In this document: positions 1 through 64,000 of the stretch, piece after piece | Position numbering within the stretch: the stretch's first letter is position 1 | Layout: each line of letters opens with the position of its first letter | DNA from: Rivularia sp. T60_A2020_040 | Lineage (GTDB): Bacteria > Cyanobacteriota > Cyanobacteriia > Cyanobacteriales > Nostocaceae | DNA: 64,000 nt | NCBI GenBank assembly: GCA_015272215.1 | Contig: JACYMD010000115.1 | Span: forward strand, 1 to 64,000 | Reading direction: 5' to 3' | The notes under the pieces: generated by a model | What the model was told of the DNA's origin: nothing | The model's input: the letters and a program-made list of their open reading frames with translations, nothing else | The model's database searches: none | Made by a program: the position numbers and the translations under genes

Positions 1-315
1 GATAACTACATTTCAATAGCATATTATCATGTCATTTTTCTTGCGTTTGCCCTGGCTTTAAATGCGACAAGGAAATTAACCGAATTTAACACTTTTGTTC
101 AGAAATATGAAATTTTATATTTAGATGATATAGAAATTATCGAAACCGCTTGTAGAATTCATGCTAATTTAAAGAACAAAGGTAGAGCAATTCAAGATGC
201 TGATGTTTTAATTGCTGCAACTGCTATTACACTTGGGTTGATTTTGGTTTCTAATGATTCGGATATGGCTCGGATTGAAGAAATTTATTTAGAAAATTGG
301 GTTGCTGAAAATTAA
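1..315 (+). CDS. PIN-domain (VapC-like) ribonuclease, C-terminal part
   Basis: The frame is open from the first base and stops at 313-315, so the start lies outside the window. The visible 104 residues end in the pattern of PIN-domain toxins: GRAIQDADVLIAATA followed by LILVSNDSDMARI and a final ENW. The aspartates of QDAD and the N/D of SNDSD sit where PIN domains bind divalent metal for RNA cleavage. The upstream stretch (ISIAYYHVIFLAFAL) fits the usual pre-E helix poorly, because the conserved glutamate of the family is not obvious; it may be divergent or damaged. If functional it would be the toxin of a type II toxin-antitoxin pair; the antitoxin would be outside the window. The next gene is convergent and only 9 bases away. 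Confidence 0.7.
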   Translation, partial: DNYISIAYYHVIFLAFALALNATRKLTEFNTFVQKYEILYLDDIEIIETACRIHANLKNKGRAIQDADVLIAATAITLGLILVSNDSDMARIEEIYLENWVAEN

Positions 316-324
316 AGAAAATTA

Positions 325-3150
325 TCACCATAACGGCGGAATTTCCCCCGGATTCTGACAAATAATTGGTAACCAAGTAGCACAAGGAAATTCATTTTCC
401 AAACCCTGTAACTTCTCTCTACCTGCTCTTACCGATTGATATAATGTTTTCCCATGAGAATATTCTTTTAAAAAGTTCTTCAGAAATTCTTGCGCGACTT
501 TATCCGGTACAGGTTCACGCATAACTATCATTTGCGGTATGTGTAAATCAGCTAAACTCGCAGCTAATCCTAAACCATCACAAGAATTAAATATCCCTAA
601 AGCCAAACCTTTTTCAATAGCTTTTTTCAAAGCATACTTTAACTCCGAAATAGTTAAAATATCAGATTTATTAAGATAAAAATACCCTTCTTCTTCTAAC
701 TTCCTTTCTATATCTCTTTCCTCCGTGTACTCAGAGTTTTTGTGGTTTTTTAATCCAGTAAAACTATGCCCCGCAAAAAACAGAATATTCCAATATTGTG
801 TCCAAAGTTGATCATTTAACTGTTGTCTTTGAGGCTCCACTAAAAAAGTAACCTCCGCATTTGGTAAACTTTCCAATAATTCTCGATCTTTTTGAATATC
901 AATTCCGCAACTGTTACCTAAAATTGCCAGAATTCTAATTTTAGTTTTTTTACCTTGAGAATATATAGATTTTTCTTTACTTTGATAACTAGGAGTGCTT
1001 AAAGCAATTTCAGCCTTGGGATATCTATCAAATAAATTCCACAATTGCAGCGGTAATTTTCGCACTTGAATATCTTCTGTTTGTAGAATTATTCTAATTG
1101 AGTCAGTAGGATTTAACTGTTCGAGTAGTTGTTCTTTTATAGGACGAAATATATCGGAATTAAGCCAATAATTAATATTTTCTCGCAATTTGTCCGCTAA
1201 TACAGAGCATTCATAAAAATAATCGCATCGACTAATATTAGTTATCTGTGTATCGGGGATATCTAAACGAAAATTGATTCCTAAACTTTGACGGTAAACT
1301 ATTTGCCATTGATGATAATATTCTTTTAATTTTGGTGCGGGTGGTAATTTACCTTTGGATTCAAAATAAGGATGATTTCCTTGTTTAGCAATCCGCAATG
1401 TTACGGTAAAGCCGCTATTTAAATCACCTTCATTTAAGTTGAGAATCACTACTTTTTCTTGTTTTTCACTATTAGGAGTAGCTATTTGCATTAAATTTCT
1501 TAAATCTGTTTGATGTTGACGATAAAGTGCGATTTGTTCGTCTTTACTTTGCAATTCTGCTTGATATCTTGCTTCTAAACTTTGTAATGCTAATTCATAA
1601 GTTTGAGTAAATGCAGTATGAATTTTTTGTTTATTAGTATGTTCGGGTACTTCTACTCGAACAACAACAACACCATCTCCTTTATTTTCAATACTTTGAA
1701 TTGCAATATCTGTATCTGGATTTTCTTCCCTAACTTTTGTTAAAGCAGTAGATAAAGCTTGTAAATCTAAACCGTTACGAAAAATTAAATCGACAGTATT
1801 TAATACTATTTTAAATAATTTAGCAAATTCACCTGATGCGAATTCTCCACTACTTGGGCGACGTTCTTTATGATTATTCAGCAAAAATATATAATCACAA
1901 TTTGTTTTTTCTAATTGGGTATTGCTATCAATATTCCAACCTTCCAAACAAGCTGCGGTTAATTTTGCTTGTTGAAAATTAGTATTTAATGCTTGAACTT
2001 TTGTTAAATTTGCTCTTTCTAAGCAAGCATTTTTAAAAGTAGCTAAACTAATATCTGCTTCGGTGAAATTTATATCATTAAGGTATGCATTTGTCAGGTT
2101 TGCTCCTTTGAGATTACAACCTTGATATGATTTATTGGCAGCTTTTTTAGTAACAAGTAAATTTCTTACTTGAGAATTATTTAAAATTGTGTTTCTAACT
2201 CTAGATAATTCCAGCTTTTTTACTAAATGAAAGTTAGTGCGAATTAAAATAGCATTTGTAAAATTAGTATTTTTCAGAATTGCATGAGATAAATTAGCAT
2301 CAGTTAAATCCGCATTACGAAAACTTGTTCCACCAATAGTAGAAATCACAATAGCAACAGTGCGAATTAAACGATATTTTTCATCCTCAGCTAAAGCTTT
2401 TATTCCAGAGTAAATGCCTAACAAACTAACAATAATAGCTAAGGTTATAGTTAATGAAAAAGCAATATTAGATACTTGAAATACAGCACTAAAAATAAAT
2501 ATTGATGTTGATAAACCTAAAATCCAAGCTACAACTTTTAGGATTTTTTCAAAAATAGATTCCGATGCAGACCAAAATACGACTAAAGCGATAGTAATAA
2601 CCCCAACCAAAGACCAAAGCCCCGCTCCAGCCGCACCCCAAGCCCCTAAAACCGCAGCTTTTAAACCAGAAGTTCCCCAAACAATAACTGCAATTAGCCC
2701 TACAATTACGATAATTACTGCTTCAGAACCAGCTAAAATAAACCAAACATCTGCTGCAAAACCTCGATAAAAAGTACCAATAAAGAAAAGTCCTAATAGG
2801 GAAAAAATGATGACAGAAGTTACCCATGCAACATCATTTGTAATGCCACTAATACCAGTAATGATACTTGTACTTTCACTGTAAATAGAAGATAAAGATT
2901 GGGAAGCAATAATTCCTGTTAATCCAGATGCATATCCACAAAGTGCTGCCATGAAAAATGAGAAAGCCATTAAAAATATGACTCGAAAATTTTGCACTCC
3001 GGCAACAGCATTATGGAAATTAGCACCTTTTAAAATAGCATTCGTGAAATTAGTACCGCGAATATCCGAGTAAGAAAAATCCGCTCCTTTTAAGTCTTGA
3101 TTTTTGAAAGAATAACCTTGAAGATTTTGATGAGAAAATTCTAAAGACAT
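325..3150 (-). CDS. Pentapeptide-repeat, multi-pass membrane, CHAT-domain (caspase-like) protein
   Basis: 941 residues from ATG at 3150. A longer frame reaches 3198, but its extra 16 residues come from a GTTGAAA-type tandem repeat, so I prefer 3150. Order of parts: pentapeptides (about 10-50), roughly six hydrophobic segments (about 56-255), a second pentapeptide block (about 275-430), a linker with coiled-coil tendency (about 450-560), and a C-terminal CHAT domain (about 610-941). The CHAT catalytic pair is visible: His795 in FFAGHS and Cys857 in FNSCDGLG. CHAT proteins are caspase-like cysteine peptidases, often with a sensing module fused in front. Here the sensing part would be membrane-embedded. 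The gene is last in a same-strand row after a sigma factor and a DUF1822-like protein. The protease activity and substrate are inferred, not shown. Confidence 0.85.
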   Translation of the reverse strand: MSLEFSHQNLQGYSFKNQDLKGADFSYSDIRGTNFTNAILKGANFHNAVAGVQNFRVIFLMAFSFFMAALCGYASGLTGIIASQSLSSIYSESTSIITGISGITNDVAWVTSVIIFSLLGLFFIGTFYRGFAADVWFILAGSEAVIIVIVGLIAVIVWGTSGLKAAVLGAWGAAGAGLWSLVGVITIALVVFWSASESIFEKILKVVAWILGLSTSIFIFSAVFQVSNIAFSLTITLAIIVSLLGIYSGIKALAEDEKYRLIRTVAIVISTIGGTSFRNADLTDANLSHAILKNTNFTNAILIRTNFHLVKKLELSRVRNTILNNSQVRNLLVTKKAANKSYQGCNLKGANLTNAYLNDINFTEADISLATFKNACLERANLTKVQALNTNFQQAKLTAACLEGWNIDSNTQLEKTNCDYIFLLNNHKERRPSSGEFASGEFAKLFKIVLNTVDLIFRNGLDLQALSTALTKVREENPDTDIAIQSIENKGDGVVVVRVEVPEHTNKQKIHTAFTQTYELALQSLEARYQAELQSKDEQIALYRQHQTDLRNLMQIATPNSEKQEKVVILNLNEGDLNSGFTVTLRIAKQGNHPYFESKGKLPPAPKLKEYYHQWQIVYRQSLGINFRLDIPDTQITNISRCDYFYECSVLADKLRENINYWLNSDIFRPIKEQLLEQLNPTDSIRIILQTEDIQVRKLPLQLWNLFDRYPKAEIALSTPSYQSKEKSIYSQGKKTKIRILAILGNSCGIDIQKDRELLESLPNAEVTFLVEPQRQQLNDQLWTQYWNILFFAGHSFTGLKNHKNSEYTEERDIERKLEEEGYFYLNKSDILTISELKYALKKAIEKGLALGIFNSCDGLGLAASLADLHIPQMIVMREPVPDKVAQEFLKNFLKEYSHGKTLYQSVRAGREKLQGLENEFPCATWLPIICQNPGEIPPLW

Positions 3151-3258
3151 TGGAACAAAAAATGAGTTGAAAGTTGAAAGTTGAAAGTGAAAAATCAATC
3201 ATAAATAAACAGGTAGTAACATTATGGTGCTTTAATCAAAACACAGTCTACAATCATC

Positions 3259-3364
3259 AATCACGGATTAAAAAGGATTAAAAGATTACACGGATTTTAA
3301 TTACCCATTACCAATTACCAATTACCAATTACCAATTCCCAATTACCAATTACCAATTACCAAT
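3259..3364. repeat. Left arm of an inverted dispersed repeat plus 7-bp STRR (ACCAATT)n
   Basis: The block starting AATCACGGATTAAAAAGG and ending in GGATTTTAATTACC is followed by about eight units of a 7-bp repeat (ACCAATT, with CCC variants). The same block occurs in inverted orientation at about 5038-5100, on the other side of the 459-aa gene. It fills the space between the CHAT gene and that gene. Confidence 0.85.
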
Positions 3365-3366
3365 GA

Positions 3367-4746
3367 TTAAATTTCAAAATCCTCTGTAATACTTGCATCT
3401 TCTAAAGCAACTTTAACGCTAAATTTTTCACTCCTTTCCCCATTAAATTTCAGTTGAATATAAACATCGGCATTTCTAGCTATAACTTCCCGTAAAATGT
3501 CTCCCGTTTCGGAAAGCAATATTAATTTTAAACCGGGAGGTAAATGTAGTAATGGTTTTGATGCTGCAATATCTTGGGTTTGTGCATCCGTAGAATAAAC
3601 TTGTAACAACACACCTACTTGGCTCGCGCCTTTTGGTACCAATGCTACTGCTAAGGCTACTGCTTCGCTCCTCAACTGCATTCCCAAATCGATTAGCTTA
3701 ACTCTTCTCACACCAGCTGCGGGGTTTCCAGGATTGATTTTCCACAAACTTTCTACTGCTACCCACAATGTTTCATCGTCTTGGGTATTGCGTATCAAGT
3801 TAACTAAAGCTTCTATTGCATTAACATTTCTAACAGCTATTTCTCCCAATCGCTTTGCAGCTTTTCTTTTATAATGTTCATCTTGCTCAGATATCTGTTT
3901 GATTAATATTGCAATTTCATCGGGGTTAGATTCAAAATCAACAGTACTTCTAGTGGCAATTGCCAAAGATGGTATTTGTAAAAGTAATTGCCATTGACTA
4001 TCAAATGTATTTTGCAGCCATTGACTCAGAAGATTAACTTTAGATTGCTTTTTTTCTGTTTCAAATAATAATTCTTGTTCTACCTGCAACGCTTCTTCTA
4101 ATACCGCTTCTGTAAATTTAATACTCTTTAAATAACTACGATAGGCTGCTACAGGTAAGCTTAATATATCGCTGCAAGCTAATTGATGTTGATGAAAATT
4201 AATAATTTCCAAGTTTTCTATGGCTTTTTTAGTGCCAATTTTTAAGCCAGAAAGTTGTATTTCTGATACTGTAGGTGGTTGATCAATTATTTGATGATGA
4301 TAATCTCCTACACTTAATAATAAATCGTAAACATTGCGTGATAATCGCTTACCCGTGGGTTGGAATAAATTACACGCAAACATTTCTTCTATTAACCAAG
4401 TTTGGGCTAATACATCTGTTTCTAAACCAGAAATATCTGAGGGAATCAATAAATCTACATCGTTCAAAAATTCAGTTTCCCCTGATAACAGCATTACCGA
4501 AATCACTTGCCATTCATTAGGAAATATATCGTTATGTTCTTCCGTAATAATTATTACATTAATCGGCAGTGAATTCCCCGCTAAAAACTGTCTTGCTGCA
4601 CCCGAATAAAGTTGATGCTGCTCTTCTTGAGAAAATTCTACAGGACAATGTATCGAGCGACTTACTTCCCAAATCTCTCCGGGTTGTGGCTGATTATGGA
4701 TACATTTTTGTCTCATATTATATGTGATTTTACTGAAATTACCCAT
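3367..4746 (-). CDS. DUF1822-like protein with HEAT-type repeats
   Basis: 459 residues from ATG at 4746; an in-frame ATG at 4716 (MRQKC...) is an equally plausible start, as neither has a clear Shine-Dalgarno sequence. The C-terminus (LPPGLKLILLSETG, YIQLKFNGE, FSVKVALED, SITEDFEI) resembles the end of the cyanobacterial DUF1822 family as I recall it. Residues about 270-350 (KRKAAKRLGEIAVRN, EALVNLIRN, LWVAVESLWKINP) look like two HEAT-type helical repeats, a protein-interaction fold. No enzyme motif is seen. It sits between a sigma factor gene and a CHAT gene on the same strand, so a partner, anti-sigma or substrate role is possible, but that is inference. Inverted copies of one dispersed repeat lie on both sides. 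Confidence 0.65.
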   Translation of the reverse strand: MGNFSKITYNMRQKCIHNQPQPGEIWEVSRSIHCPVEFSQEEQHQLYSGAARQFLAGNSLPINVIIITEEHNDIFPNEWQVISVMLLSGETEFLNDVDLLIPSDISGLETDVLAQTWLIEEMFACNLFQPTGKRLSRNVYDLLLSVGDYHHQIIDQPPTVSEIQLSGLKIGTKKAIENLEIINFHQHQLACSDILSLPVAAYRSYLKSIKFTEAVLEEALQVEQELLFETEKKQSKVNLLSQWLQNTFDSQWQLLLQIPSLAIATRSTVDFESNPDEIAILIKQISEQDEHYKRKAAKRLGEIAVRNVNAIEALVNLIRNTQDDETLWVAVESLWKINPGNPAAGVRRVKLIDLGMQLRSEAVALAVALVPKGASQVGVLLQVYSTDAQTQDIAASKPLLHLPPGLKLILLSETGDILREVIARNADVYIQLKFNGERSEKFSVKVALEDASITEDFEI

Positions 4747-4905
4747 AGGTTTGCATTCCCAGGCGAATCAGAGTTGCTTATCGCCGCTTACTTGTAGTTA
4801 TGGAGGTATCTATTACTTTTAACGAAAGAGATGATGATTCTATGTGCAGTTTTTTTAATCTTTACAAATTAAATTGGTAATTGGGAATGGGTAATGGGTA
4901 ATGGC

Positions 4906-5035
4906 TATAGCGGTTTTCATTTCAGTGCAATACAAATTTTACCTCACCCCGCCCTCCGGGCACCCCTCTCCTGTCGGGAGGAGAGGGGAAAGGGGTGAGG
5001 TTTTAGTGTATTGGACTCAACTGAAATTTGCTATA
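4906..5035. repeat. Palindromic MITE-like element
   Basis: A near-palindrome about 130 bp long. Outer arms CTATAGC...TTTCAGT..CAATAC and GTATTGGA..ACTGAAAT..GCTATA surround CCTCACCCC/GGGGTGAGG and a perfect inner 10-bp stem CCCCTCTCCT/AGGAGAGGGG, with a side hairpin GCCCTCCGGGC. There is no coding capacity. A second, interrupted copy lies at about 51226-51475. Confidence 0.75.
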
Positions 5036-5037
5036 AT

Positions 5038-5100
5038 TGGGAATTGGTAATTGGTAATTAAAATCCGTGTAATCTGTGTAATCCTTTTTAATCCGTGATT
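5038..5100. repeat. Right arm of the inverted dispersed repeat
   Basis: Its reverse complement reads AATCACGGATTAAAAAGG, then GATTACACGGATTTTAATT, then ACCAATT units, nearly identical (about nine in ten bases) to 3259-3320. The two arms are in inverted orientation around the DUF1822-like gene. Confidence 0.8.
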
Positions 5101-5121
5101 ATAATGGGGTATTTATAATTA

Positions 5122-5766
5122 TTACCACTGTTCCTGAGAACGTTTTCTGGTTGCTTTCGATTTACGAACTTGATTTTGCTCTTGCTTAACAGTTTCTGGC
5201 TGTACTAATCCTAATTCTTGATTCACACGCTCTAAAAGTTCTTTACGACGACGGGAAACCTCACCTTGAGTGATTTCCAACTCCAAAGCCAATTGAGTCT
5301 GTTTTTTACCTTCCACCATTCCCTGCCAAAGTTTTAAGTATCCCCGTTCGGGATACAATTGAGCAAGTTTTTTCATCGCTTCTTTGGCAACAATTACTAC
5401 ATCCGCACGTTCTACCGCATCTAATAAATCGAACTCCGAAGCAACGGTATCTAACAACGATACATCTGTCCCAGCAATGGTTTTATCTAAACTTTGACAG
5501 CTATTACGTGCTTCCTTACGCACAAAATCTATCACCGCATTTCGAGCTACTGTAGCTGCCCAGCAGTAAAAATTATACCCTTGATGAGTACGAAATTTTC
5601 CCGCTTTTACCGCTTGAAAAACCTTGATATGAGCCGTTTGTGCCGCATCTTCCCAAGACATTGAACTGTTATAAGTGTGTTTACGGGCAATTTTCTCCAC
5701 AAGCTGCCGATATTTCGAGTCAATTAATAGTTGTTCATTAGGTTCTACCGTCTGCTTTGAAGGCAT
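5122..5766 (-). CDS. Sigma-70 family RNA polymerase sigma factor (ECF-like)
   Basis: 214 residues. Region 2 is visible at about residues 15-90 (WEDAAQTAHIKVFQAV, YCWAATVARNAVIDFVRKEAR), the core-binding and -10 recognising part. Region 4 is at about 135-185 (KKQTQLALELEITQGEVSRRR), a helix-turn-helix for the -35 element. Region 1.1 and a full region 3 are absent, so it is of the small alternative (ECF-like) type. The C-terminal 25 residues are basic and glutamine-rich. The start at 5766 is fixed by a strong Shine-Dalgarno sequence 8 bases upstream. It is the first gene in a row with the DUF1822-like and CHAT genes, about 375 bp apart from the former, so a shared promoter is likely but not proven. 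Confidence 0.88.
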   Translation of the reverse strand: MPSKQTVEPNEQLLIDSKYRQLVEKIARKHTYNSSMSWEDAAQTAHIKVFQAVKAGKFRTHQGYNFYCWAATVARNAVIDFVRKEARNSCQSLDKTIAGTDVSLLDTVASEFDLLDAVERADVVIVAKEAMKKLAQLYPERGYLKLWQGMVEGKKQTQLALELEITQGEVSRRRKELLERVNQELGLVQPETVKQEQNQVRKSKATRKRSQEQW

Positions 5767-5774
5767 ATCGATAT

Positions 5775-5783
5775 CTCCTCCTT
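5775..5783 (-). promoter_or_regulatory. Strong Shine-Dalgarno site of the sigma factor gene
   Basis: On the minus strand AAGGAGGAG lies 8 bases before the ATG at 5766. It is one of the strongest ribosome sites in the window and fixes the start codon. Confidence 0.85.
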
Positions 5784-6142
5784 AACGAGGATTTATGTAA
5801 TACATTTAGTCGCACAAGTTGTAACGCGCAATATCTGCTGATTGTTCAAATGACTAATCGTGCAAAAAACGAGTTCCACTTAGAGCTATCGCCAACAACA
5901 AAATTTGTGAGGCTGTAACGCTTTTTACCTATACGTTTGAGGTGTTATCCTTTATGCATTTTGAGGATGCAAAACTTAATATGGTGTTCCCTGTACTAGT
6001 GTTTATTTAGACATCAAGATTTTTTGAGTGGATTTCGGATAAATTTCCGAATATTTTTGCGATTAAGAGCAGAATTGAAAACGGATGAGTTGGAAATTCC
6101 GACTCGGAGGTTGTATTACATATTCATTATTAAGATTATTAT
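5784..6142. other. Spacer upstream of the sigma factor gene
   Basis: About 360 bp between the stop of the large membrane protein and the sigma gene, both on the minus strand. It presumably holds the sigma promoter. I see no repeat or clear promoter here; a weak TGCAT...ATGCA dyad lies near 5955-5971. Confidence 0.4.
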
Positions 6143-9100
6143 TCACTCCCATTCTCTAAATTCATCATTAGTATTATTAAGCAAAGAAGTAAGTTGTTGA
6201 CGACGACTTTCAAAGTTGGCTGCAATGAATATTAAGCTAATTCCAACTAATAAACCTATTACCCATTTCAGGAAGGGATAACGCAGAATAGATATTACTA
6301 AATGATAGAATCCTGTGACTAAAAATGTTGCTGTACCAATATATAAAAAGGCGCGTATTCTTAATGCTAATCCCGCAAATATCGCAATCAAACTCAATAT
6401 TCCTGGTATTAAACCAGGTATTAAATAACTATTTTGATAAAATACAACTGCATATCCACAAATCATTCCACTACCTAACATTCGTAACCAGTGACGGAAT
6501 GATTTATTTTGCGGTAATTTGAGTTGCGGATCGAATTGAGCAATATATAGTAAGAATAAGCCGATTGAGGAAATGTACCATAAACCATCACTTAAATTTA
6601 AATCGCTAAATCCCCGCCATAAAGTCCAATTAATTAACCCTAAACTAATATAAGTAAACCGGAATTTTGTGGTAATTTTGGCGATGAAAATATAGTAAAG
6701 GGCTACTAGTAATATAGAAATAGAATAGACTTCTATTCTAGTTTCCCACAACGATATTAATGGAATAATGTATGCAGCAATTTGCCAAGGTTTTTTAGAC
6801 CATTTCCAACGTTGCCACGGTAAACTATAAAGTGAATAAGCAATTAAACAGGAAACTGCTGCTTGCCAAGGACGTATTTGTTCTAAGAAAAGACGTACTA
6901 TTGAAGTATCTGGTAAAAAATATCTTAAACAAGCAGCTTCTACTAAACCGATATAAACCCAAATTTCTGCTTGTGTAATGTTTCTTTGAACTGATTGTGG
7001 TGCTAATTCAAAACTATATCTTCCTTGAAATATTGCGTAGCAAGTTAATAACAATCCTGTTGCTAAAGCTAATATATTTGCTTTGATAGGATAATTAATT
7101 GCAGCTACTAATAAAACACTGCTTAAAGCCCAATGAAAATGAGCAAACATTTTCAATTCTTGGCGACTCAGATGTAGATAACTTATTAACCAAAACGATA
7201 ATAAACGATAAATATAGGCAATAACCGCAGCTAAGGTAGCTAAAGCAATCCAACCATCACCAATAGCACCCCCAGACAGTTGCTGAAGTTGATATACCAA
7301 AAGTTCGTAAGCCGCAATTGATACACCAGTAAGTCCTAAGTAAAGCAGCGGTTTTAATTTTTGATTGCGTCTTCCCACACCAATGACAATTAAAGCTACA
7401 CCTAGCGTAGATAAACCAGTCCAGCTATCAAAGGTATTTAAGCGTAGCAACAAGCCGAAAAGAGCGTATGACAAAGGTAGAATATGCCAGCGAATGGGAA
7501 TCGAAGATTGCTGCTTTTTACACCACCATTCTCCAAATAATTGCGTAATTAAACCCAAACAAATATTCGCAATCGCAACATATATAATTTCCTTGGTTTG
7601 AGTTGCCAATATTTCAACAACCAACAATTCTACACACCAGGCAATACCGTAGAATGTCGATTTTGTCGGTTGTTGCCAATGACGAAATGATAAAGCTACT
7701 AAAATAATCGCTGCGGAAGCTGCATATAGTAGAATATCTGGCGGAGCAAATAAGTAAACCGATACCGCGTGTAAACTTAGGAATAATAATTCACAACTGC
7801 ACAGCGTAGTTGCCCAAAAGTCTGTAGCAACTGCATATATATTTGCTAATTCGTTGCCGCGCTGCAATAATTTACGAATTACCCATAAACTCAGAATAAT
7901 TGCTGCTGACAACACAAACCAACCTGCAAACAATAATGAAGCACTTTCCCATACTGCTGCAAAAATCAAACTTAAAGCGAAACCTACCGTAATTACCGCA
8001 GCTAATTTGTTCTTTAAATATCTCGTATTCACAAACATCACCGCCGCACCCACTGCTAAACCGATTAATCTAGTTCCAGGTAACGGTAAAGTTAACAACT
8101 GAGCAAATATTACTGTTAAAGTGCTAATTGTGATTTGGTGATATTTTCTGTCTTCCCTATCACGACTACCAATGACTGTTAAAGTTACGGGTGTCACAAA
8201 CCAACTCAAGCCCCAATTTGATTGATTTAGATAAATACCATTCCAAATTGATTCTAGATTTGTCCATAACAGCAAATAACTCAAACCCGCAAGCACCAAA
8301 CCGATATGCCATCCACTACGTCGCCAAAATTCATCACCAACGCTAAATAACCATTCCCCAACCATCACCACCAAGCAAATAACCGCCCAAACCTGTTGTG
8401 AAATACTTGGGAAAAATAAATTTATCCAGGAAAAAAGAGTGAGTATAGCTGTAATGTGAGTTAGATAAATGAGGGGCGAAGAAAGGAAAGAAATAGAAGA
8501 AGATATTTCATTACTCCTATCCCTCGCTAAAATTAGCAATCTCTCTTTACCTCTTTCCTCTGCGCTCTCTGCGTCTCTGCGGTTTTTACTTCCGTAATCT
8601 TCTACCGGGAATAAATTAAAGCGCCGATGGGTTACTATAGCGAGGGTGATGGTAGATAAAAGTAAGTTTAGGGAACGTAATGTCGGATTTCCCAAAGCAA
8701 CAGCAGTTAAAGTAAACCCTAAAATTAACGTTAATAGTTCACCAAATCTTGCTAAATCAGGTTTATTTTTAATATAAAATCTATCCGTAAACACCACCAT
8801 AAAAATGATGTAGGGAAACAATCCCACACTCAATAATGCCCAAGGATAATTTTGAGAATTGGTAAATTGAGTAGCAGTTGTAATAATTGAAGACTGAAAT
8901 TCAACACTTAACAATCTCCAACCCAACCACATTGATTGCAAACCTACAACAAAGAAAGCTACAAAATCACTTTTTAAACTATATAAATGCAACCGACTAT
9001 TGAAAAACCATAAACCCAAACTGCTAATCGTAATTGCTTGTAAAGGATTACTTTCAACAGTTAGATACCAACCCAAAAATAATAAGACACCGCCTATTGT

Positions 9101-10147
9101 TTGTGATGGAAAAATGTCAGAAGAAAAACCCTCCTTGTCCCCTTGCCTCCTTATCTCCCCATCCTCTTCCCGTTGCCCTAACCAAGCTATTAACCATCCA
9201 TAAATACCAATGGCTAAACCTAAATTTGCAACATTTACCCCAGCACCAAAAATTGCTCGCAGTAATACCACCATTGAGGCATAAATAATTACTGTAGCAG
9301 TGATATTTTTTCCCCAATTCCTTTCAGATAAACCTTTTTTTTCTACTTCCTGTTGTCGAGTACGAATTTGAAAAACGGTAATAATAGTTGTTCCGATAAC
9401 AGCTAAATAAACTGCAATTAAGGGAAATCCTGTAAACTTCCAACCCCAATGCAGGTAACTCAATCCCAGAATATTTATTAAAGATAATTTACTAAATTCA
9501 ACACTTCCGCTAAATATTGATTGTTTAAAAAGTAATACAGTTATTCCCGTTAAAATAATTGACGCAATACCAACTAAAATCAAGTTGATCGGATTCTGCC
9601 ACAAACCAAAGCTATCCATTGCCCAAAAGTTAATTGGAATCAACAGCATTGCCACAGTATACAAAGCGCCACTTGTCAACCGTAAATTTGCTTGTTTACC
9701 AGTCCAAAAACCGAGTCCCCAAAAACCCAAGGTGTAAGCAAATAAAACCCCATATTGTAAAACAGGCGTAAATCTCTCCCACTGACTTGCAGCAAGCGCT
9801 CCAGAAGAAACTACTACACTAAACATTCCCAAAAATAGCAGCCAACGGACACTCAATTCTGCCCGTAGCGATCGCCATATTGTACTAAAAAAACTGGGTG
9901 TAGCCACTACCTTTGGCTTAAACGCAGTTGTACTAGGTTGGACAATCACTTGTTGTGTCTGCGTTTTAGCTACAGCTTCAGGCTGTAAAATCACCTGACA
10001 GACTAAATGTTCTTGACATATTTGCTTAACTTGAGCATCAGATATCAAATCTAAGCGCAACCATTGATCAAGCCCCTGCAATAAATGGGGATGTTCCCCA
10101 GGAAGCCTGACTTCAAATTTAAGCGAGCGGTTAAAATTGGATGGCAT
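6143..10147 (-). CDS. Large multi-pass membrane protein, DUF2157-like
   Basis: 1334 residues from ATG at 10147; a GTG four codons upstream is possible but less likely. The first ~90 residues are soluble (LLQGLDQWLRLDLISDAQV, QICQEHL), like the cytoplasmic head of DUF2157 proteins. The rest is a long series of hydrophobic helices, roughly 35 or more, with short loops. Function of the family is unknown. Two hydrophilic loops are encoded by dispersed genomic repeats: about residues 325-350 (GEIRRQGDKEG) and about 520-550 (NRRDAESAEERGKER). Both stay in frame and fall between membrane helices, so the protein seems to tolerate them. The gene stands alone between the PEP-CTERM gene and the sigma gene, all on the minus strand. 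Family assignment is moderate; the membrane nature is certain. Confidence 0.75.
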   Translation of the reverse strand: MPSNFNRSLKFEVRLPGEHPHLLQGLDQWLRLDLISDAQVKQICQEHLVCQVILQPEAVAKTQTQQVIVQPSTTAFKPKVVATPSFFSTIWRSLRAELSVRWLLFLGMFSVVVSSGALAASQWERFTPVLQYGVLFAYTLGFWGLGFWTGKQANLRLTSGALYTVAMLLIPINFWAMDSFGLWQNPINLILVGIASIILTGITVLLFKQSIFSGSVEFSKLSLINILGLSYLHWGWKFTGFPLIAVYLAVIGTTIITVFQIRTRQQEVEKKGLSERNWGKNITATVIIYASMVVLLRAIFGAGVNVANLGLAIGIYGWLIAWLGQREEDGEIRRQGDKEGFSSDIFPSQTIGGVLLFLGWYLTVESNPLQAITISSLGLWFFNSRLHLYSLKSDFVAFFVVGLQSMWLGWRLLSVEFQSSIITTATQFTNSQNYPWALLSVGLFPYIIFMVVFTDRFYIKNKPDLARFGELLTLILGFTLTAVALGNPTLRSLNLLLSTITLAIVTHRRFNLFPVEDYGSKNRRDAESAEERGKERLLILARDRSNEISSSISFLSSPLIYLTHITAILTLFSWINLFFPSISQQVWAVICLVVMVGEWLFSVGDEFWRRSGWHIGLVLAGLSYLLLWTNLESIWNGIYLNQSNWGLSWFVTPVTLTVIGSRDREDRKYHQITISTLTVIFAQLLTLPLPGTRLIGLAVGAAVMFVNTRYLKNKLAAVITVGFALSLIFAAVWESASLLFAGWFVLSAAIILSLWVIRKLLQRGNELANIYAVATDFWATTLCSCELLFLSLHAVSVYLFAPPDILLYAASAAIILVALSFRHWQQPTKSTFYGIAWCVELLVVEILATQTKEIIYVAIANICLGLITQLFGEWWCKKQQSSIPIRWHILPLSYALFGLLLRLNTFDSWTGLSTLGVALIVIGVGRRNQKLKPLLYLGLTGVSIAAYELLVYQLQQLSGGAIGDGWIALATLAAVIAYIYRLLSFWLISYLHLSRQELKMFAHFHWALSSVLLVAAINYPIKANILALATGLLLTCYAIFQGRYSFELAPQSVQRNITQAEIWVYIGLVEAACLRYFLPDTSIVRLFLEQIRPWQAAVSCLIAYSLYSLPWQRWKWSKKPWQIAAYIIPLISLWETRIEVYSISILLVALYYIFIAKITTKFRFTYISLGLINWTLWRGFSDLNLSDGLWYISSIGLFLLYIAQFDPQLKLPQNKSFRHWLRMLGSGMICGYAVVFYQNSYLIPGLIPGILSLIAIFAGLALRIRAFLYIGTATFLVTGFYHLVISILRYPFLKWVIGLLVGISLIFIAANFESRRQQLTSLLNNTNDEFREWE
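8509..8588 (-). repeat. Dispersed repeat inside the DUF2157-like gene (encodes NRRDAESAEERGKE...)
   Basis: On the minus strand this stretch begins AAAAACCGCAGAGACGCAG and ends GGGATAGGAGTAAT. The same repeat, about 80% identical or more, occurs outside genes at 60729-60810. Here it is translated in frame as a hydrophilic loop. Confidence 0.8.
9117..9180 (-). repeat. Second repeat-derived in-frame insert (encodes GEIRRQGDKEG)
   Basis: The minus strand reads as purine-rich GGGAGATAAGGAGGCAAGG and so on, encoding EDGEIRRQGDKEG. This purine-rich sequence resembles repeats commonly seen between genes in Nostocales. It lies in a loop between two hydrophobic helices. Confidence 0.55.
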
Positions 10148-10293
10148 AATACAATGCACTCTAATAGTACAATAATTACATCATCCCTTAGATATATATT
10201 TTCGGATGAGTTGTTTATGACACTTCTGCCGCTGAATGAAGTGGTTATCACAATTTCTAATTAACCGCTCGCTGATGCTTAAAAAATTACCAG

Positions 10294-11037
10294 TTACTTT
10301 TTCTTGCGCTTCAGATTCCTAACATTACCCAATAATGTACTCACAGCGAGCAAACCTAATATTCCATTGTGTTCTGGAACTTTCTGCACTGGAATAGGAA
10401 GTGGTCCGGCACCACTACCTAAAGTATTATTATTACTGGCTATATAAGTACCACCAGGACCACTTGGTGGTTGAGTTGTTTGCCAAAAGAAGGTGATTGT
10501 TTCTGGGTTAGAGGTATTTGTGTTCCAGCCTTCTCCTCCCGATACAGTCCATATTAATTTGCCATCATCAAGTTGTTTAATCTTGAACTTACCATCGGAG
10601 CCAAGTGCATTTTCTGCTTGAGAAAAGCTATAACCTACAACATTATTAAATCCGGAAGCATTAAAACCCAAACTGAATTGACTGACATCATTAAAAGGGA
10701 TAATGTTCTCTGGGAAAGGGAATGGAGCATCGTTGGGAAAATCAACACCGGGTGTAACTTGGTGTACGTAAGTATAAATTGTCCCTTGTGGATTTTGCGG
10801 TGGTACGCAGCTTGTAAAACCAGCAGGACAAAATACCCCGCTTTTCAAATCTCCAAGCCCTTGGTTGTTAGCATTGATTAAGGATGTTTCTACGAATGGT
10901 CCAACTGGTCCGACTATTGCAGCACCTAAACTTAAATTATCAAAGTTTGTCGCGATTATAGATGCAGCATTAGCCTTTTGTGGAAATAAACTCAACAAGG
11001 TCAATGCAGTGATTATCGAGAAAATATTTTTATTCAT
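10294..11037 (-). CDS. Exported protein with PEP-CTERM-like sorting signal
   Basis: 247 residues from ATG at 11037; a TTG nine codons upstream would spoil the signal peptide. Residues 1-25 form a Sec signal peptide (MNKNIFSIITALTLLSLFP, cleavage after KANA). The C-terminus has the three-part exosortase signal: VPEH, a hydrophobic stretch (GILGLLAVSTLLG) and a basic tail (LKRKKK). The usual motif is VPEP, so the final proline is replaced by histidine. The middle contains repeated Gly/Asn/Pro-rich segments and two cysteines, with no enzyme motif. Such proteins are exported and handled by exosortase, often ending up at the cell surface or in extracellular matrix. No exosortase gene is in the window. 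Confidence 0.7.
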   Translation of the reverse strand: MNKNIFSIITALTLLSLFPQKANAASIIATNFDNLSLGAAIVGPVGPFVETSLINANNQGLGDLKSGVFCPAGFTSCVPPQNPQGTIYTYVHQVTPGVDFPNDAPFPFPENIIPFNDVSQFSLGFNASGFNNVVGYSFSQAENALGSDGKFKIKQLDDGKLIWTVSGGEGWNTNTSNPETITFFWQTTQPPSGPGGTYIASNNNTLGSGAGPLPIPVQKVPEHNGILGLLAVSTLLGNVRNLKRKKK

Positions 11038-11344
11038 CAAAAATTTGCCGGTAAAATTACTCAAAGAAAAACAACATATGAATTAAGTAAATTCACTGTC
11101 AACATCATTAGATAATATTATTAGATAAATTTCAAATTAAATACTTAAAATTTGATGAGAATTTAAGCAGTGTTTACCAGATATTTATATTTAACGTTTT
11201 TAGTGCCATTGTACTAATTAATCCTTCTGACAACCAATTCCCAGACGGGATTCTACTCAATTCCGTCGAACTAATAACATATACTTAAAAAGATAAGAGT
11301 GAAAAGTTAAAATTCTTAACTCTTCACTCTCATCTTTTATAAAA
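11038..11344. other. Spacer between the PEP-CTERM gene and tRNA-Arg
   Basis: AT-rich, about 300 bp, presumably carrying the promoter of the PEP-CTERM gene. A dyad AAGAGTGAAAAGTTAA / TTAACTCTTCACTCT near 11295-11335 could form a hairpin just downstream of the minus-strand tRNA gene and act as its terminator. Confidence 0.4.
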
Positions 11345-11418
11345 CGGGCGGGAAGGGATTTGAACCCCTGACACCGTGGTCCGTAGCCACGTGCTCTAGT
11401 CCACTGAGCTACACGCCC
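11345..11418 (-). tRNA. tRNA-Arg (anticodon ACG)
   Basis: 74 nt. On the minus strand: acceptor GGGCGTG pairing with CCCGCCC (one mismatch), D arm GCTC..GAGC, anticodon stem CGTGG/CCACG with loop CTACGGA (anticodon ACG), and T arm AGGGG-TTCAAAT-CCCTT. No CCA is encoded directly after the discriminator base. No integrated element is attached to this tRNA. Confidence 0.95.
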
Positions 11419-11452
11419 TTACAACTAGTTAATCATAGCATATGTCAACCAC

Positions 11453-11971
11453 ATGACACAAGAAAATTTTCAAAATTCCTCAAATTCAGTTCCTGAGCAG
11501 GGTTTAACTCATTTGGATGATCACGGAGAAGCCCAGATGGTGGATGTATCTGCCAAAATTCCCACTGTTAGAGAAGCTGTAGCTGTTGGGAAAGTGCGAA
11601 TGAAACAAGAAACTTTTGCCGCAATTGAATCAGGAAACGCTCCCAAAGGTGATGTTTTAGCAACTGCAAGACTTGCTGGAATTATGGCTGCAAAACAAAC
11701 ATCGGCTTTGATTCCGTTATGTCATCCTTTACCGTTACAAAAAATTGAGGTGCAAATCACAGCTTTATCTCAACTACCGGGTTATTCCATTCAAGCAACA
11801 GTTAAAACCAAAGCTGAAACCGGCGTAGAAATGGAAGCTTTAACTGCTGTTTCTGTCGCCGCTCTGACTTTATACGATATGGCGAAAGCTTTAGAAAAAT
11901 CCATACAAATTGAATCAATACATTTAGTCAGTAAAAGTGGTGGTAAATCAGGAGATTATTCGCTGCAATAA
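11453..11971 (+). CDS. moaC: Cyclic pyranopterin monophosphate synthase MoaC
   Basis: 172 residues, the usual length for MoaC. It converts the MoaA product to cyclic pyranopterin monophosphate in molybdenum cofactor synthesis, in the cytosol. Signature stretches are present in order: [18 protein letters not shown] near the start, [10 protein letters not shown] (about 95-105), [16 protein letters not shown] (about 125-140), YDMAKALEK with the catalytic Asp and Lys, and KSGGKSGDY at the end. The gene starts 34 bases after the oppositely oriented tRNA-Arg. No other moa genes are next to it, so the pathway is dispersed. The protein would serve nitrate reductase and other Mo enzymes. Confidence 0.95.
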
Positions 11972-12108
11972 ACAATTAGTCAATGTAGATAGAATTTGGA
12001 AGAGTTTAGCAGCGAATTCATTCCCCGTTTATTTCGCCACACAAACAAGTAGAAAAATTTTTGCTACCTGCTTTACAATATGAGAATATTATTTACAAAT
12101 CTTAAAAA

Positions 12109-13041
12109 ATGCAGACCAGTACAGTTGCTTCTACAACTCCGATTCCCGGTAAATATTGGCAATGGCGCGGACATGAGGTTTACTACGTCAAAGCCGGAGA
12201 GAATTCCCAACGTCCGCCTTTACTATTAGTACATGGTTTTGGTGCTTCCACAGACCACTGGCGCAAGAATATCGCCGAATTGCATGATGATTTTGAAGTA
12301 TACGCGATCGACTTATTGGGATTTGGACGTTCGCAGAAACCCAAGTTACAGTACAGTGGTGATTTATGGTGCAACCAATTACACGATTTTATCACCCAAG
12401 TAATTGGTAGAAAAGCCGTATTAGCAGGTAATTCCCTCGGTGGTTATGCAACTTTGTCTGTAGCAGCACAACATCCCGATGCTGCTGCGGGTTTGGTATT
12501 AGTTAATAGTGCAGGTCCCTTCAGTCAAGACCAGCCAACAGTAGAGCCAGAAGCCTTACAATCAGAAATTGAACCACCTTTAAACGAGAAGCTACAGAAA
12601 TTATTCGGTGATTTCGTCAAGTTGATTTTCAAGCAACCCTTAGCTCAATTTATTTTATTTCAATACATTCGCCAACCTTGGGTAATTCGTCAAACTCTAG
12701 AAAAAGTTTATTTAGATAAAAGTGCAATTACAGAGCAATTAATCGAAGAAATCCGTCTTCCTTCCGGTGACAAAGGTGCTTTTGATGTATTTTGTTCAGT
12801 TTTTAGTACTCCCCAAGGAGAGAAAGTAGACGTACTTTTGCAGCAACTAACTTGTCCATTGTTATTGTTATGGGGAGAAGCAGATCCCTGGATGAATGCA
12901 AAAGAACGTTCTCAAAAATTTCACCAATATTATCCTCACTTAACAGAATATTATCTCAGAGCAGGTCATTGTCCCCATGATGAAGTACCGCAGCAATTAA
13001 ATTCATTATTGCGAGATTGGGTTTTTTCTATCGCTGAGTAG
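12109..13041 (+). CDS. Alpha/beta-fold hydrolase
   Basis: 310 residues. The fold's motifs are clear: oxyanion HGFGAS (42-47), nucleophile elbow GNSLGG with Ser109, acid Asp259 in LLLWGEADPW, and His287 in AGHCPHDE. A cap of about 60-80 residues lies between. There is no signal peptide or membrane segment, so it is cytosolic. Close relatives are common in cyanobacteria and plants; the substrate is not predictable (esterase, lipase or C-C hydrolase). The last 43 codons (12912-13040) occur again, with one mismatch, at 13884-14012, beyond a toxin-antitoxin pair. The gene is nonetheless intact and ends in TAG, while the duplicate ends in TAA. Confidence 0.85.
   Translation: MQTSTVASTTPIPGKYWQWRGHEVYYVKAGENSQRPPLLLVHGFGASTDHWRKNIAELHDDFEVYAIDLLGFGRSQKPKLQYSGDLWCNQLHDFITQVIGRKAVLAGNSLGGYATLSVAAQHPDAAAGLVLVNSAGPFSQDQPTVEPEALQSEIEPPLNEKLQKLFGDFVKLIFKQPLAQFILFQYIRQPWVIRQTLEKVYLDKSAITEQLIEEIRLPSGDKGAFDVFCSVFSTPQGEKVDVLLQQLTCPLLLLWGEADPWMNAKERSQKFHQYYPHLTEYYLRAGHCPHDEVPQQLNSLLRDWVFSIAE
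12912..13040 (+). repeat. 129-bp direct repeat, copy 1 (3' end of the hydrolase gene)
   Basis: It is identical to 13884-14012 except for one base (CACTTA against CAATTA). The distance from repeat start to repeat start is 972 bp, and the space between the copies holds a vapBC-type pair. Confidence 0.95.
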
Positions 13042-13070
13042 TGGAGAGAATGTGTCTATAAAATTACGCT
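13041..13070. other. Start of unique segment between the 129-bp repeats
   Basis: After the hydrolase stop the sequence differs from that after the second copy, marking the junction of the inserted segment (13041-13883). A hairpin ATTACGC..GCGTAAT follows at about 13062-13082 and may end hydrolase transcription. Confidence 0.5.
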
Positions 13071-13118
13071 AATCTGGCGTAATCAAGAGTATTAAGAATA
13101 AATTATTAAGAATCAACT

Positions 13119-13376
13119 ATGCAAAGTATTAAATTAAAAAAACGTGTCGGAGAAGATGGTATTTTACATTTAGATATTCCCTTGGGAATGAAAGATCAAG
13201 AAGTAGAAGTAATGGTAATTTATCAGTCAATTGAAACAGCAATAGCAACCCAAACCCCATCCGATTTAGGATATCCCCCCGGTTTTTTTGAGCAGACAGC
13301 AGGTTGTTTAGCGGATGATCCAATTCAAAGATACCCCCAAGGTGAATTTGAAGAACGGGAGTCATTATTTGAGTGA
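13119..13376 (+). CDS. Antitoxin of a VapBC-type pair
   Basis: 85 residues. It begins with MQSIKLKKRVGEDGILHLDI and continues LGMKDQEVEVMVIY, a short beta-rich head like those of AbrB-like or phage-type antitoxins of VapC toxins in cyanobacteria. The acidic tail (GEFEERESLFE) would be the toxin-binding part. Its stop overlaps the toxin start by four bases (GTGA), the usual sign of translational coupling. It binds and silences the PIN toxin and probably represses its own operon; both roles are known for the class and inferred here. The pair lies entirely inside a segment flanked by 129-bp direct repeats. Confidence 0.75.
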   Translation: MQSIKLKKRVGEDGILHLDIPLGMKDQEVEVMVIYQSIETAIATQTPSDLGYPPGFFEQTAGCLADDPIQRYPQGEFEERESLFE

Positions 13377-13780
13377 TTTATCTATTAGATACTAACGCTT
13401 GCATTGTTTATCTAAATCGTCCCATGTCTTCTGTACAAAAAAGACTACAATCATTGTCATCACGAGATATTGCTGTGTGTTCGGTGGTTAAAGCCGAACT
13501 ATTTTACGGTGCAATGAGAAGTAATAATCCTCAACGTACCTTAGTTTTACAATCCGCATTTCTAAATAATTTTGTATCGTTACCTTTTGATGATAATGCT
13601 GCTACTATTTACGGGAGAATTCGGGCTTCCTTAGCTGCTAGTGGCACGCCAATTGGTCCTTATGATTTACAAATAGCGGCGATTGCGTTGGCAAATAATT
13701 TAATTTTGGTTACGCATAATGTGCGGGAGTTTAGTCGAGTGAATGGGTTACATATTGAAGATTGGGAGGAAGAAACTTGA
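13373..13780 (+). CDS. vapC: VapC-family PIN-domain ribonuclease toxin
   Basis: 135 residues from a GTG start that overlaps the antitoxin stop. The acidic metal-binding residues of a PIN nuclease are present: Asp6 (LLDTNA), Glu42 (KAELFYG) and Asp98 (GPYDLQIAA), with Asn116 in VTHNVREF. The C-terminal VNGLHIEDW is typical for cyanobacterial VapC. Toxins of this family cleave tRNA or rRNA and arrest growth when the antitoxin is lost. All active-site residues are intact, so the toxin looks functional. A second, partial PIN gene lies at the start of the window. Confidence 0.9.
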   Translation: MIYLLDTNACIVYLNRPMSSVQKRLQSLSSRDIAVCSVVKAELFYGAMRSNNPQRTLVLQSAFLNNFVSLPFDDNAATIYGRIRASLAASGTPIGPYDLQIAAIALANNLILVTHNVREFSRVNGLHIEDWEEET

Positions 13781-13883
13781 GTTTTGAATTAGATAATAAT
13801 TTGCCTCAAAATTGGTAAATTACAACTGAAACAATTGACTAGCACTTACGCAATATGTGACTAAAAAAGTGATTCTAATGCTT

Positions 13884-14013
13884 TCAAAAATTTCACCAAT
13901 ATTATCCTCAATTAACAGAATATTATCTCAGAGCAGGTCATTGTCCCCATGATGAAGTACCGCAGCAATTAAATTCATTATTGCGAGATTGGGTTTTTTC
14001 TATCGCTGAGTAA
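13884..14013 (+). pseudogene. Duplicated 3' fragment of the alpha/beta hydrolase gene
   Basis: This is the last 43 codons of the hydrolase at 12109-13041, with one substitution (His to Gln, in the PHLTE stretch) and a TAA stop. It has no start or upstream part and is a remnant. It marks the far side of the toxin-antitoxin segment. The near identity implies a recent event or ongoing gene conversion. Confidence 0.9.
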
Positions 14014-14020
14014 TAAAAGG

Positions 14021-14093
14021 TCAACTGTCAACTGTCAACTCCCAACTGTCAACTGTCCACTGTCAACTGTCAACTCCCAACTCTCAACTCTCA
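14021..14093. repeat. STRR, 7-bp units CAACTGT/CAACTCC
   Basis: About ten units of TCAACTG-type heptamers, followed by a short AATCCAAAATC run. The same heptamer array occurs at 62170-62240. It has no coding role and lies directly before the transporter gene. Confidence 0.9.
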
Positions 14094-14129
14094 ATCCAAA
14101 ATCCAAAATCTAAAATCCAAAATTATTTG

Positions 14130-14987
14130 ATGGGTTATAAACAAAGTATTGTCCGTGGAGCAATATTTATTATTGCTGCGGAGTTGGTGTTAACAATGAA
14201 TGGAGTAATTATCAAATTAGCATCGGCTGGTTTACCAAATGAAATGATTGTTTTCTTCAGAAATTTGTTTGGTTTATTCAGCTTAATGCCGATATTTGCT
14301 CATCAAGGTACAGCTATTATACAAACTAAAAAATTTCACTTGCATTTACTGCGGGGACTTTGTGGTGTCGCGGCTATGTATTGTTTGTTTTATGTGATGG
14401 CAAAACTTCAATTAGCAAATGCCATGTTACTTAAATCAACAATTCCAATATTTATTCCTTTGGTTGCTTTTAGTTGGTTGAAAGAGAAAATTTCAGTTGT
14501 GGCTCGTATCGCGATCGCAATTGGTTTTTGCGGTGTATTTTTAGTATTGAAACCCGGTACTGATTTTGATTGGGTAATGTTAATTGGTTTAATTAGTAGT
14601 GCTTTCGCATCAATTTCGATGGTGACGATACGCAAATTATCAGCAACAGAACCGGCTGTACGTACAGTTTTATATTTTGCAATTATTGCGAGTTTGGTAT
14701 CGGTTATACCTTTAACTTGGGCTTGGAAAACTCCCACTTTTAACGAATGGTTAATGTTAATCGGAGTGGGTATTAGCAGTACTGTGGTTCAATTGTTAAC
14801 AACTCGCGGTTATGCATCTGCACCTGCTTCTCAAGTGGGAATTTTCTCTTATGCTTCGGTAATATTTGGTGCTTTGATTGGTTGGTTATTGTGGCATGAA
14901 TTATGGGATATTACATCGCTTTTTGGTGCTGTATTTATTCTCGCTGCTGGTTTGCTGACACTTCGCGATCGCTCTCTAATTGAATGA
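14130..14987 (+). CDS. DMT-superfamily (EamA-type) transporter
   Basis: 285 residues from ATG at 14130. About ten hydrophobic helices are arranged as two EamA halves (about 10-140 and 150-282). Typical features are an early membrane helix with LVLTMNGVIIKLAS, the FFRNLFGL stretch, LKSTIPIFIPLVAFSWLKEK closing the first half, and FGALIGWLLWHELWD near the end of the second. Members export amino acids, metabolites or drugs across the inner membrane; the substrate cannot be read from sequence. The gene follows the STRR and is convergent with rel, from which it is separated by a hairpin-forming repeat. Confidence 0.88.
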   Translation: MGYKQSIVRGAIFIIAAELVLTMNGVIIKLASAGLPNEMIVFFRNLFGLFSLMPIFAHQGTAIIQTKKFHLHLLRGLCGVAAMYCLFYVMAKLQLANAMLLKSTIPIFIPLVAFSWLKEKISVVARIAIAIGFCGVFLVLKPGTDFDWVMLIGLISSAFASISMVTIRKLSATEPAVRTVLYFAIIASLVSVIPLTWAWKTPTFNEWLMLIGVGISSTVVQLLTTRGYASAPASQVGIFSYASVIFGALIGWLLWHELWDITSLFGAVFILAAGLLTLRDRSLIE

Positions 14988-15045
14988 CTTAATAAATTAT
15001 AAAGGTGTTGTGGAATTAACGGGAATTTGACGATGATCACAGAAG

Positions 15046-15108
15046 TCGGGTTTTTACTACAAGTATCCGTAACATCAGAAAACATTAATAAAAACCCGAC
15101 TTCTCACC
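15046..15108. repeat. Inverted repeat AGAAGTCGGGTTTTTA...TAAAAACCCGACTTCT
   Basis: The 16-base arms pair almost perfectly around a loop of about 30 bases, between the convergent transporter and rel genes. It is a member of a dispersed AAGTCGGGTTTTT family also at 38565, 42177, 46315, 56011 and 60625. It probably works as a two-way terminator. Confidence 0.7.
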
Positions 15109-15186
15109 CCAGGAAAAATCCAGGGTGTTTTGAAAGTTTTGAAAGTCTAATTTACTGGGTTTAAGGATATTTTGATCAATAGCAGT

Positions 15187-17469
15187 TTAATCATCAATTT
15201 GTCCTTGACGACGAATATTGAGAATATCGCTCATTTTTTTAATTTGATTAAAGACTTGCTCTAATTGCTTTTTATCAGAAACTTCTATTCCCAAATCTAT
15301 TAACGCTGGTTGATTGATAGCGGTTTTTACATTCGCATGAGATACGTTAATTCGTTGGTCGCTTAAACGAGATAAAATATCTTTGAAAACTCCTACACGG
15401 TCTAAAGCTTCAATCTGTACGTTGACGCTATAAGTTTGATGATGGTGCAACATTTCCTGGCAATGATTCCAGCTAACGGGTACTAAACGCTCGCAATCTG
15501 TATGCTGCAAATTCTGACATCCTTGTCGATGGATGGAAATTCCCCTACCCCTTGTAACTACACCGATAATGGGTTCTCCTGGAATGGGATTGCAACAACC
15601 CGCTACATAATACATCAAACCTTCTACACCAATGATTGGCGAATTACTACGAGATGTAGTTGTATTTCCTTCCCGTAATGTTTTTGGTGCGGAGGTTGGT
15701 AAATTTGAAAGAACTTCATCCAAATTTATCGCTATGGGCTGTTGTTCTTTGATGATTTCTCGCCATCTATTTAACACTAAATTTAAGGTGATTTCACCGT
15801 AACCTAGAGCCGCAAGCAAGTCTTCAACATTGTTATAATTACATTTTTCGGCAACTGTTTGCATTGGCCCGGATTTGAGTAGATTTTCAAAACCAGATTT
15901 ACCCAACTCTTTTTCTAATAATTCCCGCCCACGGGCAATATTTTCGTCTCTACGGGAACGTTTATACCACTGTTTGATGCGATTTTTCGCTGCTGAAGTC
16001 GCTGCAAAGTTTAACCAATCTAAGCTCGGATGACTATTCTTCTGGGTAACAACTTCCACAATGTCACCATTATCTAATCTTGTGGAAAGTGGTACCATGC
16101 GTCCGTTAACTTTTGCTCCCGCGCAATGGTTTCCTACTTCGGTATGAATGCGATAGGCAAAATCCACCGTGGTTGAACCGGGACTTAATGCCACTAAATC
16201 ACCTTTCGGTGTAAATACATAAATATCATCCTCAAATAAGTTGTCTTTAATACTTTCTAAGTATTCCTGAGCATCTTTGAGGTCGCTTTGCCATTCTAGT
16301 AATTGTCGCAACCAGGTAAATTTTTCGTCGGCTGCGGTCATTTGACTATTGTTGGAACCACCTGTTTCTTTATACTTCCAATGGGCTGCAATTCCATATT
16401 CAGCAATGCGGTGCATTTCTAAGGTGCGGATTTGAACTTCTATCGGACGGCCCCAGGAACTGATTACCCCGGTATGTAATGATTGATAACGGTTGGGTTT
16501 TGGTAGCCCGATGTAATCTTTGAATCTACCAGGAATCGGACGGAAGGAATCATGAACTAATGCTAAAGCACGATAGCATTCTTCGTTGGTTCTGACAATA
16601 ATTCGCAGCGCCGCTAAATCGTAAATTTCATGAAATTCTTTATGTTGACGCTGCATCTTTTGGTAAATACTATAAAGATGCTTGGGACGACCTGATAATT
16701 CAATACACTCAATTCCTGCTTGTTTCAAACGAGAGCGTAACGTTTCGGCGACTTTACTTAATCTTTCTTCTCTGGCTGTACGTTTTTCGGCAACTAGTTG
16801 CTGTATTTCACGATAGGCATCTGTTTCAAGATATTTAAAAGCTAAATCTTCCAATTCCCATTTTACGTGCCAAATACCCAAGCGATTGGCTAGAGGAGCA
16901 AAGATTTCTCTCGTTTCCAAAGCTTTATTACGACGACTATTTTCTGGCATCACGTCCATAGTCCGCATATTATGCAAGCGGTCTGCCAATTTTACAACTA
17001 TAACGCGGATATCTTGCGCCATCGCCAAAAACATTCGCCGAAAGTTCTCTGCTTGACTTTCTGTTTTACTTTTAAAATTAATTTTAGAAAGCTTGGTAAC
17101 TCCTTCCACCAAACGTCCTACTTCTTCTCCAAATCTTTGTTCTATTTCTTCAATTGTGACTTCTGTATCCTCCACTACATCATGTAAAAACCCAGCTGCT
17201 ATCATTACAGGGCTGCCCCCTAAATCCCGCAGCAATCCGGCAACGGCGACGGGATGACAAATGTATGGCTCTCCTGATTTGCGATATTGACCTTGATGTA
17301 AATTGTAGGCAAATTCAAATGCCCGACTAATTAAATCTTTACCAGCATAGTTTGGGTCATTTTCGAGATTATTTTCGAGATTATTTTGATCGCAAGAATC
17401 ATTTAGACAATCTTTTAACCATTCCGGGAGAACAATATTAAATTTAGAATCTACAATTGTACTGCTCAT
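15187..17469 (-). CDS. rel: Bifunctional (p)ppGpp synthetase/hydrolase (Rel/SpoT)
   Basis: 760 residues from ATG at 17469; an open extension to 17625 adds 52 residues not typical of the family. Domains: HD hydrolase (about 45-190, HD pair at 96-97 in FLHDVVEDT), synthetase (about 230-350, RFKDYIGLPKPNRYQSLH), TGS (about 405-465, VFTPKGDLVALSPGSTTVDF), a conserved Cys-rich segment (YYVAGCCNPIPGE), and a C-terminal ACT domain (VNVQIEALDRVGVFKDIL). Both active sites look intact, so it should make and degrade the alarmone during starvation. A small in-frame duplication (LENNLEND) lies near residue 31-38. The gene is divergent from the patD-like gene, sharing about 290 bp of upstream DNA. Confidence 0.95.
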   Translation of the reverse strand: MSSTIVDSKFNIVLPEWLKDCLNDSCDQNNLENNLENDPNYAGKDLISRAFEFAYNLHQGQYRKSGEPYICHPVAVAGLLRDLGGSPVMIAAGFLHDVVEDTEVTIEEIEQRFGEEVGRLVEGVTKLSKINFKSKTESQAENFRRMFLAMAQDIRVIVVKLADRLHNMRTMDVMPENSRRNKALETREIFAPLANRLGIWHVKWELEDLAFKYLETDAYREIQQLVAEKRTAREERLSKVAETLRSRLKQAGIECIELSGRPKHLYSIYQKMQRQHKEFHEIYDLAALRIIVRTNEECYRALALVHDSFRPIPGRFKDYIGLPKPNRYQSLHTGVISSWGRPIEVQIRTLEMHRIAEYGIAAHWKYKETGGSNNSQMTAADEKFTWLRQLLEWQSDLKDAQEYLESIKDNLFEDDIYVFTPKGDLVALSPGSTTVDFAYRIHTEVGNHCAGAKVNGRMVPLSTRLDNGDIVEVVTQKNSHPSLDWLNFAATSAAKNRIKQWYKRSRRDENIARGRELLEKELGKSGFENLLKSGPMQTVAEKCNYNNVEDLLAALGYGEITLNLVLNRWREIIKEQQPIAINLDEVLSNLPTSAPKTLREGNTTTSRSNSPIIGVEGLMYYVAGCCNPIPGEPIIGVVTRGRGISIHRQGCQNLQHTDCERLVPVSWNHCQEMLHHHQTYSVNVQIEALDRVGVFKDILSRLSDQRINVSHANVKTAINQPALIDLGIEVSDKKQLEQVFNQIKKMSDILNIRRQGQIDD

Positions 17470-17759
17470 ATTTGAATAAAGAGGTTTAGTATTGTTAGGG
17501 GATGGGCGACGTAAACGACGGTTCTGCCGTACAGATGCTATTTTCATTGCTAAGGATAGGTTTCCTAATGTAAAAGGAATTGTTTCTATTAGTAATTTTT
17601 TTCTGATCAAACAAGTGTTACGCATGATAATTTAAGTAAGATGGAAAGGGCAATAAAGCCTCGGCTGTTTGCTTGAGGCGCTTGGAAGAAAAAGTTTTTA
17701 AAGAATTAATTGTATGAGATAAAATTCATGAAACTAATAATATCTCAATAAATCTTCTT

Positions 17760-18113
17760 ATGTCTCTTAATAAGCAGAAATATCTGGCATTTACAACTAT
17801 GTTGCAGCAATTGCGTTCTGATATCTCTTCTAATTCAATCAGTGCTAACCTGCTACGTCAGCATCTGACATCTTTACGGCACTTTTTTCAGCAGGATATT
17901 GTACCTTTAACTACTCAATTTCCAACAGAGCAGTCTTATCAAACTGAAATCAGCAAGCAGTTACAGTTATTGGAGATAGATATAATGTTTTTTCAAGGAG
18001 CGCGACAAGCTCCATCGGCTGTTGCCAGAGTAAATGCAATTTCCGAACGATTGACAACCCTGATTGGATACTGCGATGCCATTCTGAAGATGGATAAAGT
18101 AGCAGATGAATAA
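17760..18113 (+). CDS. patD: PatD-like heterocyst frequency control protein
   Basis: 117 residues, all-helical in character, without membrane segments. The run QQDIVPLTTQF, EISKQLQLLEIDIMFFQGAR and ISERLTTLIGYCDAIL matches my recollection of the PatD family, small proteins of heterocystous cyanobacteria that limit the share of cells becoming heterocysts and have been linked to FtsZ. Length and the LLE(I/V)D(I/V)MFFQGARQA core support this. The name is from memory of the family, not from a search. The gene is divergent from rel, which suggests joint control of stress and differentiation signals, but this is inference. If the assignment holds, the organism forms heterocysts. Confidence 0.62.
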   Translation: MSLNKQKYLAFTTMLQQLRSDISSNSISANLLRQHLTSLRHFFQQDIVPLTTQFPTEQSYQTEISKQLQLLEIDIMFFQGARQAPSAVARVNAISERLTTLIGYCDAILKMDKVADE

Positions 18114-18633
18114 TGAAAAATCAAAAACAATGCATTAATCAATTATTTATTAATCGATTAAAACATTTTCAAGTATTCTCTTACACACAGATTTTCCTTT
18201 TAAAAAAGAAAAACCATTGTAAAAGTTTTACATTCACGCTCATGTGATTTCAGCACTTCTACTTGTATAGTTGTGCTAGGCTCTCAAGTCGATATTAACA
18301 TTTTTACAGGAAATTTTAGCAAATAACTTCTATCTACATATATAAATATATGGAAGTATTTTTTTTTCGCCAATTTTCGGTGTGTTTGGGAATCAGGAGT
18401 TTATTTTACTCACCCTGCTTGTAATTATCGCCAAAGTTTAACTTCCAAGCCCTAATCGCCAAGTTCAGCCTGGGTAATCGATCGAGAGTTTCCGGCTATG
18501 ATGGAAAATTGGTGGAAATTACATAGGATATACAGTTAAAATAACAAGTTTTATCAAGCAAATCTGATAAAGTATAAAAAATTTAAGTGTCTGACTTATA
18601 ACTTATAACTTATAACTTAATCACCGATAACTA
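18114..18633. other. Spacer upstream of the ABC ATPase gene
   Basis: 520 bp, AT-rich, with no gene I can support. The last part (18594-18619) is a tandem repeat of ACTTATA heptamers directly before the ABC gene. The rest presumably contains its promoter; no clear element is recognised. Confidence 0.5.
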
Positions 18634-20310
18634 ATGATGAACGATGCTTTATTGTCAATTGAAAATTTGCGGGTAGGATATGCTGCGAGCGGTACAGAAG
18701 AGGAACAATGGGCAGTTGATGATGTTTCTTTGATTTTGCAGCCCGGTGAAAGGATGGGTTTGGTGGGAGAATCTGGTTGTGGTAAATCCACTTTGGGGCG
18801 TGCGGCGATGCGTTTGTTACCAACTTCTACACGCATTGAAGGACGGGTAATGTTTCAAGGACGCTCTGTGTTTGATCTGACATCCGAGCAATTACGGAGA
18901 TTTCGTGGTGAAGCGGTAGCATTAATCTTCCAAGACCCGATGACGCGCTTAGATCCGTTGATGACTATCGGCAACCATTGTTTGGAAACTCTCAAAGCAC
19001 ATTCACCTCAACTATCCAATTTACAGGCAAAAGAAAAGGCGATCGCCACTTTACAAAAAGTAAATATTCCCCCGGAAAGATGGAGTCAGTATCCCCACGA
19101 GTTCAGCGGTGGAATGCGTCAGCGGGTAGCTATTGCTTTAGCTTTATTATTAAATCCCAAATTAATCGTTGCTGATGAACCAACCACCAGTTTAGATGTC
19201 ACCGTTTCTGCTCAGATTTTACAAGAATTGACCAGATTGTGTGCTGAAGAAAACATGGGATTATTGTTGATATCCCACGACTTAGCAATGGTGGCTGAAT
19301 ATTGCGATCGCATCGGGGTAATGTTTCAAGGAAAGATGGTAGAAACGGGTTTATCCAAGGAAGTATTCCGCAATCCCCAGCATGAATATACACGATCGCT
19401 TTTGAAAGCAGCATTGCACATTCAAACATTTTCAGATGACAATGACGCAGATATAAAAGATGAATTCGCGTCCAGTCTCAAGGAAAAAGCATCAAATGTC
19501 ACACCGTTGTTGACAATCAAAGAATTAAAGCAGCATTATACTATCGAACCCAATTTTATCGAACGGATATTTAAAGGACAAGGACAAACCATTAAAGCAG
19601 TAGATGGGATCGATTTAGAACTGTATCAGGGAGAAATTCTCGGATTAGTTGGTGAATCGGGTTGTGGAAAAAGCACCTTATCACGGACAATATTGCAATT
19701 AATTCGTCCTACCGGCGGTAAAGTTGAATTTTTAGGTAAAGACTTAACCAGTTTGTCCCGTCAACAAGTACGCTCCGAAAGACGACAAATGCAGATGATA
19801 TTTCAAGATCCTCACGCTTGTTTAAATCCGACAATGACAGTAGGACAAAACATCGCTGACCCATTGATTATCCATCATATCGCCAATGCCGGAACAGCAA
19901 AAGAACAAGTGTTATGGATGCTTGATAAAGTTGGGTTAAATCCGTCTGAAATGTACTATCAGCGCTATCCTTCCGACTTATCCGGGGGACAACAACAAAG
20001 AGTTGCCATCGCCAGAGCTTTAATTACTCGTCCCAAGTTGGTAATTTGCGACGAGCCTGTAAGTATGTTAGACGCTAGTGTACAGTCGCAAGTTTTGGAT
20101 TTGATGTTGGAATTAAAAGCAGAATTCGAGTTAACTTACTTGTTTATCACCCACGACTTATGGTTAGCTAGGTTTTTATGCGATAGAATCGCCGTCATGT
20201 ATGGTGGTAAAATCGTCGAACTTGGTGCGACACAGAAAATTTTCAGGAATCCCCAGCATCCTTATACTAAAACTTTACTCGCTGCTGCTCCGTTGTTAGC
20301 AAGAGCGTAA
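18634..20310 (+). CDS. ABC transporter ATP-binding protein, two fused nucleotide-binding domains (Dpp/Opp/nickel type)
   Basis: 558 residues with two complete ATPase domains. The first has Walker A GESGCGKST at 45-53, signature FSGGMRQRV and Walker B LIVADEP; the second has Walker A GESGCGKST, signature LSGGQQQRV and Walker B LVICDEP. Each ends with the oligopeptide-type tail (RNPQHEYTRSLL and RNPQHPYTKTLL). In most bacteria these are two proteins, DppD and DppF; fused forms are common in cyanobacteria. It would power import of peptides, nickel or similar solutes at the inner membrane. No binding protein or permease gene is adjacent, so its partners are encoded elsewhere. Confidence 0.93.
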   Translation: MMNDALLSIENLRVGYAASGTEEEQWAVDDVSLILQPGERMGLVGESGCGKSTLGRAAMRLLPTSTRIEGRVMFQGRSVFDLTSEQLRRFRGEAVALIFQDPMTRLDPLMTIGNHCLETLKAHSPQLSNLQAKEKAIATLQKVNIPPERWSQYPHEFSGGMRQRVAIALALLLNPKLIVADEPTTSLDVTVSAQILQELTRLCAEENMGLLLISHDLAMVAEYCDRIGVMFQGKMVETGLSKEVFRNPQHEYTRSLLKAALHIQTFSDDNDADIKDEFASSLKEKASNVTPLLTIKELKQHYTIEPNFIERIFKGQGQTIKAVDGIDLELYQGEILGLVGESGCGKSTLSRTILQLIRPTGGKVEFLGKDLTSLSRQQVRSERRQMQMIFQDPHACLNPTMTVGQNIADPLIIHHIANAGTAKEQVLWMLDKVGLNPSEMYYQRYPSDLSGGQQQRVAIARALITRPKLVICDEPVSMLDASVQSQVLDLMLELKAEFELTYLFITHDLWLARFLCDRIAVMYGGKIVELGATQKIFRNPQHPYTKTLLAAAPLLARA

Positions 20311-20330
20311 GATAAGTTAGGAGTTAATAG

Positions 20331-21320
20331 TTAGCTCTGAGAACCGTAAAGTTCAATAAATCTTTGACTCAAACGTAGAAAATGATTATCAGGGACTTTA
20401 CGTCTTACTTTTGTAAAAAATTCTGGTTCTTTTTGCGATAATTTGAGCAAATATACTTTGTCTTCCCAAACTACAATGGGAGTTATAATTTGAAAAAGAA
20501 TATGTTTACATATTTTAGGTATTGGCAAGTTTGAATAAAAATCAATAAATAGCTCGCACTTATTTTGCTCTATTGGATGAACATAAAAGACAATAGATGT
20601 GTAATATTTATCTGCTGGAATATATAGCTCAGTTGTGTATGCACTGTGTAATATTAATTGAGAAGTAAAAGCAGGTCTTCTCAACATATCTATGTACTTA
20701 TTCAGTAAATTTATAATCGGTATATATTTGATAATTTTCTGAATATCTGTAATTAAGCCAGGTATCTGATCCATTACTGAAGTAAAAGTCAGTATACCTC
20801 CCATTTCAGTTTCTCTATATTGGGTAACTTCTGTAACTTTAATCCCATTTTGAGTAATTTTATGTACATGATTAAGATGTAAGGGATTAAGGGTATGAAA
20901 CATATTTGTCCAATAGGAACCGGGTAAAATATATTGCTTACTCAGAAAATGTTCTTCACTAATAATGTATTTTTCTTTTGGCTCAGGATTGAAATTAGTA
21001 ACATTACCATGGTTTCCGGATAATACGATATCATGATTATCTACTAAATCTTCCGGTCTCAAAAATAACCAGCTTGCAAAGAAGAAAGAAGCTGTAAATA
21101 ACTGGATTACTTCCATTACTGACAAGTAACCATCGGCAAATGCAGCAAAACTTCTGTCGCTAATACCAAACAGCCAAGATGGAATACCAAACAGCCAAAT
21201 ACCGCTTCTAAATCTGCTAAAAATAAGAGCAACTTCGAGCGCTTTATTGCTCTTTTGATTCTCAACCAATTCCGTTATTGTAATATTATTTTGCATGGGA
21301 TATTTCTCTCGTGTTGGCAT
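20331..21320 (-). CDS. Unknown protein with resemblance to a Rieske-oxygenase catalytic domain
   Basis: 329 residues. A GAGGAGG ribosome site about 12 bases upstream supports the start at 21320. Residues about 40-110 include a tandem WLFGIPSWLFGI and a hydrophobic stretch (VIQLFTASFFFASWLF). The region from about 150 (SYWTNMFHTLNPLHLNHVH) to about 300 (VFYVHPIEQNKCELF, VVWEDKVYLLKLSQKEPE) resembles the non-heme-iron catalytic part of PaO/vanillate-demethylase-type oxygenases. No CxH...CxxH Rieske motif is present, so it cannot be a complete oxygenase. It could be an SRPBCC-type ligand-binding relative. The gene is convergent with the ABC ATPase gene. I do not recognise a named family. Confidence 0.5.
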   Translation of the reverse strand: MPTREKYPMQNNITITELVENQKSNKALEVALIFSRFRSGIWLFGIPSWLFGISDRSFAAFADGYLSVMEVIQLFTASFFFASWLFLRPEDLVDNHDIVLSGNHGNVTNFNPEPKEKYIISEEHFLSKQYILPGSYWTNMFHTLNPLHLNHVHKITQNGIKVTEVTQYRETEMGGILTFTSVMDQIPGLITDIQKIIKYIPIINLLNKYIDMLRRPAFTSQLILHSAYTTELYIPADKYYTSIVFYVHPIEQNKCELFIDFYSNLPIPKICKHILFQIITPIVVWEDKVYLLKLSQKEPEFFTKVRRKVPDNHFLRLSQRFIELYGSQS

Positions 21321-21767
21321 AGCAAAAAATACCTCCTCAACTACATAGAGAAAGAGGTTTTTGTCTGGAAATTTAGTTTTACCAATGGGAATTTTATACT
21401 GTTTGAAAAAGTCAACTCTGATGCACAGAGTAAGTTAATTCAAACAATTTTTCTTTGCGCTTTCGCTCTGAAAAATAAATACCTTTAAAGCATCTACATG
21501 ACTTTCACAACTGACTTAATTTTCCTTAATTTCCTAATTAAAATACAGGCTATCAGGATACATATATGTATTTTAGTAAAATAATGTTGACTTTTACGAC
21601 ACTTTGATTATTTATGTCCATAGTCTGACATTTATTGAAGAGTGGTAAATTTACATCAGTCTAAAGACAGTTATTAATTATTGTTGCTTTAAGTAAGTTC
21701 TGTAGGTTTGTAGTTGCGCTTCAGCGCTGAAGCGGAATTACAAACCCAAGCTTCAACTAATACCCGG
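21321..21767. other. Spacer between the 329-aa gene and the SDR gene
   Basis: About 450 bp, AT-rich. Near 21711-21745 there is a small GCGCTTCAGCGCTGAAGC palindrome followed by a partial copy, probably a dispersed repeat. No gene is supported. Confidence 0.45.
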
Positions 21768-22571
21768 TCACTTTTTCGTAGATGTCTGCATCGCAAACTG
21801 CATCAAACCGGGGAAGAATTTATAAGCAGCGGACATAAATAATCCTGAACCAACTACTATTTCATCTTTTTGATATTTCACAGCATCCCAAATTGCATCA
21901 GCGACATCTTCGGGTTTACTCGCCATTGGTGATTTGAGAAAATCACTCATAGAATTGCGGCGTTTTTCTGCTTCTTGTTCACTACTTCCGCGAAATTGCG
22001 CTCTTTCCATAAAATTACTATCAGTAGCGCTCGGATGTACCGCACTGACGTGAATACCTTTTGGCTTTAATTCCAGTCGCAAAGTTTCTGTTAAACCTGT
22101 AATTGCGTACTTGCTGGTACAATAAGCGGTCATTTCCGGTAAGGGTAATTTACCACCGATAGAACCCACATTAACAATAGTTCCCTTCTGTCGCTGTAAA
22201 AAGTGCGGTAAAATTCCGTGAATTGTGTGGATGTATCCCCAGAGATTTACGTCTATGATGCGATGCCAATCACTTAAAGAAGTATGTTCAATTGGTCCGG
22301 TCATGCAAACCCCGGCATTATTGATTAAAACATCAATGCTGCCAAAAAATTCTAAAGCTTTAGAGATTAAGATATTTACTTCTGCTTCCTGACTCACATC
22401 ACAGGGAATAGCCAGTACTTTTGTGCCAATTTTGCTTACTTCCGCCGCTGTTGCTGATAAAATTTCTGGCGATCGCGCACTTATAACTAAATCGTATCCT
22501 TTACGAGCGAATAAAAGCGCTGTTGATTTACCAATTCCTTGAGAACCACCTGTAATAATTGCACTAGGCAT
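21768..22571 (-). CDS. Short-chain dehydrogenase/reductase (SDR)
   Basis: 267 residues from ATG at 22571; a TTG five codons upstream is less likely. Classical SDR motifs in order: cofactor loop TGGSQGIG at about 7-14, CDVS at about 60, NNAGV at about 88, and the catalytic Ser (NVGSIGG), Tyr and Lys (YCTSKYAITG). Arg in SAR after strand 2 suggests NADP use. The C-terminal part (MSAAYKFFPGLMQFAMQ) is hydrophobic and might sit at a membrane. The substrate is unknown. The gene is divergent from the acetyltransferase gene, 58 bases away. Confidence 0.9.
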   Translation of the reverse strand: MPSAIITGGSQGIGKSTALLFARKGYDLVISARSPEILSATAAEVSKIGTKVLAIPCDVSQEAEVNILISKALEFFGSIDVLINNAGVCMTGPIEHTSLSDWHRIIDVNLWGYIHTIHGILPHFLQRQKGTIVNVGSIGGKLPLPEMTAYCTSKYAITGLTETLRLELKPKGIHVSAVHPSATDSNFMERAQFRGSSEQEAEKRRNSMSDFLKSPMASKPEDVADAIWDAVKYQKDEIVVGSGLFMSAAYKFFPGLMQFAMQTSTKK

Positions 22572-22629
22572 AACAAATACGATCAATATTTCTGTATTAT
22601 TTCTTCATATTGTCGTTGATAAACTGCAA

Positions 22630-23121
22630 ATGATTATCCGTCATGGGACTGAAAATGATTTACCCGCCATTGTGGCGATATATAATGCTTCTATTCCTGG
22701 TCGTATGGCAACAGCGGATTTAGAACCTGTATCGGTAGCAAGTCGAGTTAACTGGTTTAGAAAACGTTCTCCGATGAAACATCCTCTTTGGGTAATAGAA
22801 ATTGGGGGTATTGTTGCTGGATGGTTAAGTTTCCAACCTTTCTACGGTAGACCAGCTTATCATGCAACTGCCGAAGTCAGTATTTATATTAGTTCAAATT
22901 ATCATCGTCGCGGTTTGGGAAAACAGCTTTTAGCAGAAGCGATTGAGCAAAGTCCCGATTTGGGTTTAAATACCTTAATTGGATTTATTTTTGCTCATAA
23001 TCAAGCAAGTTTAAACCTATTTGAAAAATTTGGTTTTGAAAGTTGGGGTTATCTACCGAAAATTGCTGATATTGATGGTGTAGAGCGGGATTTGGTGATT
23101 TTGGGGTTGAGGATTGGTTAG
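22630..23121 (+). CDS. GNAT family N-acetyltransferase, phosphinothricin-acetyltransferase-like
   Basis: 163 residues, the usual length for this subfamily. It starts MIIRHGTENDLPAIVAIYN and has EVSIYISSNYHRRGLGKQLL, the acetyl-CoA loop (RRGLGK), and NQASLNLFEKFGFESWGYL at the acceptor side. The family acetylates small amines such as phosphinothricin or methionine sulfone. The true substrate here is unknown. It is divergent from the SDR gene, and the two may share control. Confidence 0.88.
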   Translation: MIIRHGTENDLPAIVAIYNASIPGRMATADLEPVSVASRVNWFRKRSPMKHPLWVIEIGGIVAGWLSFQPFYGRPAYHATAEVSIYISSNYHRRGLGKQLLAEAIEQSPDLGLNTLIGFIFAHNQASLNLFEKFGFESWGYLPKIADIDGVERDLVILGLRIG

Positions 23122-23320
23122 ATATTTTATGCTTTCAATAATTGATAATTATCCATTGGTAAAGTGTTTCCCAGTAGTGGGAATAATTTATTATGTTAAA
23201 AATGATTAAAAAATTAAAGATTATGCTGAAATTGTGCTATTGTCATTGAATTTAATTCTTAAATCAAATTAAATTGCTTGTTTTATGCAATAAATTTGAT
23301 TATTCTTAATTAAATTGAGA

Positions 23321-23545
23321 TTATTTATCAGATGATTTTTTTTGTGTATCGATATTTTTAGTAAGTTTTAAAATCCAGCCTGGAGTTTGAGCATTTTCCC
23401 AACCCGCAGGACGTTTAGAAATGTACCAGGCAATAGAACCAACAATTGTAGCTAACAGAAAACCGCCCACTGTGATTGCTAGTAAAGAAATTTGCAGAGA
23501 TTTTGTATAGGTAGGATTAGTTGTAAGCTCGATTAGAATAAACAT
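23321..23545 (-). CDS. Small single-pass membrane protein
   Basis: 74 residues with one hydrophobic helix (about 19-43, LQISLLAITVGGFLLATIVG). It is followed by SIAWYISKRPAGWE and a polar, lysine-rich tail. An AGGAG ribosome site 12 bases before the ATG supports it. The GSIAWY-SKRP-GWE pattern looks like a conserved cyanobacterial family. I have a weak recollection of similarity to small photosystem II-associated proteins (for example Psb35), but I cannot confirm it. Confidence 0.6.
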   Translation of the reverse strand: MFILIELTTNPTYTKSLQISLLAITVGGFLLATIVGSIAWYISKRPAGWENAQTPGWILKLTKNIDTQKKSSDK

Positions 23546-23883
23546 TTGAGAGTTAATCTCCTGACACAGACTTGGTATTATATCCTACAATCTATCACGA
23601 AAATTTATGCTCTTCAATCCCACACAGGGGCATATAAAAATTTTGAAGTTGGTGAATACGGGGGTGGATTGAGATTTGCCAGTCCGCCAGGGATTAAAAA
23701 TCCCTGTCTAACAGCTTAAGTCCATTGAAATGGACTACAAATAAAAAATAAATAGTGAAAGTATTGATTACTCGAAATATGATTATTTAGGTATTTACTG
23801 GTAAGGTGAAAGATTTAAGTTATCCCTATTCCCTACTTCCTACTCCCTTAAAATAACCATAATTTTTTAAGCTGATCTAGTTA
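23546..23883. other. Spacer with two perfect hairpins
   Basis: CAGGGATT-AAA-AATCCCTG (about 23690-23708) and AGTCCATT-GA-AATGGACT (about 23731-23748) are adjacent perfect 8-bp stems, of the dispersed-repeat kind. No gene is seen. Confidence 0.55.
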
Positions 23884-24237
23884 TTAGTAATTTTTAATGT
23901 CTTTCAATGAGTTAAGCATAACATCACTAACTACACACATTATATAAATAATTGTGGTTATGGTGCTACTCATAAAACCCCAGATAGTAATCAGTTTATA
24001 TACCCATTCTAAAGAATTATTCATCTCAAACTGAGAACTGACACTCGGCAATACTGAAAGAAATTTTCCAACTACTGTAATAATCAGACAACTATTAAAG
24101 ATACTACTAGCAGAATAGATGAAACCAAGATAAAACTTAATTTTTTTAGAAGTGATTTTTTTCGCTACTATAAACCATGTTATACCGAGAAGAAAACCAA
24201 TTAAAATACTTATTAATGTATAGAGAGTATATTCCAT
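23884..24237 (-). CDS. Unknown small membrane protein
   Basis: 117 residues with three hydrophobic helices: about 5-26 (YTLISILIGFLLGITWFIVA), about 36-62 (YLGFIYSASSIFNSCLIITVV) and about 82-108 (ITIWGFMSSTITTIIYIMCVV). A lysine-rich loop KKITSKKIK lies between the first two. There is no recognised family or clear ribosome site. Base composition is very AT-rich like its surroundings. It could be real or a chance membrane-like frame; the consistent hydrophobic pattern and full length favour real. Confidence 0.45.
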   Translation of the reverse strand: MEYTLYTLISILIGFLLGITWFIVAKKITSKKIKFYLGFIYSASSIFNSCLIITVVGKFLSVLPSVSSQFEMNNSLEWVYKLITIWGFMSSTITTIIYIMCVVSDVMLNSLKDIKNY

Positions 24238-24787
24238 GATTTGGTGTTTCTATTACTACTTGAGGTGGAAAAAATCAGCTAATGTTTTTACTTACGTTCT
24301 AAAAAATTATCAACTATTTGAAGATTTTCCAGATGAGAACGCATTATCAAAACGATAGCAATCCAGCTTCTTTGATTCTGCTAGCCACGAGACAAATTTT
24401 TATTTCTTTATCCGAGAATCTATACTTCCAAAAGTCCGTCATTTGCAAAACTGATGAAAAAAAGCGGTGTAGGTGTTTCACCCCTCACTCAAACCTGGTT
24501 AATAATTCTCCAAAATAACTAACTCTCTAGTAAGTTGCACTCCACGCTAGTTGTGGTAAGTTGAAATAAGTAGATAAAAATTAATCGCAAAAACATCGTG
24601 ATTTTTTGAAGGTTGTGATCAATAATCATCCGCCTTCTAAATCTCATTAAACTTTTACATCCTAGTGATGTAGAAGTAAATTTTGGCACCAAATAATCCA
24701 ATTTTAGATTACTAATTATCAAGATTATTCTGGTTGCTAAAAAAATTTAATCTTTTTTGGGTAGCATTTACTTACAAGGAGGTATCT
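24238..24787. other. Spacer upstream of the 146-aa gene
   Basis: 550 bp. Short frames on both strands here lack ribosome sites and familiar residues, so I do not call them. No clear repeat is seen. Confidence 0.4.
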
Positions 24788-25228
24788 ATGAACCGCCTAC
24801 TTTACGAACAATCCGTATCCTACAAAGGACATCTCATCATACCATTTGTTTTTGGCAAAGCAGACAATCACGAAATTTATTCGTATAAATTGATATCAGA
24901 TATTGGAGCTAAAAGCCAGTATCATAAAGCAGAAAACCCTGCACAAATCTATGGCAGTAGTGTTGAGAATATCATAAGTATTGCCAAGGAACATCTAGAC
25001 GAGCATTTAGATTGCGTTAGCGTTAGCGATATGTTTAAACACCGCTATACCTTCCGCAACAATTTAATTATCGTCTCCCAAGAAGCTGGTAAATATTATT
25101 ACGACCATTATTTACCAGATTCATTAAACAACATTGCCGCACCAAAGTTATTCAACTCAGAATACGAATGTTGGTGTTGGGTAAAACAGGGAATTGATGC
25201 TTTAAATGTTGGTCAAAAAGTCAGATAG
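24788..25228 (+). CDS. Unknown conserved-looking protein
   Basis: 146 residues from ATG at 24788. This start is fixed by a near-perfect ribosome site, AAGGAGGT, six bases upstream; an upstream ATG at 24734 in the same frame would add 18 atypical residues. The protein is soluble, with a beta-rich first half (YEQSVSYKGHLIIPFVFG, IYSYKLISDIG) and a C-terminal part rich in aromatic residues (YYYDHYLP, YECWCWVKQGID). There is no enzyme motif or signal peptide. A GAGACGT hairpin repeat 30 bases after the stop may terminate it. Function unknown. Confidence 0.7.
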   Translation: MNRLLYEQSVSYKGHLIIPFVFGKADNHEIYSYKLISDIGAKSQYHKAENPAQIYGSSVENIISIAKEHLDEHLDCVSVSDMFKHRYTFRNNLIIVSQEAGKYYYDHYLPDSLNNIAAPKLFNSEYECWCWVKQGIDALNVGQKVR

Positions 25229-25257
25229 AAATACGGACTAAATGACTATAAATTTTG

Positions 25258-25286
25258 AGGAGACGTTGCATTGCAACGTCTCTACA
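25258..25286. repeat. GAGACGT hairpin repeat
   Basis: AGACGTTGCATTGCAACGTCT is an almost perfect palindrome, flanked by GAG and CTAC. It is placed 30 bases after the preceding stop codon, where it may serve as a terminator. One of five family members in the window. Confidence 0.7.
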
Positions 25287-25333
25287 TTAGCAACACAAAT
25301 TTGATAATTAATAATTGATAAGTGGTAATTGAT

Positions 25334-26842
25334 TCATGGTAGCCAGAAATTGGGGATAATAGATTGACTAATGCCCCGGATGGTGTTATTCATACTTCTA
25401 GCAGTTTGGATGTGTGGTTCATCTGTTTCTACTGGTAAAATATTCGCATTTACACCTTGTCCTAAATAGGAAACTACTAAATTCGCAGCTTCCAAACCTG
25501 TAACGTAGGCTTTTTCTTGCGACCATGAACCGTGACGACTAGTAATCCAATCACCGCTCATAAATACATTATCAAAACTTGTCCTCGCTGGTAACATATA
25601 TTTATAGCTACCCGGTGAAAAGTGAGTTACAGCTTGGGGTAGACGAATTACACTGCTATCAATTACTTTTGCGATCGCAAATTCCGGGATACAAGTTGCT
25701 AAATACTTTTGTACTATGGGAATAATTTCTTCATCGCTCAAGGAAATAAATTGATTACCATGGTAAAAATCAACTTCTACAACGCTTCCTGGCTCATTTT
25801 TATATTCATCGTGAAGTGCATTTAAATCAAAAAATGTCCATCCTGTGGTTTTATCAAAACCAAAACAAGCGTTAGAAGGGCGAGGAATATTGATTTTGCG
25901 ATCGAACCATAAACGGGTTGCTAACACATCAATCGCGCCTAAATTGCTTAAATTGCGGAATTCTTCACGACTTTGTAAACTTACACTATGAGAAACAATT
26001 TTCTTAATTCCGCTGATACCAACACTAAAAACTACCGCATCGGCTGCAAAAGTTTCATAATTGCAAACTACACTTTTTACTTGATTACCATCAGTAATTA
26101 AATCGGTAACTCGTTTATTTGCAAGTACCTTTGCTCCGGCTTGTTCAATTTTTTCTACCCAAGGATGGAAGATTTTTTCGCCTACAGTACCCCGACACCA
26201 AACGACATCAAAATCCGGTTGATGAGCCAAGATAAAATAATAAAGCATTCCCAAAGTTGCAGCAGCCGAACATTGTTCCCCCGGTGCAAATAAACCGACT
26301 AATAACATCGGTTCAAAAGATTCGTGGTAAAGTCTTGCTGAAACCCCAAATTGTTTGAACAATTCCCGTGCTGTAACATAATCGTAACGTCGCCAAGCAG
26401 CATCGGAATTATCAAAGTCGATTAGAGCATAAAGTAAAGGTAAAGCGCTGATTCTGTCGATTAAGGGTAATCGTTTAAACTGAGTATAAATAAAAGTTCC
26501 TAAAGGTGTGGGAAGTCTGGGTAAGTCTTGAAAAATCGGTGACTCAACTTCCAAACCTGCGGGAGAATACTGAGATGAACGAGTCCAAGTAGTGAAAGGA
26601 TTAATATTTAACTCGTTAATCAGCGCAAAAATATTTTTGTAAGGGTACCAGAAGCCGTGAATACCCGCTTCAACAGATTTACCTCCCCCAGTTTTCCAAC
26701 CCGCAACCAACCCCCCAGGATATGAACCAGCTTCCAAAAGCGTCACATCATAACCTTGTTTCGCTAAATGGTGAGTTGCGCTCAAACCAGCCCAACCGGC
26801 ACCTATTACCACTACTTTTTTATTTGTATCTGCTTGTATCAC
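25334..26842 (-). CDS. FAD-dependent oxidoreductase, phytoene/zeta-carotene desaturase-like
   Basis: 502 residues from a GTG at 26842; no ATG lies before the nucleotide-binding motif. The N-terminus has the FAD-binding Rossmann fingerprint VVVIGAGWAGLSATHHLAKQG (10-30) with the acidic end of strand 2 (LLEAGSYPGG). The C-terminus has the second FAD contact (NVFMSGDWITSRHGSWSQEKAYVTGLEAA). The layout is that of the carotenoid desaturase/amine oxidase family, where members desaturate or isomerise isoprenoids at membranes. It is not close enough to CrtP, CrtQ or CrtH in what I can see to give a gene name. It stands alone between the 146-aa gene and the second pentapeptide gene. Confidence 0.82.
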   Translation of the reverse strand: MIQADTNKKVVVIGAGWAGLSATHHLAKQGYDVTLLEAGSYPGGLVAGWKTGGGKSVEAGIHGFWYPYKNIFALINELNINPFTTWTRSSQYSPAGLEVESPIFQDLPRLPTPLGTFIYTQFKRLPLIDRISALPLLYALIDFDNSDAAWRRYDYVTARELFKQFGVSARLYHESFEPMLLVGLFAPGEQCSAAATLGMLYYFILAHQPDFDVVWCRGTVGEKIFHPWVEKIEQAGAKVLANKRVTDLITDGNQVKSVVCNYETFAADAVVFSVGISGIKKIVSHSVSLQSREEFRNLSNLGAIDVLATRLWFDRKINIPRPSNACFGFDKTTGWTFFDLNALHDEYKNEPGSVVEVDFYHGNQFISLSDEEIIPIVQKYLATCIPEFAIAKVIDSSVIRLPQAVTHFSPGSYKYMLPARTSFDNVFMSGDWITSRHGSWSQEKAYVTGLEAANLVVSYLGQGVNANILPVETDEPHIQTARSMNNTIRGISQSIIPNFWLP

Positions 26843-27177
26843 GTAAGTTCAGGATTAACAATTACAACTATCATATATTTTGGGTTGCGCGGGGAAAAGA
26901 GTTTGCATGATTAAGTTCGATCATGTGGGCTATATTAAGAGTAAATTTTATAATTACTTGTGCCAACATTTAATTAAACATTTCGTTTAGATAGGGAATA
27001 GGGAAGAGGTAAGAGGCAAGAGGGAACAGGGAAGAGGGAAGAGGGAACAGTTTTATAAGTGAGTGGTAATTAGTAATTACATAAATAATCAAGGCTTGAC
27101 TACTTATGGTATTTGTTAGCTAATTTTTACAAAAATCGGAATTTTAGCTTGATGTAAATTGATAATTTTATATATAG
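26843..27177. other. Divergent spacer with purine-rich STRR
   Basis: 335 bp between the divergent oxidoreductase and pentapeptide genes, presumably with both promoters. At 26993-27050 there is a GGGAATA/GAAGAGG-type degenerate heptamer array. No gene is seen. Confidence 0.55.
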
Positions 27178-28533
27178 ATGATGATAATGGAAAATATTTC
27201 CAAAATAATCCAAATATTTCAAGAAAAGAGACAAAACCTATTAACAAGTGTTGTTGTTTTGGCTTTGATAATTATTTTTCTGTTGTTGTTACCAAAGTTA
27301 TATCAAATTGATTGGATTGGTTTTGGACCTGTTTCAGATATTCTGATCAGTGAAGAAGAAGCAATAAATTTCAAAACTGGAGAAATAGTTACTCTTCATA
27401 AGATAACTAGACAAATAAAATCCGCAAAAAAACTTTGGGACTGGTTAGCATTGCTTGGTATTCCAGTCTTATTAGTTATTTTAGGTACTCAATTTCAAAG
27501 CAATGAAAAAAAATTAGCCGAAGAAAAAACCAAGGTTGAAAAAGAAAGAATTGATGAACAAGTTCAAGCCGAAAAACAAAGAGCCGACGAACAAGCTGAA
27601 GCCGAAAAACAAAGAGCCGATGAACAAGCTAAAGCTGAAAAAGAAAAAACCACTAATATTTTAAATGAAGAAGCTTTGCAAGCTTATATTGATCGAATGT
27701 CAGAATTATTGCTTGATAAAAACTTGAAATCTTTATCTCCTCAAGATGCTTTACGTCAAGCAGCATTAGATGTTGCCAGAGCGAGAACTTTATCAGTATT
27801 ACGAAGATTGGATATAGATGGAGAACGCAAAGGCAGCATCATTCGGTTTTTAATTGATGCAGAATTTATTAACGAATTACAGCTTGATTTGAGTTATGCC
27901 AAACTCAGTAATGCTGATATGAATGGAGCAAATTTGAGTGGTGCTAACTTTTATGGTGCTAACTTCTACGGAGCTAACCTTAATAATGCAAAGCTGAGTG
28001 GAGCAAATTTGAGCGGCGCTAATTTTTATGGAGCCAAGCTGAGTGGTGCTAACTTTTACGGTGCTGATTTGAGTGGAGCTAAACTCAGTGGAGCTAAGTT
28101 GAGTGGTGCTAATTTTTACGGTGCTGATCTTAGTCGTGCCTATCTGAGCGGTGCCAATTTGAATGGAGCTAATTTCTACAGTGCAAACCTCAGTAGTGCA
28201 AATCTTAGTAGTGCAAATCTGTGTTTTGCTAACCTCAGCGGTGCCAATCTTTGTTTTGCTAACCTTTTCAGTGCATACCTGAGTAGTGCCAAACTCAATG
28301 GAGCAAATTTAAGTGGAGCTAATTTCTTTAGTGCTAATCTTAGCGATACTAAACTCAGTGGTGCTGACTTCAGCGGCACTAAACTTAGCAATGCTAACCT
28401 CAGTGGTGCCAATTTAATCGAAGCTAAAAACTTAACTCCAGAACAAATTAAACAAGCTAAAAACTGGGAAAAAGCAGTGTATACTCCTGAGTTTTATAAG
28501 CAGCTGTATTTAGAAGAAGATATTATCTACTAG
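27178..28533 (+). CDS. Membrane-anchored coiled-coil pentapeptide-repeat protein
   Basis: 451 residues; start at 27178, with further in-frame ATGs at 27181 and 27187. Layout: a membrane helix (about 20-38, LTSVVVLALIIIFLLLLPK), a second (about 88-104, WLALLGIPVLLVILG), a charged coiled coil with repeated EAEKQRADEQ units (about 110-160), a helical segment, then about 35 pentapeptides of the A(N/K/D)LSG type (about 235-420) forming a right-handed beta helix. The short tail ends with the usual LTPEQIKQAKNW. Pentapeptide helices act as rigid protein- or DNA-mimicking scaffolds. The function here is unknown. Two tandem copies of the coiled-coil unit and many near-identical pentapeptides suggest expansion by repeat slippage. 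Confidence 0.88.
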   Translation: MMIMENISKIIQIFQEKRQNLLTSVVVLALIIIFLLLLPKLYQIDWIGFGPVSDILISEEEAINFKTGEIVTLHKITRQIKSAKKLWDWLALLGIPVLLVILGTQFQSNEKKLAEEKTKVEKERIDEQVQAEKQRADEQAEAEKQRADEQAKAEKEKTTNILNEEALQAYIDRMSELLLDKNLKSLSPQDALRQAALDVARARTLSVLRRLDIDGERKGSIIRFLIDAEFINELQLDLSYAKLSNADMNGANLSGANFYGANFYGANLNNAKLSGANLSGANFYGAKLSGANFYGADLSGAKLSGAKLSGANFYGADLSRAYLSGANLNGANFYSANLSSANLSSANLCFANLSGANLCFANLFSAYLSSAKLNGANLSGANFFSANLSDTKLSGADFSGTKLSNANLSGANLIEAKNLTPEQIKQAKNWEKAVYTPEFYKQLYLEEDIIY

Positions 28534-28586
28534 ACTAATGGTGCTTTGCATTAAATTTGACGGATTCGTTTTCTCCCAAACCTAGG

Positions 28587-28612
28587 GAGACGTTATGTAT
28601 AACGTCTCTACA
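28587..28612. repeat. GAGACGT hairpin repeat
   Basis: GAGACGTTATGTATAACGTC and a TCTACA tail form a perfect stem 54 bases after the pentapeptide gene stop. It may terminate transcription. Confidence 0.7.
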
Positions 28613-28686
28613 AGATTTCTGGTAAAATCCGACTACTAGTAAGATTATATTAATTATGATAGTAAACAACACGTATCATTTCAAAC

Positions 28687-31600
28687 TTATATAATTGGTA
28701 TTTTTACTGTAAATATTGCACCTTGCTGTTCTCCGGGACTGTCTGCGGTGATGATTCCCCCGTGGAGTTCGACAATTTGACGGGCGATCGCCAATCCCAA
28801 ACCTAAGCCGCCAAATTTACGAGTTGTGGCGCTGTCTTCTTGACGAAAATGCTCGAACAGACAAGGCAGAAACTCTTTATTGATGCCTTTGCCAGTATCT
28901 TTTACCTGAATTTGAGCATAGTTTTCAACTTGAGTCAATGCTATGGAAATATGTCCGTTTTGGGGAGTAAATTTAACTGCATTAGATAAAATATTCCATA
29001 CTACCTGTTGCAAACGTCCGGCATCACCGTTTACCATTCCTAGGGATGATGCTTTTTCGGTATGGATAGTAATTGATTTAGCTTCTGCTGCTAACTGAAC
29101 CGTTTCTAAGGCTGTTTGAATAACTGTAGTTAAATCCACGGGTGCTACATCAAAGCTGAGTTTACCCCGGATAATTCGCGATATATCGAGCAAATCGTCA
29201 ATTAGTCGGGTTTGTAGTTTAGCGTTGCGTTCGATGGTTTGTAGGGCTATTTGGGTTTTCTCCGCGTCGAGATCACCTTTTTGTAATATTTTTGTCCACC
29301 CCAAAATCGGATTGAGTGGGGTGCGTAATTCATGAGAAAGAACCGCCAAAAATTCATCTTTGACACGATTGGCTTGTTCTGCGGCTTCTTGGGCGCATTT
29401 TTGGTCATGGATATCGGTACAGGAACCAAACCATTTGATAATTTGCCCGTTCTCATTGCGTAGAGGAATAGCTCGACCTAAAAACCAACGATATTCTCCA
29501 TCGCTAACCCGGCGAAAACGGTATTCAATATGATAATTATTACCAGTACGCAGCGACTCGCTCCAAGCATCTATACATTTTTGCAAATCGTCGGGATGCA
29601 GTACAGGTTCCCAGCCCCATCCTTGTGTTTGCTCTAAGGTCATGCCAGTATAATCAAACCAGCGTTGATTGTAATAGTTGACAAAACCATTGGCATCGGA
29701 CTTCCAGACGATTTGCGGCATGGAATTTGCTAAGGTACGGAAGTTTAACTCGCTTTTACGCAAAGCTGATTCTGTATGTTTACGCTCGGTAATATCAATT
29801 ACACTACCAATTAATCTAATTGGATTACCATTGTGATCTCGATAAACGCTACCCCTGCCCCAAATCCAAGCAATTTCTCGATCTCGACGAATGATTCTAC
29901 ATTCAAAATCCCAATTTACATAGCTTGTAAGCGTTTGTTGGAACAAACTATCTACAGATTCGCGATCATCGGGATGCACGTGGTTGAGGAAAATTGAATA
30001 ACTCCACTCTGGTAAAAGTGATTCATATCCAAAAATTTGGTCGTGCTTCAACGAGCGATTAGCTTTATATGGTTGGGTTGTCAAATCCAAATCCCATTCG
30101 CCAATTTGAGAACATTCCAGCATAAACTGCAATCGAGCTTCTTTTTCTCGTAATGTTTCAGCCGCTTGTTTCTCTTCGGTAATATCTTCTGCAACACCCG
30201 CCACTCGGCAAGGTTTACCGCTACTATCGCGTACTACAAAACCGCGATCGCGTATCCAGCGAATCGAACCATCGGGACGCACAATGCGGTATTCTTCATT
30301 TAATCCGGAATTTTCAATACATCGTGTTGCAGCCAACTGGATGCGGTAGCGATCTTCTCGATGAACTGTGTCAATCCAACCGGCAAAATTATTATACAGA
30401 GACTCGCATGAACGCCCCCAAATTGTTTCGTAAGCAGGTGAAACATAAAGATGGTGTTGTGCTTGCAAATCGAACAGCCAAAAGACATTTTCAATCGTCT
30501 CCGCCATTTGCCGAAATCTTGCTTCACTTTCCCCAAGAGCTTCCAAAGCTTGCTTACGTTCGTTAATATCAGTAGTTACGATCGCAATTCCTTCGGGAGT
30601 AGGATAAACTCGAATGTCAAACCAGCGATTCCAAGTTGGATAATAATACTCGAACTGCGTCGATGTTCGTTCAAGCATTACTTGACGTAGATTTTGTTCT
30701 ATTTCGCTACCTACCACATCGGGGAAGACTTCCCAAACATTCTTACCTAGCAAATCTTCCCGCTTCATACCGATAATTTCAACTTCGCGATCGTTAAGGT
30801 AAATAAACCCCCAGTTATAATCAAAAATCGCAAAACCATCGCGAATGCTTGATAAAACATTGTGCATTCTAGTTTCTGCGGCTTCTGCTGATTGACGCGC
30901 TGTTTCCCGAATTTCTGCTATCTTGCGTTCAGTTTCCCAAGCACTAGCATTACTTATTGCAGTCGCGATTTGTCCGGCAATTAAATCAAAAAAACCTTGA
31001 TAATTCTCATTTAATGGTCTTCTGGGATTAATACCCGCAATCAAAAATCCCTTGGGCTGAACTTGTCCCGACGCGATTAACGGTATAACAACCGCTGTAT
31101 TTTCCAAACTAGATTCCCTAGTTACCAGCAGTTTTTCAATTTTTGATTGCAATCCCTCGACAATCTGCTTTTGATTTGTCTCTATAACAGTCAATAATGA
31201 CCACAAATTACAAATTTTGTTTTCTGAATTAATTTTTATCTCTCGCCGGCTGATGGGCGTTCCTGCATTCAATCCAGCAATACCTGTAAGTCTGGCTGTA
31301 GAGCAGGCATCATCAAGTAAATACAGCAGTGCAAAGGGTACATCGTCAGAATTATTCGCTAAAGTCCGAGCAGATATTTCACAAGCTTGCTCAACCGATT
31401 TGACTCCAATATTTTCAGCCGCTAATTCTCGCAAAGTTCGCAGTCGTCTTTCTCCAACAACTCGCTCAGTTGTCTCGGTACAAATAACCAGCGTACCGTT
31501 AATCTCACCATTATCATCTCGAACCGGACTGTAACTATAAGTCCAGTACACTTCTTCTAAATAACCATTACGAATAATCGGCACTAAATGATCTTCGTTC

Positions 31601-31944
31601 CAACTAGATTCACCCCGCTTCATTGCTGCATCAATTTGGTCACCGATAATATGCCAAATTTCAGTCCAAAATTCTCTTCCTTTGGCTCCTAATGCTTGGG
31701 GGTGCTTTTCTGGTCCTAAACTCAGACGGTAAGCGTCATTATAAAATTGAATTAACTCTTCTCCCCAAAATAAAAATATCGGTTGACGAGAGGTAAGCAG
31801 TATATTCAAAGTTGTTTTTAAGCTTTGCGACCAAGTTTCTACTCTACCAAGACTGGTTTGTGACCAATCAAAGGAACGCATCAACAGTGCCATTTCGCTG
31901 TCACCGATAAAAATATCTTCTCCCGTCATTGGATTTTGGATCAT
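28687..31944 (-). CDS. Multi-PAS/GAF sensor histidine kinase
   Basis: 1085 residues, no membrane segments. Order: an N-terminal PAS-like domain (about 40-155, PIFLFWGEELIQFYNDAYR), GAF (about 165-345), then four PAS/PAC units (about 360-470, 475-600, 605-735, 740-865), HisKA (about 880-945, phospho-acceptor His in LSHELRTPLNPI) and HATPase (about 985-1085: N box WNILSNAVKF, G1 VKDTGKGI, G2 GGLGLGLAIARQI). All kinase boxes are intact. It has no receiver domain, and no response regulator gene is adjacent, so its partner is elsewhere. The signal is unknown; PAS and GAF domains often bind chromophores, heme or small ligands, but no bilin-binding Cys is evident. The start codon abuts a dispersed palindromic repeat. 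Confidence 0.93.
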   Translation of the reverse strand: MIQNPMTGEDIFIGDSEMALLMRSFDWSQTSLGRVETWSQSLKTTLNILLTSRQPIFLFWGEELIQFYNDAYRLSLGPEKHPQALGAKGREFWTEIWHIIGDQIDAAMKRGESSWNEDHLVPIIRNGYLEEVYWTYSYSPVRDDNGEINGTLVICTETTERVVGERRLRTLRELAAENIGVKSVEQACEISARTLANNSDDVPFALLYLLDDACSTARLTGIAGLNAGTPISRREIKINSENKICNLWSLLTVIETNQKQIVEGLQSKIEKLLVTRESSLENTAVVIPLIASGQVQPKGFLIAGINPRRPLNENYQGFFDLIAGQIATAISNASAWETERKIAEIRETARQSAEAAETRMHNVLSSIRDGFAIFDYNWGFIYLNDREVEIIGMKREDLLGKNVWEVFPDVVGSEIEQNLRQVMLERTSTQFEYYYPTWNRWFDIRVYPTPEGIAIVTTDINERKQALEALGESEARFRQMAETIENVFWLFDLQAQHHLYVSPAYETIWGRSCESLYNNFAGWIDTVHREDRYRIQLAATRCIENSGLNEEYRIVRPDGSIRWIRDRGFVVRDSSGKPCRVAGVAEDITEEKQAAETLREKEARLQFMLECSQIGEWDLDLTTQPYKANRSLKHDQIFGYESLLPEWSYSIFLNHVHPDDRESVDSLFQQTLTSYVNWDFECRIIRRDREIAWIWGRGSVYRDHNGNPIRLIGSVIDITERKHTESALRKSELNFRTLANSMPQIVWKSDANGFVNYYNQRWFDYTGMTLEQTQGWGWEPVLHPDDLQKCIDAWSESLRTGNNYHIEYRFRRVSDGEYRWFLGRAIPLRNENGQIIKWFGSCTDIHDQKCAQEAAEQANRVKDEFLAVLSHELRTPLNPILGWTKILQKGDLDAEKTQIALQTIERNAKLQTRLIDDLLDISRIIRGKLSFDVAPVDLTTVIQTALETVQLAAEAKSITIHTEKASSLGMVNGDAGRLQQVVWNILSNAVKFTPQNGHISIALTQVENYAQIQVKDTGKGINKEFLPCLFEHFRQEDSATTRKFGGLGLGLAIARQIVELHGGIITADSPGEQQGAIFTVKIPII

Positions 31945-31971
31945 GTCCTACGGACACGCTACGCTAATAGA
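31942..31971. repeat. CATGTCCTACGGACACGC-type dispersed repeat
   Basis: It covers the start codon and ribosome region of the kinase gene; the hairpin is GTCC-TAC-GGAC. A related sequence lies at 51386-51412 (GTCCTGACGGACACGC). Confidence 0.6.
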
Positions 31972-32072
31972 TTTTAGATTTTGGATTCACCAAGCACTAA
32001 TTTATTAGTTACTACCCAAACACTAACCATATTAATAGCACGATTTCCAGCTTTTTATCCTCTACAAAATTA

Positions 32073-32149
32073 AAAAAAATGAAGCATAAAGTATAAAAAC
32101 AGCCAAGTTTAACTTGATTATTGACACCTTATACTTCATTTTTTTTTTT
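32073..32149. terminator. Hairpin with A- and T-runs, possible two-way terminator
   Basis: AAAAAAAATGAAGCATAA on one side and TTATACTTCATTTTTTTTTT on the other can pair, leaving runs of A and T at the ends. It lies after the stop of the DUF1816 gene (minus strand) and before the kinase gene. Confidence 0.45.
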
Positions 32150-32217
32150 ACACGACAGTGCCTGATAGAGAAAGCTTTCAGCGATACTTCAAAAATCTGA
32201 ATGCATCCAGCCTTTAA

Positions 32218-32520
32218 TTACATTTGACCGCTAAAGACAGGCTTTACTTTGCGGTCAAACCATTCCCCCAAGTCGTCAGAAATAGTTAAAACTTTTGGTT
32301 TACAACGCTTAACATCAATTTTCAGACCTTGCGCTCCTTCCAATTCAAGGTCTTCTACATAACCTTTGACAGCAGCTTTAGCTTCCGTACCGTTCAGAAA
32401 AGGTCCGAAGTAGTAAGTACACTTGGGATTTTGAGTCGTAATCTCTACCCACCAAGCCAAGCCAAAGTTATCAAAAATGTTGGTAACAAATTCTTTGAAA
32501 GTATTTCCAATTGTGTTCAT
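32218..32520 (-). CDS. DUF1816 domain protein
   Basis: 100 residues from ATG at 32520; a TTG four codons upstream is less likely. The cyanobacterial DUF1816 core is clear: LAWWVEITTQNPKCTYYFGP, then EAKAAVKGYVEDLELEGAQG and DVKRCKPKVLTI. This family is small, soluble, and spread among cyanobacteria; some relatives share features with the linker-like CpcD domain, and its function is unknown. It ends with an extension DDLGEWFDRKVKPVFSGQM. It lies downstream of rlmB on the same strand, 84 bases away, so the two might be co-transcribed. Confidence 0.88.
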   Translation of the reverse strand: MNTIGNTFKEFVTNIFDNFGLAWWVEITTQNPKCTYYFGPFLNGTEAKAAVKGYVEDLELEGAQGLKIDVKRCKPKVLTISDDLGEWFDRKVKPVFSGQM

Positions 32521-32603
32521 GGTTGTTGCCAATTACTAAAGTTGATACTAGTTGTTAAAGAACTATACTGTCGTTTTTTCCCTTCACATTTCTTTATACT
32601 CTT

Positions 32604-33590
32604 TTATATGGGGTTTTTGGAAGGGGTTTTTGGCAAATTTTCTAAGTAAAGTGTGCCGTTCCAGCGCTGACGATAAATTTCATACAGTACCATACCGGCT
32701 GCAACTGAAGCGTTGAGGCTGGGAGTTTTGCCTTTCAAGGGAATTGACACTAAAGCATCGCAGCATTTTTGTGTCAGCATACCCAAACCTTCGCCTTCAG
32801 AACCAATTACTAAAACAATTGGCGAACCCTTAAAATTTACTGTATGTATCGGTTGGCTTGCAGAACTAGCAGTACCATAAATCCAAAAACCAGCAGTTTT
32901 CAAGTCTTCTAAAGCACGACTGAGATTAATTACTCTAGCTACAGCAAAATTATCTAAAGCACCAGTCGCTACTTTCATGACTGTAGAAGTAATTCCAACT
33001 GCTCTACGCTGTGGAATCACCATTCCTTGGGCTCCAATTGATTCGGCTGTACGAATAATTGCTCCTAAATTGTGGGGATCGGTAATTCCGTCAGCCACAA
33101 CTATTACTGGTGTATCCGTTACGGATTTTGCTTTTTCGATCAAATCGTGCAAATCAAAATAGTCGTAAGGAGCAATTTGTGCTGCTACTCCCTGATGATT
33201 AGCATTTCTAGTAATTTGATCTAAGCGGCTCGGTTCCACTTCATCTATAACCGTTCCATTCCCTTTAGCTTGTAAAAGCAAATCATGAAAACGGCGATCG
33301 TAACGCAAACGGGAAGTAATCCAAACGCGATTCAGACGACCTTGATTTTCCAATGTACTCAAAACTGGATGACGGCCGTAAATTAAGTCACTATTTTCTG
33401 ATTCTTCCGTGGATGATAAATATTCAAAATTAGAACTATTTTGACGAGGTTTATCAATTACAGAGCTATGATTTCTGTCTCTAGATTTACTTTTAGATGG
33501 AGATGAAAAACGCTTACCTTTTAGTTTTAAAGATTGTGGGCGATTTTCGTCATTAACGTTAATTTTAATTTTTCTTGGTTTGTCTATCAT
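32604..33590 (-). CDS. rlmB: 23S rRNA (guanosine-2'-O)-methyltransferase RlmB / TrmH family
   Basis: 328 residues. The first ~75 are basic and disordered, common in cyanobacterial versions. Then follows the substrate-binding domain (about 78-155, [12 protein letters not shown]), and the SpoU/TrmH knotted SAM domain with motif 1 [18 protein letters not shown] (about 175), motif 2 [12 protein letters not shown] (about 265) and motif 3 [24 protein letters not shown] (about 290). It methylates the 2'-O of a guanosine in 23S rRNA (G2251 in E. coli). The mrnC gene lies 102 bases upstream on the same strand, forming a ribosome-maturation pair. Confidence 0.93.
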
Positions 33591-33692
33591 AATGGTTATT
33601 TGGTAGAGCTAAGATTTAGGACTTCTTTTCTCACCTTTTTTGTAACCGAACATTGCCGGATTCGGAACATTCAAGAGTTAGAGATTCCGCTA

Positions 33693-34169
33693 TTACTCCA
33701 TGATGAGTTTTTGCAGAAGTTCGCTCAATCGTTCGGTATTGGTGAGATATAAATAGCCAATCAAAGTTTCTAGACTAGTAGCTTGTTGGTATGTGTGGGC
33801 ATCTACACGTTTGGGACGACCTGTGGCGGCGTTACGACCCCTACGGACAATTTCTAATTCATTATTATTCAGATATTGACTAAGTAAGTTTAACATTTGC
33901 GCCTGCTTTTCGGCTCTCACTTGTGCCACTACCAAACGATGATAATTTTCTACTCGTTGGGGTGGTAATAAGTAATATCTCCTGATATACAATTCGTAAA
34001 CTGCATCGCCTAAATAAGCAAGAGCGGTAGGAGAAAGTTGCTGTAATTGGGACTGAGAAAGTTTAGGTAACAATTGTTCTGCATTTAGTGTCGTTCCATA
34101 GGAATCAAATGAATCTTTGGGGACATTTTCAGAGCTTGAATTTAGAAGATTTTCCTCCTTTGATTTCAC
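33693..34169 (-). CDS. mrnC: Mini-ribonuclease 3
   Basis: 158 residues from a GTG at 34169. It contains a single RNase III catalytic domain without the double-stranded RNA-binding domain: LSPTALAYLGDAVYELYIR with the key Asp, EKQAQML, RRGRNAATGRPKRVD, and the second acidic site TSLETLIGYLYLTN. Mini-III matures the 23S rRNA ends. The N-terminal ~35 residues are variable. An AAAGGAGG string lies inside the first codons, but no in-frame start follows it at a usable distance, so the GTG start is kept. It is upstream of rlmB, consistent with a joint role. Confidence 0.93.
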   Translation of the reverse strand: MKSKEENLLNSSSENVPKDSFDSYGTTLNAEQLLPKLSQSQLQQLSPTALAYLGDAVYELYIRRYYLLPPQRVENYHRLVVAQVRAEKQAQMLNLLSQYLNNNELEIVRRGRNAATGRPKRVDAHTYQQATSLETLIGYLYLTNTERLSELLQKLIME

Positions 34170-34413
34170 AACTTAATCATTCCTGTTACAGTTAATAATT
34201 ATCTTGTTTGTAATGACTTGAAAAAATTTAGTTACTACCCGTTTGTTATTGTCGTACTGGTTCGTATTTATTGCCGTTATTTTTACAAAAATTTTTGATA
34301 TTTTTAATTTTCATTAACATCAATTTTCCGAACCGAAAATATTTTGTCAGGGTAAGTAAATTTGCCAACTTAAATTTTGTGAATAGACAAGATTTTTTAA
34401 ACGCAAGAAAAAC

Positions 34414-34605
34414 AGTTATAAATCAATACAGTTCAGTTAAGGTTGTCCGTCAATCAATTTATTGAGAACCAAGACTTGGGGGATTCTCCCCCAAACCCCC
34501 GATTGGGGGACGGTTGCGTCCCCCAAACCCCCTCCAAAAAAGTCGATCTGTTTTGTTTGCAGTAATTAATTTATATCCTTAACTGAACTGTATTGAGTTA
34601 TAAAT
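34414..34605. mobile_element. MITE, copy 1: 172 bp with 19-bp TIRs and 10-bp target duplication
   Basis: The element is 34424-34595. The left end CAATACAGTTCAGTTAAGG is the exact inverse of the right end. AGTTATAAAT flanks it directly on both sides (34414-34423 and 34596-34605), a perfect 10-bp target duplication. Internally it has GGGGGATTCTCCCCC and GGGGGACGGTTGCGTCCCCC hairpins and no coding capacity. It must have been moved by a transposase encoded elsewhere. A second copy is at 55735-55960. Confidence 0.93.
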
Positions 34606-34839
34606 TAGATTAATATTATTTATATACCTATTTCAAAATATTCAGTTTAATCATACCAGAGTTATAATAAAAAATCTTCATTTTTGTGTCAGGGAAAAAT
34701 GTCAAATAAATCACAAAAAATCGTTTTGTTATATTTGTTTGCTAAATGTTTTACTTTTTTGGCTTAATATTTATTCAAAATTTATTCAAAAAAATTAAGC
34801 TATCCAAATTTAAATATCGGATAGCTAATTTTTTGACGG
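34606..34839. other. Spacer downstream of the STAS gene
   Basis: AT-rich. Near 34785-34835, AAAAAATTAAGCTATCC and GGATAGCTAATTTTTTGAC pair and give a T-run on each strand, a plausible terminator for the minus-strand STAS gene. Confidence 0.55.
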
Positions 34840-35208
34840 TCAAGAGGACTTGGTGTTTTCTAAAGCCTTGTCAACTGAGGTTTGTAAGGCAAGAAATTTT
34901 TCCAAGCGAACGAGTTTGACTGTCTGAGTAACGCGGGCGTTAGTGACGATTTGAAAGGTACCTTTGATGTTTTGAGACTGTTTGGCTAATTGAACCAAAG
35001 CTCCCAAACCAGAACTATCTACAAAGTCAATTTGTGAAAGATCCAGAATAATATTTTTCGGACCTTCATCAATTTTACTACTAAGTACCTTACGAAATGT
35101 CGGCTCGGAAAATGCGTCTAACAAACCTGTGAGACGGAATAGCTGGCAGTTATCCCTGACTTCACGAGTCCCTCGCAGGCTAACGGTTAGATTTAGTGGC
35201 TCAGCAAT
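34840..35208 (-). CDS. STAS-domain protein (anti-sigma factor antagonist type)
   Basis: About 122 residues if translation begins at the ATT codon at 35208. The frame is open upstream to a GTG at 35349, but that adds 47 residues unlike the family. A strong AGGAGG lies five bases before the ATT. The protein starts at about LNLTVSLRGTREVRDNCQLF and has the STAS core ILDLSQIDFVDSSGLGALV, where the first Ser of DSSG is the site phosphorylated in SpoIIAA-type proteins. STAS antagonists bind anti-sigma factors or serine kinases in partner-switching. It lies 12-150 bases after carA on the same strand and is probably transcribed with it. The start codon is the uncertain part. Confidence 0.8.
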   Translation of the reverse strand: MAEPLNLTVSLRGTREVRDNCQLFRLTGLLDAFSEPTFRKVLSSKIDEGPKNIILDLSQIDFVDSSGLGALVQLAKQSQNIKGTFQIVTNARVTQTVKLVRLEKFLALQTSVDKALENTKSS

Positions 35209-35213
35209 AATTC

Positions 35214-35219
35214 CCTCCT
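35214..35219 (-). promoter_or_regulatory. Shine-Dalgarno AGGAGG before an ATT codon
   Basis: On the minus strand AGGAGG-GAATT-ATT leads into the conserved STAS reading frame. No ATG, GTG or TTG in that frame lies near. An ATG overlaps the site but is out of frame. Confidence 0.6.
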
Positions 35220-35360
35220 CATGGTGAAAGCAAACGCTCAAGTATAGATGTTTTTTGTGTCTGTTGTCTACTTTAACCCCTGCTGTCAAAGAAAGGGGTT
35301 GTGAAATATGTGAAAATATTGGAACTTTAATAATTATCCAATTTCTCACTTTTTCTATTT

Positions 35361-36521
35361 TTACCTCACTCGCGCAGTAATTGCTTGGCGAGCTGTTCTC
35401 ATTGCTTGAACAAAGTCCTCAAATAAATAATCTGCATCATGAGGACCTGGAGAAGCTTCTGGGTGATATTGTACCGAGAAAACTGGTAAGGATTTATGTT
35501 TGACTCCTGCGACGGTACTGTCATTTAGATTCAGGTGACTAATCTCGACTTCGTTATGAGGTAGTGAATCGGGGTTGATGGCAAAGCTATGATTTTGAGA
35601 AGTGATTTCGATGCGTTTGTGTAAACCTGCTGGTTGATTTAACCCGCGATGACCAAATTTTAGTTTATAGGTTTGCGCCCCCAAGGCTTGACCCAAAATT
35701 TGATGTCCCATACAAATACCAAATATGGGTTTCTCGGATTTTAACAGGGCTTTAGCGGTTTCAACTCCTTCGGTGACTGCGCTGGGGTCTCCTGGTCCAT
35801 TGGAAAGAAAGATTCCGTCTGGGTTATGTTTGAGAATTTCTGAAGTTGGAGTATTTGCTGGAACTACAATTACCCGACAACCATGACTTGCTAAACGACG
35901 TAATATATTGCGTTTAACGCCAAAATCCAAGGCTACAACGGTGAATTTTTCGTTATCCTTTGAGTCCCGATTAAATTCCCATGCTGCAATTGTGGGTTCT
36001 GACCATTCGTAAACTTCTGAAGTAGTTACCTCTGTGACCAGGTTTAATCCGCTCATCGATGGGGCTACATTCACTTGCTCTAGTAATTCATTCGCATCGA
36101 GTATTTCAGTAGAAACACCACCATTCATCGCTCCACTGTGACGTATTTTACGAGTTAAGGCGCGAGTATCGATACCATATATACCAGGTATTTGATGCTG
36201 TTTTAAATAATCGGGTAAAGATTGAGTTGCTCGCCAGTTACTCGGTTGGTCACAAATATTTCGAGCAATACAAGCCCGTAAATGTGGTTTATCTGACTCG
36301 GCATCTTCGGGATTGACACCAGTATTTCCTAACTCTGGGTAGGTAAAAGCAATGATTTGACCGCAATAACTAGGGTCAGTCATCACTTCTTGATATCCTG
36401 TCATGCCGGTATTAAAAACTACTTCTCCGATGGCGGTGCCGCTAGCACCAAAAGACCAACCGCGATAGCTGGTTCCATCTGCCAGGACAAGTAGAGCAGG
36501 TGTTGCGTCAAACAGAGGCAT
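35361..36521 (-). CDS. carA: Carbamoyl-phosphate synthase small (glutaminase) subunit
   Basis: 386 residues from ATG at 36521. It hydrolyses glutamine and feeds ammonia to CarB for carbamoyl phosphate, a precursor of arginine and pyrimidines (and, in cyanobacteria, cyanophycin via arginine). The N-terminal CarA domain (about 1-170, [21 protein letters not shown]) is followed by the class I amidotransferase domain with nucleophile Cys in [15 protein letters not shown] (about 265) and the His-Glu pair in [11 protein letters not shown] (about 350). The length is standard. The STAS gene follows closely on the same strand. carB is not in the window. Confidence 0.96.
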
Positions 36522-36962
36522 AAGCAATTAAACGATTAGCTATTAGGCGCGAAAGTTAATTATCCCATGAGTTAATTTACTTAAATTATTTTTATTTTGA
36601 TTGGGAATTGATAATTGGGAATGGGGAATTGGGAATTGGTAATGGGTAATTGGGAATTGGGAATTGCTAACCAATCGATAACGAGTATTTAAGAATCTTT
36701 GATTATTTTGATGATAACGGGATGATTACAAATGCGGATGGCGCTCTGGGTTGTTTTTAACTACCATAATTCAGCTCAGCAACGAGTCTATATTTATAAA
36801 TTGTACTCTCTTACTGATTAAAATAGTCAAAGGGGCATAGATTATAAAGATGCTTTTCCGATTGCGGAGAATCAGGCAGATAGTCGCGTTTGGTAAATGT
36901 TGAATAATTAAAACTCAAAAGTAGATTTTTGCCCCCAAGGGCTTGGTAAAATCAAAACTATT
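36522..36962. other. Divergent spacer with STRR
   Basis: 440 bp between divergent carA and the retropepsin-like gene, presumably with both promoters. At 36600-36666 there is a GGGAATT/GGTAATT heptamer array. No gene is seen. Confidence 0.55.
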
Positions 36963-38087
36963 ATGCTTAAGCCTTTGTTTTTTCGTACAGCGTCGATCTT
37001 ACTATGGAGCGTACTCACTATAGCTGGTACTGCTTGTAGCCAAGAACAAAAAACTACCAAAATTCCGACTGAACAGCAGCAGCGAGCGGTGCCGACTGCT
37101 TCCCCTGTGCTGGGTTCTCTTAGTACTTCAGTTCCAAACTCAATTCAAACCTCCGAAGAAGTTATAGAACCAACTTCCTTTGAAATGGCATTGGACAAAG
37201 CTGCGGGTGCTTTTAGTGTTAGTCAATCTGCTTATTCTCCAGAAGATTGGAAATTAGTGGCTGATTATTACCAAGATGCCATTAATTTGATGAAAACGGT
37301 GAAGCCTCAAGCTCGCTACTACCCCATTGCGACAGCAAAAGTCAAGGAATATCAGCGTCATTTGGATTATGCTTTAGAAAAATCCGTTGCCCTTGCTCAA
37401 CCCCAAGAACTACCAGAACCTGAAAAAATAGTGGTAGCAGTACCACCGCTTGAAGAATCTATTGCACGTCAAAAAATGCAGATTCCGCAAGGTATAGAAA
37501 ATATATTACAGCAGAATCTCCAATCTCCCATTGCTCCCCCGCAACAATTACCCCCACCAACTACCCAAAAAGCCATACCAATACCCGTTGAGACAAAAGA
37601 AGTATACGCTGCTGTACCGATTCAAGAAGACACCCGTCAAGCTATGGTATTTAGCTCCCCAATCAAGCGACGTGTTGGTGGTACACCAATTATTGATGTC
37701 ACTTTTAATGGACAACAGCAATTTGAGATGATTGTTGATACAGGTGCTAGCGGTACGGTGATTACTCAGCAGATGGCTAGCTCGCTCGGTGTTTCTACTA
37801 TTGGTAAAGCTAAAGCTAATACTGCCAGCGCTCAATCTGTAGAATTCCCTATTGGTTACGTTGACTCTATTGAAGCCGGTGGCGTCAAAATTAAGAAGGT
37901 TCCTGTAGCAATCGCTGGTTCGGAATTGGAAAATGGACTTTTAGGACACGACTTTTTTGGCAACTACGACATTACGATTAAAAGCAATGTTGTCGAATTT
38001 CGCCCCCGCTTGGATAATTACCCAACATCTCAAAAAGAAACTCGAAAAAGCATTCCCATTTATCCTAAGAAGCTTTTTAATGAATAA
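36963..38087 (+). CDS. Retropepsin-like aspartic protease, exported
   Basis: 374 residues. The N-terminus (LLWSVLTIAGTAC) is a signal peptide ending at a cysteine, so it could be a lipoprotein, though the lipobox is imperfect. Residues about 35-210 are a Pro/Gln-rich region with a short helical part. The C-terminal ~130 residues form a retropepsin-like fold with catalytic DTGAS (EMIVDTGASGTVITQQMA), a flap-like region (VEFPIGYVDSIEAGG) and LLGHDFFGNYD. Such single-domain proteases work as dimers. Many cyanobacteria have this layout; the substrate is unknown. It would act outside the cytosol. Confidence 0.85.
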   Translation: MLKPLFFRTASILLWSVLTIAGTACSQEQKTTKIPTEQQQRAVPTASPVLGSLSTSVPNSIQTSEEVIEPTSFEMALDKAAGAFSVSQSAYSPEDWKLVADYYQDAINLMKTVKPQARYYPIATAKVKEYQRHLDYALEKSVALAQPQELPEPEKIVVAVPPLEESIARQKMQIPQGIENILQQNLQSPIAPPQQLPPPTTQKAIPIPVETKEVYAAVPIQEDTRQAMVFSSPIKRRVGGTPIIDVTFNGQQQFEMIVDTGASGTVITQQMASSLGVSTIGKAKANTASAQSVEFPIGYVDSIEAGGVKIKKVPVAIAGSELENGLLGHDFFGNYDITIKSNVVEFRPRLDNYPTSQKETRKSIPIYPKKLFNE

Positions 38088-39189
38088 TTTATCCTTCAAA
38101 CGGGAATTGTTAAATGTTAACTGTTCCCTACTCCCTACTCCCCGCTCCCTTTGAATTAATTTATCGACAAACACAAAACACTGCTGTGGGGGAATTTCTT
38201 GCCCATAGAACCACAAGTAGGGGGTGTTGACCCTAATGGAAATCTCGGAATTAAAGTGTAATATCTGAATAAACACGGATCGAATCTAAAATCCGTTAAG
38301 TGTAATTGCTGCCTTGAAGAGCAATTTGAAATAATTTAATATTACGCTGTATTGGGCGACAGTAAAGAAAAAATTATCTTTGCTGCGTAGATATTCTGAT
38401 GTCTTAAACAAAAATTAACCTTTTCTTAGCTCAAGCTTAAGCTATAAGGTGTTAAGTTAAATAGTAATTCACTTTTTGCTGCAACATTTGAACTTCCCCT
38501 GAGCCTTTGGAGTATATAAGGTTTGGGGGATTATCTATTTTAACTTCAGTTCGATGCTCCAGAAGTCGGGTTTTTAGAGAGTTGTAAGTTTATTACAGAT
38601 ATAACTAAAATACAAAGGCTATGAAGTTTAAAGCATAAGTGTGTTTGCGATGCTCCTTCAGGAGCCGCCTTCGGCTATGGTGAAGGGGATTTGTAAATAC
38701 TACTTTGGGAGTATGCGTTCACAGCTAGTTTTGATTACTATTAATCTTATAACTAAAGAAAAATCATCCATCAGCATTTTTGAAAATATATCATTTCTTT
38801 TTTTGGGCTATAGTCATTTTTTAACCGTATTTGTAGCATATTTATGATTTGAAATGAGTTCAAGACTTCTATTTTGATTTGTTAGTGAAGGTATTGAACG
38901 AAGTATTTGTAATTTGAGTTTTTTATTCTATAAAAATATATATCCAAATCATCAAAATGAAACTTGTGCTAATGCTGATAGCTATATGCCATTATCGATA
39001 ATATTCGGAATTTATCTTTTTGGTGAGGTTGATACTACTGAAATAATTATATTCAATAACTTTTTTCAATATTTTAGAGATTGATATTTAGAATTGTAAA
39101 ACAACTGTCATATAACCAAAATAGTTGTTATCTTATGAGAGCGATAGATAATTTTATGAGTAAATACTGTTTAGGAGATAAAAATAAAA
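38088..39189. other. Long gene-poor spacer
   Basis: 1.1 kb. It holds one AGAAGTCGGGTTTTT half-repeat (about 38562-38577) and a CTTCAGGAGCC/GCCTTCGGC-type hairpin repeat (38650-38690). Short frames here lack ribosome sites and recognisable residues. It could hold a small RNA, but I see no specific sign. Confidence 0.45.
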
Positions 39190-39486
39190 ATGCTTGCAAT
39201 TTATCTAATGCTATTGATTCTTGCTTTGGGTACTATATGGCTGGGATTGAAGATAGCCGAAGAAGTCTATCGTATTGCAGTAGTGTTTACCGGAGCAATC
39301 CTTTTGATAATGGGGTTTGTATTGGCTCCATCATTTATACAAATAGGTAGTGTATTGCTGTTATTGGGAGTTTACCAACTCTACGTTTGGCAACCCAAAT
39401 TTAATATACTTGTGAAAAACGAAGTTCAAGTTGTGGAAACAGTTAAATGTATAGGTTCTAAGTGTTCGATTGCAAATGCTGATTAA
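39190..39486 (+). CDS. Unknown two-helix membrane protein
   Basis: 98 residues with two or three hydrophobic helices: about 2-22 (AIYLMLLILALGTIWLGL) and about 28-67 (AVVFTGAILLIMGFVLAP, IQIGSVLLLLGVYQLYVW). The polar tail has two cysteines (KCIGSKCS). A TTTAGGAG ribosome site 12 bases upstream supports the start. The protein is unrecognised, probably in the inner or thylakoid membrane. Confidence 0.6.
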   Translation: MLAIYLMLLILALGTIWLGLKIAEEVYRIAVVFTGAILLIMGFVLAPSFIQIGSVLLLLGVYQLYVWQPKFNILVKNEVQVVETVKCIGSKCSIANAD

Positions 39487-39713
39487 TTGAATAACGGAAC
39501 TTGATGAATTGTGAAAGACTTTATAATGTACTAAATTTTGATTGTTCGTGGTACTTAGAAGAATCGAAAATTTCAAAACCTCAATTGTGATAAGTAAAAA
39601 CTCCGGGTACCTTTGCGTTTCTTTGCGTTAAAAATACATCATAGAAATTCGCAATTAACAAACCCGGCATTGGCGAATAAAAATATTAATTGATGATTTC
39701 GCAGCCATGATTT

Positions 39714-39740
39714 GAGACGTAGCACTGCTACGTCTCTACA
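39714..39740. repeat. GAGACGT hairpin repeat
   Basis: GAGACGTAGCACTGCTACGTC plus TCTACA, a perfect stem 25 bases after the phosphoketolase-like gene stop (minus strand). Likely serves as a 3'-end hairpin. Confidence 0.7.
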
Positions 39741-39764
39741 AAAGTTTATAATTTACTACAAAAC

Positions 39765-41975
39765 TTAACCTACTAGATTCATCGCTCTTTGTTTCAAAGC
39801 TTCCGCAGTCAAACCGTTGAATGCCATTAATTCACCTGCACTTGCAGTAGTTTCTCCGCGTTTCCATGCAAAAGTGTCTCTTGGACAATTACTTCTTAGC
39901 ATTACGGGTTCTAACATCGCTGCTGCACCGCCGGTAACGCCAATTAAGGCATCTCCATCAAACATTTTGATAAATTTTGCATCATCGAGAAAATCGCCGT
40001 CTGCTTGCGAACAAACATCCCAAGCTACATCTTGGGGACGATATAAACGACGGGGGTTAATTATGGAAACGATTTTGACTCCTATACCTTGTTGTTGTAA
40101 TAATTTTGCAGCTTCGTATACTGGCTTTAACATCATATCGCCAATAACCGCAAAGACAACTTGTTTATTGCCAGTGGTTTCTTGTAAAACTATCGCACCA
40201 TCTTTTAAAGCTTGACGGGTTTGTTCAAAGGTGGTACGAATCGGTAATGGGGATTTACTGGCGGTAATGACAATTCCTTTATTTTTAGTAGTCAATGCCC
40301 ATTCGTAACAAGCTTGAATGCTATTGGCATCAGTGGGGAAAAGTGGGAAAATATTGCCATTACGCATCATCGAAGCAAAGTAAGCCTCGATTTCTGGACG
40401 TTGATGAGTCCATCCATTACGTCCTTGTTCTAATGCACCAGCGGTAAATAAGGTTATTGTAGAAGGTGTAGAACGACGTAATTCTGCCATTGCTTGAGTT
40501 ACAGTTTGCCAAATTGGTAAACCGTTGATGGCGAAGGATTCGTAAGAACACCACAAACTGCGTCCTCCCATTAAGCATAAACCCGCTGCTAAACCAGCAC
40601 AAGCATCTTCGCTCAAGGGTTCGTAAACTTGTCCTTGGGGAGCTTGGTTGTAAGTGTCATCTGCCGTTGGGTGGATAATTTTTAGAGCTTGGTTAATATT
40701 ACCAATACCGGATGCAGCGTTTCCGTCAGCGTTGGTAACTAAGAAATTTTTGTCAGCTTGTCCAACTTTCCCTACTAAAATTCCCATAGCGGTAGTAGAA
40801 ACTTTCGCTTCTCCACCGACTTCAAATTCTTGCAAAGGCAACTCACCTATTTCAGGTAATTGTAACTCAAATTCAGTTACAGCAGTTTTTCCAGCCGAAC
40901 CACCACCAGCGCGCTCGCAATTTGTTCGCACTAATTCCCAAGCTTCTACGGGTAGAGCGCGTTTTTTCAATGCTTCTACCATATGAGGTGCATCTAAAGT
41001 ATCTTTGGGATAAAGGTTGTGGGATTTTGAACCTGTAGCGTGAACTCCCGCACCTTTGAGTTGTTTAATAATAAATACAGTAAGTTTACCACCAAGGGCA
41101 GATTTTGCGGCTCGATCAACTCCTTTAATTACGGATGAAGTAAATTCCAATCTTTTTTCAAAGGAAAATTCGGTACTATCAACATATTCCCCTGGTTGAT
41201 TTTTGTCGTCAAAGTCTTTAGCATTAACTAAAATGACTTCCTCAAAACCGTTTCCACGCCAGTAATTGATCATTTCTTCGTTGGTTTTCAACGAAACCAT
41301 ACTGTGATGTTCCTGACTATAACCATTCCACACTAACACGGGGAGAAAATTGGTAATTTTGGGGAAAGCGGTGTTAAAGTGTGCCATGGAACTGATGATA
41401 TAAGGTTCCCCTAAACCTCCATCACCAACAGTAAAGGGGAATAATTTATCTTGATGCAAATAAGCGGCAGCCATTGCAAAATGTTGCCCTTGACCTAAAG
41501 GACCCGCAGGTGCAAGAATACCAGGTATCATTCCTGAAAGGTGTCCGAGTAGTCCGTGTTTTTCGCGATAACGTTCCCGTAATTGTTCCACCGTCATAAT
41601 ACCCATATCTTCTAGGGAACGGTCAAGAAACATGGCACTATAAAATCCAGGGGCATGATGTCCCACTTCGGTGATAATATTTTTGTAACCCAGCATGACT
41701 AAAGCAGCGTAAGCTTCTGCTTGAGATGCAAAACCACCCGGATGTCCTGAAGCTTTACTGCCAGTAATTTGTAATGTTAAATAACGTAAAGCATCAGCAT
41801 AAAGTAAAGTTTGGTAAATTGCTGTTGCATTTTGAGTATCGCTAATCGCAGTTTTACCTTCTTGGATAGCGTTTTGTTTACAGTATTGATCAAAATCGGG
41901 TAAAGCTTCCCCAAAATATTGAATACCTTCACAAAACTTGGGAATTGATGTTGCTTTGGGTGTTGTTGCTGTCAT
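39765..41975 (-). CDS. Thiamine-diphosphate enzyme, phosphoketolase/transketolase-like
   Basis: 736 residues, somewhat shorter than standard phosphoketolases (about 790). ThDP-enzyme motifs are present: SGHPGGFASQAEAYAAL near 75, GILAPAGPLGQGQHFAMAAA, the cofactor site GDGGLGEPYI followed by NG (LPVLVWNGYS), and the second-domain glutamate EPLSEDACAGLAAG. Canonical phosphoketolases carry GDGEAETGP at the cofactor site, so this is a divergent branch; cyanobacterial relatives are variously annotated as phosphoketolase or xylulose-5-phosphate epimerase. It probably acts on sugar phosphates in central carbon metabolism. Upstream GAGGAG and AAGG sequences precede the ATG. It is monocistronic, with a hairpin after the stop. 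Confidence 0.82.
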   Translation of the reverse strand: MTATTPKATSIPKFCEGIQYFGEALPDFDQYCKQNAIQEGKTAISDTQNATAIYQTLLYADALRYLTLQITGSKASGHPGGFASQAEAYAALVMLGYKNIITEVGHHAPGFYSAMFLDRSLEDMGIMTVEQLRERYREKHGLLGHLSGMIPGILAPAGPLGQGQHFAMAAAYLHQDKLFPFTVGDGGLGEPYIISSMAHFNTAFPKITNFLPVLVWNGYSQEHHSMVSLKTNEEMINYWRGNGFEEVILVNAKDFDDKNQPGEYVDSTEFSFEKRLEFTSSVIKGVDRAAKSALGGKLTVFIIKQLKGAGVHATGSKSHNLYPKDTLDAPHMVEALKKRALPVEAWELVRTNCERAGGGSAGKTAVTEFELQLPEIGELPLQEFEVGGEAKVSTTAMGILVGKVGQADKNFLVTNADGNAASGIGNINQALKIIHPTADDTYNQAPQGQVYEPLSEDACAGLAAGLCLMGGRSLWCSYESFAINGLPIWQTVTQAMAELRRSTPSTITLFTAGALEQGRNGWTHQRPEIEAYFASMMRNGNIFPLFPTDANSIQACYEWALTTKNKGIVITASKSPLPIRTTFEQTRQALKDGAIVLQETTGNKQVVFAVIGDMMLKPVYEAAKLLQQQGIGVKIVSIINPRRLYRPQDVAWDVCSQADGDFLDDAKFIKMFDGDALIGVTGGAAAMLEPVMLRSNCPRDTFAWKRGETTASAGELMAFNGLTAEALKQRAMNLVG

Positions 41976-42099
41976 GCCGATTACCTTGTGTATGAGGAGA
42001 AACTCTATATTTTGGTTTAACTTAACCCAAATTTTACAACTTTACGGTAAAGAGGGCTAATTGTGATTTCTCAAGTCATGCATAAATAATTTCAATAAA

Positions 42100-42238
42100 G
42101 GGAGTAGGGAATAGGGAATAGGGAATGGGGAATGGGGAATAGGGAATAGGGAATAATAACCGATTACCACATTCGTCGGGTTTTTCGGATAAATATTGTG
42201 TAGTAACTGAGAATTGTTGTAAAAACCCGATTTCTAAC
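42100..42238. repeat. STRR (GGGAATA)n and AAGTCGGG inverted repeat
   Basis: 42100-42154 is a GGGAATA/GGGAATG heptamer array. 42176-42238 is GTCGGGTTTTTCGG...AAAAACCCGATTTCT, a member of the AAGTCGGG hairpin family, just downstream of the minus-strand ABC exporter stop. Confidence 0.75.
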
Positions 42239-42245
42239 TCCACAA

Positions 42246-44039
42246 TTATTGGGGAAACTGCATACTGTGTAAATAGGCGTACCTGCCACTGATAGCAATT
42301 AATTCTGAATGAGTTCCAGTTTCGATAATTTTTCCTTGTTCTAAGACGACTATCATATCAGCATTTTGAATTGTGGAAAGACGATGAGCAATTACCAAAC
42401 AGGTACGATTTTGCAGTAATTTTTGTAGTGCTTGCTGTATGAGATATTCTGATTCTGTGTCTAATGATGATGTGGCTTCGTCTAATATCAGAAAACTGGG
42501 ATTTTTGATTAAAGCTCTAGCTATTGCTAATCTTTGGCGTTGTCCACCTGATAATTTCATGCCGCGATCGCCAATTATGGTATCGTAACCATCAGGTAGT
42601 TCGATGATAAATTCGTGAGCATGGGCAATTTTTGCGGCTACTTCTATCTCTGTATCTGTGATTCCAGGTTTTCCATAGCCGATATTTTCTTTGATGGAAG
42701 CGTGTAAAAGTAGGGTTTCTTGGGAAACAATTCCCATTTGTCCGCGTAATGATTTGAGGGTGACATCCCGCACATCATGACCATCAAATAAGATTTTACC
42801 TTGAATGGGGTCATAAAAACGTGCAGCCAAATTAGCGATGGTGGTTTTTCCCGCACCAGAAGCACCCACTAATGCAACTGTCATTCCCGGTTGAATCTCT
42901 AAATTCAAATCATTAATGACATTTTTGCCTGAATTATTATAAGCAAAATCTACATTTTCAAACTGAATATGACCTTTTATTTCTGGAAGTATAATTGCAT
43001 CTTCTTTTTCTGCTACTTCTGGTTTGGTATCAAGAGTTTCAAATACTCTTTCTAATGCAGTGGCACCTTTTTGTAGAACATTTATAATTTTGCTAAATCG
43101 TTTTGTCGGTTGATTGATTTGATTTAAATAAGCTAAAAAGGCTGTCAATTCTCCGATACTCATTTTTGATTGCATTACTTCCCAAGAACCGTAAGCCAAT
43201 ATGATAATATGACCTAAATTATTCATAAAATCAATTATGGGTGCAAAAGCTGACCAAAGTTGTACAGTGCGTAGATTCGCTTGCATATTTTTCTGGTTAA
43301 TTTGGGAAAAACGGTCAATTTCACCTTCTTCATTGGCAGAAGATTTGATTAATTTAATATTAGATAAAGTCTCCTGGAGATGATTATTAATTGCTGCACC
43401 TTGTAATTGTAATTCTCGATAGGAATCTCGCATCTGCATCCCAAAAAATTGGGTGAGATAAACCATAATTGGTAAGGTTAATAGAATTAAGATTGTTAAT
43501 TTCCAATCTGCATAAAACAAATAGATCACAATCACTAAAAAAGTGAAAGTTTCTGCAACAATTTCCACCACATCCGTCGTTACTAACTTTTCTAAAGCAT
43601 CCACATCTTGGGTTAATCTTGCCATCAACGTTCCTGTACGTTGATTTTCAAAAAAGCTCATCGATAAGCTTTGCAGATGTTGGTATAGTTCGTTGCGAAC
43701 GTCATAAATAGTTTGCTGTCCAACTAAGGACATCATGTAAGTACGTACAAAATTTAATCCTCCCTGAAGTAAAGAAATGAGAACAATAGTTAGTGCCACC
43801 CAGGGTATTAAATCAAAGCGTTTGTTAGGGATAACATTATCAATTACATAACGGGTAATTTGGGGAATTAATACTTGTAGAAATGAGAGAACAAAGATTG
43901 TACTAGAACCAATAATTAGTTTAAAACGATGCTGCCATATATAACCAAAAAAACGTCCATAAAGCAAAAAAACAGAAGGTTTTAATTCTAAAGGTGCGTC
44001 TTTGCCTTCTGCTATCTTGCGAATCATATTCGCTTGCAT
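42246..44039 (-). CDS. ABC exporter, MsbA/multidrug type (fused membrane and ATPase domains)
   Basis: 597 residues. A six-helix type I exporter domain (about 30-330) is followed by an ATPase (about 355-595) with Walker A GASGAGKTT, signature LSGGQRQRL, Walker B FLILDEATSS, and His switch VIAHRLSTI. Such half-transporters dimerise to export lipids, drugs or peptides. The substrate is not deducible. It is divergent from the MgtE-like gene, with 420 bp between. The 3' end lies next to a hairpin repeat. Confidence 0.93.
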   Translation of the reverse strand: MQANMIRKIAEGKDAPLELKPSVFLLYGRFFGYIWQHRFKLIIGSSTIFVLSFLQVLIPQITRYVIDNVIPNKRFDLIPWVALTIVLISLLQGGLNFVRTYMMSLVGQQTIYDVRNELYQHLQSLSMSFFENQRTGTLMARLTQDVDALEKLVTTDVVEIVAETFTFLVIVIYLFYADWKLTILILLTLPIMVYLTQFFGMQMRDSYRELQLQGAAINNHLQETLSNIKLIKSSANEEGEIDRFSQINQKNMQANLRTVQLWSAFAPIIDFMNNLGHIIILAYGSWEVMQSKMSIGELTAFLAYLNQINQPTKRFSKIINVLQKGATALERVFETLDTKPEVAEKEDAIILPEIKGHIQFENVDFAYNNSGKNVINDLNLEIQPGMTVALVGASGAGKTTIANLAARFYDPIQGKILFDGHDVRDVTLKSLRGQMGIVSQETLLLHASIKENIGYGKPGITDTEIEVAAKIAHAHEFIIELPDGYDTIIGDRGMKLSGGQRQRLAIARALIKNPSFLILDEATSSLDTESEYLIQQALQKLLQNRTCLVIAHRLSTIQNADMIVVLEQGKIIETGTHSELIAISGRYAYLHSMQFPQ

Positions 44040-44459
44040 TGTTAATCCTACTCCTGAAATAATTGAACTATGAAATTAAGTATTGCAACTGACAAAATCA
44101 TCAGACAACTACCACCTATAGATATCAGATGATAGATTGCGATCGCAATTGAAGTATTGTATAAATTATTCTCAACAATATAGCACAATATGCTAGATTA
44201 TTGATAGTCAGTTTCAGTAAGTAAACATAATTTGACTCTAACTATTTATCTCTTGAGAACAAGATAATTTAACTATCTCAAGAGTTAATTTGCTGTTGTT
44301 TGATAATAATATTGGCTAGAAATATCCAATAATTTGTAAACTGTAAAAGCATTGAGTTTTTGTGATGATTGTGGTGCAAATATCTTTGTGGTAAAGCTTC
44401 GTAAATCAGAATACTGATGCACAGTAAAAATTTATTTACCTAAATTAATCCAAAATCAA
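44040..44459. other. Divergent spacer between ABC exporter and MgtE-like genes
   Basis: 420 bp, presumably with both promoters. It contains ATTATTCTCAACAATA near 44168-44183, which shares ATTCTCAA with sites upstream of other iron genes here. No gene or repeat is seen. Confidence 0.4.
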
Positions 44460-45170
44460 ATGGCTTTACCTGACGACGACTGCAACTGGGAAGAGAAAGA
44501 TAATCAAATCTGGGAAAATAATTCTACAAATCATCATAACCAAGAAACAATATCTCCAAAAATAGCAAAACAGATAAATATTGAATCAGAAGAAACAGCT
44601 TTATCACTACCTCAAATTACAATTCGTAAACGCTTACCTTGGCTATTAGGAAATATACTCTTATATATTACTGCTGCTAGTGCGATTTCTCCATTTCAAA
44701 ATACTATTTCTCATATACCTGTACTCGCTGTAATTATGCCAATTATTTCTAATACTAGTGGAAATGTGGCGATTCAAGCTGTCTCCGTTACATTGCGAGG
44801 ATTAGGGACAGGTGAAGTTACACCTTTAGACACATTAAAAGTTCTGCGAAAAGAGATTTTTGCAGCATTAGTAACTTCTATAGTCTTGGGAATAACCTTG
44901 GGAATTTTATCATTAATTTGGTCTCCACCAGAAGAGCGTTGGATATCTATTATTGCATCATTTGTGATGATAATGAACGTATTTATAGCCGCTACATTAG
45001 GAACATTATTACCGATGAGTTTAAAAAGAATTAATCTCGATCCAGGATTAATTAGCGGTCCTTTTTTAACAACAATATTGGATACTATTAGCTTTTTAAC
45101 TTTTTTAACAATGATTGCGATCGTTCAGTCATCTCCTAACATCATATCTCAGTTCAGTCAGACATTCTAA
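44460..45170 (+). CDS. Stand-alone MgtE-type membrane domain (divalent cation transporter)
   Basis: 236 residues. Residues about 1-55 are acidic and polar, without a known domain. Residues about 58-236 match the five-helix pore domain of MgtE/SLC41: RLPWLLGNILLYITAASAIS, AVIMPIISNTSGNVAIQAVS (the conserved P....GN.G.Q motif) and GPFLTTILDTISFLTFL with the pore Asp. The N domain and CBS pair that form the Mg2+ sensor of normal MgtE are missing, so gating must differ. The start is an ATG with little ribosome-site support. It could move Mg2+ or another divalent ion across the inner membrane. It leads a row with an OB-like protein and feoAB. Confidence 0.82.
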   Translation: MALPDDDCNWEEKDNQIWENNSTNHHNQETISPKIAKQINIESEETALSLPQITIRKRLPWLLGNILLYITAASAISPFQNTISHIPVLAVIMPIISNTSGNVAIQAVSVTLRGLGTGEVTPLDTLKVLRKEIFAALVTSIVLGITLGILSLIWSPPEERWISIIASFVMIMNVFIAATLGTLLPMSLKRINLDPGLISGPFLTTILDTISFLTFLTMIAIVQSSPNIISQFSQTF

Positions 45171-45237
45171 TTTATGATGTTGAAACAAAAGATTAGCTTT
45201 GGTAACATAATTTTAAGTAGCATCGGAAAATGAAATT

Positions 45238-46140
45238 ATGAATAACCCAGAATATCGAGTCAAAAGAGAATTAGCGCCAGAAGTTTTTCAATTAGCATCT
45301 GAATTATACGCCCAAAAACAGCAAGAATATTCTCTCGAAGAATTAATATCAATTGGAAAAGAAGCCGAAATACCTGCCGAATTTATTCAACAAGCTGTGG
45401 ATGTAATTCAATCTCGACAAACTAGCGAAGAAATAGCGGTTAAAAATCAACATAAATATCCTAAATTAAAAATGGCTTTGTTAGGAGTATTAGCCACAGC
45501 TACTACTTTAGGAGTTGGTGGGTGGGTGTATGGTAGCCTTTCCCCCCAAACACAACAACTAAATTCTAAATCTTCGACGGCTATCATGCCGAAAAAAGGT
45601 GATAAAAAAGAGAGTGGAAATGTGGAAAGATACTTATTAAATAAACAGGGTTTAGTTGATGGTTTTTTACTCAATAATGGTAAACAAATTAAATTTGCGT
45701 CTCACATGAGTGAGCAGATAGTAGATACAATTAAACCGGGAGATTTTGTAGAAGTTGTGGGTAAAATGGGTACTCCTACAAGCTACGGACAAGAAATAGA
45801 TGCTCGTTTAATTACTAATGCTCAAACAAAGCAAACAATTGGTAAACAACCTAAATCTAAAGGCAAGAAAAAACCAGATTTTATTGATGTTAATTCTTTG
45901 AAGATTGACGATACAGTTCAACATTGGTTAGTTAATGGTAAAGGAGAAATTAAAGGAGCGATTCTCACATCTGGAACTCAAGTTCACTTTTCTAAAGCTC
46001 TGGCTAAAAATTTAAATCAACAGCTTAAATCCGGTAGTCAAATCAAAGCAGAAGGAGTTGGAAAAGAAACTCCATATGGCTATGTAATTGAAGTTATTTC
46101 TGCTAAAATTGATGGAGAATTATTGCCCAATGGGAAATAA
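45238..46140 (+). CDS. Membrane-anchored protein with two OB-fold-like repeats
   Basis: 300 residues. The N-terminal ~60 residues are helical (LAPEVFQLASELYAQKQQEY, SLEELISIGKEAEIP). One membrane helix lies at about 78-100 (KMALLGVLATATTLGVGGWV). Two similar beta-rich repeats follow (about 128-195 and 222-292), each with the pattern LVNGKG-EIKGAIL-T-G-QVHF, a KPGD-type turn and PYGY..E. They resemble DUF5666-type OB folds. The second half would face the periplasm or lumen. It lies 67 bases after the MgtE-like gene and 254 bases before feoA, all on the plus strand, so a role in metal homeostasis is possible but unproven. Confidence 0.65.
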   Translation: MNNPEYRVKRELAPEVFQLASELYAQKQQEYSLEELISIGKEAEIPAEFIQQAVDVIQSRQTSEEIAVKNQHKYPKLKMALLGVLATATTLGVGGWVYGSLSPQTQQLNSKSSTAIMPKKGDKKESGNVERYLLNKQGLVDGFLLNNGKQIKFASHMSEQIVDTIKPGDFVEVVGKMGTPTSYGQEIDARLITNAQTKQTIGKQPKSKGKKKPDFIDVNSLKIDDTVQHWLVNGKGEIKGAILTSGTQVHFSKALAKNLNQQLKSGSQIKAEGVGKETPYGYVIEVISAKIDGELLPNGK

Positions 46141-46394
46141 TAAATACTAAGTTAAAAGTATTGATTAATGGGGGAGTAGATATCAAAAAAATATTTATGT
46201 TTTACTGTATTTTCCACTCCCTACTTGCGAATAATTTAGATGATGACACATCGATTTGTGAAGTGATAAGTCGCGTTTTAAAAGAAATATTTGTAATCCT
46301 AAACAATTATGATAAAACCCGACTTTTGTGGTTGTCGTAACTCGCTTTTCTGTAGGGGTATTCACATTATTAATAAATAAAACTCTTTATATTT

Positions 46395-46628
46395 ATGAAA
46401 AACATGGAACTTTCTAGTTTAAAAGTAGGAGAAACAGCAGTAATTTTAGAATTATCAGGTGAACAAAGTTTACAGCAGCGTTTATTAGCTTTAGGTTTTC
46501 GTCCAGGGAAACGCATTAAAATACTCAGAAAAGCCTGGTTAAATGGTCCTTTACACATCAAAATTGGCACAACAGAAGTAATGGTACGTCGTCGGGATAC
46601 TTCTGCTATTAAAGTAATCAAAGATTAA
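46395..46628 (+). CDS. feoA: Ferrous iron transport protein A
   Basis: 77 residues with the SH3-like FeoA fold: LSSLKVGETAVILELSG, QQRLLALGFRPGKRIKIL, and IKIGTTEVMVRRRDTSAIKV. FeoA is a small cytosolic partner required for FeoB-driven Fe2+ uptake. It precedes feoB by about 100 bases on the same strand. An alternative start at 46404 (MELSSL) is possible. No feoC is seen. Upstream there is half of an AAGTCGGG repeat (46314-46327). Confidence 0.93.
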   Translation: MKNMELSSLKVGETAVILELSGEQSLQQRLLALGFRPGKRIKILRKAWLNGPLHIKIGTTEVMVRRRDTSAIKVIKD

Positions 46629-46729
46629 TCTAAATTATGAATATTTTGTTATTAATGTTTTATTCATAGAGATATCATTAATGATTTATTTAAAACCTGC
46701 AACCAAAAATCCAAAATCTAAAATCCCCA

Positions 46730-48583
46730 ATGACTCACTGTAATCCTTCTTCTATATCCCCAGATAAATTATCTAGCGAACTCAAACAAATTGCTGTATT
46801 AGGAATGCCAAATACAGGTAAATCAACTTTTTTTAATCGCTTTACAGGTTCCCAAGCTAGTATTGGTAATTGGCCAGGAATGACGGTTGATTTAATGATG
46901 GCAGAAGTTAGCTTAAATGAACAACCAACGCAAGTAGTAGATTTACCAGGAATATATGATTTACGAGGCTTTTCGGAAGATGAAGCTGTGGTACAAAAGT
47001 TTTTAGAAACCACACCAGTTCATCTAGTTATTATTATTCTCAACTCTACTCAAATTGAGCGACAAATTAGTTTAGCATTACAAATTAAAAGTTTAAAATT
47101 ACCCGCAGTATTATTGTTAAATATGGCAGATGAAGCACCAAGCTTTGGTGTCGCAATTAATTATCAAACACTCAGCGAACATCTGCAAATACCAGTCATT
47201 CCCATTAGTGCTAAATATGGAGAAGGTTGTGATAAAGCATTTGAAATAATTGCTAAAAATTTACAACAGCAAAATCAACCGATAACAGTGGGGAAAGTCA
47301 GCGAAAAATTGCCATCAGAAGCAGAAATAAATTCCCAAATGGAATCAATATTAACCGCAGCAGTGACAATTAACAGCGAAATTTCTGAAAATTGGACAAC
47401 TCGCTTAGATAAAATATTTCTCCATCCGATTTTTGGACTACCAATATTTTTTATCACCATGTTTTTCATATTTCAATTTATCTATGCTTTGGGAATACCA
47501 TTGCAAGATTTATTGACAGATGGATTAGCTTGGTTCAAAGATAATGCATTAGAACCTTTATTAAATTATTTACCTTGGTTAGGAACCTTTTGGCATAACT
47601 TTATTGTTGAAGGTATTTACGAAGGAATTGGTACAGTTGCAGCATTTATTCCCGTGATTTTCTTGTTCTTTATTTGTATGGGAATAGTTGAAGATAGCGG
47701 TTATTTATCCCGCTCCGCTTTCTTAATGGACGCATTCATGGAAAGATTAGGTTTAGATGGACGTTCCTTTGTCATGTCGTTAATGGGATTTGGGTGTAAT
47801 GTCCCTGCAATTATGGGATTAAGAGTAATGCGCTCGCCAGCTTTAAGAATGCTTTCAATGTTGGTAATTCCCTTTTCTTTATGCTCAGCAAGATTGAATG
47901 TATTTATCTTCATGACGACGGCATTATTCACACCTAAACAAGCACCAATTGTCCTATTTAGTCTATATTTATTTAGCTTTGCTGCGGCAATTTTAACCGC
48001 TGCATTATTTAAAGGAATGTTTCCTAATAGCGAACCAATGGTATTAGAATTACCTCCCTATCGCTTCCCAACAATCAAACAAATGATAACCAAAGCTTGG
48101 AATGAAGCGACTAATTTCTTATTTTGGTCACGGAGATTTATTATCTTTGGAGTAGTGATAATTTGGCTGTGCAATAACTTACCCACCAACGTACCACCAG
48201 CTAGTTCCCAAACAATTTCTGGGATGATTAGTCATGTTACTCAACCGATTTTATCTCCCTTGGGAATCAATTCACAATTAGCAGTAGCTTTGATTTTTGG
48301 ATTTATTGCTAAAGAAATTGTCTTAGGTGGTTTAGCTATTATTTATAGCGCTCAATCAGAAGCCGGACTTGCAAAACTTATTGCCGAACAAATTGACTGG
48401 GTACAAGCTTATAGTTTTATGTTATTTACCCTGCTTTATGTTCCTTGTTTGTCCACAGTTGCCGTGATTAAAAGTGAATCTAAAAGCGATAAATTTACTT
48501 GGTTATCAATAGCTTGGTCTTTAGGTTTAGCTTGGATAGCTACTTTTATATTTTATCAAGGAGCGCGATTTTTGGGATGGTAA
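46730..48583 (+). CDS. feoB: Ferrous iron transporter FeoB
   Basis: 617 residues. An N-terminal G domain has G1 GMPNTGKST (25-33), G3 DLPG and G4 NMAD, and is followed by a guanine-exchange-limiting helical region (about 150-215). About eight to ten membrane helices form the permease, with gate motifs GFGCNVPAIMGLRVM and PFSLCSARL. It brings Fe2+ across the inner membrane. The length is shorter than E. coli FeoB (773) and typical for cyanobacteria. Both conserved gate cysteines are present. The gene is followed by a repeat-filled spacer with no further feo gene. Confidence 0.96.
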   Translation: MTHCNPSSISPDKLSSELKQIAVLGMPNTGKSTFFNRFTGSQASIGNWPGMTVDLMMAEVSLNEQPTQVVDLPGIYDLRGFSEDEAVVQKFLETTPVHLVIIILNSTQIERQISLALQIKSLKLPAVLLLNMADEAPSFGVAINYQTLSEHLQIPVIPISAKYGEGCDKAFEIIAKNLQQQNQPITVGKVSEKLPSEAEINSQMESILTAAVTINSEISENWTTRLDKIFLHPIFGLPIFFITMFFIFQFIYALGIPLQDLLTDGLAWFKDNALEPLLNYLPWLGTFWHNFIVEGIYEGIGTVAAFIPVIFLFFICMGIVEDSGYLSRSAFLMDAFMERLGLDGRSFVMSLMGFGCNVPAIMGLRVMRSPALRMLSMLVIPFSLCSARLNVFIFMTTALFTPKQAPIVLFSLYLFSFAAAILTAALFKGMFPNSEPMVLELPPYRFPTIKQMITKAWNEATNFLFWSRRFIIFGVVIIWLCNNLPTNVPPASSQTISGMISHVTQPILSPLGINSQLAVALIFGFIAKEIVLGGLAIIYSAQSEAGLAKLIAEQIDWVQAYSFMLFTLLYVPCLSTVAVIKSESKSDKFTWLSIAWSLGLAWIATFIFYQGARFLGW

Positions 48584-49011
48584 TTTACCGTTTAATTATC
48601 GGAAGTATATTAGTGGTTCACCACATAAGTTTTAAGGGGTAATGCGTTCGTAGTGGGAGCGTCTCGCTCCCTGGTAGTAGCTAGCAAGAAGTATGCCCTC
48701 CGGGGCAGGCTACGCCTACGCACTACCTCAACCCCGCAAAATTAATGTGGTGGTATACTAGCCACCAAATTAATTTTGATTGATAAATATCTGTAGTGGT
48801 TCTAGCTTTCACTACTTTATTACCCCGCAGAATTAAAGTAGCCTATATATCCTATATATTGTGATTGCTTTGTTCCACCCAATGATCAAAAGCCCCTTTT
48901 ACTATCGATTGCACAAAAAAACAATTGCTAGATAGCAGGATGCGCTATCGACACTATTTATGCTTTCCTTGATAGGAGGAATAGATAAACACTTGGGAAA
49001 GGAATGAAATT
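48584..49011. other. Repeat-filled spacer after feoB
   Basis: It contains a GTAGTGGGAGCGTCTCGCTC...CGCACTAC element (48650-48726), related to 57232-57398. A 40-bp imperfect palindrome AAAATTAAT..GGTGG / CCACC..ATTAATTTT lies at 48738-48777. A GTAGTG...CACTAC hairpin lies near 48793-48815. No gene is seen. The palindromes could end the feo transcript. Confidence 0.6.
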
Positions 49012-49647
49012 ATGATTATTGTTCATCATCTGAATAATTCGCGATCGCAACGTATATTATGGCTGCTGGAAGAATTGGGTATAGAATACGAAATTAAGTA
49101 TTACCAACGCGACTCAGAAACAATGCTGGCACCGGCATCGCTGCACGAAGTTCATCCCTTGGGAAAATCGCCGGTAATTACGGATGCACACCTGACAATT
49201 GCCGAATCAGGTGCCATCGTTGAATACTTAGTGAATCGTTACGGTAACGGTAAGTTAATCCCAGCAGTCGATACACCAGAACGCTTGCGCTACACTTATT
49301 GGCTGCATTATGCTGAAGGTTCTGCAATGCCACCGTTACTTTTTAACTTGATTTTTAACCTGTTTGGAATCAAAGACAGCAGCGCCATGGATGGATTCAT
49401 CGCACCTCAGATTCAGCTGCACTTTGACTATATAGAAGACGAACTTGCTAAAAGTAACTGGTTTGTGGGAGATGAATTCACCGCAGCCGATATTCAAATG
49501 AGCTTTCCTTTAGAATTGCTCGCAAATGTTCCGCAACAGGTTGAAAATCGACCTCATATTCAAGAGTTTTTAGCTCGCATTCACCAACGAGCTGCTTACA
49601 AAAGGGGACTTGAGCGGGGAGGCGAATACGATTTTGGGTTTTCTTAA
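49012..49647 (+). CDS. Glutathione S-transferase family protein
   Basis: 211 residues. The N-terminal thioredoxin-like domain (about 1-78, LNNSRSQRILWLLEELG with the Ser likely contacting glutathione, then GKSPVI and ESGAIVEYL, the glutathione site) is followed by an all-helical C-terminal domain (about 88-205, WFVGDEFTAADIQMSFPLEL with the N-capping motif). GSTs conjugate glutathione to electrophiles or act as peroxidases. An AAAGGAATG ribosome region precedes the ATG. Substrate unknown. It is followed by the desaturase/SDR fusion on the same strand, 121 bases away. Confidence 0.92.
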   Translation: MIIVHHLNNSRSQRILWLLEELGIEYEIKYYQRDSETMLAPASLHEVHPLGKSPVITDAHLTIAESGAIVEYLVNRYGNGKLIPAVDTPERLRYTYWLHYAEGSAMPPLLFNLIFNLFGIKDSSAMDGFIAPQIQLHFDYIEDELAKSNWFVGDEFTAADIQMSFPLELLANVPQQVENRPHIQEFLARIHQRAAYKRGLERGGEYDFGFS

Positions 49648-49768
49648 TTAATCAACTGTTGTGATATATCCTTAATTTTGGTTGCTCGGAAGTGATAAAG
49701 AAAATGTATTGTGTAAAAGAACGCAAATACAGAATATAAACATTAGCCGAGATTAAAAAAAAACCGTG

Positions 49769-50980
49769 ATGGGAGCAGGATTACAGATTAATTGGGTTGT
49801 GGTGACTTATGCTGGGTTGCAATTTGTCATTTGGGGATTTATCTCAATTTTGATTGCTGAGGTGGTTAGAGATAGCTATCACGCTGCTTGTCATCATGTG
49901 AAATGGCTTGGCAAATGGCACAATAAGCATCATATGGTATACAGACGGGATTTATCGATAATTTCTCTGGAAGCTTATCGGAATTCTCAGCTTTATCACG
50001 ATATTGTTGAATCGATTTTGCTTTTAATTATAATAAGCGCGATCGCGATTGTTTTTCGTCCTTTAGGTTTATGGTTGGGTGTAGTTTATGCTGGAACTTT
50101 TTTTTATGGAGCATCTCTAAGGTATATTTTGGGTAAAGTTGAAACCGACTATACCCATAAACCGGGAGCGTTGGAGGTGATTCCTTCTGTGTGGTGGGTA
50201 AATCGTGCTTACCATTGGCGGCATCATTTTGATGATGTCAATGCTTATTATAGTGGTGTATTTCCAATAGTAGATAAAGTTTTGGGAACCGCACTTTCTT
50301 TCAAAGGTAAAACCGTTGCTTTAACCGGAGCTAGTGGTAGTTTAGGACAAGCAATCACCGCCCAACTACTAAAAAACAATGCTAAAGTTGTTGCATTGAC
50401 AACTCATCCCGAAAAATTTGTCGAACAACCACGATTTACAGTAATATCTTGGGAATCGGGAAACGAAGAAGAATTGCGATCGCGCTTAGAAAAGGTGGAT
50501 ATTTTAATTATTAACCACGGAATAAATGTCTACGGTAGCCGCACTCCAGAAGATATTGATAAATCTTTTGAAATCAATACATTTTCAGCAGTTAGATTAA
50601 TGGATGTATTTTTCTCAACTGTAACGGGTGCGGATGCGAAAGCAACCAAGGAAATTTGGATCAATACATCAGAAGCGGAAGTTTCCCCAGCTTTAAGTCC
50701 GTTGTACGAATTGAGCAAAAGAACATTAGGAAATCTCATTACTTTAAAACGGTTGAATTCTCCTTGTACAATTCGTAAATTGATATTAGGACCATTCAAA
50801 AGTCAATTGAATCCTTATGGGGTAATGTCAGCAGAACAAGTTGCTAGTGGGATTGTATTTTTAGCTCGTCGGGATTTTCGCAATATTATCGTTACTGTTA
50901 ATCCTTTGACTTATATATTTTTCCCAATCAAGGAATTGAGTACCTGGTTGTACTATCGGATTTTCAGTGTTGCCAAATAG
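49769..50980 (+). CDS. Bifunctional sterol desaturase-like / short-chain dehydrogenase fusion
   Basis: 403 residues from ATG at 49769. The N-terminal membrane part (about 1-170) has the His clusters of the fatty acid hydroxylase/sterol desaturase superfamily: DSYHAACHH, KWHNKHHMVYRR and YHWRHHFDD, which bind a di-iron centre. The C-terminal part (about 178-375) is an SDR fold: VALTGASGSLGQAI cofactor loop, NHGI in place of NNAG, and YELSK at the catalytic site. Fusions of this kind are annotated in several cyanobacteria. One chain would hydroxylate or desaturate a lipid-like substrate and then oxidise or reduce it. The substrate is unknown. A terminator-like hairpin follows at 50998. Confidence 0.87.
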   Translation: MGAGLQINWVVVTYAGLQFVIWGFISILIAEVVRDSYHAACHHVKWLGKWHNKHHMVYRRDLSIISLEAYRNSQLYHDIVESILLLIIISAIAIVFRPLGLWLGVVYAGTFFYGASLRYILGKVETDYTHKPGALEVIPSVWWVNRAYHWRHHFDDVNAYYSGVFPIVDKVLGTALSFKGKTVALTGASGSLGQAITAQLLKNNAKVVALTTHPEKFVEQPRFTVISWESGNEEELRSRLEKVDILIINHGINVYGSRTPEDIDKSFEINTFSAVRLMDVFFSTVTGADAKATKEIWINTSEAEVSPALSPLYELSKRTLGNLITLKRLNSPCTIRKLILGPFKSQLNPYGVMSAEQVASGIVFLARRDFRNIIVTVNPLTYIFFPIKELSTWLYYRIFSVAK

Positions 50981-50997
50981 GATTAGAAATTTAACTG

Positions 50998-51031
50998 TAG
51001 AGATGTAAAATTTTACGTCTCTATAAAGTTT
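50998..51031 (+). terminator. GAGACGT hairpin followed by T-run
   Basis: TAGAGATGTAAAATTTTACG and TCTCTA form a stem 18 bases after the desaturase/SDR stop. ATAAAGTTTTTTT follows, matching a Rho-independent terminator. It belongs to the dispersed hairpin family. Confidence 0.65.
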
Positions 51032-51225
51032 TTTTCGATTGATTCGTGTTCGCGTAATTCATATTTTGTTCTTAAACAGGGAATAGGCAACTCTTAACAG
51101 GAAAATATCTTAAGAATTGTGGCTACCGCTATCATTACGATCGCGGTTTTCGATTGAGTAGAATACATTCAAATTGTAGGATGGAAATTCCTGTCCACCC
51201 AATTTTTATCAATTTTATTTGTATT

Positions 51226-51475
51226 GCACCCCGCCCTCTGGACACCCCTCTCCAATGTCTTGGAGAGGGGAAGGGGGTGAATATAATTCGTAATTCGTAA
51301 TTCGTAATTAGGGTTCCCCATAAATAAAATAATGGTGCTTAAACATTGCCTACAATCAGGACATCCACGGATAAATCCGGGGGCTATGTCCTGACGGACA
51401 CGCGGAGCTAACAGACCATAAAATTTACTTGGTGAGGTTTTAGTCTATTGGACTCAACTGACATTTACTATATTG
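51226..51475. repeat. Interrupted second copy of the 4906-5035 palindromic element
   Basis: The left part (GTATTGCACCCCGCCCTC ... AAGGGGGTGA, to 51280) and right part (GGTGAGGTTTTAGTCTATTG, from 51431) match the intact element at 4906-5035. They are separated by 150 bp that include a TAATTCG heptamer array and a TCAGGACAT...ATGTCCTGA hairpin. GGTGA occurs on both sides of the 150-bp insert. Confidence 0.7.
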
Positions 51476-51531
51476 CAACTGGTGCATTGCGGTGAAATCA
51501 ATAGGACTTAAAAAACCATCAGAAAATCTAG

Positions 51532-52374
51532 TTAAAATCTAAATGTAGTACGTAAAAGTCCTGCATAAATTGTGTCGTTGTCATCGTTATGTTCTGGATT
51601 CAGAATCATAATCAAACCGGGAGTAATAGAAATCCTGTCGTTGATTTGATGACGATACAATGCTTCCAAATGTAACGATGTACCTGAGTCTTTACGGTCA
51701 GCAATATCATTACTTGTGGCTTTTGGTGGCATTCCAATAATAATACCGCCCAAGTTACCTTTTTTACCAAGGTCAGGGAATGCGAATGTTGCAGCCCAAT
51801 TCCAAACAGTTGCTTCTGCACCTTTATTTGTACCAGATTTTGCTTCCGCTTCTGTCATTCCCACCCAACCGGAGATGTTAAATTTAGAACTAACTCGCAC
51901 ATTAGCAACTGCACCGTAAGAATTGCTCTGGGTAGGAACGTTATTAAAAGGTCTTCTCGCATTCACACTACCAGTACCACCTGTAAGATCAACTCCTGGT
52001 CCAGTACCTCCAGGAAAATAGGCATTTACATAAGTAAAACCTAAGCCGAGGTTTTTTGTGGGGGTGAAGGTTAACTGTCCCAAGATATTGCTGTTACCGT
52101 CAAATAATCCATTCTTTTGATCGGGATTATTCGCGTTTCTAGCTCGGTATGCAGCAGTTAATTCCACAGATTTACCGAATTTATGGGAAACTCCCACACC
52201 TGGACCATCGACAATTCGATATAAAGGGCTATATCTACCAAATCGAGAAATGGCACCATTTGCACCACTTTGAAAGGAGCGATTGAGTGTTGGAGCTTCT
52301 ATAGCGAAAGTCGGAACTGTCAACAATCCCCAAAGGATTGGAGCGCTGATTAGACAATATTCAAACCGCAACAT
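51532..52374 (-). CDS. Shortened iron-uptake-type outer membrane porin
   Basis: 280 residues. A signal peptide (about 1-25, ISAPILWGLLTVPTFA) leads straight into the second half of a cyanobacterial porin barrel: ISRFGRYSPLYRIVDGPGVGVS, KSVELTAAYRARNANNP, LGQLTFTPTKNLGLGFTYVNAY, ending in the outer-membrane signature ...TTFRF. Full-length members have about 500-600 residues with an N-terminal SLH domain and coiled coil; both are missing here. The final Phe and alternating barrel strands are intact. A GAGGAG ribosome site 10 bases upstream supports the start. It may be a degraded gene or a short porin. It sits next to ferric iron transporter genes. Confidence 0.75.
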   Translation of the reverse strand: MLRFEYCLISAPILWGLLTVPTFAIEAPTLNRSFQSGANGAISRFGRYSPLYRIVDGPGVGVSHKFGKSVELTAAYRARNANNPDQKNGLFDGNSNILGQLTFTPTKNLGLGFTYVNAYFPGGTGPGVDLTGGTGSVNARRPFNNVPTQSNSYGAVANVRVSSKFNISGWVGMTEAEAKSGTNKGAEATVWNWAATFAFPDLGKKGNLGGIIIGMPPKATSNDIADRKDSGTSLHLEALYRHQINDRISITPGLIMILNPEHNDDNDTIYAGLLRTTFRF

Positions 52375-52384
52375 TAGTTAATTT

Positions 52385-52394
52385 CTCCTCACAC
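52385..52394 (-). promoter_or_regulatory. Ribosome site of the porin gene, complementary to the Yfr1 motif
   Basis: The mRNA reads GUGUGAGGAG, 10 bases before the AUG. This is the exact complement of CUCCUCACAC, ten of the 11 bases in the conserved single-stranded core of the cyanobacterial small RNA Yfr1. Confidence 0.5.
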
Positions 52395-53058
52395 TATTTA
52401 GAAAAGATTTCTATCTATTTTGATACGAGTAAATACGCATCATCATTTAACCTTCTTCTTTGAGCGAAGAAGATTTCGTTCAAACAGCACAGCCAGAAAA
52501 TATCTAAGAAAGAGCTACTTAGACGTTTATCGATAAATTATCAATATCTGTTAACTGCCGAAAAAACAGTACTTTTTTATACTTTTTCCAACAAGCTATA
52601 TTGATAATAATTATTAAATATATAAATCTGCACCCTATTTTGAATCATCCTATAGGTATTGACCTTTAAAGTCAATAGTGATAAAAATCTATGTCAATAA
52701 ATAAACCAACTTTGATATGCTAAATATATTGTAGTATTAATAAAAATAGTGAAAATTCCCTCTCAACTGACTTTTTTACATAAAATCAAGTTAATTTCTT
52801 TAACAAAATTCTCAATGTAAATCCTGATTATGCTTACATAACAATCAAAAGACATCTCGGTAAAAGATGTAGAGACCTAGCAATACGCCCCGTCTCTACA
52901 AAGGTTCTGGACAACGCATAATTAATTTTCGGAGATGTCTAAAATAAACACTTTTTAACTAAAAAAATAAGGTTACATTATATACTTGTTTTTCTTAGTG
53001 ATTGCCAATACAGTAAAAAAGTTGCGATTAATTCTTAACAAGTTTGGGGAGAGGTAAG
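52395..53058. other. Divergent spacer upstream of the porin and iron-binding protein genes
   Basis: About 660 bp, very AT-rich, presumably holding both promoters. It contains a GAGACGT-family hairpin (52869-52900, GTAGAGACC...CGTCTCTAC) and ACAAAATTCTCAATG (52804-52818), a weak Fur-box-like site. No gene is seen. Confidence 0.45.
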
Positions 53059-54069
53059 TTGAAAAAAAATATCTTGGCAAAATTCTGTGCCGGTGCTTTA
53101 GCGGCTGTGATTGTTGGTACAGGATTAGGAGTCAACGCTCAACAGTCAAAGACTCTGACTATTTACTCTGGTAGAGAAGAGAAGCTGATTGGTCCGTTAA
53201 TTGAGAAAGCCAAAAAAGACTTGAAACTGAATATTCAAGTTCGTTACGGTGATACAGCCGAATTAGCGATCGCGCTTTTGGAAGAAGGCAATAATAGCCG
53301 TGCAGATATGTTCTTTGCTCAAGATGCGGGTGCTTTAGGTACCTTACAACAACGAGGAAGAACTCTACCGATTCCCGCAGCAACACTCAATAAAGTCAAT
53401 TCTCGCTACCGTTCTCCATCGGGTAATTGGATGGGAATCTCTGGTAGAGCGCGGGTAGTTAATTACAACACCAAATTAGTCAAACAGAGTGATTTACCCA
53501 AATCAATTTGGGAATTAACTCAACCAAAATGGCGAGGTAAAGTCGGTTGGGCTCCAACTAACGGTTCTTTTCAATCGTTTGTGACAGCAATGCGGAAATT
53601 GGAGGGAGACCAAAAAACTATTCAGTGGTTGCGGGCGATGAAAGCCAATGGTGTCAAAGACTACGGCAAAAATACCGCTATTCTGGAAGCGCTTGGTAGG
53701 GGTGAGATTCATCTAGGATTAGCAAATAACTATTACTTAGGTCGTTTCAAAAAAGCTAATGCTAATTTCCCCGTAGCAGCCCATTATACTCGTAGAGATG
53801 CGGGTTCGATGGTGAATATTGCTGGTGTGTCGGTTTTAAAAACCACCGATCAACGCAAGGATGTAGAGAAGTTGATTAATTACCTGCTGACAACTGAATC
53901 CCAAAACTACTTCGCTGAACAAACCACTGAATATCCCTTAGTCAGAGGAACAAAAGCACCCGTAGGACAAATTCCCCTGTTTCGTCTAACTCCTCCTCGC
54001 TTAGATTTGAGTCAATTATCAGATTTACCTGGTACCTTAAGAGTTTTACAGCAAGCAGGAGTATTATAA
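53059..54069 (+). CDS. futA: Ferric iron ABC transporter, periplasmic binding protein
   Basis: 336 residues from TTG at 53059, chosen because GGAGAGG lies five bases upstream; a TTG at 53044 is in frame but has no site. A signal peptide ends near VNAQQ. The body is a two-lobed iron-binding protein: TLTIYSGREEKLIGPLIE, LLEEGNNSRADMFFAQDAG, WELTQPKWRGKVGWAPTNGSF, and the tandem tyrosines of LANNYYLGRF that bind Fe3+. It captures iron in the periplasm and hands it to the permease encoded 4 bases downstream. Likely induced by iron limitation. Confidence 0.92.
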   Translation: MKKNILAKFCAGALAAVIVGTGLGVNAQQSKTLTIYSGREEKLIGPLIEKAKKDLKLNIQVRYGDTAELAIALLEEGNNSRADMFFAQDAGALGTLQQRGRTLPIPAATLNKVNSRYRSPSGNWMGISGRARVVNYNTKLVKQSDLPKSIWELTQPKWRGKVGWAPTNGSFQSFVTAMRKLEGDQKTIQWLRAMKANGVKDYGKNTAILEALGRGEIHLGLANNYYLGRFKKANANFPVAAHYTRRDAGSMVNIAGVSVLKTTDQRKDVEKLINYLLTTESQNYFAEQTTEYPLVRGTKAPVGQIPLFRLTPPRLDLSQLSDLPGTLRVLQQAGVL

Positions 54070-54072
54070 ATA

Positions 54073-55656
54073 ATGAAAGCGGCTCGTCCTCCACTTTTTC
54101 TCATGCTCACAGCAGGAGTGGTGGCGTGCGCCATCATCCTACCTTTTCTGTATTTGGTAATTCGGGCTGCAAGTATTGGTGGGGATGGGTTATGGAATTT
54201 AATTTCCAATCCCCGCTATCTGACGATTATGTTGAATAGTGCGGGGATGGCAGCAATTGTGACATTGTTGTCAACTTTGATTGCCGTACCCTTAGCATTT
54301 TTGACAGTGCGGACGAATTTACCAGGCAGACGCTTTTGGTTGGTGGCAACAACTTTACCCTTAGCGGTTCCGAGTTATGTGGGTAGTTTTGCGCTGATTG
54401 CCACCTTTGCCCCACGGGGCAGTTTGTTACAATTATTACTCGAACCTTTGGGAGTAGAAGAATTACCCTCGATTTATGGTTGGCCTGGGGTAATTTTATC
54501 ATTGACCTTGTTTACCTATCCCTATATGCTGATGAGTGTGCGTGCTGGTTTGCAAGGGATAGACCCATCTTTGGAAGAAGCCGGACGCAGTTTGGGATAT
54601 AGTAGTTTAGAAACCTTTCGGCGTGTAGTTTTACCCCAATTAAAACCATCTTTGGTAGCTGGGGGTTTGTTGGTGGCATTATATAGTTTGCGTGACTTTG
54701 GTACACCATCCTTGATGCAATTTGATGCCTTTACCAGGGCGATATTTATCCAGTATAAAACTAGTTTTGACCGTAATACCGCAGCGGCTCTATCTTTAAT
54801 GTTAGTTGCCTTGGTAATGGCAATTTTGTGGGTAGAATATCGAGTCAGGAGTCGTGCAGCTTATTATACTCGCGGTTCTGCGTCGTTGCGTCCTCCCAAA
54901 ATTATCAAGTTGGGAATTTGGAAATGGGTAGCCTTTGCTTTTTGCTTGGTAATTACCTTGTTGGGGGTAGCATTACCTGTGGGAACGAGTATATTTTGGT
55001 TATTACGGGGAATTTTGAATAGTGATTATCAGATTCCCAACTTGTTCCCAGCGATTTTCAACTCAGTTTCCGCAGCGGGATTAGCGGGTTTGGTGACAAC
55101 TATGTTTGCCCTGCCGATCGCAATTTTATCAGTGCGATTTCCCAGTAGAATTACGGCGATGATTGAGCGTTGTTCTTACATTGCTTTTGGTTTACCGGGG
55201 ATTGTGGTAGCTTTAGCGGTGGTATTTTTTGGAGCCAATTATTTACCATTGCTATATCAAACCTTACCGATGTTGGTATTTGCTTATTTGGTCTTATTTG
55301 TACCGCAATCAGTGGGAAGTATTCGGAGTTCTTTACTCCAAGTTAGTCCCCGATTAGAAGAATCGGCTCGTAGTTTGGGGAGAACACCTTGGCAAACTTT
55401 AAAAGAAGTGACTATTCCTTTGGTGAGTCCAGGTTTAGTTAGTGGTGGAGTACTGGTATTTTTGACTGCGATTAAGGAACTACCAGCCACAATGATGTTA
55501 GCACCGATTGGTTTTAATACCTTAGCAGTAGAAATTTGGAAAGCCACAGAAAATGTCGATTTTGATGATGCAGCATCTGCTTCCTTAGCGATGTTATTTG
55601 TATCAATGATTTCAACATTTTTAGTATTATCTCAGGAGAAAAAAGCCCAAAGCTGA
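54073..55656 (+). CDS. futB: Ferric iron ABC transporter, permease
   Basis: 527 residues with about 12 membrane helices in two homologous halves. Each half has the EAA loop that docks the ATPase: EEAGRSLGYSSLETFRRVVLP (about 165) and EESARSLGRTPWQTLKEVTIP (about 430). This is the double-permease form seen in Fut/Fbp/Afu iron importers. It starts 4 bases after the binding protein stop and is surely in the same operon. No ATPase gene follows, unlike in many Fbp operons; Fut systems also often have an unlinked ATPase. A MITE is inserted about 70 bases after the stop. Confidence 0.93.
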   Translation: MKAARPPLFLMLTAGVVACAIILPFLYLVIRAASIGGDGLWNLISNPRYLTIMLNSAGMAAIVTLLSTLIAVPLAFLTVRTNLPGRRFWLVATTLPLAVPSYVGSFALIATFAPRGSLLQLLLEPLGVEELPSIYGWPGVILSLTLFTYPYMLMSVRAGLQGIDPSLEEAGRSLGYSSLETFRRVVLPQLKPSLVAGGLLVALYSLRDFGTPSLMQFDAFTRAIFIQYKTSFDRNTAAALSLMLVALVMAILWVEYRVRSRAAYYTRGSASLRPPKIIKLGIWKWVAFAFCLVITLLGVALPVGTSIFWLLRGILNSDYQIPNLFPAIFNSVSAAGLAGLVTTMFALPIAILSVRFPSRITAMIERCSYIAFGLPGIVVALAVVFFGANYLPLLYQTLPMLVFAYLVLFVPQSVGSIRSSLLQVSPRLEESARSLGRTPWQTLKEVTIPLVSPGLVSGGVLVFLTAIKELPATMMLAPIGFNTLAVEIWKATENVDFDDAASASLAMLFVSMISTFLVLSQEKKAQS

Positions 55657-55724
55657 TTGAATTTGGGAACAGAAAGTAGTAGGGTGCGTTTGAGCGAGGA
55701 TATATGATTCGGTCATAACGCATC

Positions 55725-55970
55725 AACTATAATACAATACAGTTCAGTCGCCGGTACTCCGCCGTTGCACGGCGGAGCCTGCGGCGACCGGCGTTCCCCG
55801 GTTAAGGTTGTCCGTCAATCAATTTATTGAGAACCAAGACTTGGGGGATTCTCCCCCAAACCCCCAATTGGGGGACGGTTGCGTCCCCCAAACCCCCTCC
55901 AAAAAAGTCGATGTATTTTGTTTGCGATAATTAATTTATATCTTTAACTGAACTGTATTGAACTATAATA
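55725..55970. mobile_element. MITE, copy 2, with a nested 54-bp palindromic insert
   Basis: The element is 55735-55960. The left TIR CAATACAGTTCAGT is interrupted after 55748 by a GC-rich palindrome (CGCCGG...CCGCCG/CGGCGG...CCGGCG) and resumes TTAAGG. The right TIR differs from copy 1 by one base. AACTATAATA flanks both sides (55725-55734 and 55961-55970), a perfect 10-bp target duplication. Without the insert it is 172 bp, like copy 1. Confidence 0.92.
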
Positions 55971-56010
55971 GTGGTTTAACTTTTTTCGATCAAATGCGCT
56001 GCCAATCATC

Positions 56011-56066
56011 AGAAGTCGGGTTTTTCACCAAAACCCTGACTTCTCATTCTAAAAGCCCGACTTCTT
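56011..56066. repeat. AAGTCGGG repeats, two units
   Basis: AGAAGTCGGGTTTTTC and AAAAGCCCGACTTCT form a hairpin. The second unit overlaps the end of the PepSY gene and encodes its last residues. Confidence 0.7.
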
Positions 56067-57204
56067 TATCTGCAACATCAGCAGGTTTTTCAAAATTTTT
56101 CTCTATCTTTACTTTTGGTTTAGATTTCTTTTTCTTACCTGACCAAATGACAATTCCAGTAATAGCTAAACCTGCACTCATAATCCCAATCAAAATATAA
56201 ATACCTGCGATTCCTAACCCGCCAAATTTAGCAGTATGAAGAATATTTGTCCAATCTTTAAACTGTTTTTCCCAAGGATTGCGGAAAAAGTTTTCTACTT
56301 GTAAAACTTCCCCACTATATTGGTCGATAAAAACCATACTTTTACCTTTATTAGTAATTTCATGAGGTAATTTAAACCTGACTTTAATGGGAGATTCGAC
56401 ATCTTTTGCAGGTTCATAAATTGTTGGTTTACCTTGTGGAAGAGCAGCGACTGCTTTTGCTAAAAAATCATCTGGGGTTAAAGTTTGAGTAGTTACTTGA
56501 ACAACAGAAATCGGTTTTACTTGTTTTTCCTGTTTGCTTAACCAATAACCTAATTTGGGGATAGGTTGATCAAAAGCTAAAAATGCTCCAGTTGTGGCAA
56601 TGATGATGAGTAATAAAGCAGAAATAAAACCACCAACATGGTGTAAATCATAATTTAAAATTCGCCATTTTGATGACCAGCGAACTTTAAAACCAGCAGC
56701 TAATTTTTTCCAACCATTCCACAGCATTGTTCCTGTGATGCTTAATATCAATAGCGATACTCCTGATAAACCAACGATAAACGAGCCAAGTTTACCTGCT
56801 AATAGTTTGGTATGGAGTTTATTAACTATTTTAATAAAACGATTATCCCGTACATAGATATTTAAAATATCTCCTGAATAGGGATTCATGTACAAATCGT
56901 TTTTATTTGCTTTCTCTAACTTTTCTTCAATTACCAAATGATAAGGGTCATTTGCATCCATCGGCAGCATAATTCGCTGGATTCTATCCTGTGGATACTG
57001 CTTTTGAATAATTTCAGTGACTTGAGAAAGGGTAATTATTTCTTGTCCAGGTGTGACTTTATTAGCTTGTAAATGTAGTGCAGAATTGACTTCTTTATCG
57101 AATACTAAAATACTACCAGTAATTCCAATAATAATCATCAACGCCGCAACAACAATCCCAATCAATCGATGCAAAGTTAATGCAGGTTTTTTCATTATAT
57201 TCAT
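56044..57204 (-). CDS. PepSY-associated transmembrane protein
   Basis: 386 residues; start at 57204, with a second ATG three codons later. Four membrane helices surround PepSY domains: helix 1 (about 14-35, GIVVAALMIIIGITGSILVF), helix 2 (about 140-165), helix 3 (about 195-215) and helix 4 (about 340-360). Conserved HR, LHT, DLHHVGG and NILHTAKFGG histidines could bind heme. The family occurs beside TonB-dependent siderophore receptors and probably reduces ferric siderophores at the inner membrane. The last residues (DKEVGLLE) are encoded by a dispersed repeat. It is on the same strand as the ABC membrane subunit and receptor gene upstream, a likely siderophore cluster. Confidence 0.85.
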   Translation of the reverse strand: MNIMKKPALTLHRLIGIVVAALMIIIGITGSILVFDKEVNSALHLQANKVTPGQEIITLSQVTEIIQKQYPQDRIQRIMLPMDANDPYHLVIEEKLEKANKNDLYMNPYSGDILNIYVRDNRFIKIVNKLHTKLLAGKLGSFIVGLSGVSLLILSITGTMLWNGWKKLAAGFKVRWSSKWRILNYDLHHVGGFISALLLIIIATTGAFLAFDQPIPKLGYWLSKQEKQVKPISVVQVTTQTLTPDDFLAKAVAALPQGKPTIYEPAKDVESPIKVRFKLPHEITNKGKSMVFIDQYSGEVLQVENFFRNPWEKQFKDWTNILHTAKFGGLGIAGIYILIGIMSAGLAITGIVIWSGKKKKSKPKVKIEKNFEKPADVADKEVGLLE

Positions 57205-57231
57205 GTGTTTATTTACTGTGAACCTCTACAA

Positions 57232-57398
57232 GTAGTGGGAGCGTCTCGCTCCCGATAAAAAACCGTTCCTTAAAGCTACTCCCGATAAAAAAAACCATCC
57301 TTAAGGAGCATCTTGCTTAACCGCTAGCGTTTAGTAGCGAGCAAGATGTTTGCGCTATGACGCTATCGCGTCACACTTTGCTAACGCGAACGCACTAC
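57232..57398. repeat. GTAGTG...CACTAC palindrome-rich element
   Basis: It starts GTAGTGGGAGCGTCTCGCTC and ends CGCACTAC, as does the shorter element at 48650-48726. Inside are CGATAAAAAA units and a GACGCTATCGCGTC palindrome. It fills the space between the PepSY and ABC membrane genes. Confidence 0.7.
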
Positions 57399-57408
57399 AG
57401 CGATTGTT

Positions 57409-58353
57409 CTAACTCTGCACCTCTTGGGGACGTAATACTCGTATTAATGCTGGATAGGATTCTCTGGCTTTATTGTAGACTTTGACGATATCATTTAAGG
57501 GTTTAGCTAGTAGATTTAAATTAGTCCAAAATAGAACCAAATCTCCAGCTTGAATATCCTTGGGAACAATTCCAATATCGAAAACAAAAGCCATTACTGC
57601 TACTACTAAAATTCCAAACCAACTAACTAAATCGATGAGAATTTCTGAAGCACCTTTAAAGCTTTCTAACCGCATAACCTGACGCAAAAATAATTTTTGA
57701 TGAGCAAATAATTCATTGCGTTTATCATCAGCAGTAGATGCGGCAATATTTTCCTGAATTTTCATCATATTCAAGCTGGCTTTTTGTAAAAAAGGACCAA
57801 AGAAAAAGCCAATTAAAACAGGTGGTAATACCGCAATAAATAAGGCTGGAAGTAATTCCGGTGCCAGATTTAATTGCCAAATAATTACCGAAATTGTTAG
57901 AGAAACAATTCGCCATGAATCTTTATGAAGAATATCGAGTCCCGGTTTAGCACGATTACAATCATACAGAATCCGGGAAACATCTTCTATCCCCCTTTCT
58001 GCTCCCCTTCTTTGCAAATAAGTCCTCTGCAAAGTAATAATCAGTAAAGTTTCGTAGGTTTTATCAATTACCTTGTCACCAAACTTTAACAAACCCATCA
58101 GAAAAAAGTAAGCAGCAAACATGACAATATAGTTTGGTAAGGAAGCATAAATATCACTTCCACCTTTTTTAAAATTGTCTACAGTTACCTTACCTAATCC
58201 AGCAATACTTGGTTCGACTGCGGCGACAATTATAGTAGAAAGAATTGCCGCAGCAAACCATTTTGGGTAAGATAGCATCACCCGCAACATATCCTGAAAT
58301 AAGGATAAGATGGAATTTGTCGCAATGTGTGAAACATTATCTGTTTTTTTCAT
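57409..58353 (-). CDS. ABC-exporter-type membrane domain without ATPase
   Basis: 314 residues matching only the membrane half of a type I ABC exporter: about six helices (IAAAILSTIIVAAVEP-like first helix, MFAAYFFLMGLLKFG, LLPALFIAVLPPVLIGFFFG, LVSWFGILVVAVMAFVFD). The intracellular loop pattern LQRTYLQRR precedes. It ends at QEVQS with no Walker motifs after it. The partner ATPase may be separate, or the protein may have another role. The same-strand neighbours are the broken receptor gene and the PepSY gene, so a link to siderophore handling is likely. I found no frameshifted ATPase in the 200 bases downstream, which are repeats. Confidence 0.75.
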   Translation of the reverse strand: MKKTDNVSHIATNSILSLFQDMLRVMLSYPKWFAAAILSTIIVAAVEPSIAGLGKVTVDNFKKGGSDIYASLPNYIVMFAAYFFLMGLLKFGDKVIDKTYETLLIITLQRTYLQRRGAERGIEDVSRILYDCNRAKPGLDILHKDSWRIVSLTISVIIWQLNLAPELLPALFIAVLPPVLIGFFFGPFLQKASLNMMKIQENIAASTADDKRNELFAHQKLFLRQVMRLESFKGASEILIDLVSWFGILVVAVMAFVFDIGIVPKDIQAGDLVLFWTNLNLLAKPLNDIVKVYNKARESYPALIRVLRPQEVQS

Positions 58354-58465
58354 GTAAGTAAAGGATAGATAATTGATCGGAATCGAAACTAATTGGAATT
58401 TGTAGTAGGGCTTTGCACTGATGCTAAAGCCCTGACTAATAACCTAAATCGTCAAGCTGCTATCA

Positions 58466-60407
58466 TTAAAACTGCCAAGAAACATTTACCCCCCAAATAC
58501 GTTCCGATTTTTCTGATTCAACCCGTGAAGTTTGTAGGACATTAGCATTATCAAATATACTAATGGATTGGCTACGTTCACTACCTAACAAATTTTGACC
58601 GAATAATCTGACTCTGAGATTATCACTCGCATTGAAGGCAACATAAGCATCTAAACTAGGGTCATTTTCTTGAGTTTCTACTTGAAAATTACCATCCTTG
58701 AATTCTCTTTTCTCACTTCCGGGAGCATAGTTATAATTAAACCCGAAATTCATTCTCAATTCTGGAACATAATAATCAAATCCCAGATTCATTACATAGC
58801 TTGGTTGGTCATTAAAACGACGAGTATCTCCTGTAGTTTTATCTTCTAATTCAGAACCTAGAAAAGAAACATTTCCTAATAGTTTCAAATTAGGTAAACC
58901 CAGAAATGCTGCACGAGTTTCGCTATCAATTCTGACACCGTAAACTTTACCATCGCCGATATTTCTCGGTGCTTGTTCAAAGCGATTTGTATCAGGATTC
59001 TGATTAATTTCGGTTTCAATTTTGTCGTCTATCCAACGATAGAAACCATTCAATCCAATAATATTGTTACCATTCCCCCAAGAATACTCGATTCCGGTTT
59101 CAAGTCCTAATGAAGTTTCTGGCTGCAAATTAGGATTTCCGATGACATCTGGCTGAAGTAAACTACCTTGTTTTGAGTCTCTAAATGGAATCAAATCATC
59201 AAATTTAGGACGACGAATAGTCCTTGCAGCACTTGCACGAAATATGGTATTGGGAGAAATTTCGTACTTGTAGTGCAGTGATGGATTAAAGATTGTACCC
59301 GATTGGCTGATACTAGTATCATCACGAGCAGTCGCTTTATTACTTACCGATTCCATCCGCACACCTGCGACTAAAGTATGCTTTTCACCTAATCTAATTT
59401 CATCTTGGATATAGGCATTGAACTGGTTTTCTTCGATGTTATAGACATCTTTGGGTTTGGTTTTTTCTACTTCTTCTTCTAATTTAGGAGCTAATTTTTG
59501 TTCAAAGATACGTTTATTCTTTTCTCTATCTTTTAGACTTCCTTCTATTCCCAAAGTTAATTTATGAGAATCAGATAAACGCCAATTAAAACCCAAATTT
59601 CCCAAGAATTCTTGGTCGTATTTCTTCTCGTCTTCGCGTTTGAGGCTACTGTCTGTTTTTGCACTTCCATCGATGGGACTACCATCTTCATTTTTAAACT
59701 TGGTGGTACTACTTAAAGTCGTTTCTGTTTCGTCTTTGGTTTGATCGGTACGTTGAAATAACAAACCCAATTTCATATCCGCATCGGGACTTAATTTCCT
59801 TTCCCAACCACCACTTAAACGGAAACCTCTAATATCTTTATCTTCATCAATGGTTACTACTTGCTCTTTGTTTTCTTGATTTCGACCACTGGGAAAAAGT
59901 TTACTATTTCCAATATTTCCGACCGCATCTTTTTCTTCGTTGGTTTGCAAGAATAAAGGGTCAAAAGTGATGGTATCTTTTGGTGAAACTTGCCGGTCCT
60001 CCCACTACAACTCCTGCTTGACGACGTAATACTTCCCCAATTGTCCGGTGTCCATAACGTTTGATTTCTCTTTGATCGATGATTATTACACCTGTGGGAG
60101 AAATTTGTCTTTTCTCAATCACGTTAATTGGTGTGCCGATAACATCAAGCTCGATATCTGCTGGTTTCGATATTTGTGTTTCTGTGGTTGGAGGTGTTTG
60201 GACTATTCTTTGCGGTTGTTTGGATGGCTGTTTTAATAAAAATTCAGCACTTTTTTGATGAAGTTCAACTTCGCTGATGTCGGGAATTTGGCTTTGTGTT
60301 GTATTCTCGCTTTCCGACTCAGATTGAGGTACTGGTGTTGCTGTTGCTGCGGATGCAAAAAGACAAGTCAACAGCAAACCGTTGAACCAAAGAAAGTATT
60401 TGTGCAT
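58466..60407 (-). pseudogene. TonB-dependent siderophore receptor, broken by internal deletion and frameshift
   Basis: The first part (59961-60407, 148 aa) has a signal peptide and the start of the plug: DVIGTPINVIEKRQISPTGV, IGEVLRRQAGVVVGGP, then an abrupt ASFTKRYHHF stop. The second part (58466 to about 60000, other frame) begins RQVSPKDTITFDPLFLQTNE and runs through the beta barrel to the final NVSWQF. The frames meet near 59990-60000. Intact receptors have the rest of the plug and early barrel strands between these points, by my estimate about 100 residues, so DNA was lost. The barrel is otherwise clean of stops, implying recent damage. A reinitiating product from 59950 would lack a signal peptide. 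Confidence 0.82.
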
Positions 60408-60473
60408 ATACTGGTAATTAGTGTTTTAATTGTCGGGTGAGTTGTAACTTGCCCTTTTTTTGGGCATCAAAAT

Positions 60474-60488
60474 TCAGAACAATTCTCA
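60474..60488 (-). promoter_or_regulatory. Possible Fur-box-like site upstream of the receptor gene
   Basis: TCAGAAC-A-ATTCTCA is an imperfect 7-1-7 dyad about 70 bases before the receptor start, in a place expected for iron control. Similar ATTCTCA strings lie upstream of futA and of the MgtE/ABC divergent pair. The match is weak. Confidence 0.25.
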
Positions 60489-61170
60489 ATAGATTTGCAT
60501 CTAAATCGAAAGTAGATGAAGTTAATGCACCTGAAAATCGAAGATGAGAAACCCTGTTTTGTTGTAACTGAGACAAAAAACATATTCCATTCACGCGGGA
60601 GAGAAGTCAGACTCCTTCAAGAAACCCGACTTCTATAACCTGCTATCAACCCTGAAGTAGATGCTTAAATTTTGCTTACTCCCTTCCCGGCAGAAGATTA
60701 CCGTTCGCGCAGCGTCTCCCCCAGGGAGAAAAAAAAACCGCAGAGACGCAGAGAACACAAAGGAAAGAGATAAAGAGAAATAGGTAATTTTCCAGCGGGA
60801 TAGGAGTAATATAGAAATTTTGTATTATCTAGAATATATTTTGATCAAAAAAATCATCCTTTTGGTTGTTGCTATTTATTAGCTTTAAGCATACCACCTT
60901 TATACCAGTATTAACAATAGTTTTTAAGTTAAGGTAAACACTTAATTAATAAACTTTTGTAAAAATAGCTGTGTATAGTTATTGTGTTGTGCTTTTGATA
61001 ATTAAGCCCATGAATGCATCATAAACCAGGGAATAAATTCCCCGGCTAAAAGCTCCCGTCCTCTAAAAGAGGACTAAAACTAAGAGTTCCTAGCCCCGAA
61101 ATAATTTTAAGGTTATCAGTCTGGTAGTACGATAAAATTGTGAAAAAATATTATTAAGGCTTGACTCCAA
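60489..61170. other. Repeat-rich divergent spacer
   Basis: It includes an AAGTCGGG half repeat (about 60604-60640), the ACCGCAGAGACGCAGAG repeat (60729-60810) also found inside the DUF2157-like gene, and a GTCCTCT-AAA-AGAGGAC hairpin near 61060-61076. No gene is seen. It should hold the promoter of the methyltransferase gene. Confidence 0.6.
60729..60810 (+). repeat. Dispersed ACCGCAGAGACGCAGAG repeat, intergenic copy
   Basis: It runs from AAAACCGCAGAGACGCAG to GGGATAGGAGTAAT. Compare 8509-8588 on the minus strand, where the same sequence is translated. Confidence 0.85.
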
Positions 61171-62157
61171 ATGAATTGGTTGCTTTCTACTTCGGTAATT
61201 ATCCTGGCAATATTAATTATTAGCATCGCATTATACTTAATTACGGCTCGCCGCTATCAATCATCTGATTCTGTAGCTAATTCCTACGACGAATGGACTC
61301 AAGATGGTATTTTAGAATTTTACTGGGGTGAACATATCCACTTGGGTCATTATGGTTCACCACCGCAAAGTAAAGATTTTCTGGTTGCTAAATCCGATTT
61401 TGTCCATGAAATGGTGCGTTGGGGTGGTTTAGATAAATTACCTGCCGGTACCACCGTTTTAGATGTTGGTTGTGGAATTGGGGGTAGTAGCCGTATTTTG
61501 GCTGCTGATTACGGTTTTGATGTTACGGGTATTACCATCAGTCCGCAACAAGTCAGACGTGCTACTGAGTTAACCCCTCCAGGAGTGAGCGCAAAGTTTC
61601 TGGTTGATGATGCCATGGCGCTTTCTTTCCCCGATGCTAGTTTTGATGTAGTATGGTCAATTGAAGCTGGTCCCCATATGCCAGATAAAGCGGTTTTCGC
61701 CAAGGAATTAATGCGAGTGTTAAAGCCTGGTGGGATATTGGTTTTAGCTGACTGGAATCAAAGAGATGACCGGCAAAAGCCGCTGAATTTTTGGGAGAAG
61801 CCAGTAATGCGGCAATTATTAGATCAGTGGTCACATCCAGCTTTTTCCAGTATTGAAGGCTTTTCCGAACTTTTAGAAGCTACCGGATTTGTTGAAGGAC
61901 AAGTGATTACCGCAGACTGGACGCAAGAAACACTTCCTTCTTGGTTCGATACTATCTGGCAAGGAATAGTCAAACCCCAAGGATGGATGCGTTTTGGAGT
62001 ATCAGGTTTTATTAAATCAGTGCGGGAAGTACCTACAATTCTACTGATGAGGTTAGCATTTGGTACAGGACTTTGCCGATTTGGGATGTTCCGTGCAGTT
62101 AGAGCAAATTCAGTATCAAAATCAGCAGATGTTTCTATGGAAACTGCTCAAGTTTGA
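61171..62157 (+). CDS. MPBQ/MSBQ methyltransferase (tocopherol and plastoquinone-type quinones)
   Basis: 328 residues. An N-terminal membrane anchor (about 5-25, STSVIILAILIISIALYLI) is followed by YQSSDSVANSYDEWTQDGIL and YWGEHIHLGHYG, then a SAM-binding fold with VLDVGCGIGGSSR (96-108), GITISPQQV, DDAMALSFPDASFDVVWS and LKPGGILVLADW. This agrees closely, as I recall it, with Synechocystis Sll0418, the 2-methyl-6-phytylbenzoquinone methyltransferase of tocopherol synthesis. It methylates the aromatic ring at the membrane surface using SAM. The gene is monocistronic; a heptamer STRR (62170-62240) follows the stop. Confidence 0.92.
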   Translation: MNWLLSTSVIILAILIISIALYLITARRYQSSDSVANSYDEWTQDGILEFYWGEHIHLGHYGSPPQSKDFLVAKSDFVHEMVRWGGLDKLPAGTTVLDVGCGIGGSSRILAADYGFDVTGITISPQQVRRATELTPPGVSAKFLVDDAMALSFPDASFDVVWSIEAGPHMPDKAVFAKELMRVLKPGGILVLADWNQRDDRQKPLNFWEKPVMRQLLDQWSHPAFSSIEGFSELLEATGFVEGQVITADWTQETLPSWFDTIWQGIVKPQGWMRFGVSGFIKSVREVPTILLMRLAFGTGLCRFGMFRAVRANSVSKSADVSMETAQV

Positions 62158-62169
62158 TCAAGGTTTAAA

Positions 62170-62240
62170 GTCAACTGTCAACTGTCCACTGTCCACTGTC
62201 AACTGTCAACTGTCAACTGTCAACTGTCAACTGTCAACTG
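62170..62240. repeat. STRR, 7-bp units CAACTGT/CCACTGT
   Basis: About ten units between the convergent methyltransferase and Eis-like genes. Same unit as at 14021-14093. Confidence 0.92.
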
Positions 62241-62251
62241 GTGGTTCTCCT

Positions 62252-63427
62252 TTAAAAAAAGTCTGCCATCCAAGGAGATGAACCTGTAAATATTTCTGTA
62301 GCCGTTACAAGCGCGGTTTGTGTTCCATTGAGTTTTCCTGCAAGCTGCAATTGTTGGGGAGTAAATAATCCTGTATACAGCGGTGCTAGCCCTCCGATGT
62401 CTAACTTTAATTCACCTTTACCACCTTTGGTAACATTTCCGCGTCCGTTGGCGACAGATAAAATAAATTTACCGTTGTTTTCTGCAATTAAATCATCTGT
62501 TATTTCTAGATGTAATTCGCGTTCAATTCCGGATAAATAACCACGTGCGGATAATGCTTTTTCTACATTAATTATTCGCAACATCCAATATTGTGTATAT
62601 TTTATTTTGGCGGTTTGTTCGGGTAATAGTAATGTAAGATAATCGTTTAGAGAACCGCGCCAACGTATTTTATCTATTTGAGCGCGATGATTATTCAGAA
62701 ATGACCAAAATGTTGTTGCGGCTGCGTTTGTCAGCACAACCCAATCTCTGACACGTAAAATTGCATCGTCATTTTCTGAATGTTGACTAAATATCATGTA
62801 ACCCTGGGGTTCTTCTACTGAACCGATCAGATAAGCATAAAAAGTATCCTTATCAGAAGGTTTCATGATACGATGCCAAATCGGTTGAGCGCGATTCAAA
62901 TATCCATTAATATCTTTTGCTTGTTTTGTATATAGTTCGTAAAAGATTTGTGAATCAGTAGGAACAGCTTTGAGAGGTAAAGGTTGTTCGCGAATTTGAA
63001 TAGTCTCGGCTGGAATTTCCCAACCGCAAAAACTACCTCCCTGCTCGTATCCTAACTTTCTATATAAACGTTGAGTTGCGGGATAAAGTACGGAGATAGC
63101 GACACCGTTGTGATGAAGTTCTTTGATAGTGTGCTGCATTAAACTTAGTGCTGCACCAGTTCCCCGGTGTTCGGGAGTAATACTAACTCCAGCGATTCCC
63201 GTCATCGGTACAGTTTCACCACCCCACCATTGTGTCATGGGAATAGTTGCTAATCCACCGACAATTTCTTGATTGTGGCGGATGAACCGTAAATTTTCTA
63301 TCCCCATCAAGTTAACCCAATTTTGTTCTTGCTCTGGAGTGCTTAAAAAACATTGTCCCAAAATATTTCCAAATCGCAGAGCATCATCTAAGTGACAATC
63401 GCTACTATATTCAAATTCCGACTTCAT
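62252..63427 (-). CDS. Eis-like GNAT N-acetyltransferase
   Basis: 391 residues, typical of the Eis family: an N-terminal GNAT domain (about 1-145; IAGVSITPEHRGTGAALSLMQ as the acetyl-CoA loop), a second GNAT-like domain (about 150-285), and a C-terminal sterol-carrier-like domain (about 290-391, ELHLEITDDLIAENNGKFIL, LDIGGLAPLYTGLFTPQQL). The protein ends in SSPWMADFF, so the C-terminal carboxylate that acts in Eis catalysis is a Phe. Eis enzymes acetylate lysines or aminoglycosides at several amines. Its target in cyanobacteria is unknown. Confidence 0.9.
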   Translation of the reverse strand: MKSEFEYSSDCHLDDALRFGNILGQCFLSTPEQEQNWVNLMGIENLRFIRHNQEIVGGLATIPMTQWWGGETVPMTGIAGVSITPEHRGTGAALSLMQHTIKELHHNGVAISVLYPATQRLYRKLGYEQGGSFCGWEIPAETIQIREQPLPLKAVPTDSQIFYELYTKQAKDINGYLNRAQPIWHRIMKPSDKDTFYAYLIGSVEEPQGYMIFSQHSENDDAILRVRDWVVLTNAAATTFWSFLNNHRAQIDKIRWRGSLNDYLTLLLPEQTAKIKYTQYWMLRIINVEKALSARGYLSGIERELHLEITDDLIAENNGKFILSVANGRGNVTKGGKGELKLDIGGLAPLYTGLFTPQQLQLAGKLNGTQTALVTATEIFTGSSPWMADFF

Positions 63428-63637
63428 GATATTTACTGCAATAGAGAGTGGATCTCAAAGCATAATACAAAAGGTCGGTATTTTTATTATTTAACTTATA
63501 AGTATTTATAAATTTTTATTTCAAAGTAGCTTTATGGAATCAATAAATAACAAATGATAAGTGCTAATTGAATTTAAATATATATAAATGAGATGCAACC
63601 CCAGATAATATTAATCGCGATTTTATTACTCATAAAA

Positions 63638-63967
63638 TTAACTTACATTTTCCGAGTCAGAATCTCCATCATTTGGTCCAGGCATCCAGTTAGGAGTATA
63701 AACAGATGATTGTGCTTCTACTCTACCAACAATTGATGCTGCTGCACCGCACATAACCACTACTATTTGAGCAATATCTTGACCATAGTTTACAGATTCT
63801 CCTTTCAAAATTGCATCAACATCTTCGCCTATAATGGGAGCAATTGCTGCGGTTGATGTAAAGACAATACCCCAAAAAGTTTTGCTGCCAAATAAGCTTT
63901 TGCTTTTGTGATTCATATCTTTTGAATGTTGATTATATTGTTCTTGTGGTTGTTGAAAAGAAGTCAT
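63638..63967 (-). CDS. Small holin-like membrane protein
   Basis: 109 residues from ATG at 63967; a GTG five codons upstream is less likely, as GGAG overlaps it. It has a polar N-terminus, one hydrophobic helix (FWGIVFTSTAAIAPIIG, about 31-47), a spacer (VDAILKGESVNYGQDI), a second helix (AQIVVVMCGAAASIVGRVEA, about 66-85) and an acidic tail. The layout KTFWG...DI.QIV...GAA..I.GRV resembles holin-like proteins found in prophages and also as single genes in cyanobacteria. No lysin or phage gene is nearby in the window. It ends at the window edge, so the upstream context is unseen. Confidence 0.6.
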   Translation of the reverse strand: MTSFQQPQEQYNQHSKDMNHKSKSLFGSKTFWGIVFTSTAAIAPIIGEDVDAILKGESVNYGQDIAQIVVVMCGAAASIVGRVEAQSSVYTPNWMPGPNDGDSDSENVS

Positions 63968-64000
63968 AATTTTATTTTTCACTCCAAAGATAGGTAAGTT

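Follow-up and report, generated by a model that had tools for sequence, protein, structure and literature searches.

A candidate protease-gated sigma factor switch with a MazF-fold middle protein in a cyanobacterial genome

Can a CHAT protease control an ECF sigma factor away from a CRISPR locus? In the portion of the literature surveyed, release of a sigma factor by CHAT or Lon proteolysis is worked out only in CRISPR systems: the CHAT protease Csx29 recognises and cleaves the C-terminal part of Csx30, whose N-terminal part binds CASP-sigma (PMC10028731), and in type III CRISPR systems CalpL cuts the anti-sigma factor CalpT into 23 and 10 kDa parts (PMC11417357, PMC12751052), of which the 23-kDa part remains on CalpS (PMC11417357). 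A neighbourhood of ECF sigma, DUF1822 and EACC2-caspase genes was already described in 2021 (PMC8195603). A preliminary description of the DNA analysed here (the window, 64,000 nucleotides), from the filamentous cyanobacterium Rivularia, proposed that three adjacent genes fill the roles of Csx29, Csx30 and CASP-sigma. We lean slightly towards reading this locus as a protease-gated sigma switch, in which a MazF-fold anti-sigma factor docks on a membrane CHAT protease and is probably cleaved by it.

The three genes and their products

The three genes form a real and linked set, and all three open reading frames share one strand, as previously noted, which is the minus strand. The ECF-type sigma factor (214 aa, 5122..5766) was recognised as such in the preliminary description, and it scores 58.9 bits against the NCBIfam model TIGR02937 (sigma70-ECF, cut-off 42.9) and matches Pfam Sigma70_r2 (6.9e-13). 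Its C-terminal tail reads R-S-Q-x-x-W, and of 49 orthologues 44, the window's among them, carry the form R[ST]xxxW within their final 10 residues. Kinship with type III-E sigma factors was considered and rejected: model NF041236 scores 36.9 bits where its cut-off is 100, less than the general ECF model, and is unspecific, since 7 of 24 other DUF1822-linked proteins match it too. A gap of 375 bp, which holds a conserved promoter-like motif, separates the sigma gene from that of the 459-aa middle protein (3367..4746, minus strand), and about 215 bp separate the latter from the CHAT gene; repeats are present between the three genes.

The CHAT reading frame spans 325-3198 on the minus strand, with a likely ATG at 3150 that gives a protein of 941 aa (325..3150). 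By Pfam and alignment it runs from pentapeptides (1.2e-27) through a transmembrane part and further pentapeptides to an EACC2-like region and a CHAT peptidase domain (PF12770, 9.2e-10; 394..864). Kyte-Doolittle segments mark residues 52-255 (2386..2997) as hydrophobic and probably membrane-spanning. The intact His795 (codon 766-768) and Cys857 (codon 580-582) reported earlier are confirmed, and neither varies across the 12 CHAT proteins aligned. All 12 also carry the conserved region ahead of CHAT (residues ~565-740, 931..1458), which we call EACC2-like after PMC8195603 by its position in the protein and on which the preliminary description was silent. Searched against PDB sequences, the EACC2-like/CHAT region has its best match, a weak one (E 0.054), in the SAVED-CHAT protein 8tl0.

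The middle protein had been described as HEAT/DUF1822-like, a label that fits its C-terminal half. DUF1822 (PF08852) matches residues 197-458 (1.5e-34, 120.1 bits against a cut-off of 25) through profile positions 145-370 of 370 only, and the HEAT-like part is confined to residues ~275-340. The label does not fit residues 18-155 (4282..4695), the core of an N-domain with a MazF/PemK-like predicted fold; a Pfam search at E up to 5 returned no family, PF02452 included, for the first 220 residues. The predicted fold matches MazF structures (Foldseek E 9.6e-6, TMt 0.73 to 6kyt_E; Z 11.6 to 6kyt_D), the top five matches in a PDB-sequence profile search with the N-domain are MazF (E 0.014-0.052), and the fold is predicted both in a long form (N- and C-domain) and in a short form (N-domain only). 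Profile-profile alignment with cyanobacterial MazF-like proteins gave a weak link (probability 7% global, 2% local), since no more than 2 of the 12 loci fetched held a usable reading frame; we base the fold assignment on the structure matches and the PDB profile search. The best Z row of all (11.9), a designed HEAT-like repeat, was set aside, as it matches helices after residue 274 and not the N-domain. CalpT, the anti-sigma factor of CalpL/T/S, is reportedly a MazF homologue; by its fold the N-domain is therefore a candidate anti-sigma domain, contrary to the earlier statement that none is recognisable.

Helices following the N-domain core run to residue ~230. Beyond them lies a linker (residues 232-271, 3934..4053), with pLDDT below 50 at 232-236, 238-240 and 247-271, that is a candidate cleavage region. 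The C-domain (3367..3927) comprises HEAT-like helices (275-337) and a beta domain (346-458) and is a candidate dock for the protease.

Sigma factor and protease follow different domains of the middle protein

Scanning genomes with search patterns placed in the N-domain recovered 43 loci, and in 43/43 the gene just upstream of the N-domain gene is a sigma orthologue, an adjacency far beyond chance. An EACC2/CHAT gene lies downstream of the long form at 20 of 21 loci and of the short form at 0 of 22 (19 of these with at least 4.6 kb visible). The N-domain thus tracks the sigma factor and the C-domain tracks the protease; the three roles postulated by analogy with Csx29, Csx30 and CASP-sigma are in this way supported by comparison. 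Because every N-domain gene in the scan has its sigma neighbour, and C-domain and CHAT are present or absent together, these data argue that the middle protein is both the holder of the sigma factor and the partner of the protease. The short forms offer a natural experiment, with dock and adjacent protease missing together.

A tree of 49 rows, built with the C-domain left out, places 7 changes between long and short forms, at least 5 of them forced by starred branches. Five independent pairs can be drawn from it: in almost every one of 200 pairings CHAT changes with the C-domain in all 5 pairs, and in three pairings it does so in 4; the median of the sign test is 0.0625, the lowest value that five pairs can give. 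Such events are few, and one of them could depend on two long branches, L059 and L060. The mirror-tree correlation between sigma factor and N-domain (r 0.79) is no proof of more than shared descent. Five of 18 sigma orthologues have no N-domain neighbour (L054, L058, L061, L062 and L063); the frame of L063 contains stops.

Of 292 genomes in the phylum, 188 have a DUF1822 match, and a survey of 20 DUF1822 loci gave a similar association: CHAT lies directly downstream in 11 of the 15 loci that match the C-domain profile and in 0 of the 5 that do not (Fisher 0.008), leaving 4 of 15 with the C-domain profile and no CHAT directly downstream. In the N-domain scan, L072 keeps the C-domain with CHAT absent. 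Within the window's own genome, L011, L015 and L017 carry an upstream gene and DUF1822 with no adjacent CHAT, as do loci in the survey; of these three, L015 and L017 fit the C-domain profile and have no CHAT match. At L014, also in this genome, a CHAT gene lies one gene off from a DUF1822 protein in which the C-domain profile finds no match.

Structure prediction is consistent with direct contact between sigma factor and N-domain, the check that the preliminary description had proposed for the sigma factor and the middle protein. AlphaFold places the two together in a fused sigma-linker-N-domain chain, with a best pTM of 0.79 among five models; the models are uneven, mean pLDDT being 82.2, 77.5, 71.6, 70.8 and 66.2. 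The two-domain middle protein alone gives a pTM of 0.50.

Promoter-like motifs and the proposed switch

The pattern NCATA-N16-CGTTAA occurs ahead of the middle gene and not ahead of the sigma gene. In the window it takes the form CACATA-N16-CGTTAA (4819..4846, minus strand), about 70 bp before the ATG of the middle gene, and a position weight matrix ranks it as the best site of the window (17.2 versus 12.0 for the next, with its own copy in the training set). The strict pattern is present in 21 of 39 loci, every one with a spacing of 16 though 12-20 was allowed, and shuffles gave a mean of 0.97 and a maximum of 5 among 200. Relaxing the pattern yields 29/39 before the middle gene and 0/49 before the sigma gene. 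This motif is probably a promoter of the sigma factor. A sister motif, GGAATA-N16-YGTTA, is concentrated near the locus in relatives, with 36 matches versus a mean of 0.33 over six other spacings; genome-wide, ten genomes hold 13 matches and 0 to the reversed motif, and the strict site is absent in 3 of 10 relatives. The window's own genome has 0 matches to the sister motif, a looser pattern giving 3 versus 3 in the control. A search for an own-genome regulon gave no signal either, with 2 matches to the pattern used there (one of them the window's own) versus 4 in the reversed control.

These comparisons, which show the pairing of sigma factor with N-domain, the linkage of C-domain with CHAT and the promoter-like motifs at the level of sequence, suggest the following mechanism. 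The MazF-fold N-domain would keep the ECF sigma factor inactive, and the DUF1822 half of the same protein would dock on the EACC2/CHAT protease, itself tethered to the membrane by an N-terminal pentapeptide/transmembrane part. That part may sense a signal and so switch on the protease, which would cut the middle protein, most likely in the linker 232-271 or in a C-domain loop, for example 386-404; loss or degradation of the N-domain would then release the sigma factor. Free sigma factor could transcribe the middle and CHAT genes from CATA-N16-CGTTAA and so reset the switch, and in relatives may also act at GGAATA-N16-YGTTA promoters to drive a handful of nearby genes that encode secreted proteases and small peptides.

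Alternative explanations and relation to known systems

The N-domain could be an anti-sigma factor that is never cut, with CHAT cleaving itself or other proteins and the middle protein serving only as a coupling adaptor. Activation by autopeptidase activity has been proposed for EACC2-caspase systems (in the part of PMC8195603 consulted), and C-domains without an adjacent CHAT do occur; the C-domain and CHAT nevertheless change together, and the middle protein is the substrate in both protease/anti-sigma/sigma sets studied in the literature covered, so we regard this explanation as unlikely. That the genes are chance neighbours, as the sizes of the gaps and the intervening repeats might suggest, is contradicted by the counts of 43/43 and 20/21 and is hardly credible.

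A toxin-antitoxin-like pair has also to be weighed, in which a MazF-fold RNase is neutralised by the sigma tail R-S-x-x-x-W, as MazF is by the tail of MazE, and freed by CHAT. The fold and the strong conservation of the sigma tail speak for it. So do the positions aligned with an Arg and a Thr of two cyanobacterial MazF-like proteins, which we take to be the catalytic site: mapped by a weak alignment, the first is Arg in 41 of 44 rows and the second is Ser or Thr in all 44. The site assignment, however, combines that weak alignment with general MazF chemistry, and the window protein has Ile at the Arg position, its nearest rows L066 and L071 also being without Arg. Because of this Ile the window's N-domain is probably not an RNase, and we consider such a pair improbable. 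We give as little credence to the view that CHAT, like a caspase, carries out cell death or phage defence and that the sigma branch is a secondary response. EACC2-caspase genes are discussed as conflict systems (PMC8195603) and SAVED-CHAT is a defence protease (PMC11229360), in the parts of these sources covered; against this, four proteins compared with PADLOC models gave no match at E up to 1, the sigma factor is the most constant partner, and short forms exist without an adjacent CHAT.

The preferred reading, a protease-gated sigma switch, shares with Craspase (type III-E) a CHAT protease with His/Cys, a two-part middle protein and an ECF sigma factor, and differs in the pentapeptide and membrane parts of its CHAT protein. 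Sequence and structure searches with the window's middle protein returned no match to Csx30, which is no proof of absence. The preliminary description's "no CRISPR" holds for the window: no CRISPR-like array was found among the direct repeats of its 64 kb (the locus sits at the contig end, with one side unseen), and a Pfam scan of 13 window proteins, of which ten are neighbours, returned no Cas family. It does not extend to the genome, where RAMP (Cas7-type) genes lie on two other contigs (C53 and C37, not C57). Common to CalpL/T/S and this locus are a protease and an ECF sigma factor, with the putative anti-sigma factor here as the counterpart of CalpT, the N-domain being MazF-like by fold and CalpT reportedly so; CalpL is a Lon protease whose SAVED sensor responds to a CRISPR messenger, whereas the window has a CHAT protease and a DUF1822 C-domain. 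The window's CHAT protein also differs from SAVED-CHAT (PDB 8tl0) in having no SAVED domain among its Pfam matches. MazF/PemK mRNA interferases pair with an antitoxin, whereas the MazF-fold domain here pairs with a sigma factor.

If the proposed mechanism is correct, the locus suggests that the logic of the CRISPR-linked systems serves cyanobacteria as a general receptor-driven signalling device, with a holder of toxin fold; it also gives part of DUF1822 a testable role and names a probable sigma promoter. A wider and doubtful extension is a cyanobacterial family of caspase-gated sigma switches, off CRISPR loci, that combine interchangeable sigma-holding N-domains with a common protease dock and CHAT proteases with swappable sensors, Craspase and CalpL/T/S being recruitments from such a design; the MazF-fold groove may then grip the sigma R-S-x-x-x-W tail as MazF grips MazE. 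Within our limited literature search the domain logic, the fold and the promoters appear new: in the portion of PMC8195603 consulted, ECF sigma and DUF1822 genes accompany EACC2-caspase genes as they do CHAT here, and the MazF-fold N-domain, the co-loss of domains and the promoters are not described. The EACC2-caspase module there is N-terminal and the variable part C-terminal, an order reversed in the window's protein; in the own-genome paralogues L012, L013 and L014 the EACC2/CHAT module is N-terminal.

The locus and its middle protein

The three same-strand genes of the preliminary description are confirmed. The locus runs along the minus strand from an ECF-type sigma factor gene (5122-5766) through the gene for a 459-aa middle protein (3367-4746) to that for a pentapeptide/membrane protein with a CHAT domain at its end (325-3150). 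The CHAT residues that the preliminary description called intact, His795 and Cys857, are both present in the window and invariant in 12/12 aligned proteins. The window begins where its contig (C57, in a 6.0-Mb genome) begins, so sequence beyond the CHAT gene is cut off; the contig start also cuts a plus-strand PIN-domain (VapC-like) gene, of which the C-terminal part is present (1-315; PF01850, 7.9e-8). Upstream of sigma, a minus-strand gene (6143-10159) encodes a 1338-aa multi-membrane protein with a weak DUF2157 match, below the cut-off. By middle protein, the closest named locus belongs to a MAG that carries the label Richelia sp. SL_2_1 (94% identity), followed by Rivularia sp. MS3 (72%). 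Near-heptamer repeat arrays (AATTACC-type, GTCAACT-type) occur at 3285-3375, 14006-14096 and 62156-62246, one of them between the middle and CHAT genes.

The middle protein has two parts. The Pfam family DUF1822 is limited to residues 197-458 (profile 145-370 of 370), and the first 220 residues, scanned alone, hit nothing in Pfam up to an E of 5. The AlphaFold model (44-row alignment, mean pLDDT 80.8, pTM 0.50) has a confident N-domain, a low-confidence stretch at about 232-271 and, beyond it, HEAT-like helices followed by a beta domain. Residues 18-155 resemble MazF, with a Foldseek E of 9.6e-6 and a TM-score by target length of 0.73 against 6kyt_E, and a Z of 11.6 over 115 residues (rmsd 2.8) against 6kyt_D; the N-domain of a relative lacking the C-domain gave the same MazF match (Z 10.0), and an N-domain sequence profile searched against the PDB ranked MazF first, weakly (E 0.014-0.052). 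Position 62 is Arg in 41/44 rows, the three with Ile being the window, L066 and the first of the two L071 copies; position 88 is Ser in 43 rows and Thr in 1. By a weak alignment, these two may correspond to catalytic MazF positions. CalpT, of the CalpL/T/S system, is a MazF homologue.

Partners of the two domains

A single scan of species genomes, with search patterns placed in the N-domain, found 43 loci, all cyanobacterial by title, with a sigma orthologue directly upstream on the same strand in every one (43/43; gap -6 to 436 bp). The long form, with N- and C-domains, occurs in 21 loci (L106 among them, where the following ORF encodes the C-part), and an EACC2/CHAT gene lies downstream in 20, the exception being L072. 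The remaining 22 encode a short form consisting of the N-domain alone (ORF length 202-292 aa), with CHAT next door in none; 19 of these are informative for CHAT, the others being L084 and L107, which stop at a contig end, and L092, which has 1.2 kb. One short-form locus, L108, has a weak match 7.7 kb away. The comparison of 20/21 long with 0/19 short forms gives a Fisher p of 3e-10, uncorrected for kinship. On a tree of 49 sigma/N-domain pairs (the 43 loci, the second tandem L071 copy, the window, L051, L059, L060 and L065), the long/short label switches 7 times, at least 5 of them on starred branches. CHAT follows the C-domain in all five independent pairs (in four for three of 200 pairings), for a sign-test value of 0.0625, the minimum possible with five pairs. 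L059 and L060, both on long branches, meet in the tree, and their placement may be wrong. The N-domain tracks sigma and the C-domain tracks CHAT. In L071, the Richelia-labelled MAG, two tandem sigma/middle/CHAT modules (1559-12209) have copies in different tree clades.

Searching from the sigma side through 195 genomes of the order (E up to 1e-10) gave a match in 19, the window's genome counted. Outside the window 20 places were listed and 18 fetched; of the two omitted, one is a further piece of a single gene and the other a partial match (3e-11). An N-domain gene lies beside sigma in 13/18, with CHAT too in 8, and five places (L054, L058, L061, L062, L063) have neither.

The window's genome holds seven further DUF1822 loci. 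In L012 and L013, DUF1822 is accompanied by a small sigma-like gene and by a CHAT gene whose product carries a periplasmic-binding domain at its C-terminus; in L016 a CHAT gene, seemingly cut short or frameshifted (9283-11002 of that locus), stands beside a sigma-like gene and DUF1822. All three of these loci have a DUF1822 protein that the window-type C-domain profile matches. In L014, CHAT-CHASE2 is one gene removed from a DUF1822 protein without that match; L015 and L017 match the profile yet have no CHAT match nearby; and in L011 DUF1822 and a sigma gene are present, but the profile match and CHAT are both absent. In a survey of 20 families, with one DUF1822 locus per family hand-picked among the matches listed, 19 loci have a same-strand upstream gene and 11 have CHAT directly downstream; the C-domain profile matches 15 of the 20 middle proteins, with CHAT directly downstream in 11/15 versus 0/5 of those unmatched. 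The window-type N-domain profile matched none of the 20, so other DUF1822 loci use a different N-terminal half. An ECF model matched 14 of 24 upstream proteins (19 from the survey, 5 from the window's genome), and nine divergent upstream proteins, made into a profile, align with the profile of the window's sigma factor (94% probability, E 1.3e-7). In one search family (f31), numerous genomes of the same phylum, small at 1.5-2.5 Mb, each carry a single weak DUF1822 match (E about 1e-4 to 1e-17); these matches are a distant branch.

Predicted sigma contact and promoter-like motifs

In L097 the sigma and N-domain genes share one frame, and stop read-through joins them into one fused chain across a spacer of 47 codons. 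The best AlphaFold model of this chain (66 rows) has a pTM of 0.79 and a mean pLDDT of 82.2, with 55 residues below 50; the other four were poorer (mean pLDDT 77.5 to 66.2). A high pTM across two proteins suggests a confident prediction of how they sit relative to each other; for contact between sigma and N-domain the model is support and not proof. The R[ST]xxxW tail of sigma is found in 44/49, and our guess is that it might act as a MazE-like peptide.

A promoter-like motif, CATA-N16-CGTTAA, precedes the middle gene. In 39 of the 49 pairs the sigma and middle genes are over 70 bp apart (the other 10 were set aside); the strict pattern occurs in 21 of these 39 gaps, with a spacing of 16 every time (12-20 permitted), compared with a mean of 0.97 and a maximum of 5 in 200 shuffles and 1/49, the chance level, before sigma. 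A relaxed pattern with spacing 16, defined post hoc from the strict-pattern sites, occurs in 29/39 (Markov mean 0.46, maximum 4), at most 5 times at alternative spacings of 10-22, and in 0/49 before sigma. Judged by sequence, a sigma-dependent promoter for the holder gene would be expected to look like this.

A second class, GGAATA-N16-YGTTA, was spotted post hoc among weaker first-motif matches, with 36 matches in the 43 loci versus a mean of 0.33 for six alternative spacings; a single clade (L083, L086, L093, L106) supplies 11 of them, and the promoter of the middle gene itself accounts for two (L077, L108). In that clade such a site lies within the middle gene, and a 162-163-aa pilin-like gene separates middle gene and CHAT. 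A stricter form gave 13 matches in seven of ten whole genomes (about 83 Mb) and none when reversed, 9 of the 13 being sites already seen inside fetched loci, around the sigma gene. The window's genome yielded no GGAATA-N16-YGTTA site, and a looser form was no higher there than the control. Among the genes that follow GGAATA-type sites elsewhere are two for subtilases (L088, L101), one for an S41 peptidase (L094, at a distance of 390 bp), and others for small proteins that look secreted and for peptides of 64-76 aa with a common start, bacteriocin-precursor-like by eye; peptides starting ML(L)QI(I/T)D(L/I)EN lie 194-675 bp behind sigma-type sites in L090, L091, L095, L100 and L102. No NCBIfam model matched the bacteriocin-like short peptides.

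Comparison with known systems

The available part of Kaur et al. 2021 (PMC8195603) places genes carrying both EACC2 and caspase domains beside ECF sigma and DUF1822 genes and proposes autopeptidase activation for EACC2-caspase systems; the gene neighbourhood is therefore known, not new. The preliminary analogy to Csx29/Csx30 extends further than that part of the account. For Craspase, PMC10028731 describes a Csx30 whose N part binds CASP-sigma and whose C part Csx29 recognises and cuts; for CalpL/T/S, PMC11417357 and PMC12751052 describe an anti-sigma factor, CalpT, that is cut by a protease, a 23-kDa part remaining on the sigma factor. The window's N-domain has a predicted, CalpT-like fold and its middle protein a Csx30-like two-part layout, and the locus combines these with a CHAT protease. 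The earlier reading of a proteolysis-controlled module, with the middle protein as anti-sigma or cleaved substrate, is upheld in part, through the tracking of each domain with its partner, and is sharpened to a two-part, MazF-fold middle protein.

The 64-kb window holds no CRISPR-like array, and PADLOC models matched none of the four proteins scanned. Two clusters of RAMP (PF03787) genes lie on other contigs (C53 46906-54483; C37 24762-29905) and not on C57, so type III-like CRISPR genes are present elsewhere in the genome, and a CRISPR link in trans is possible.
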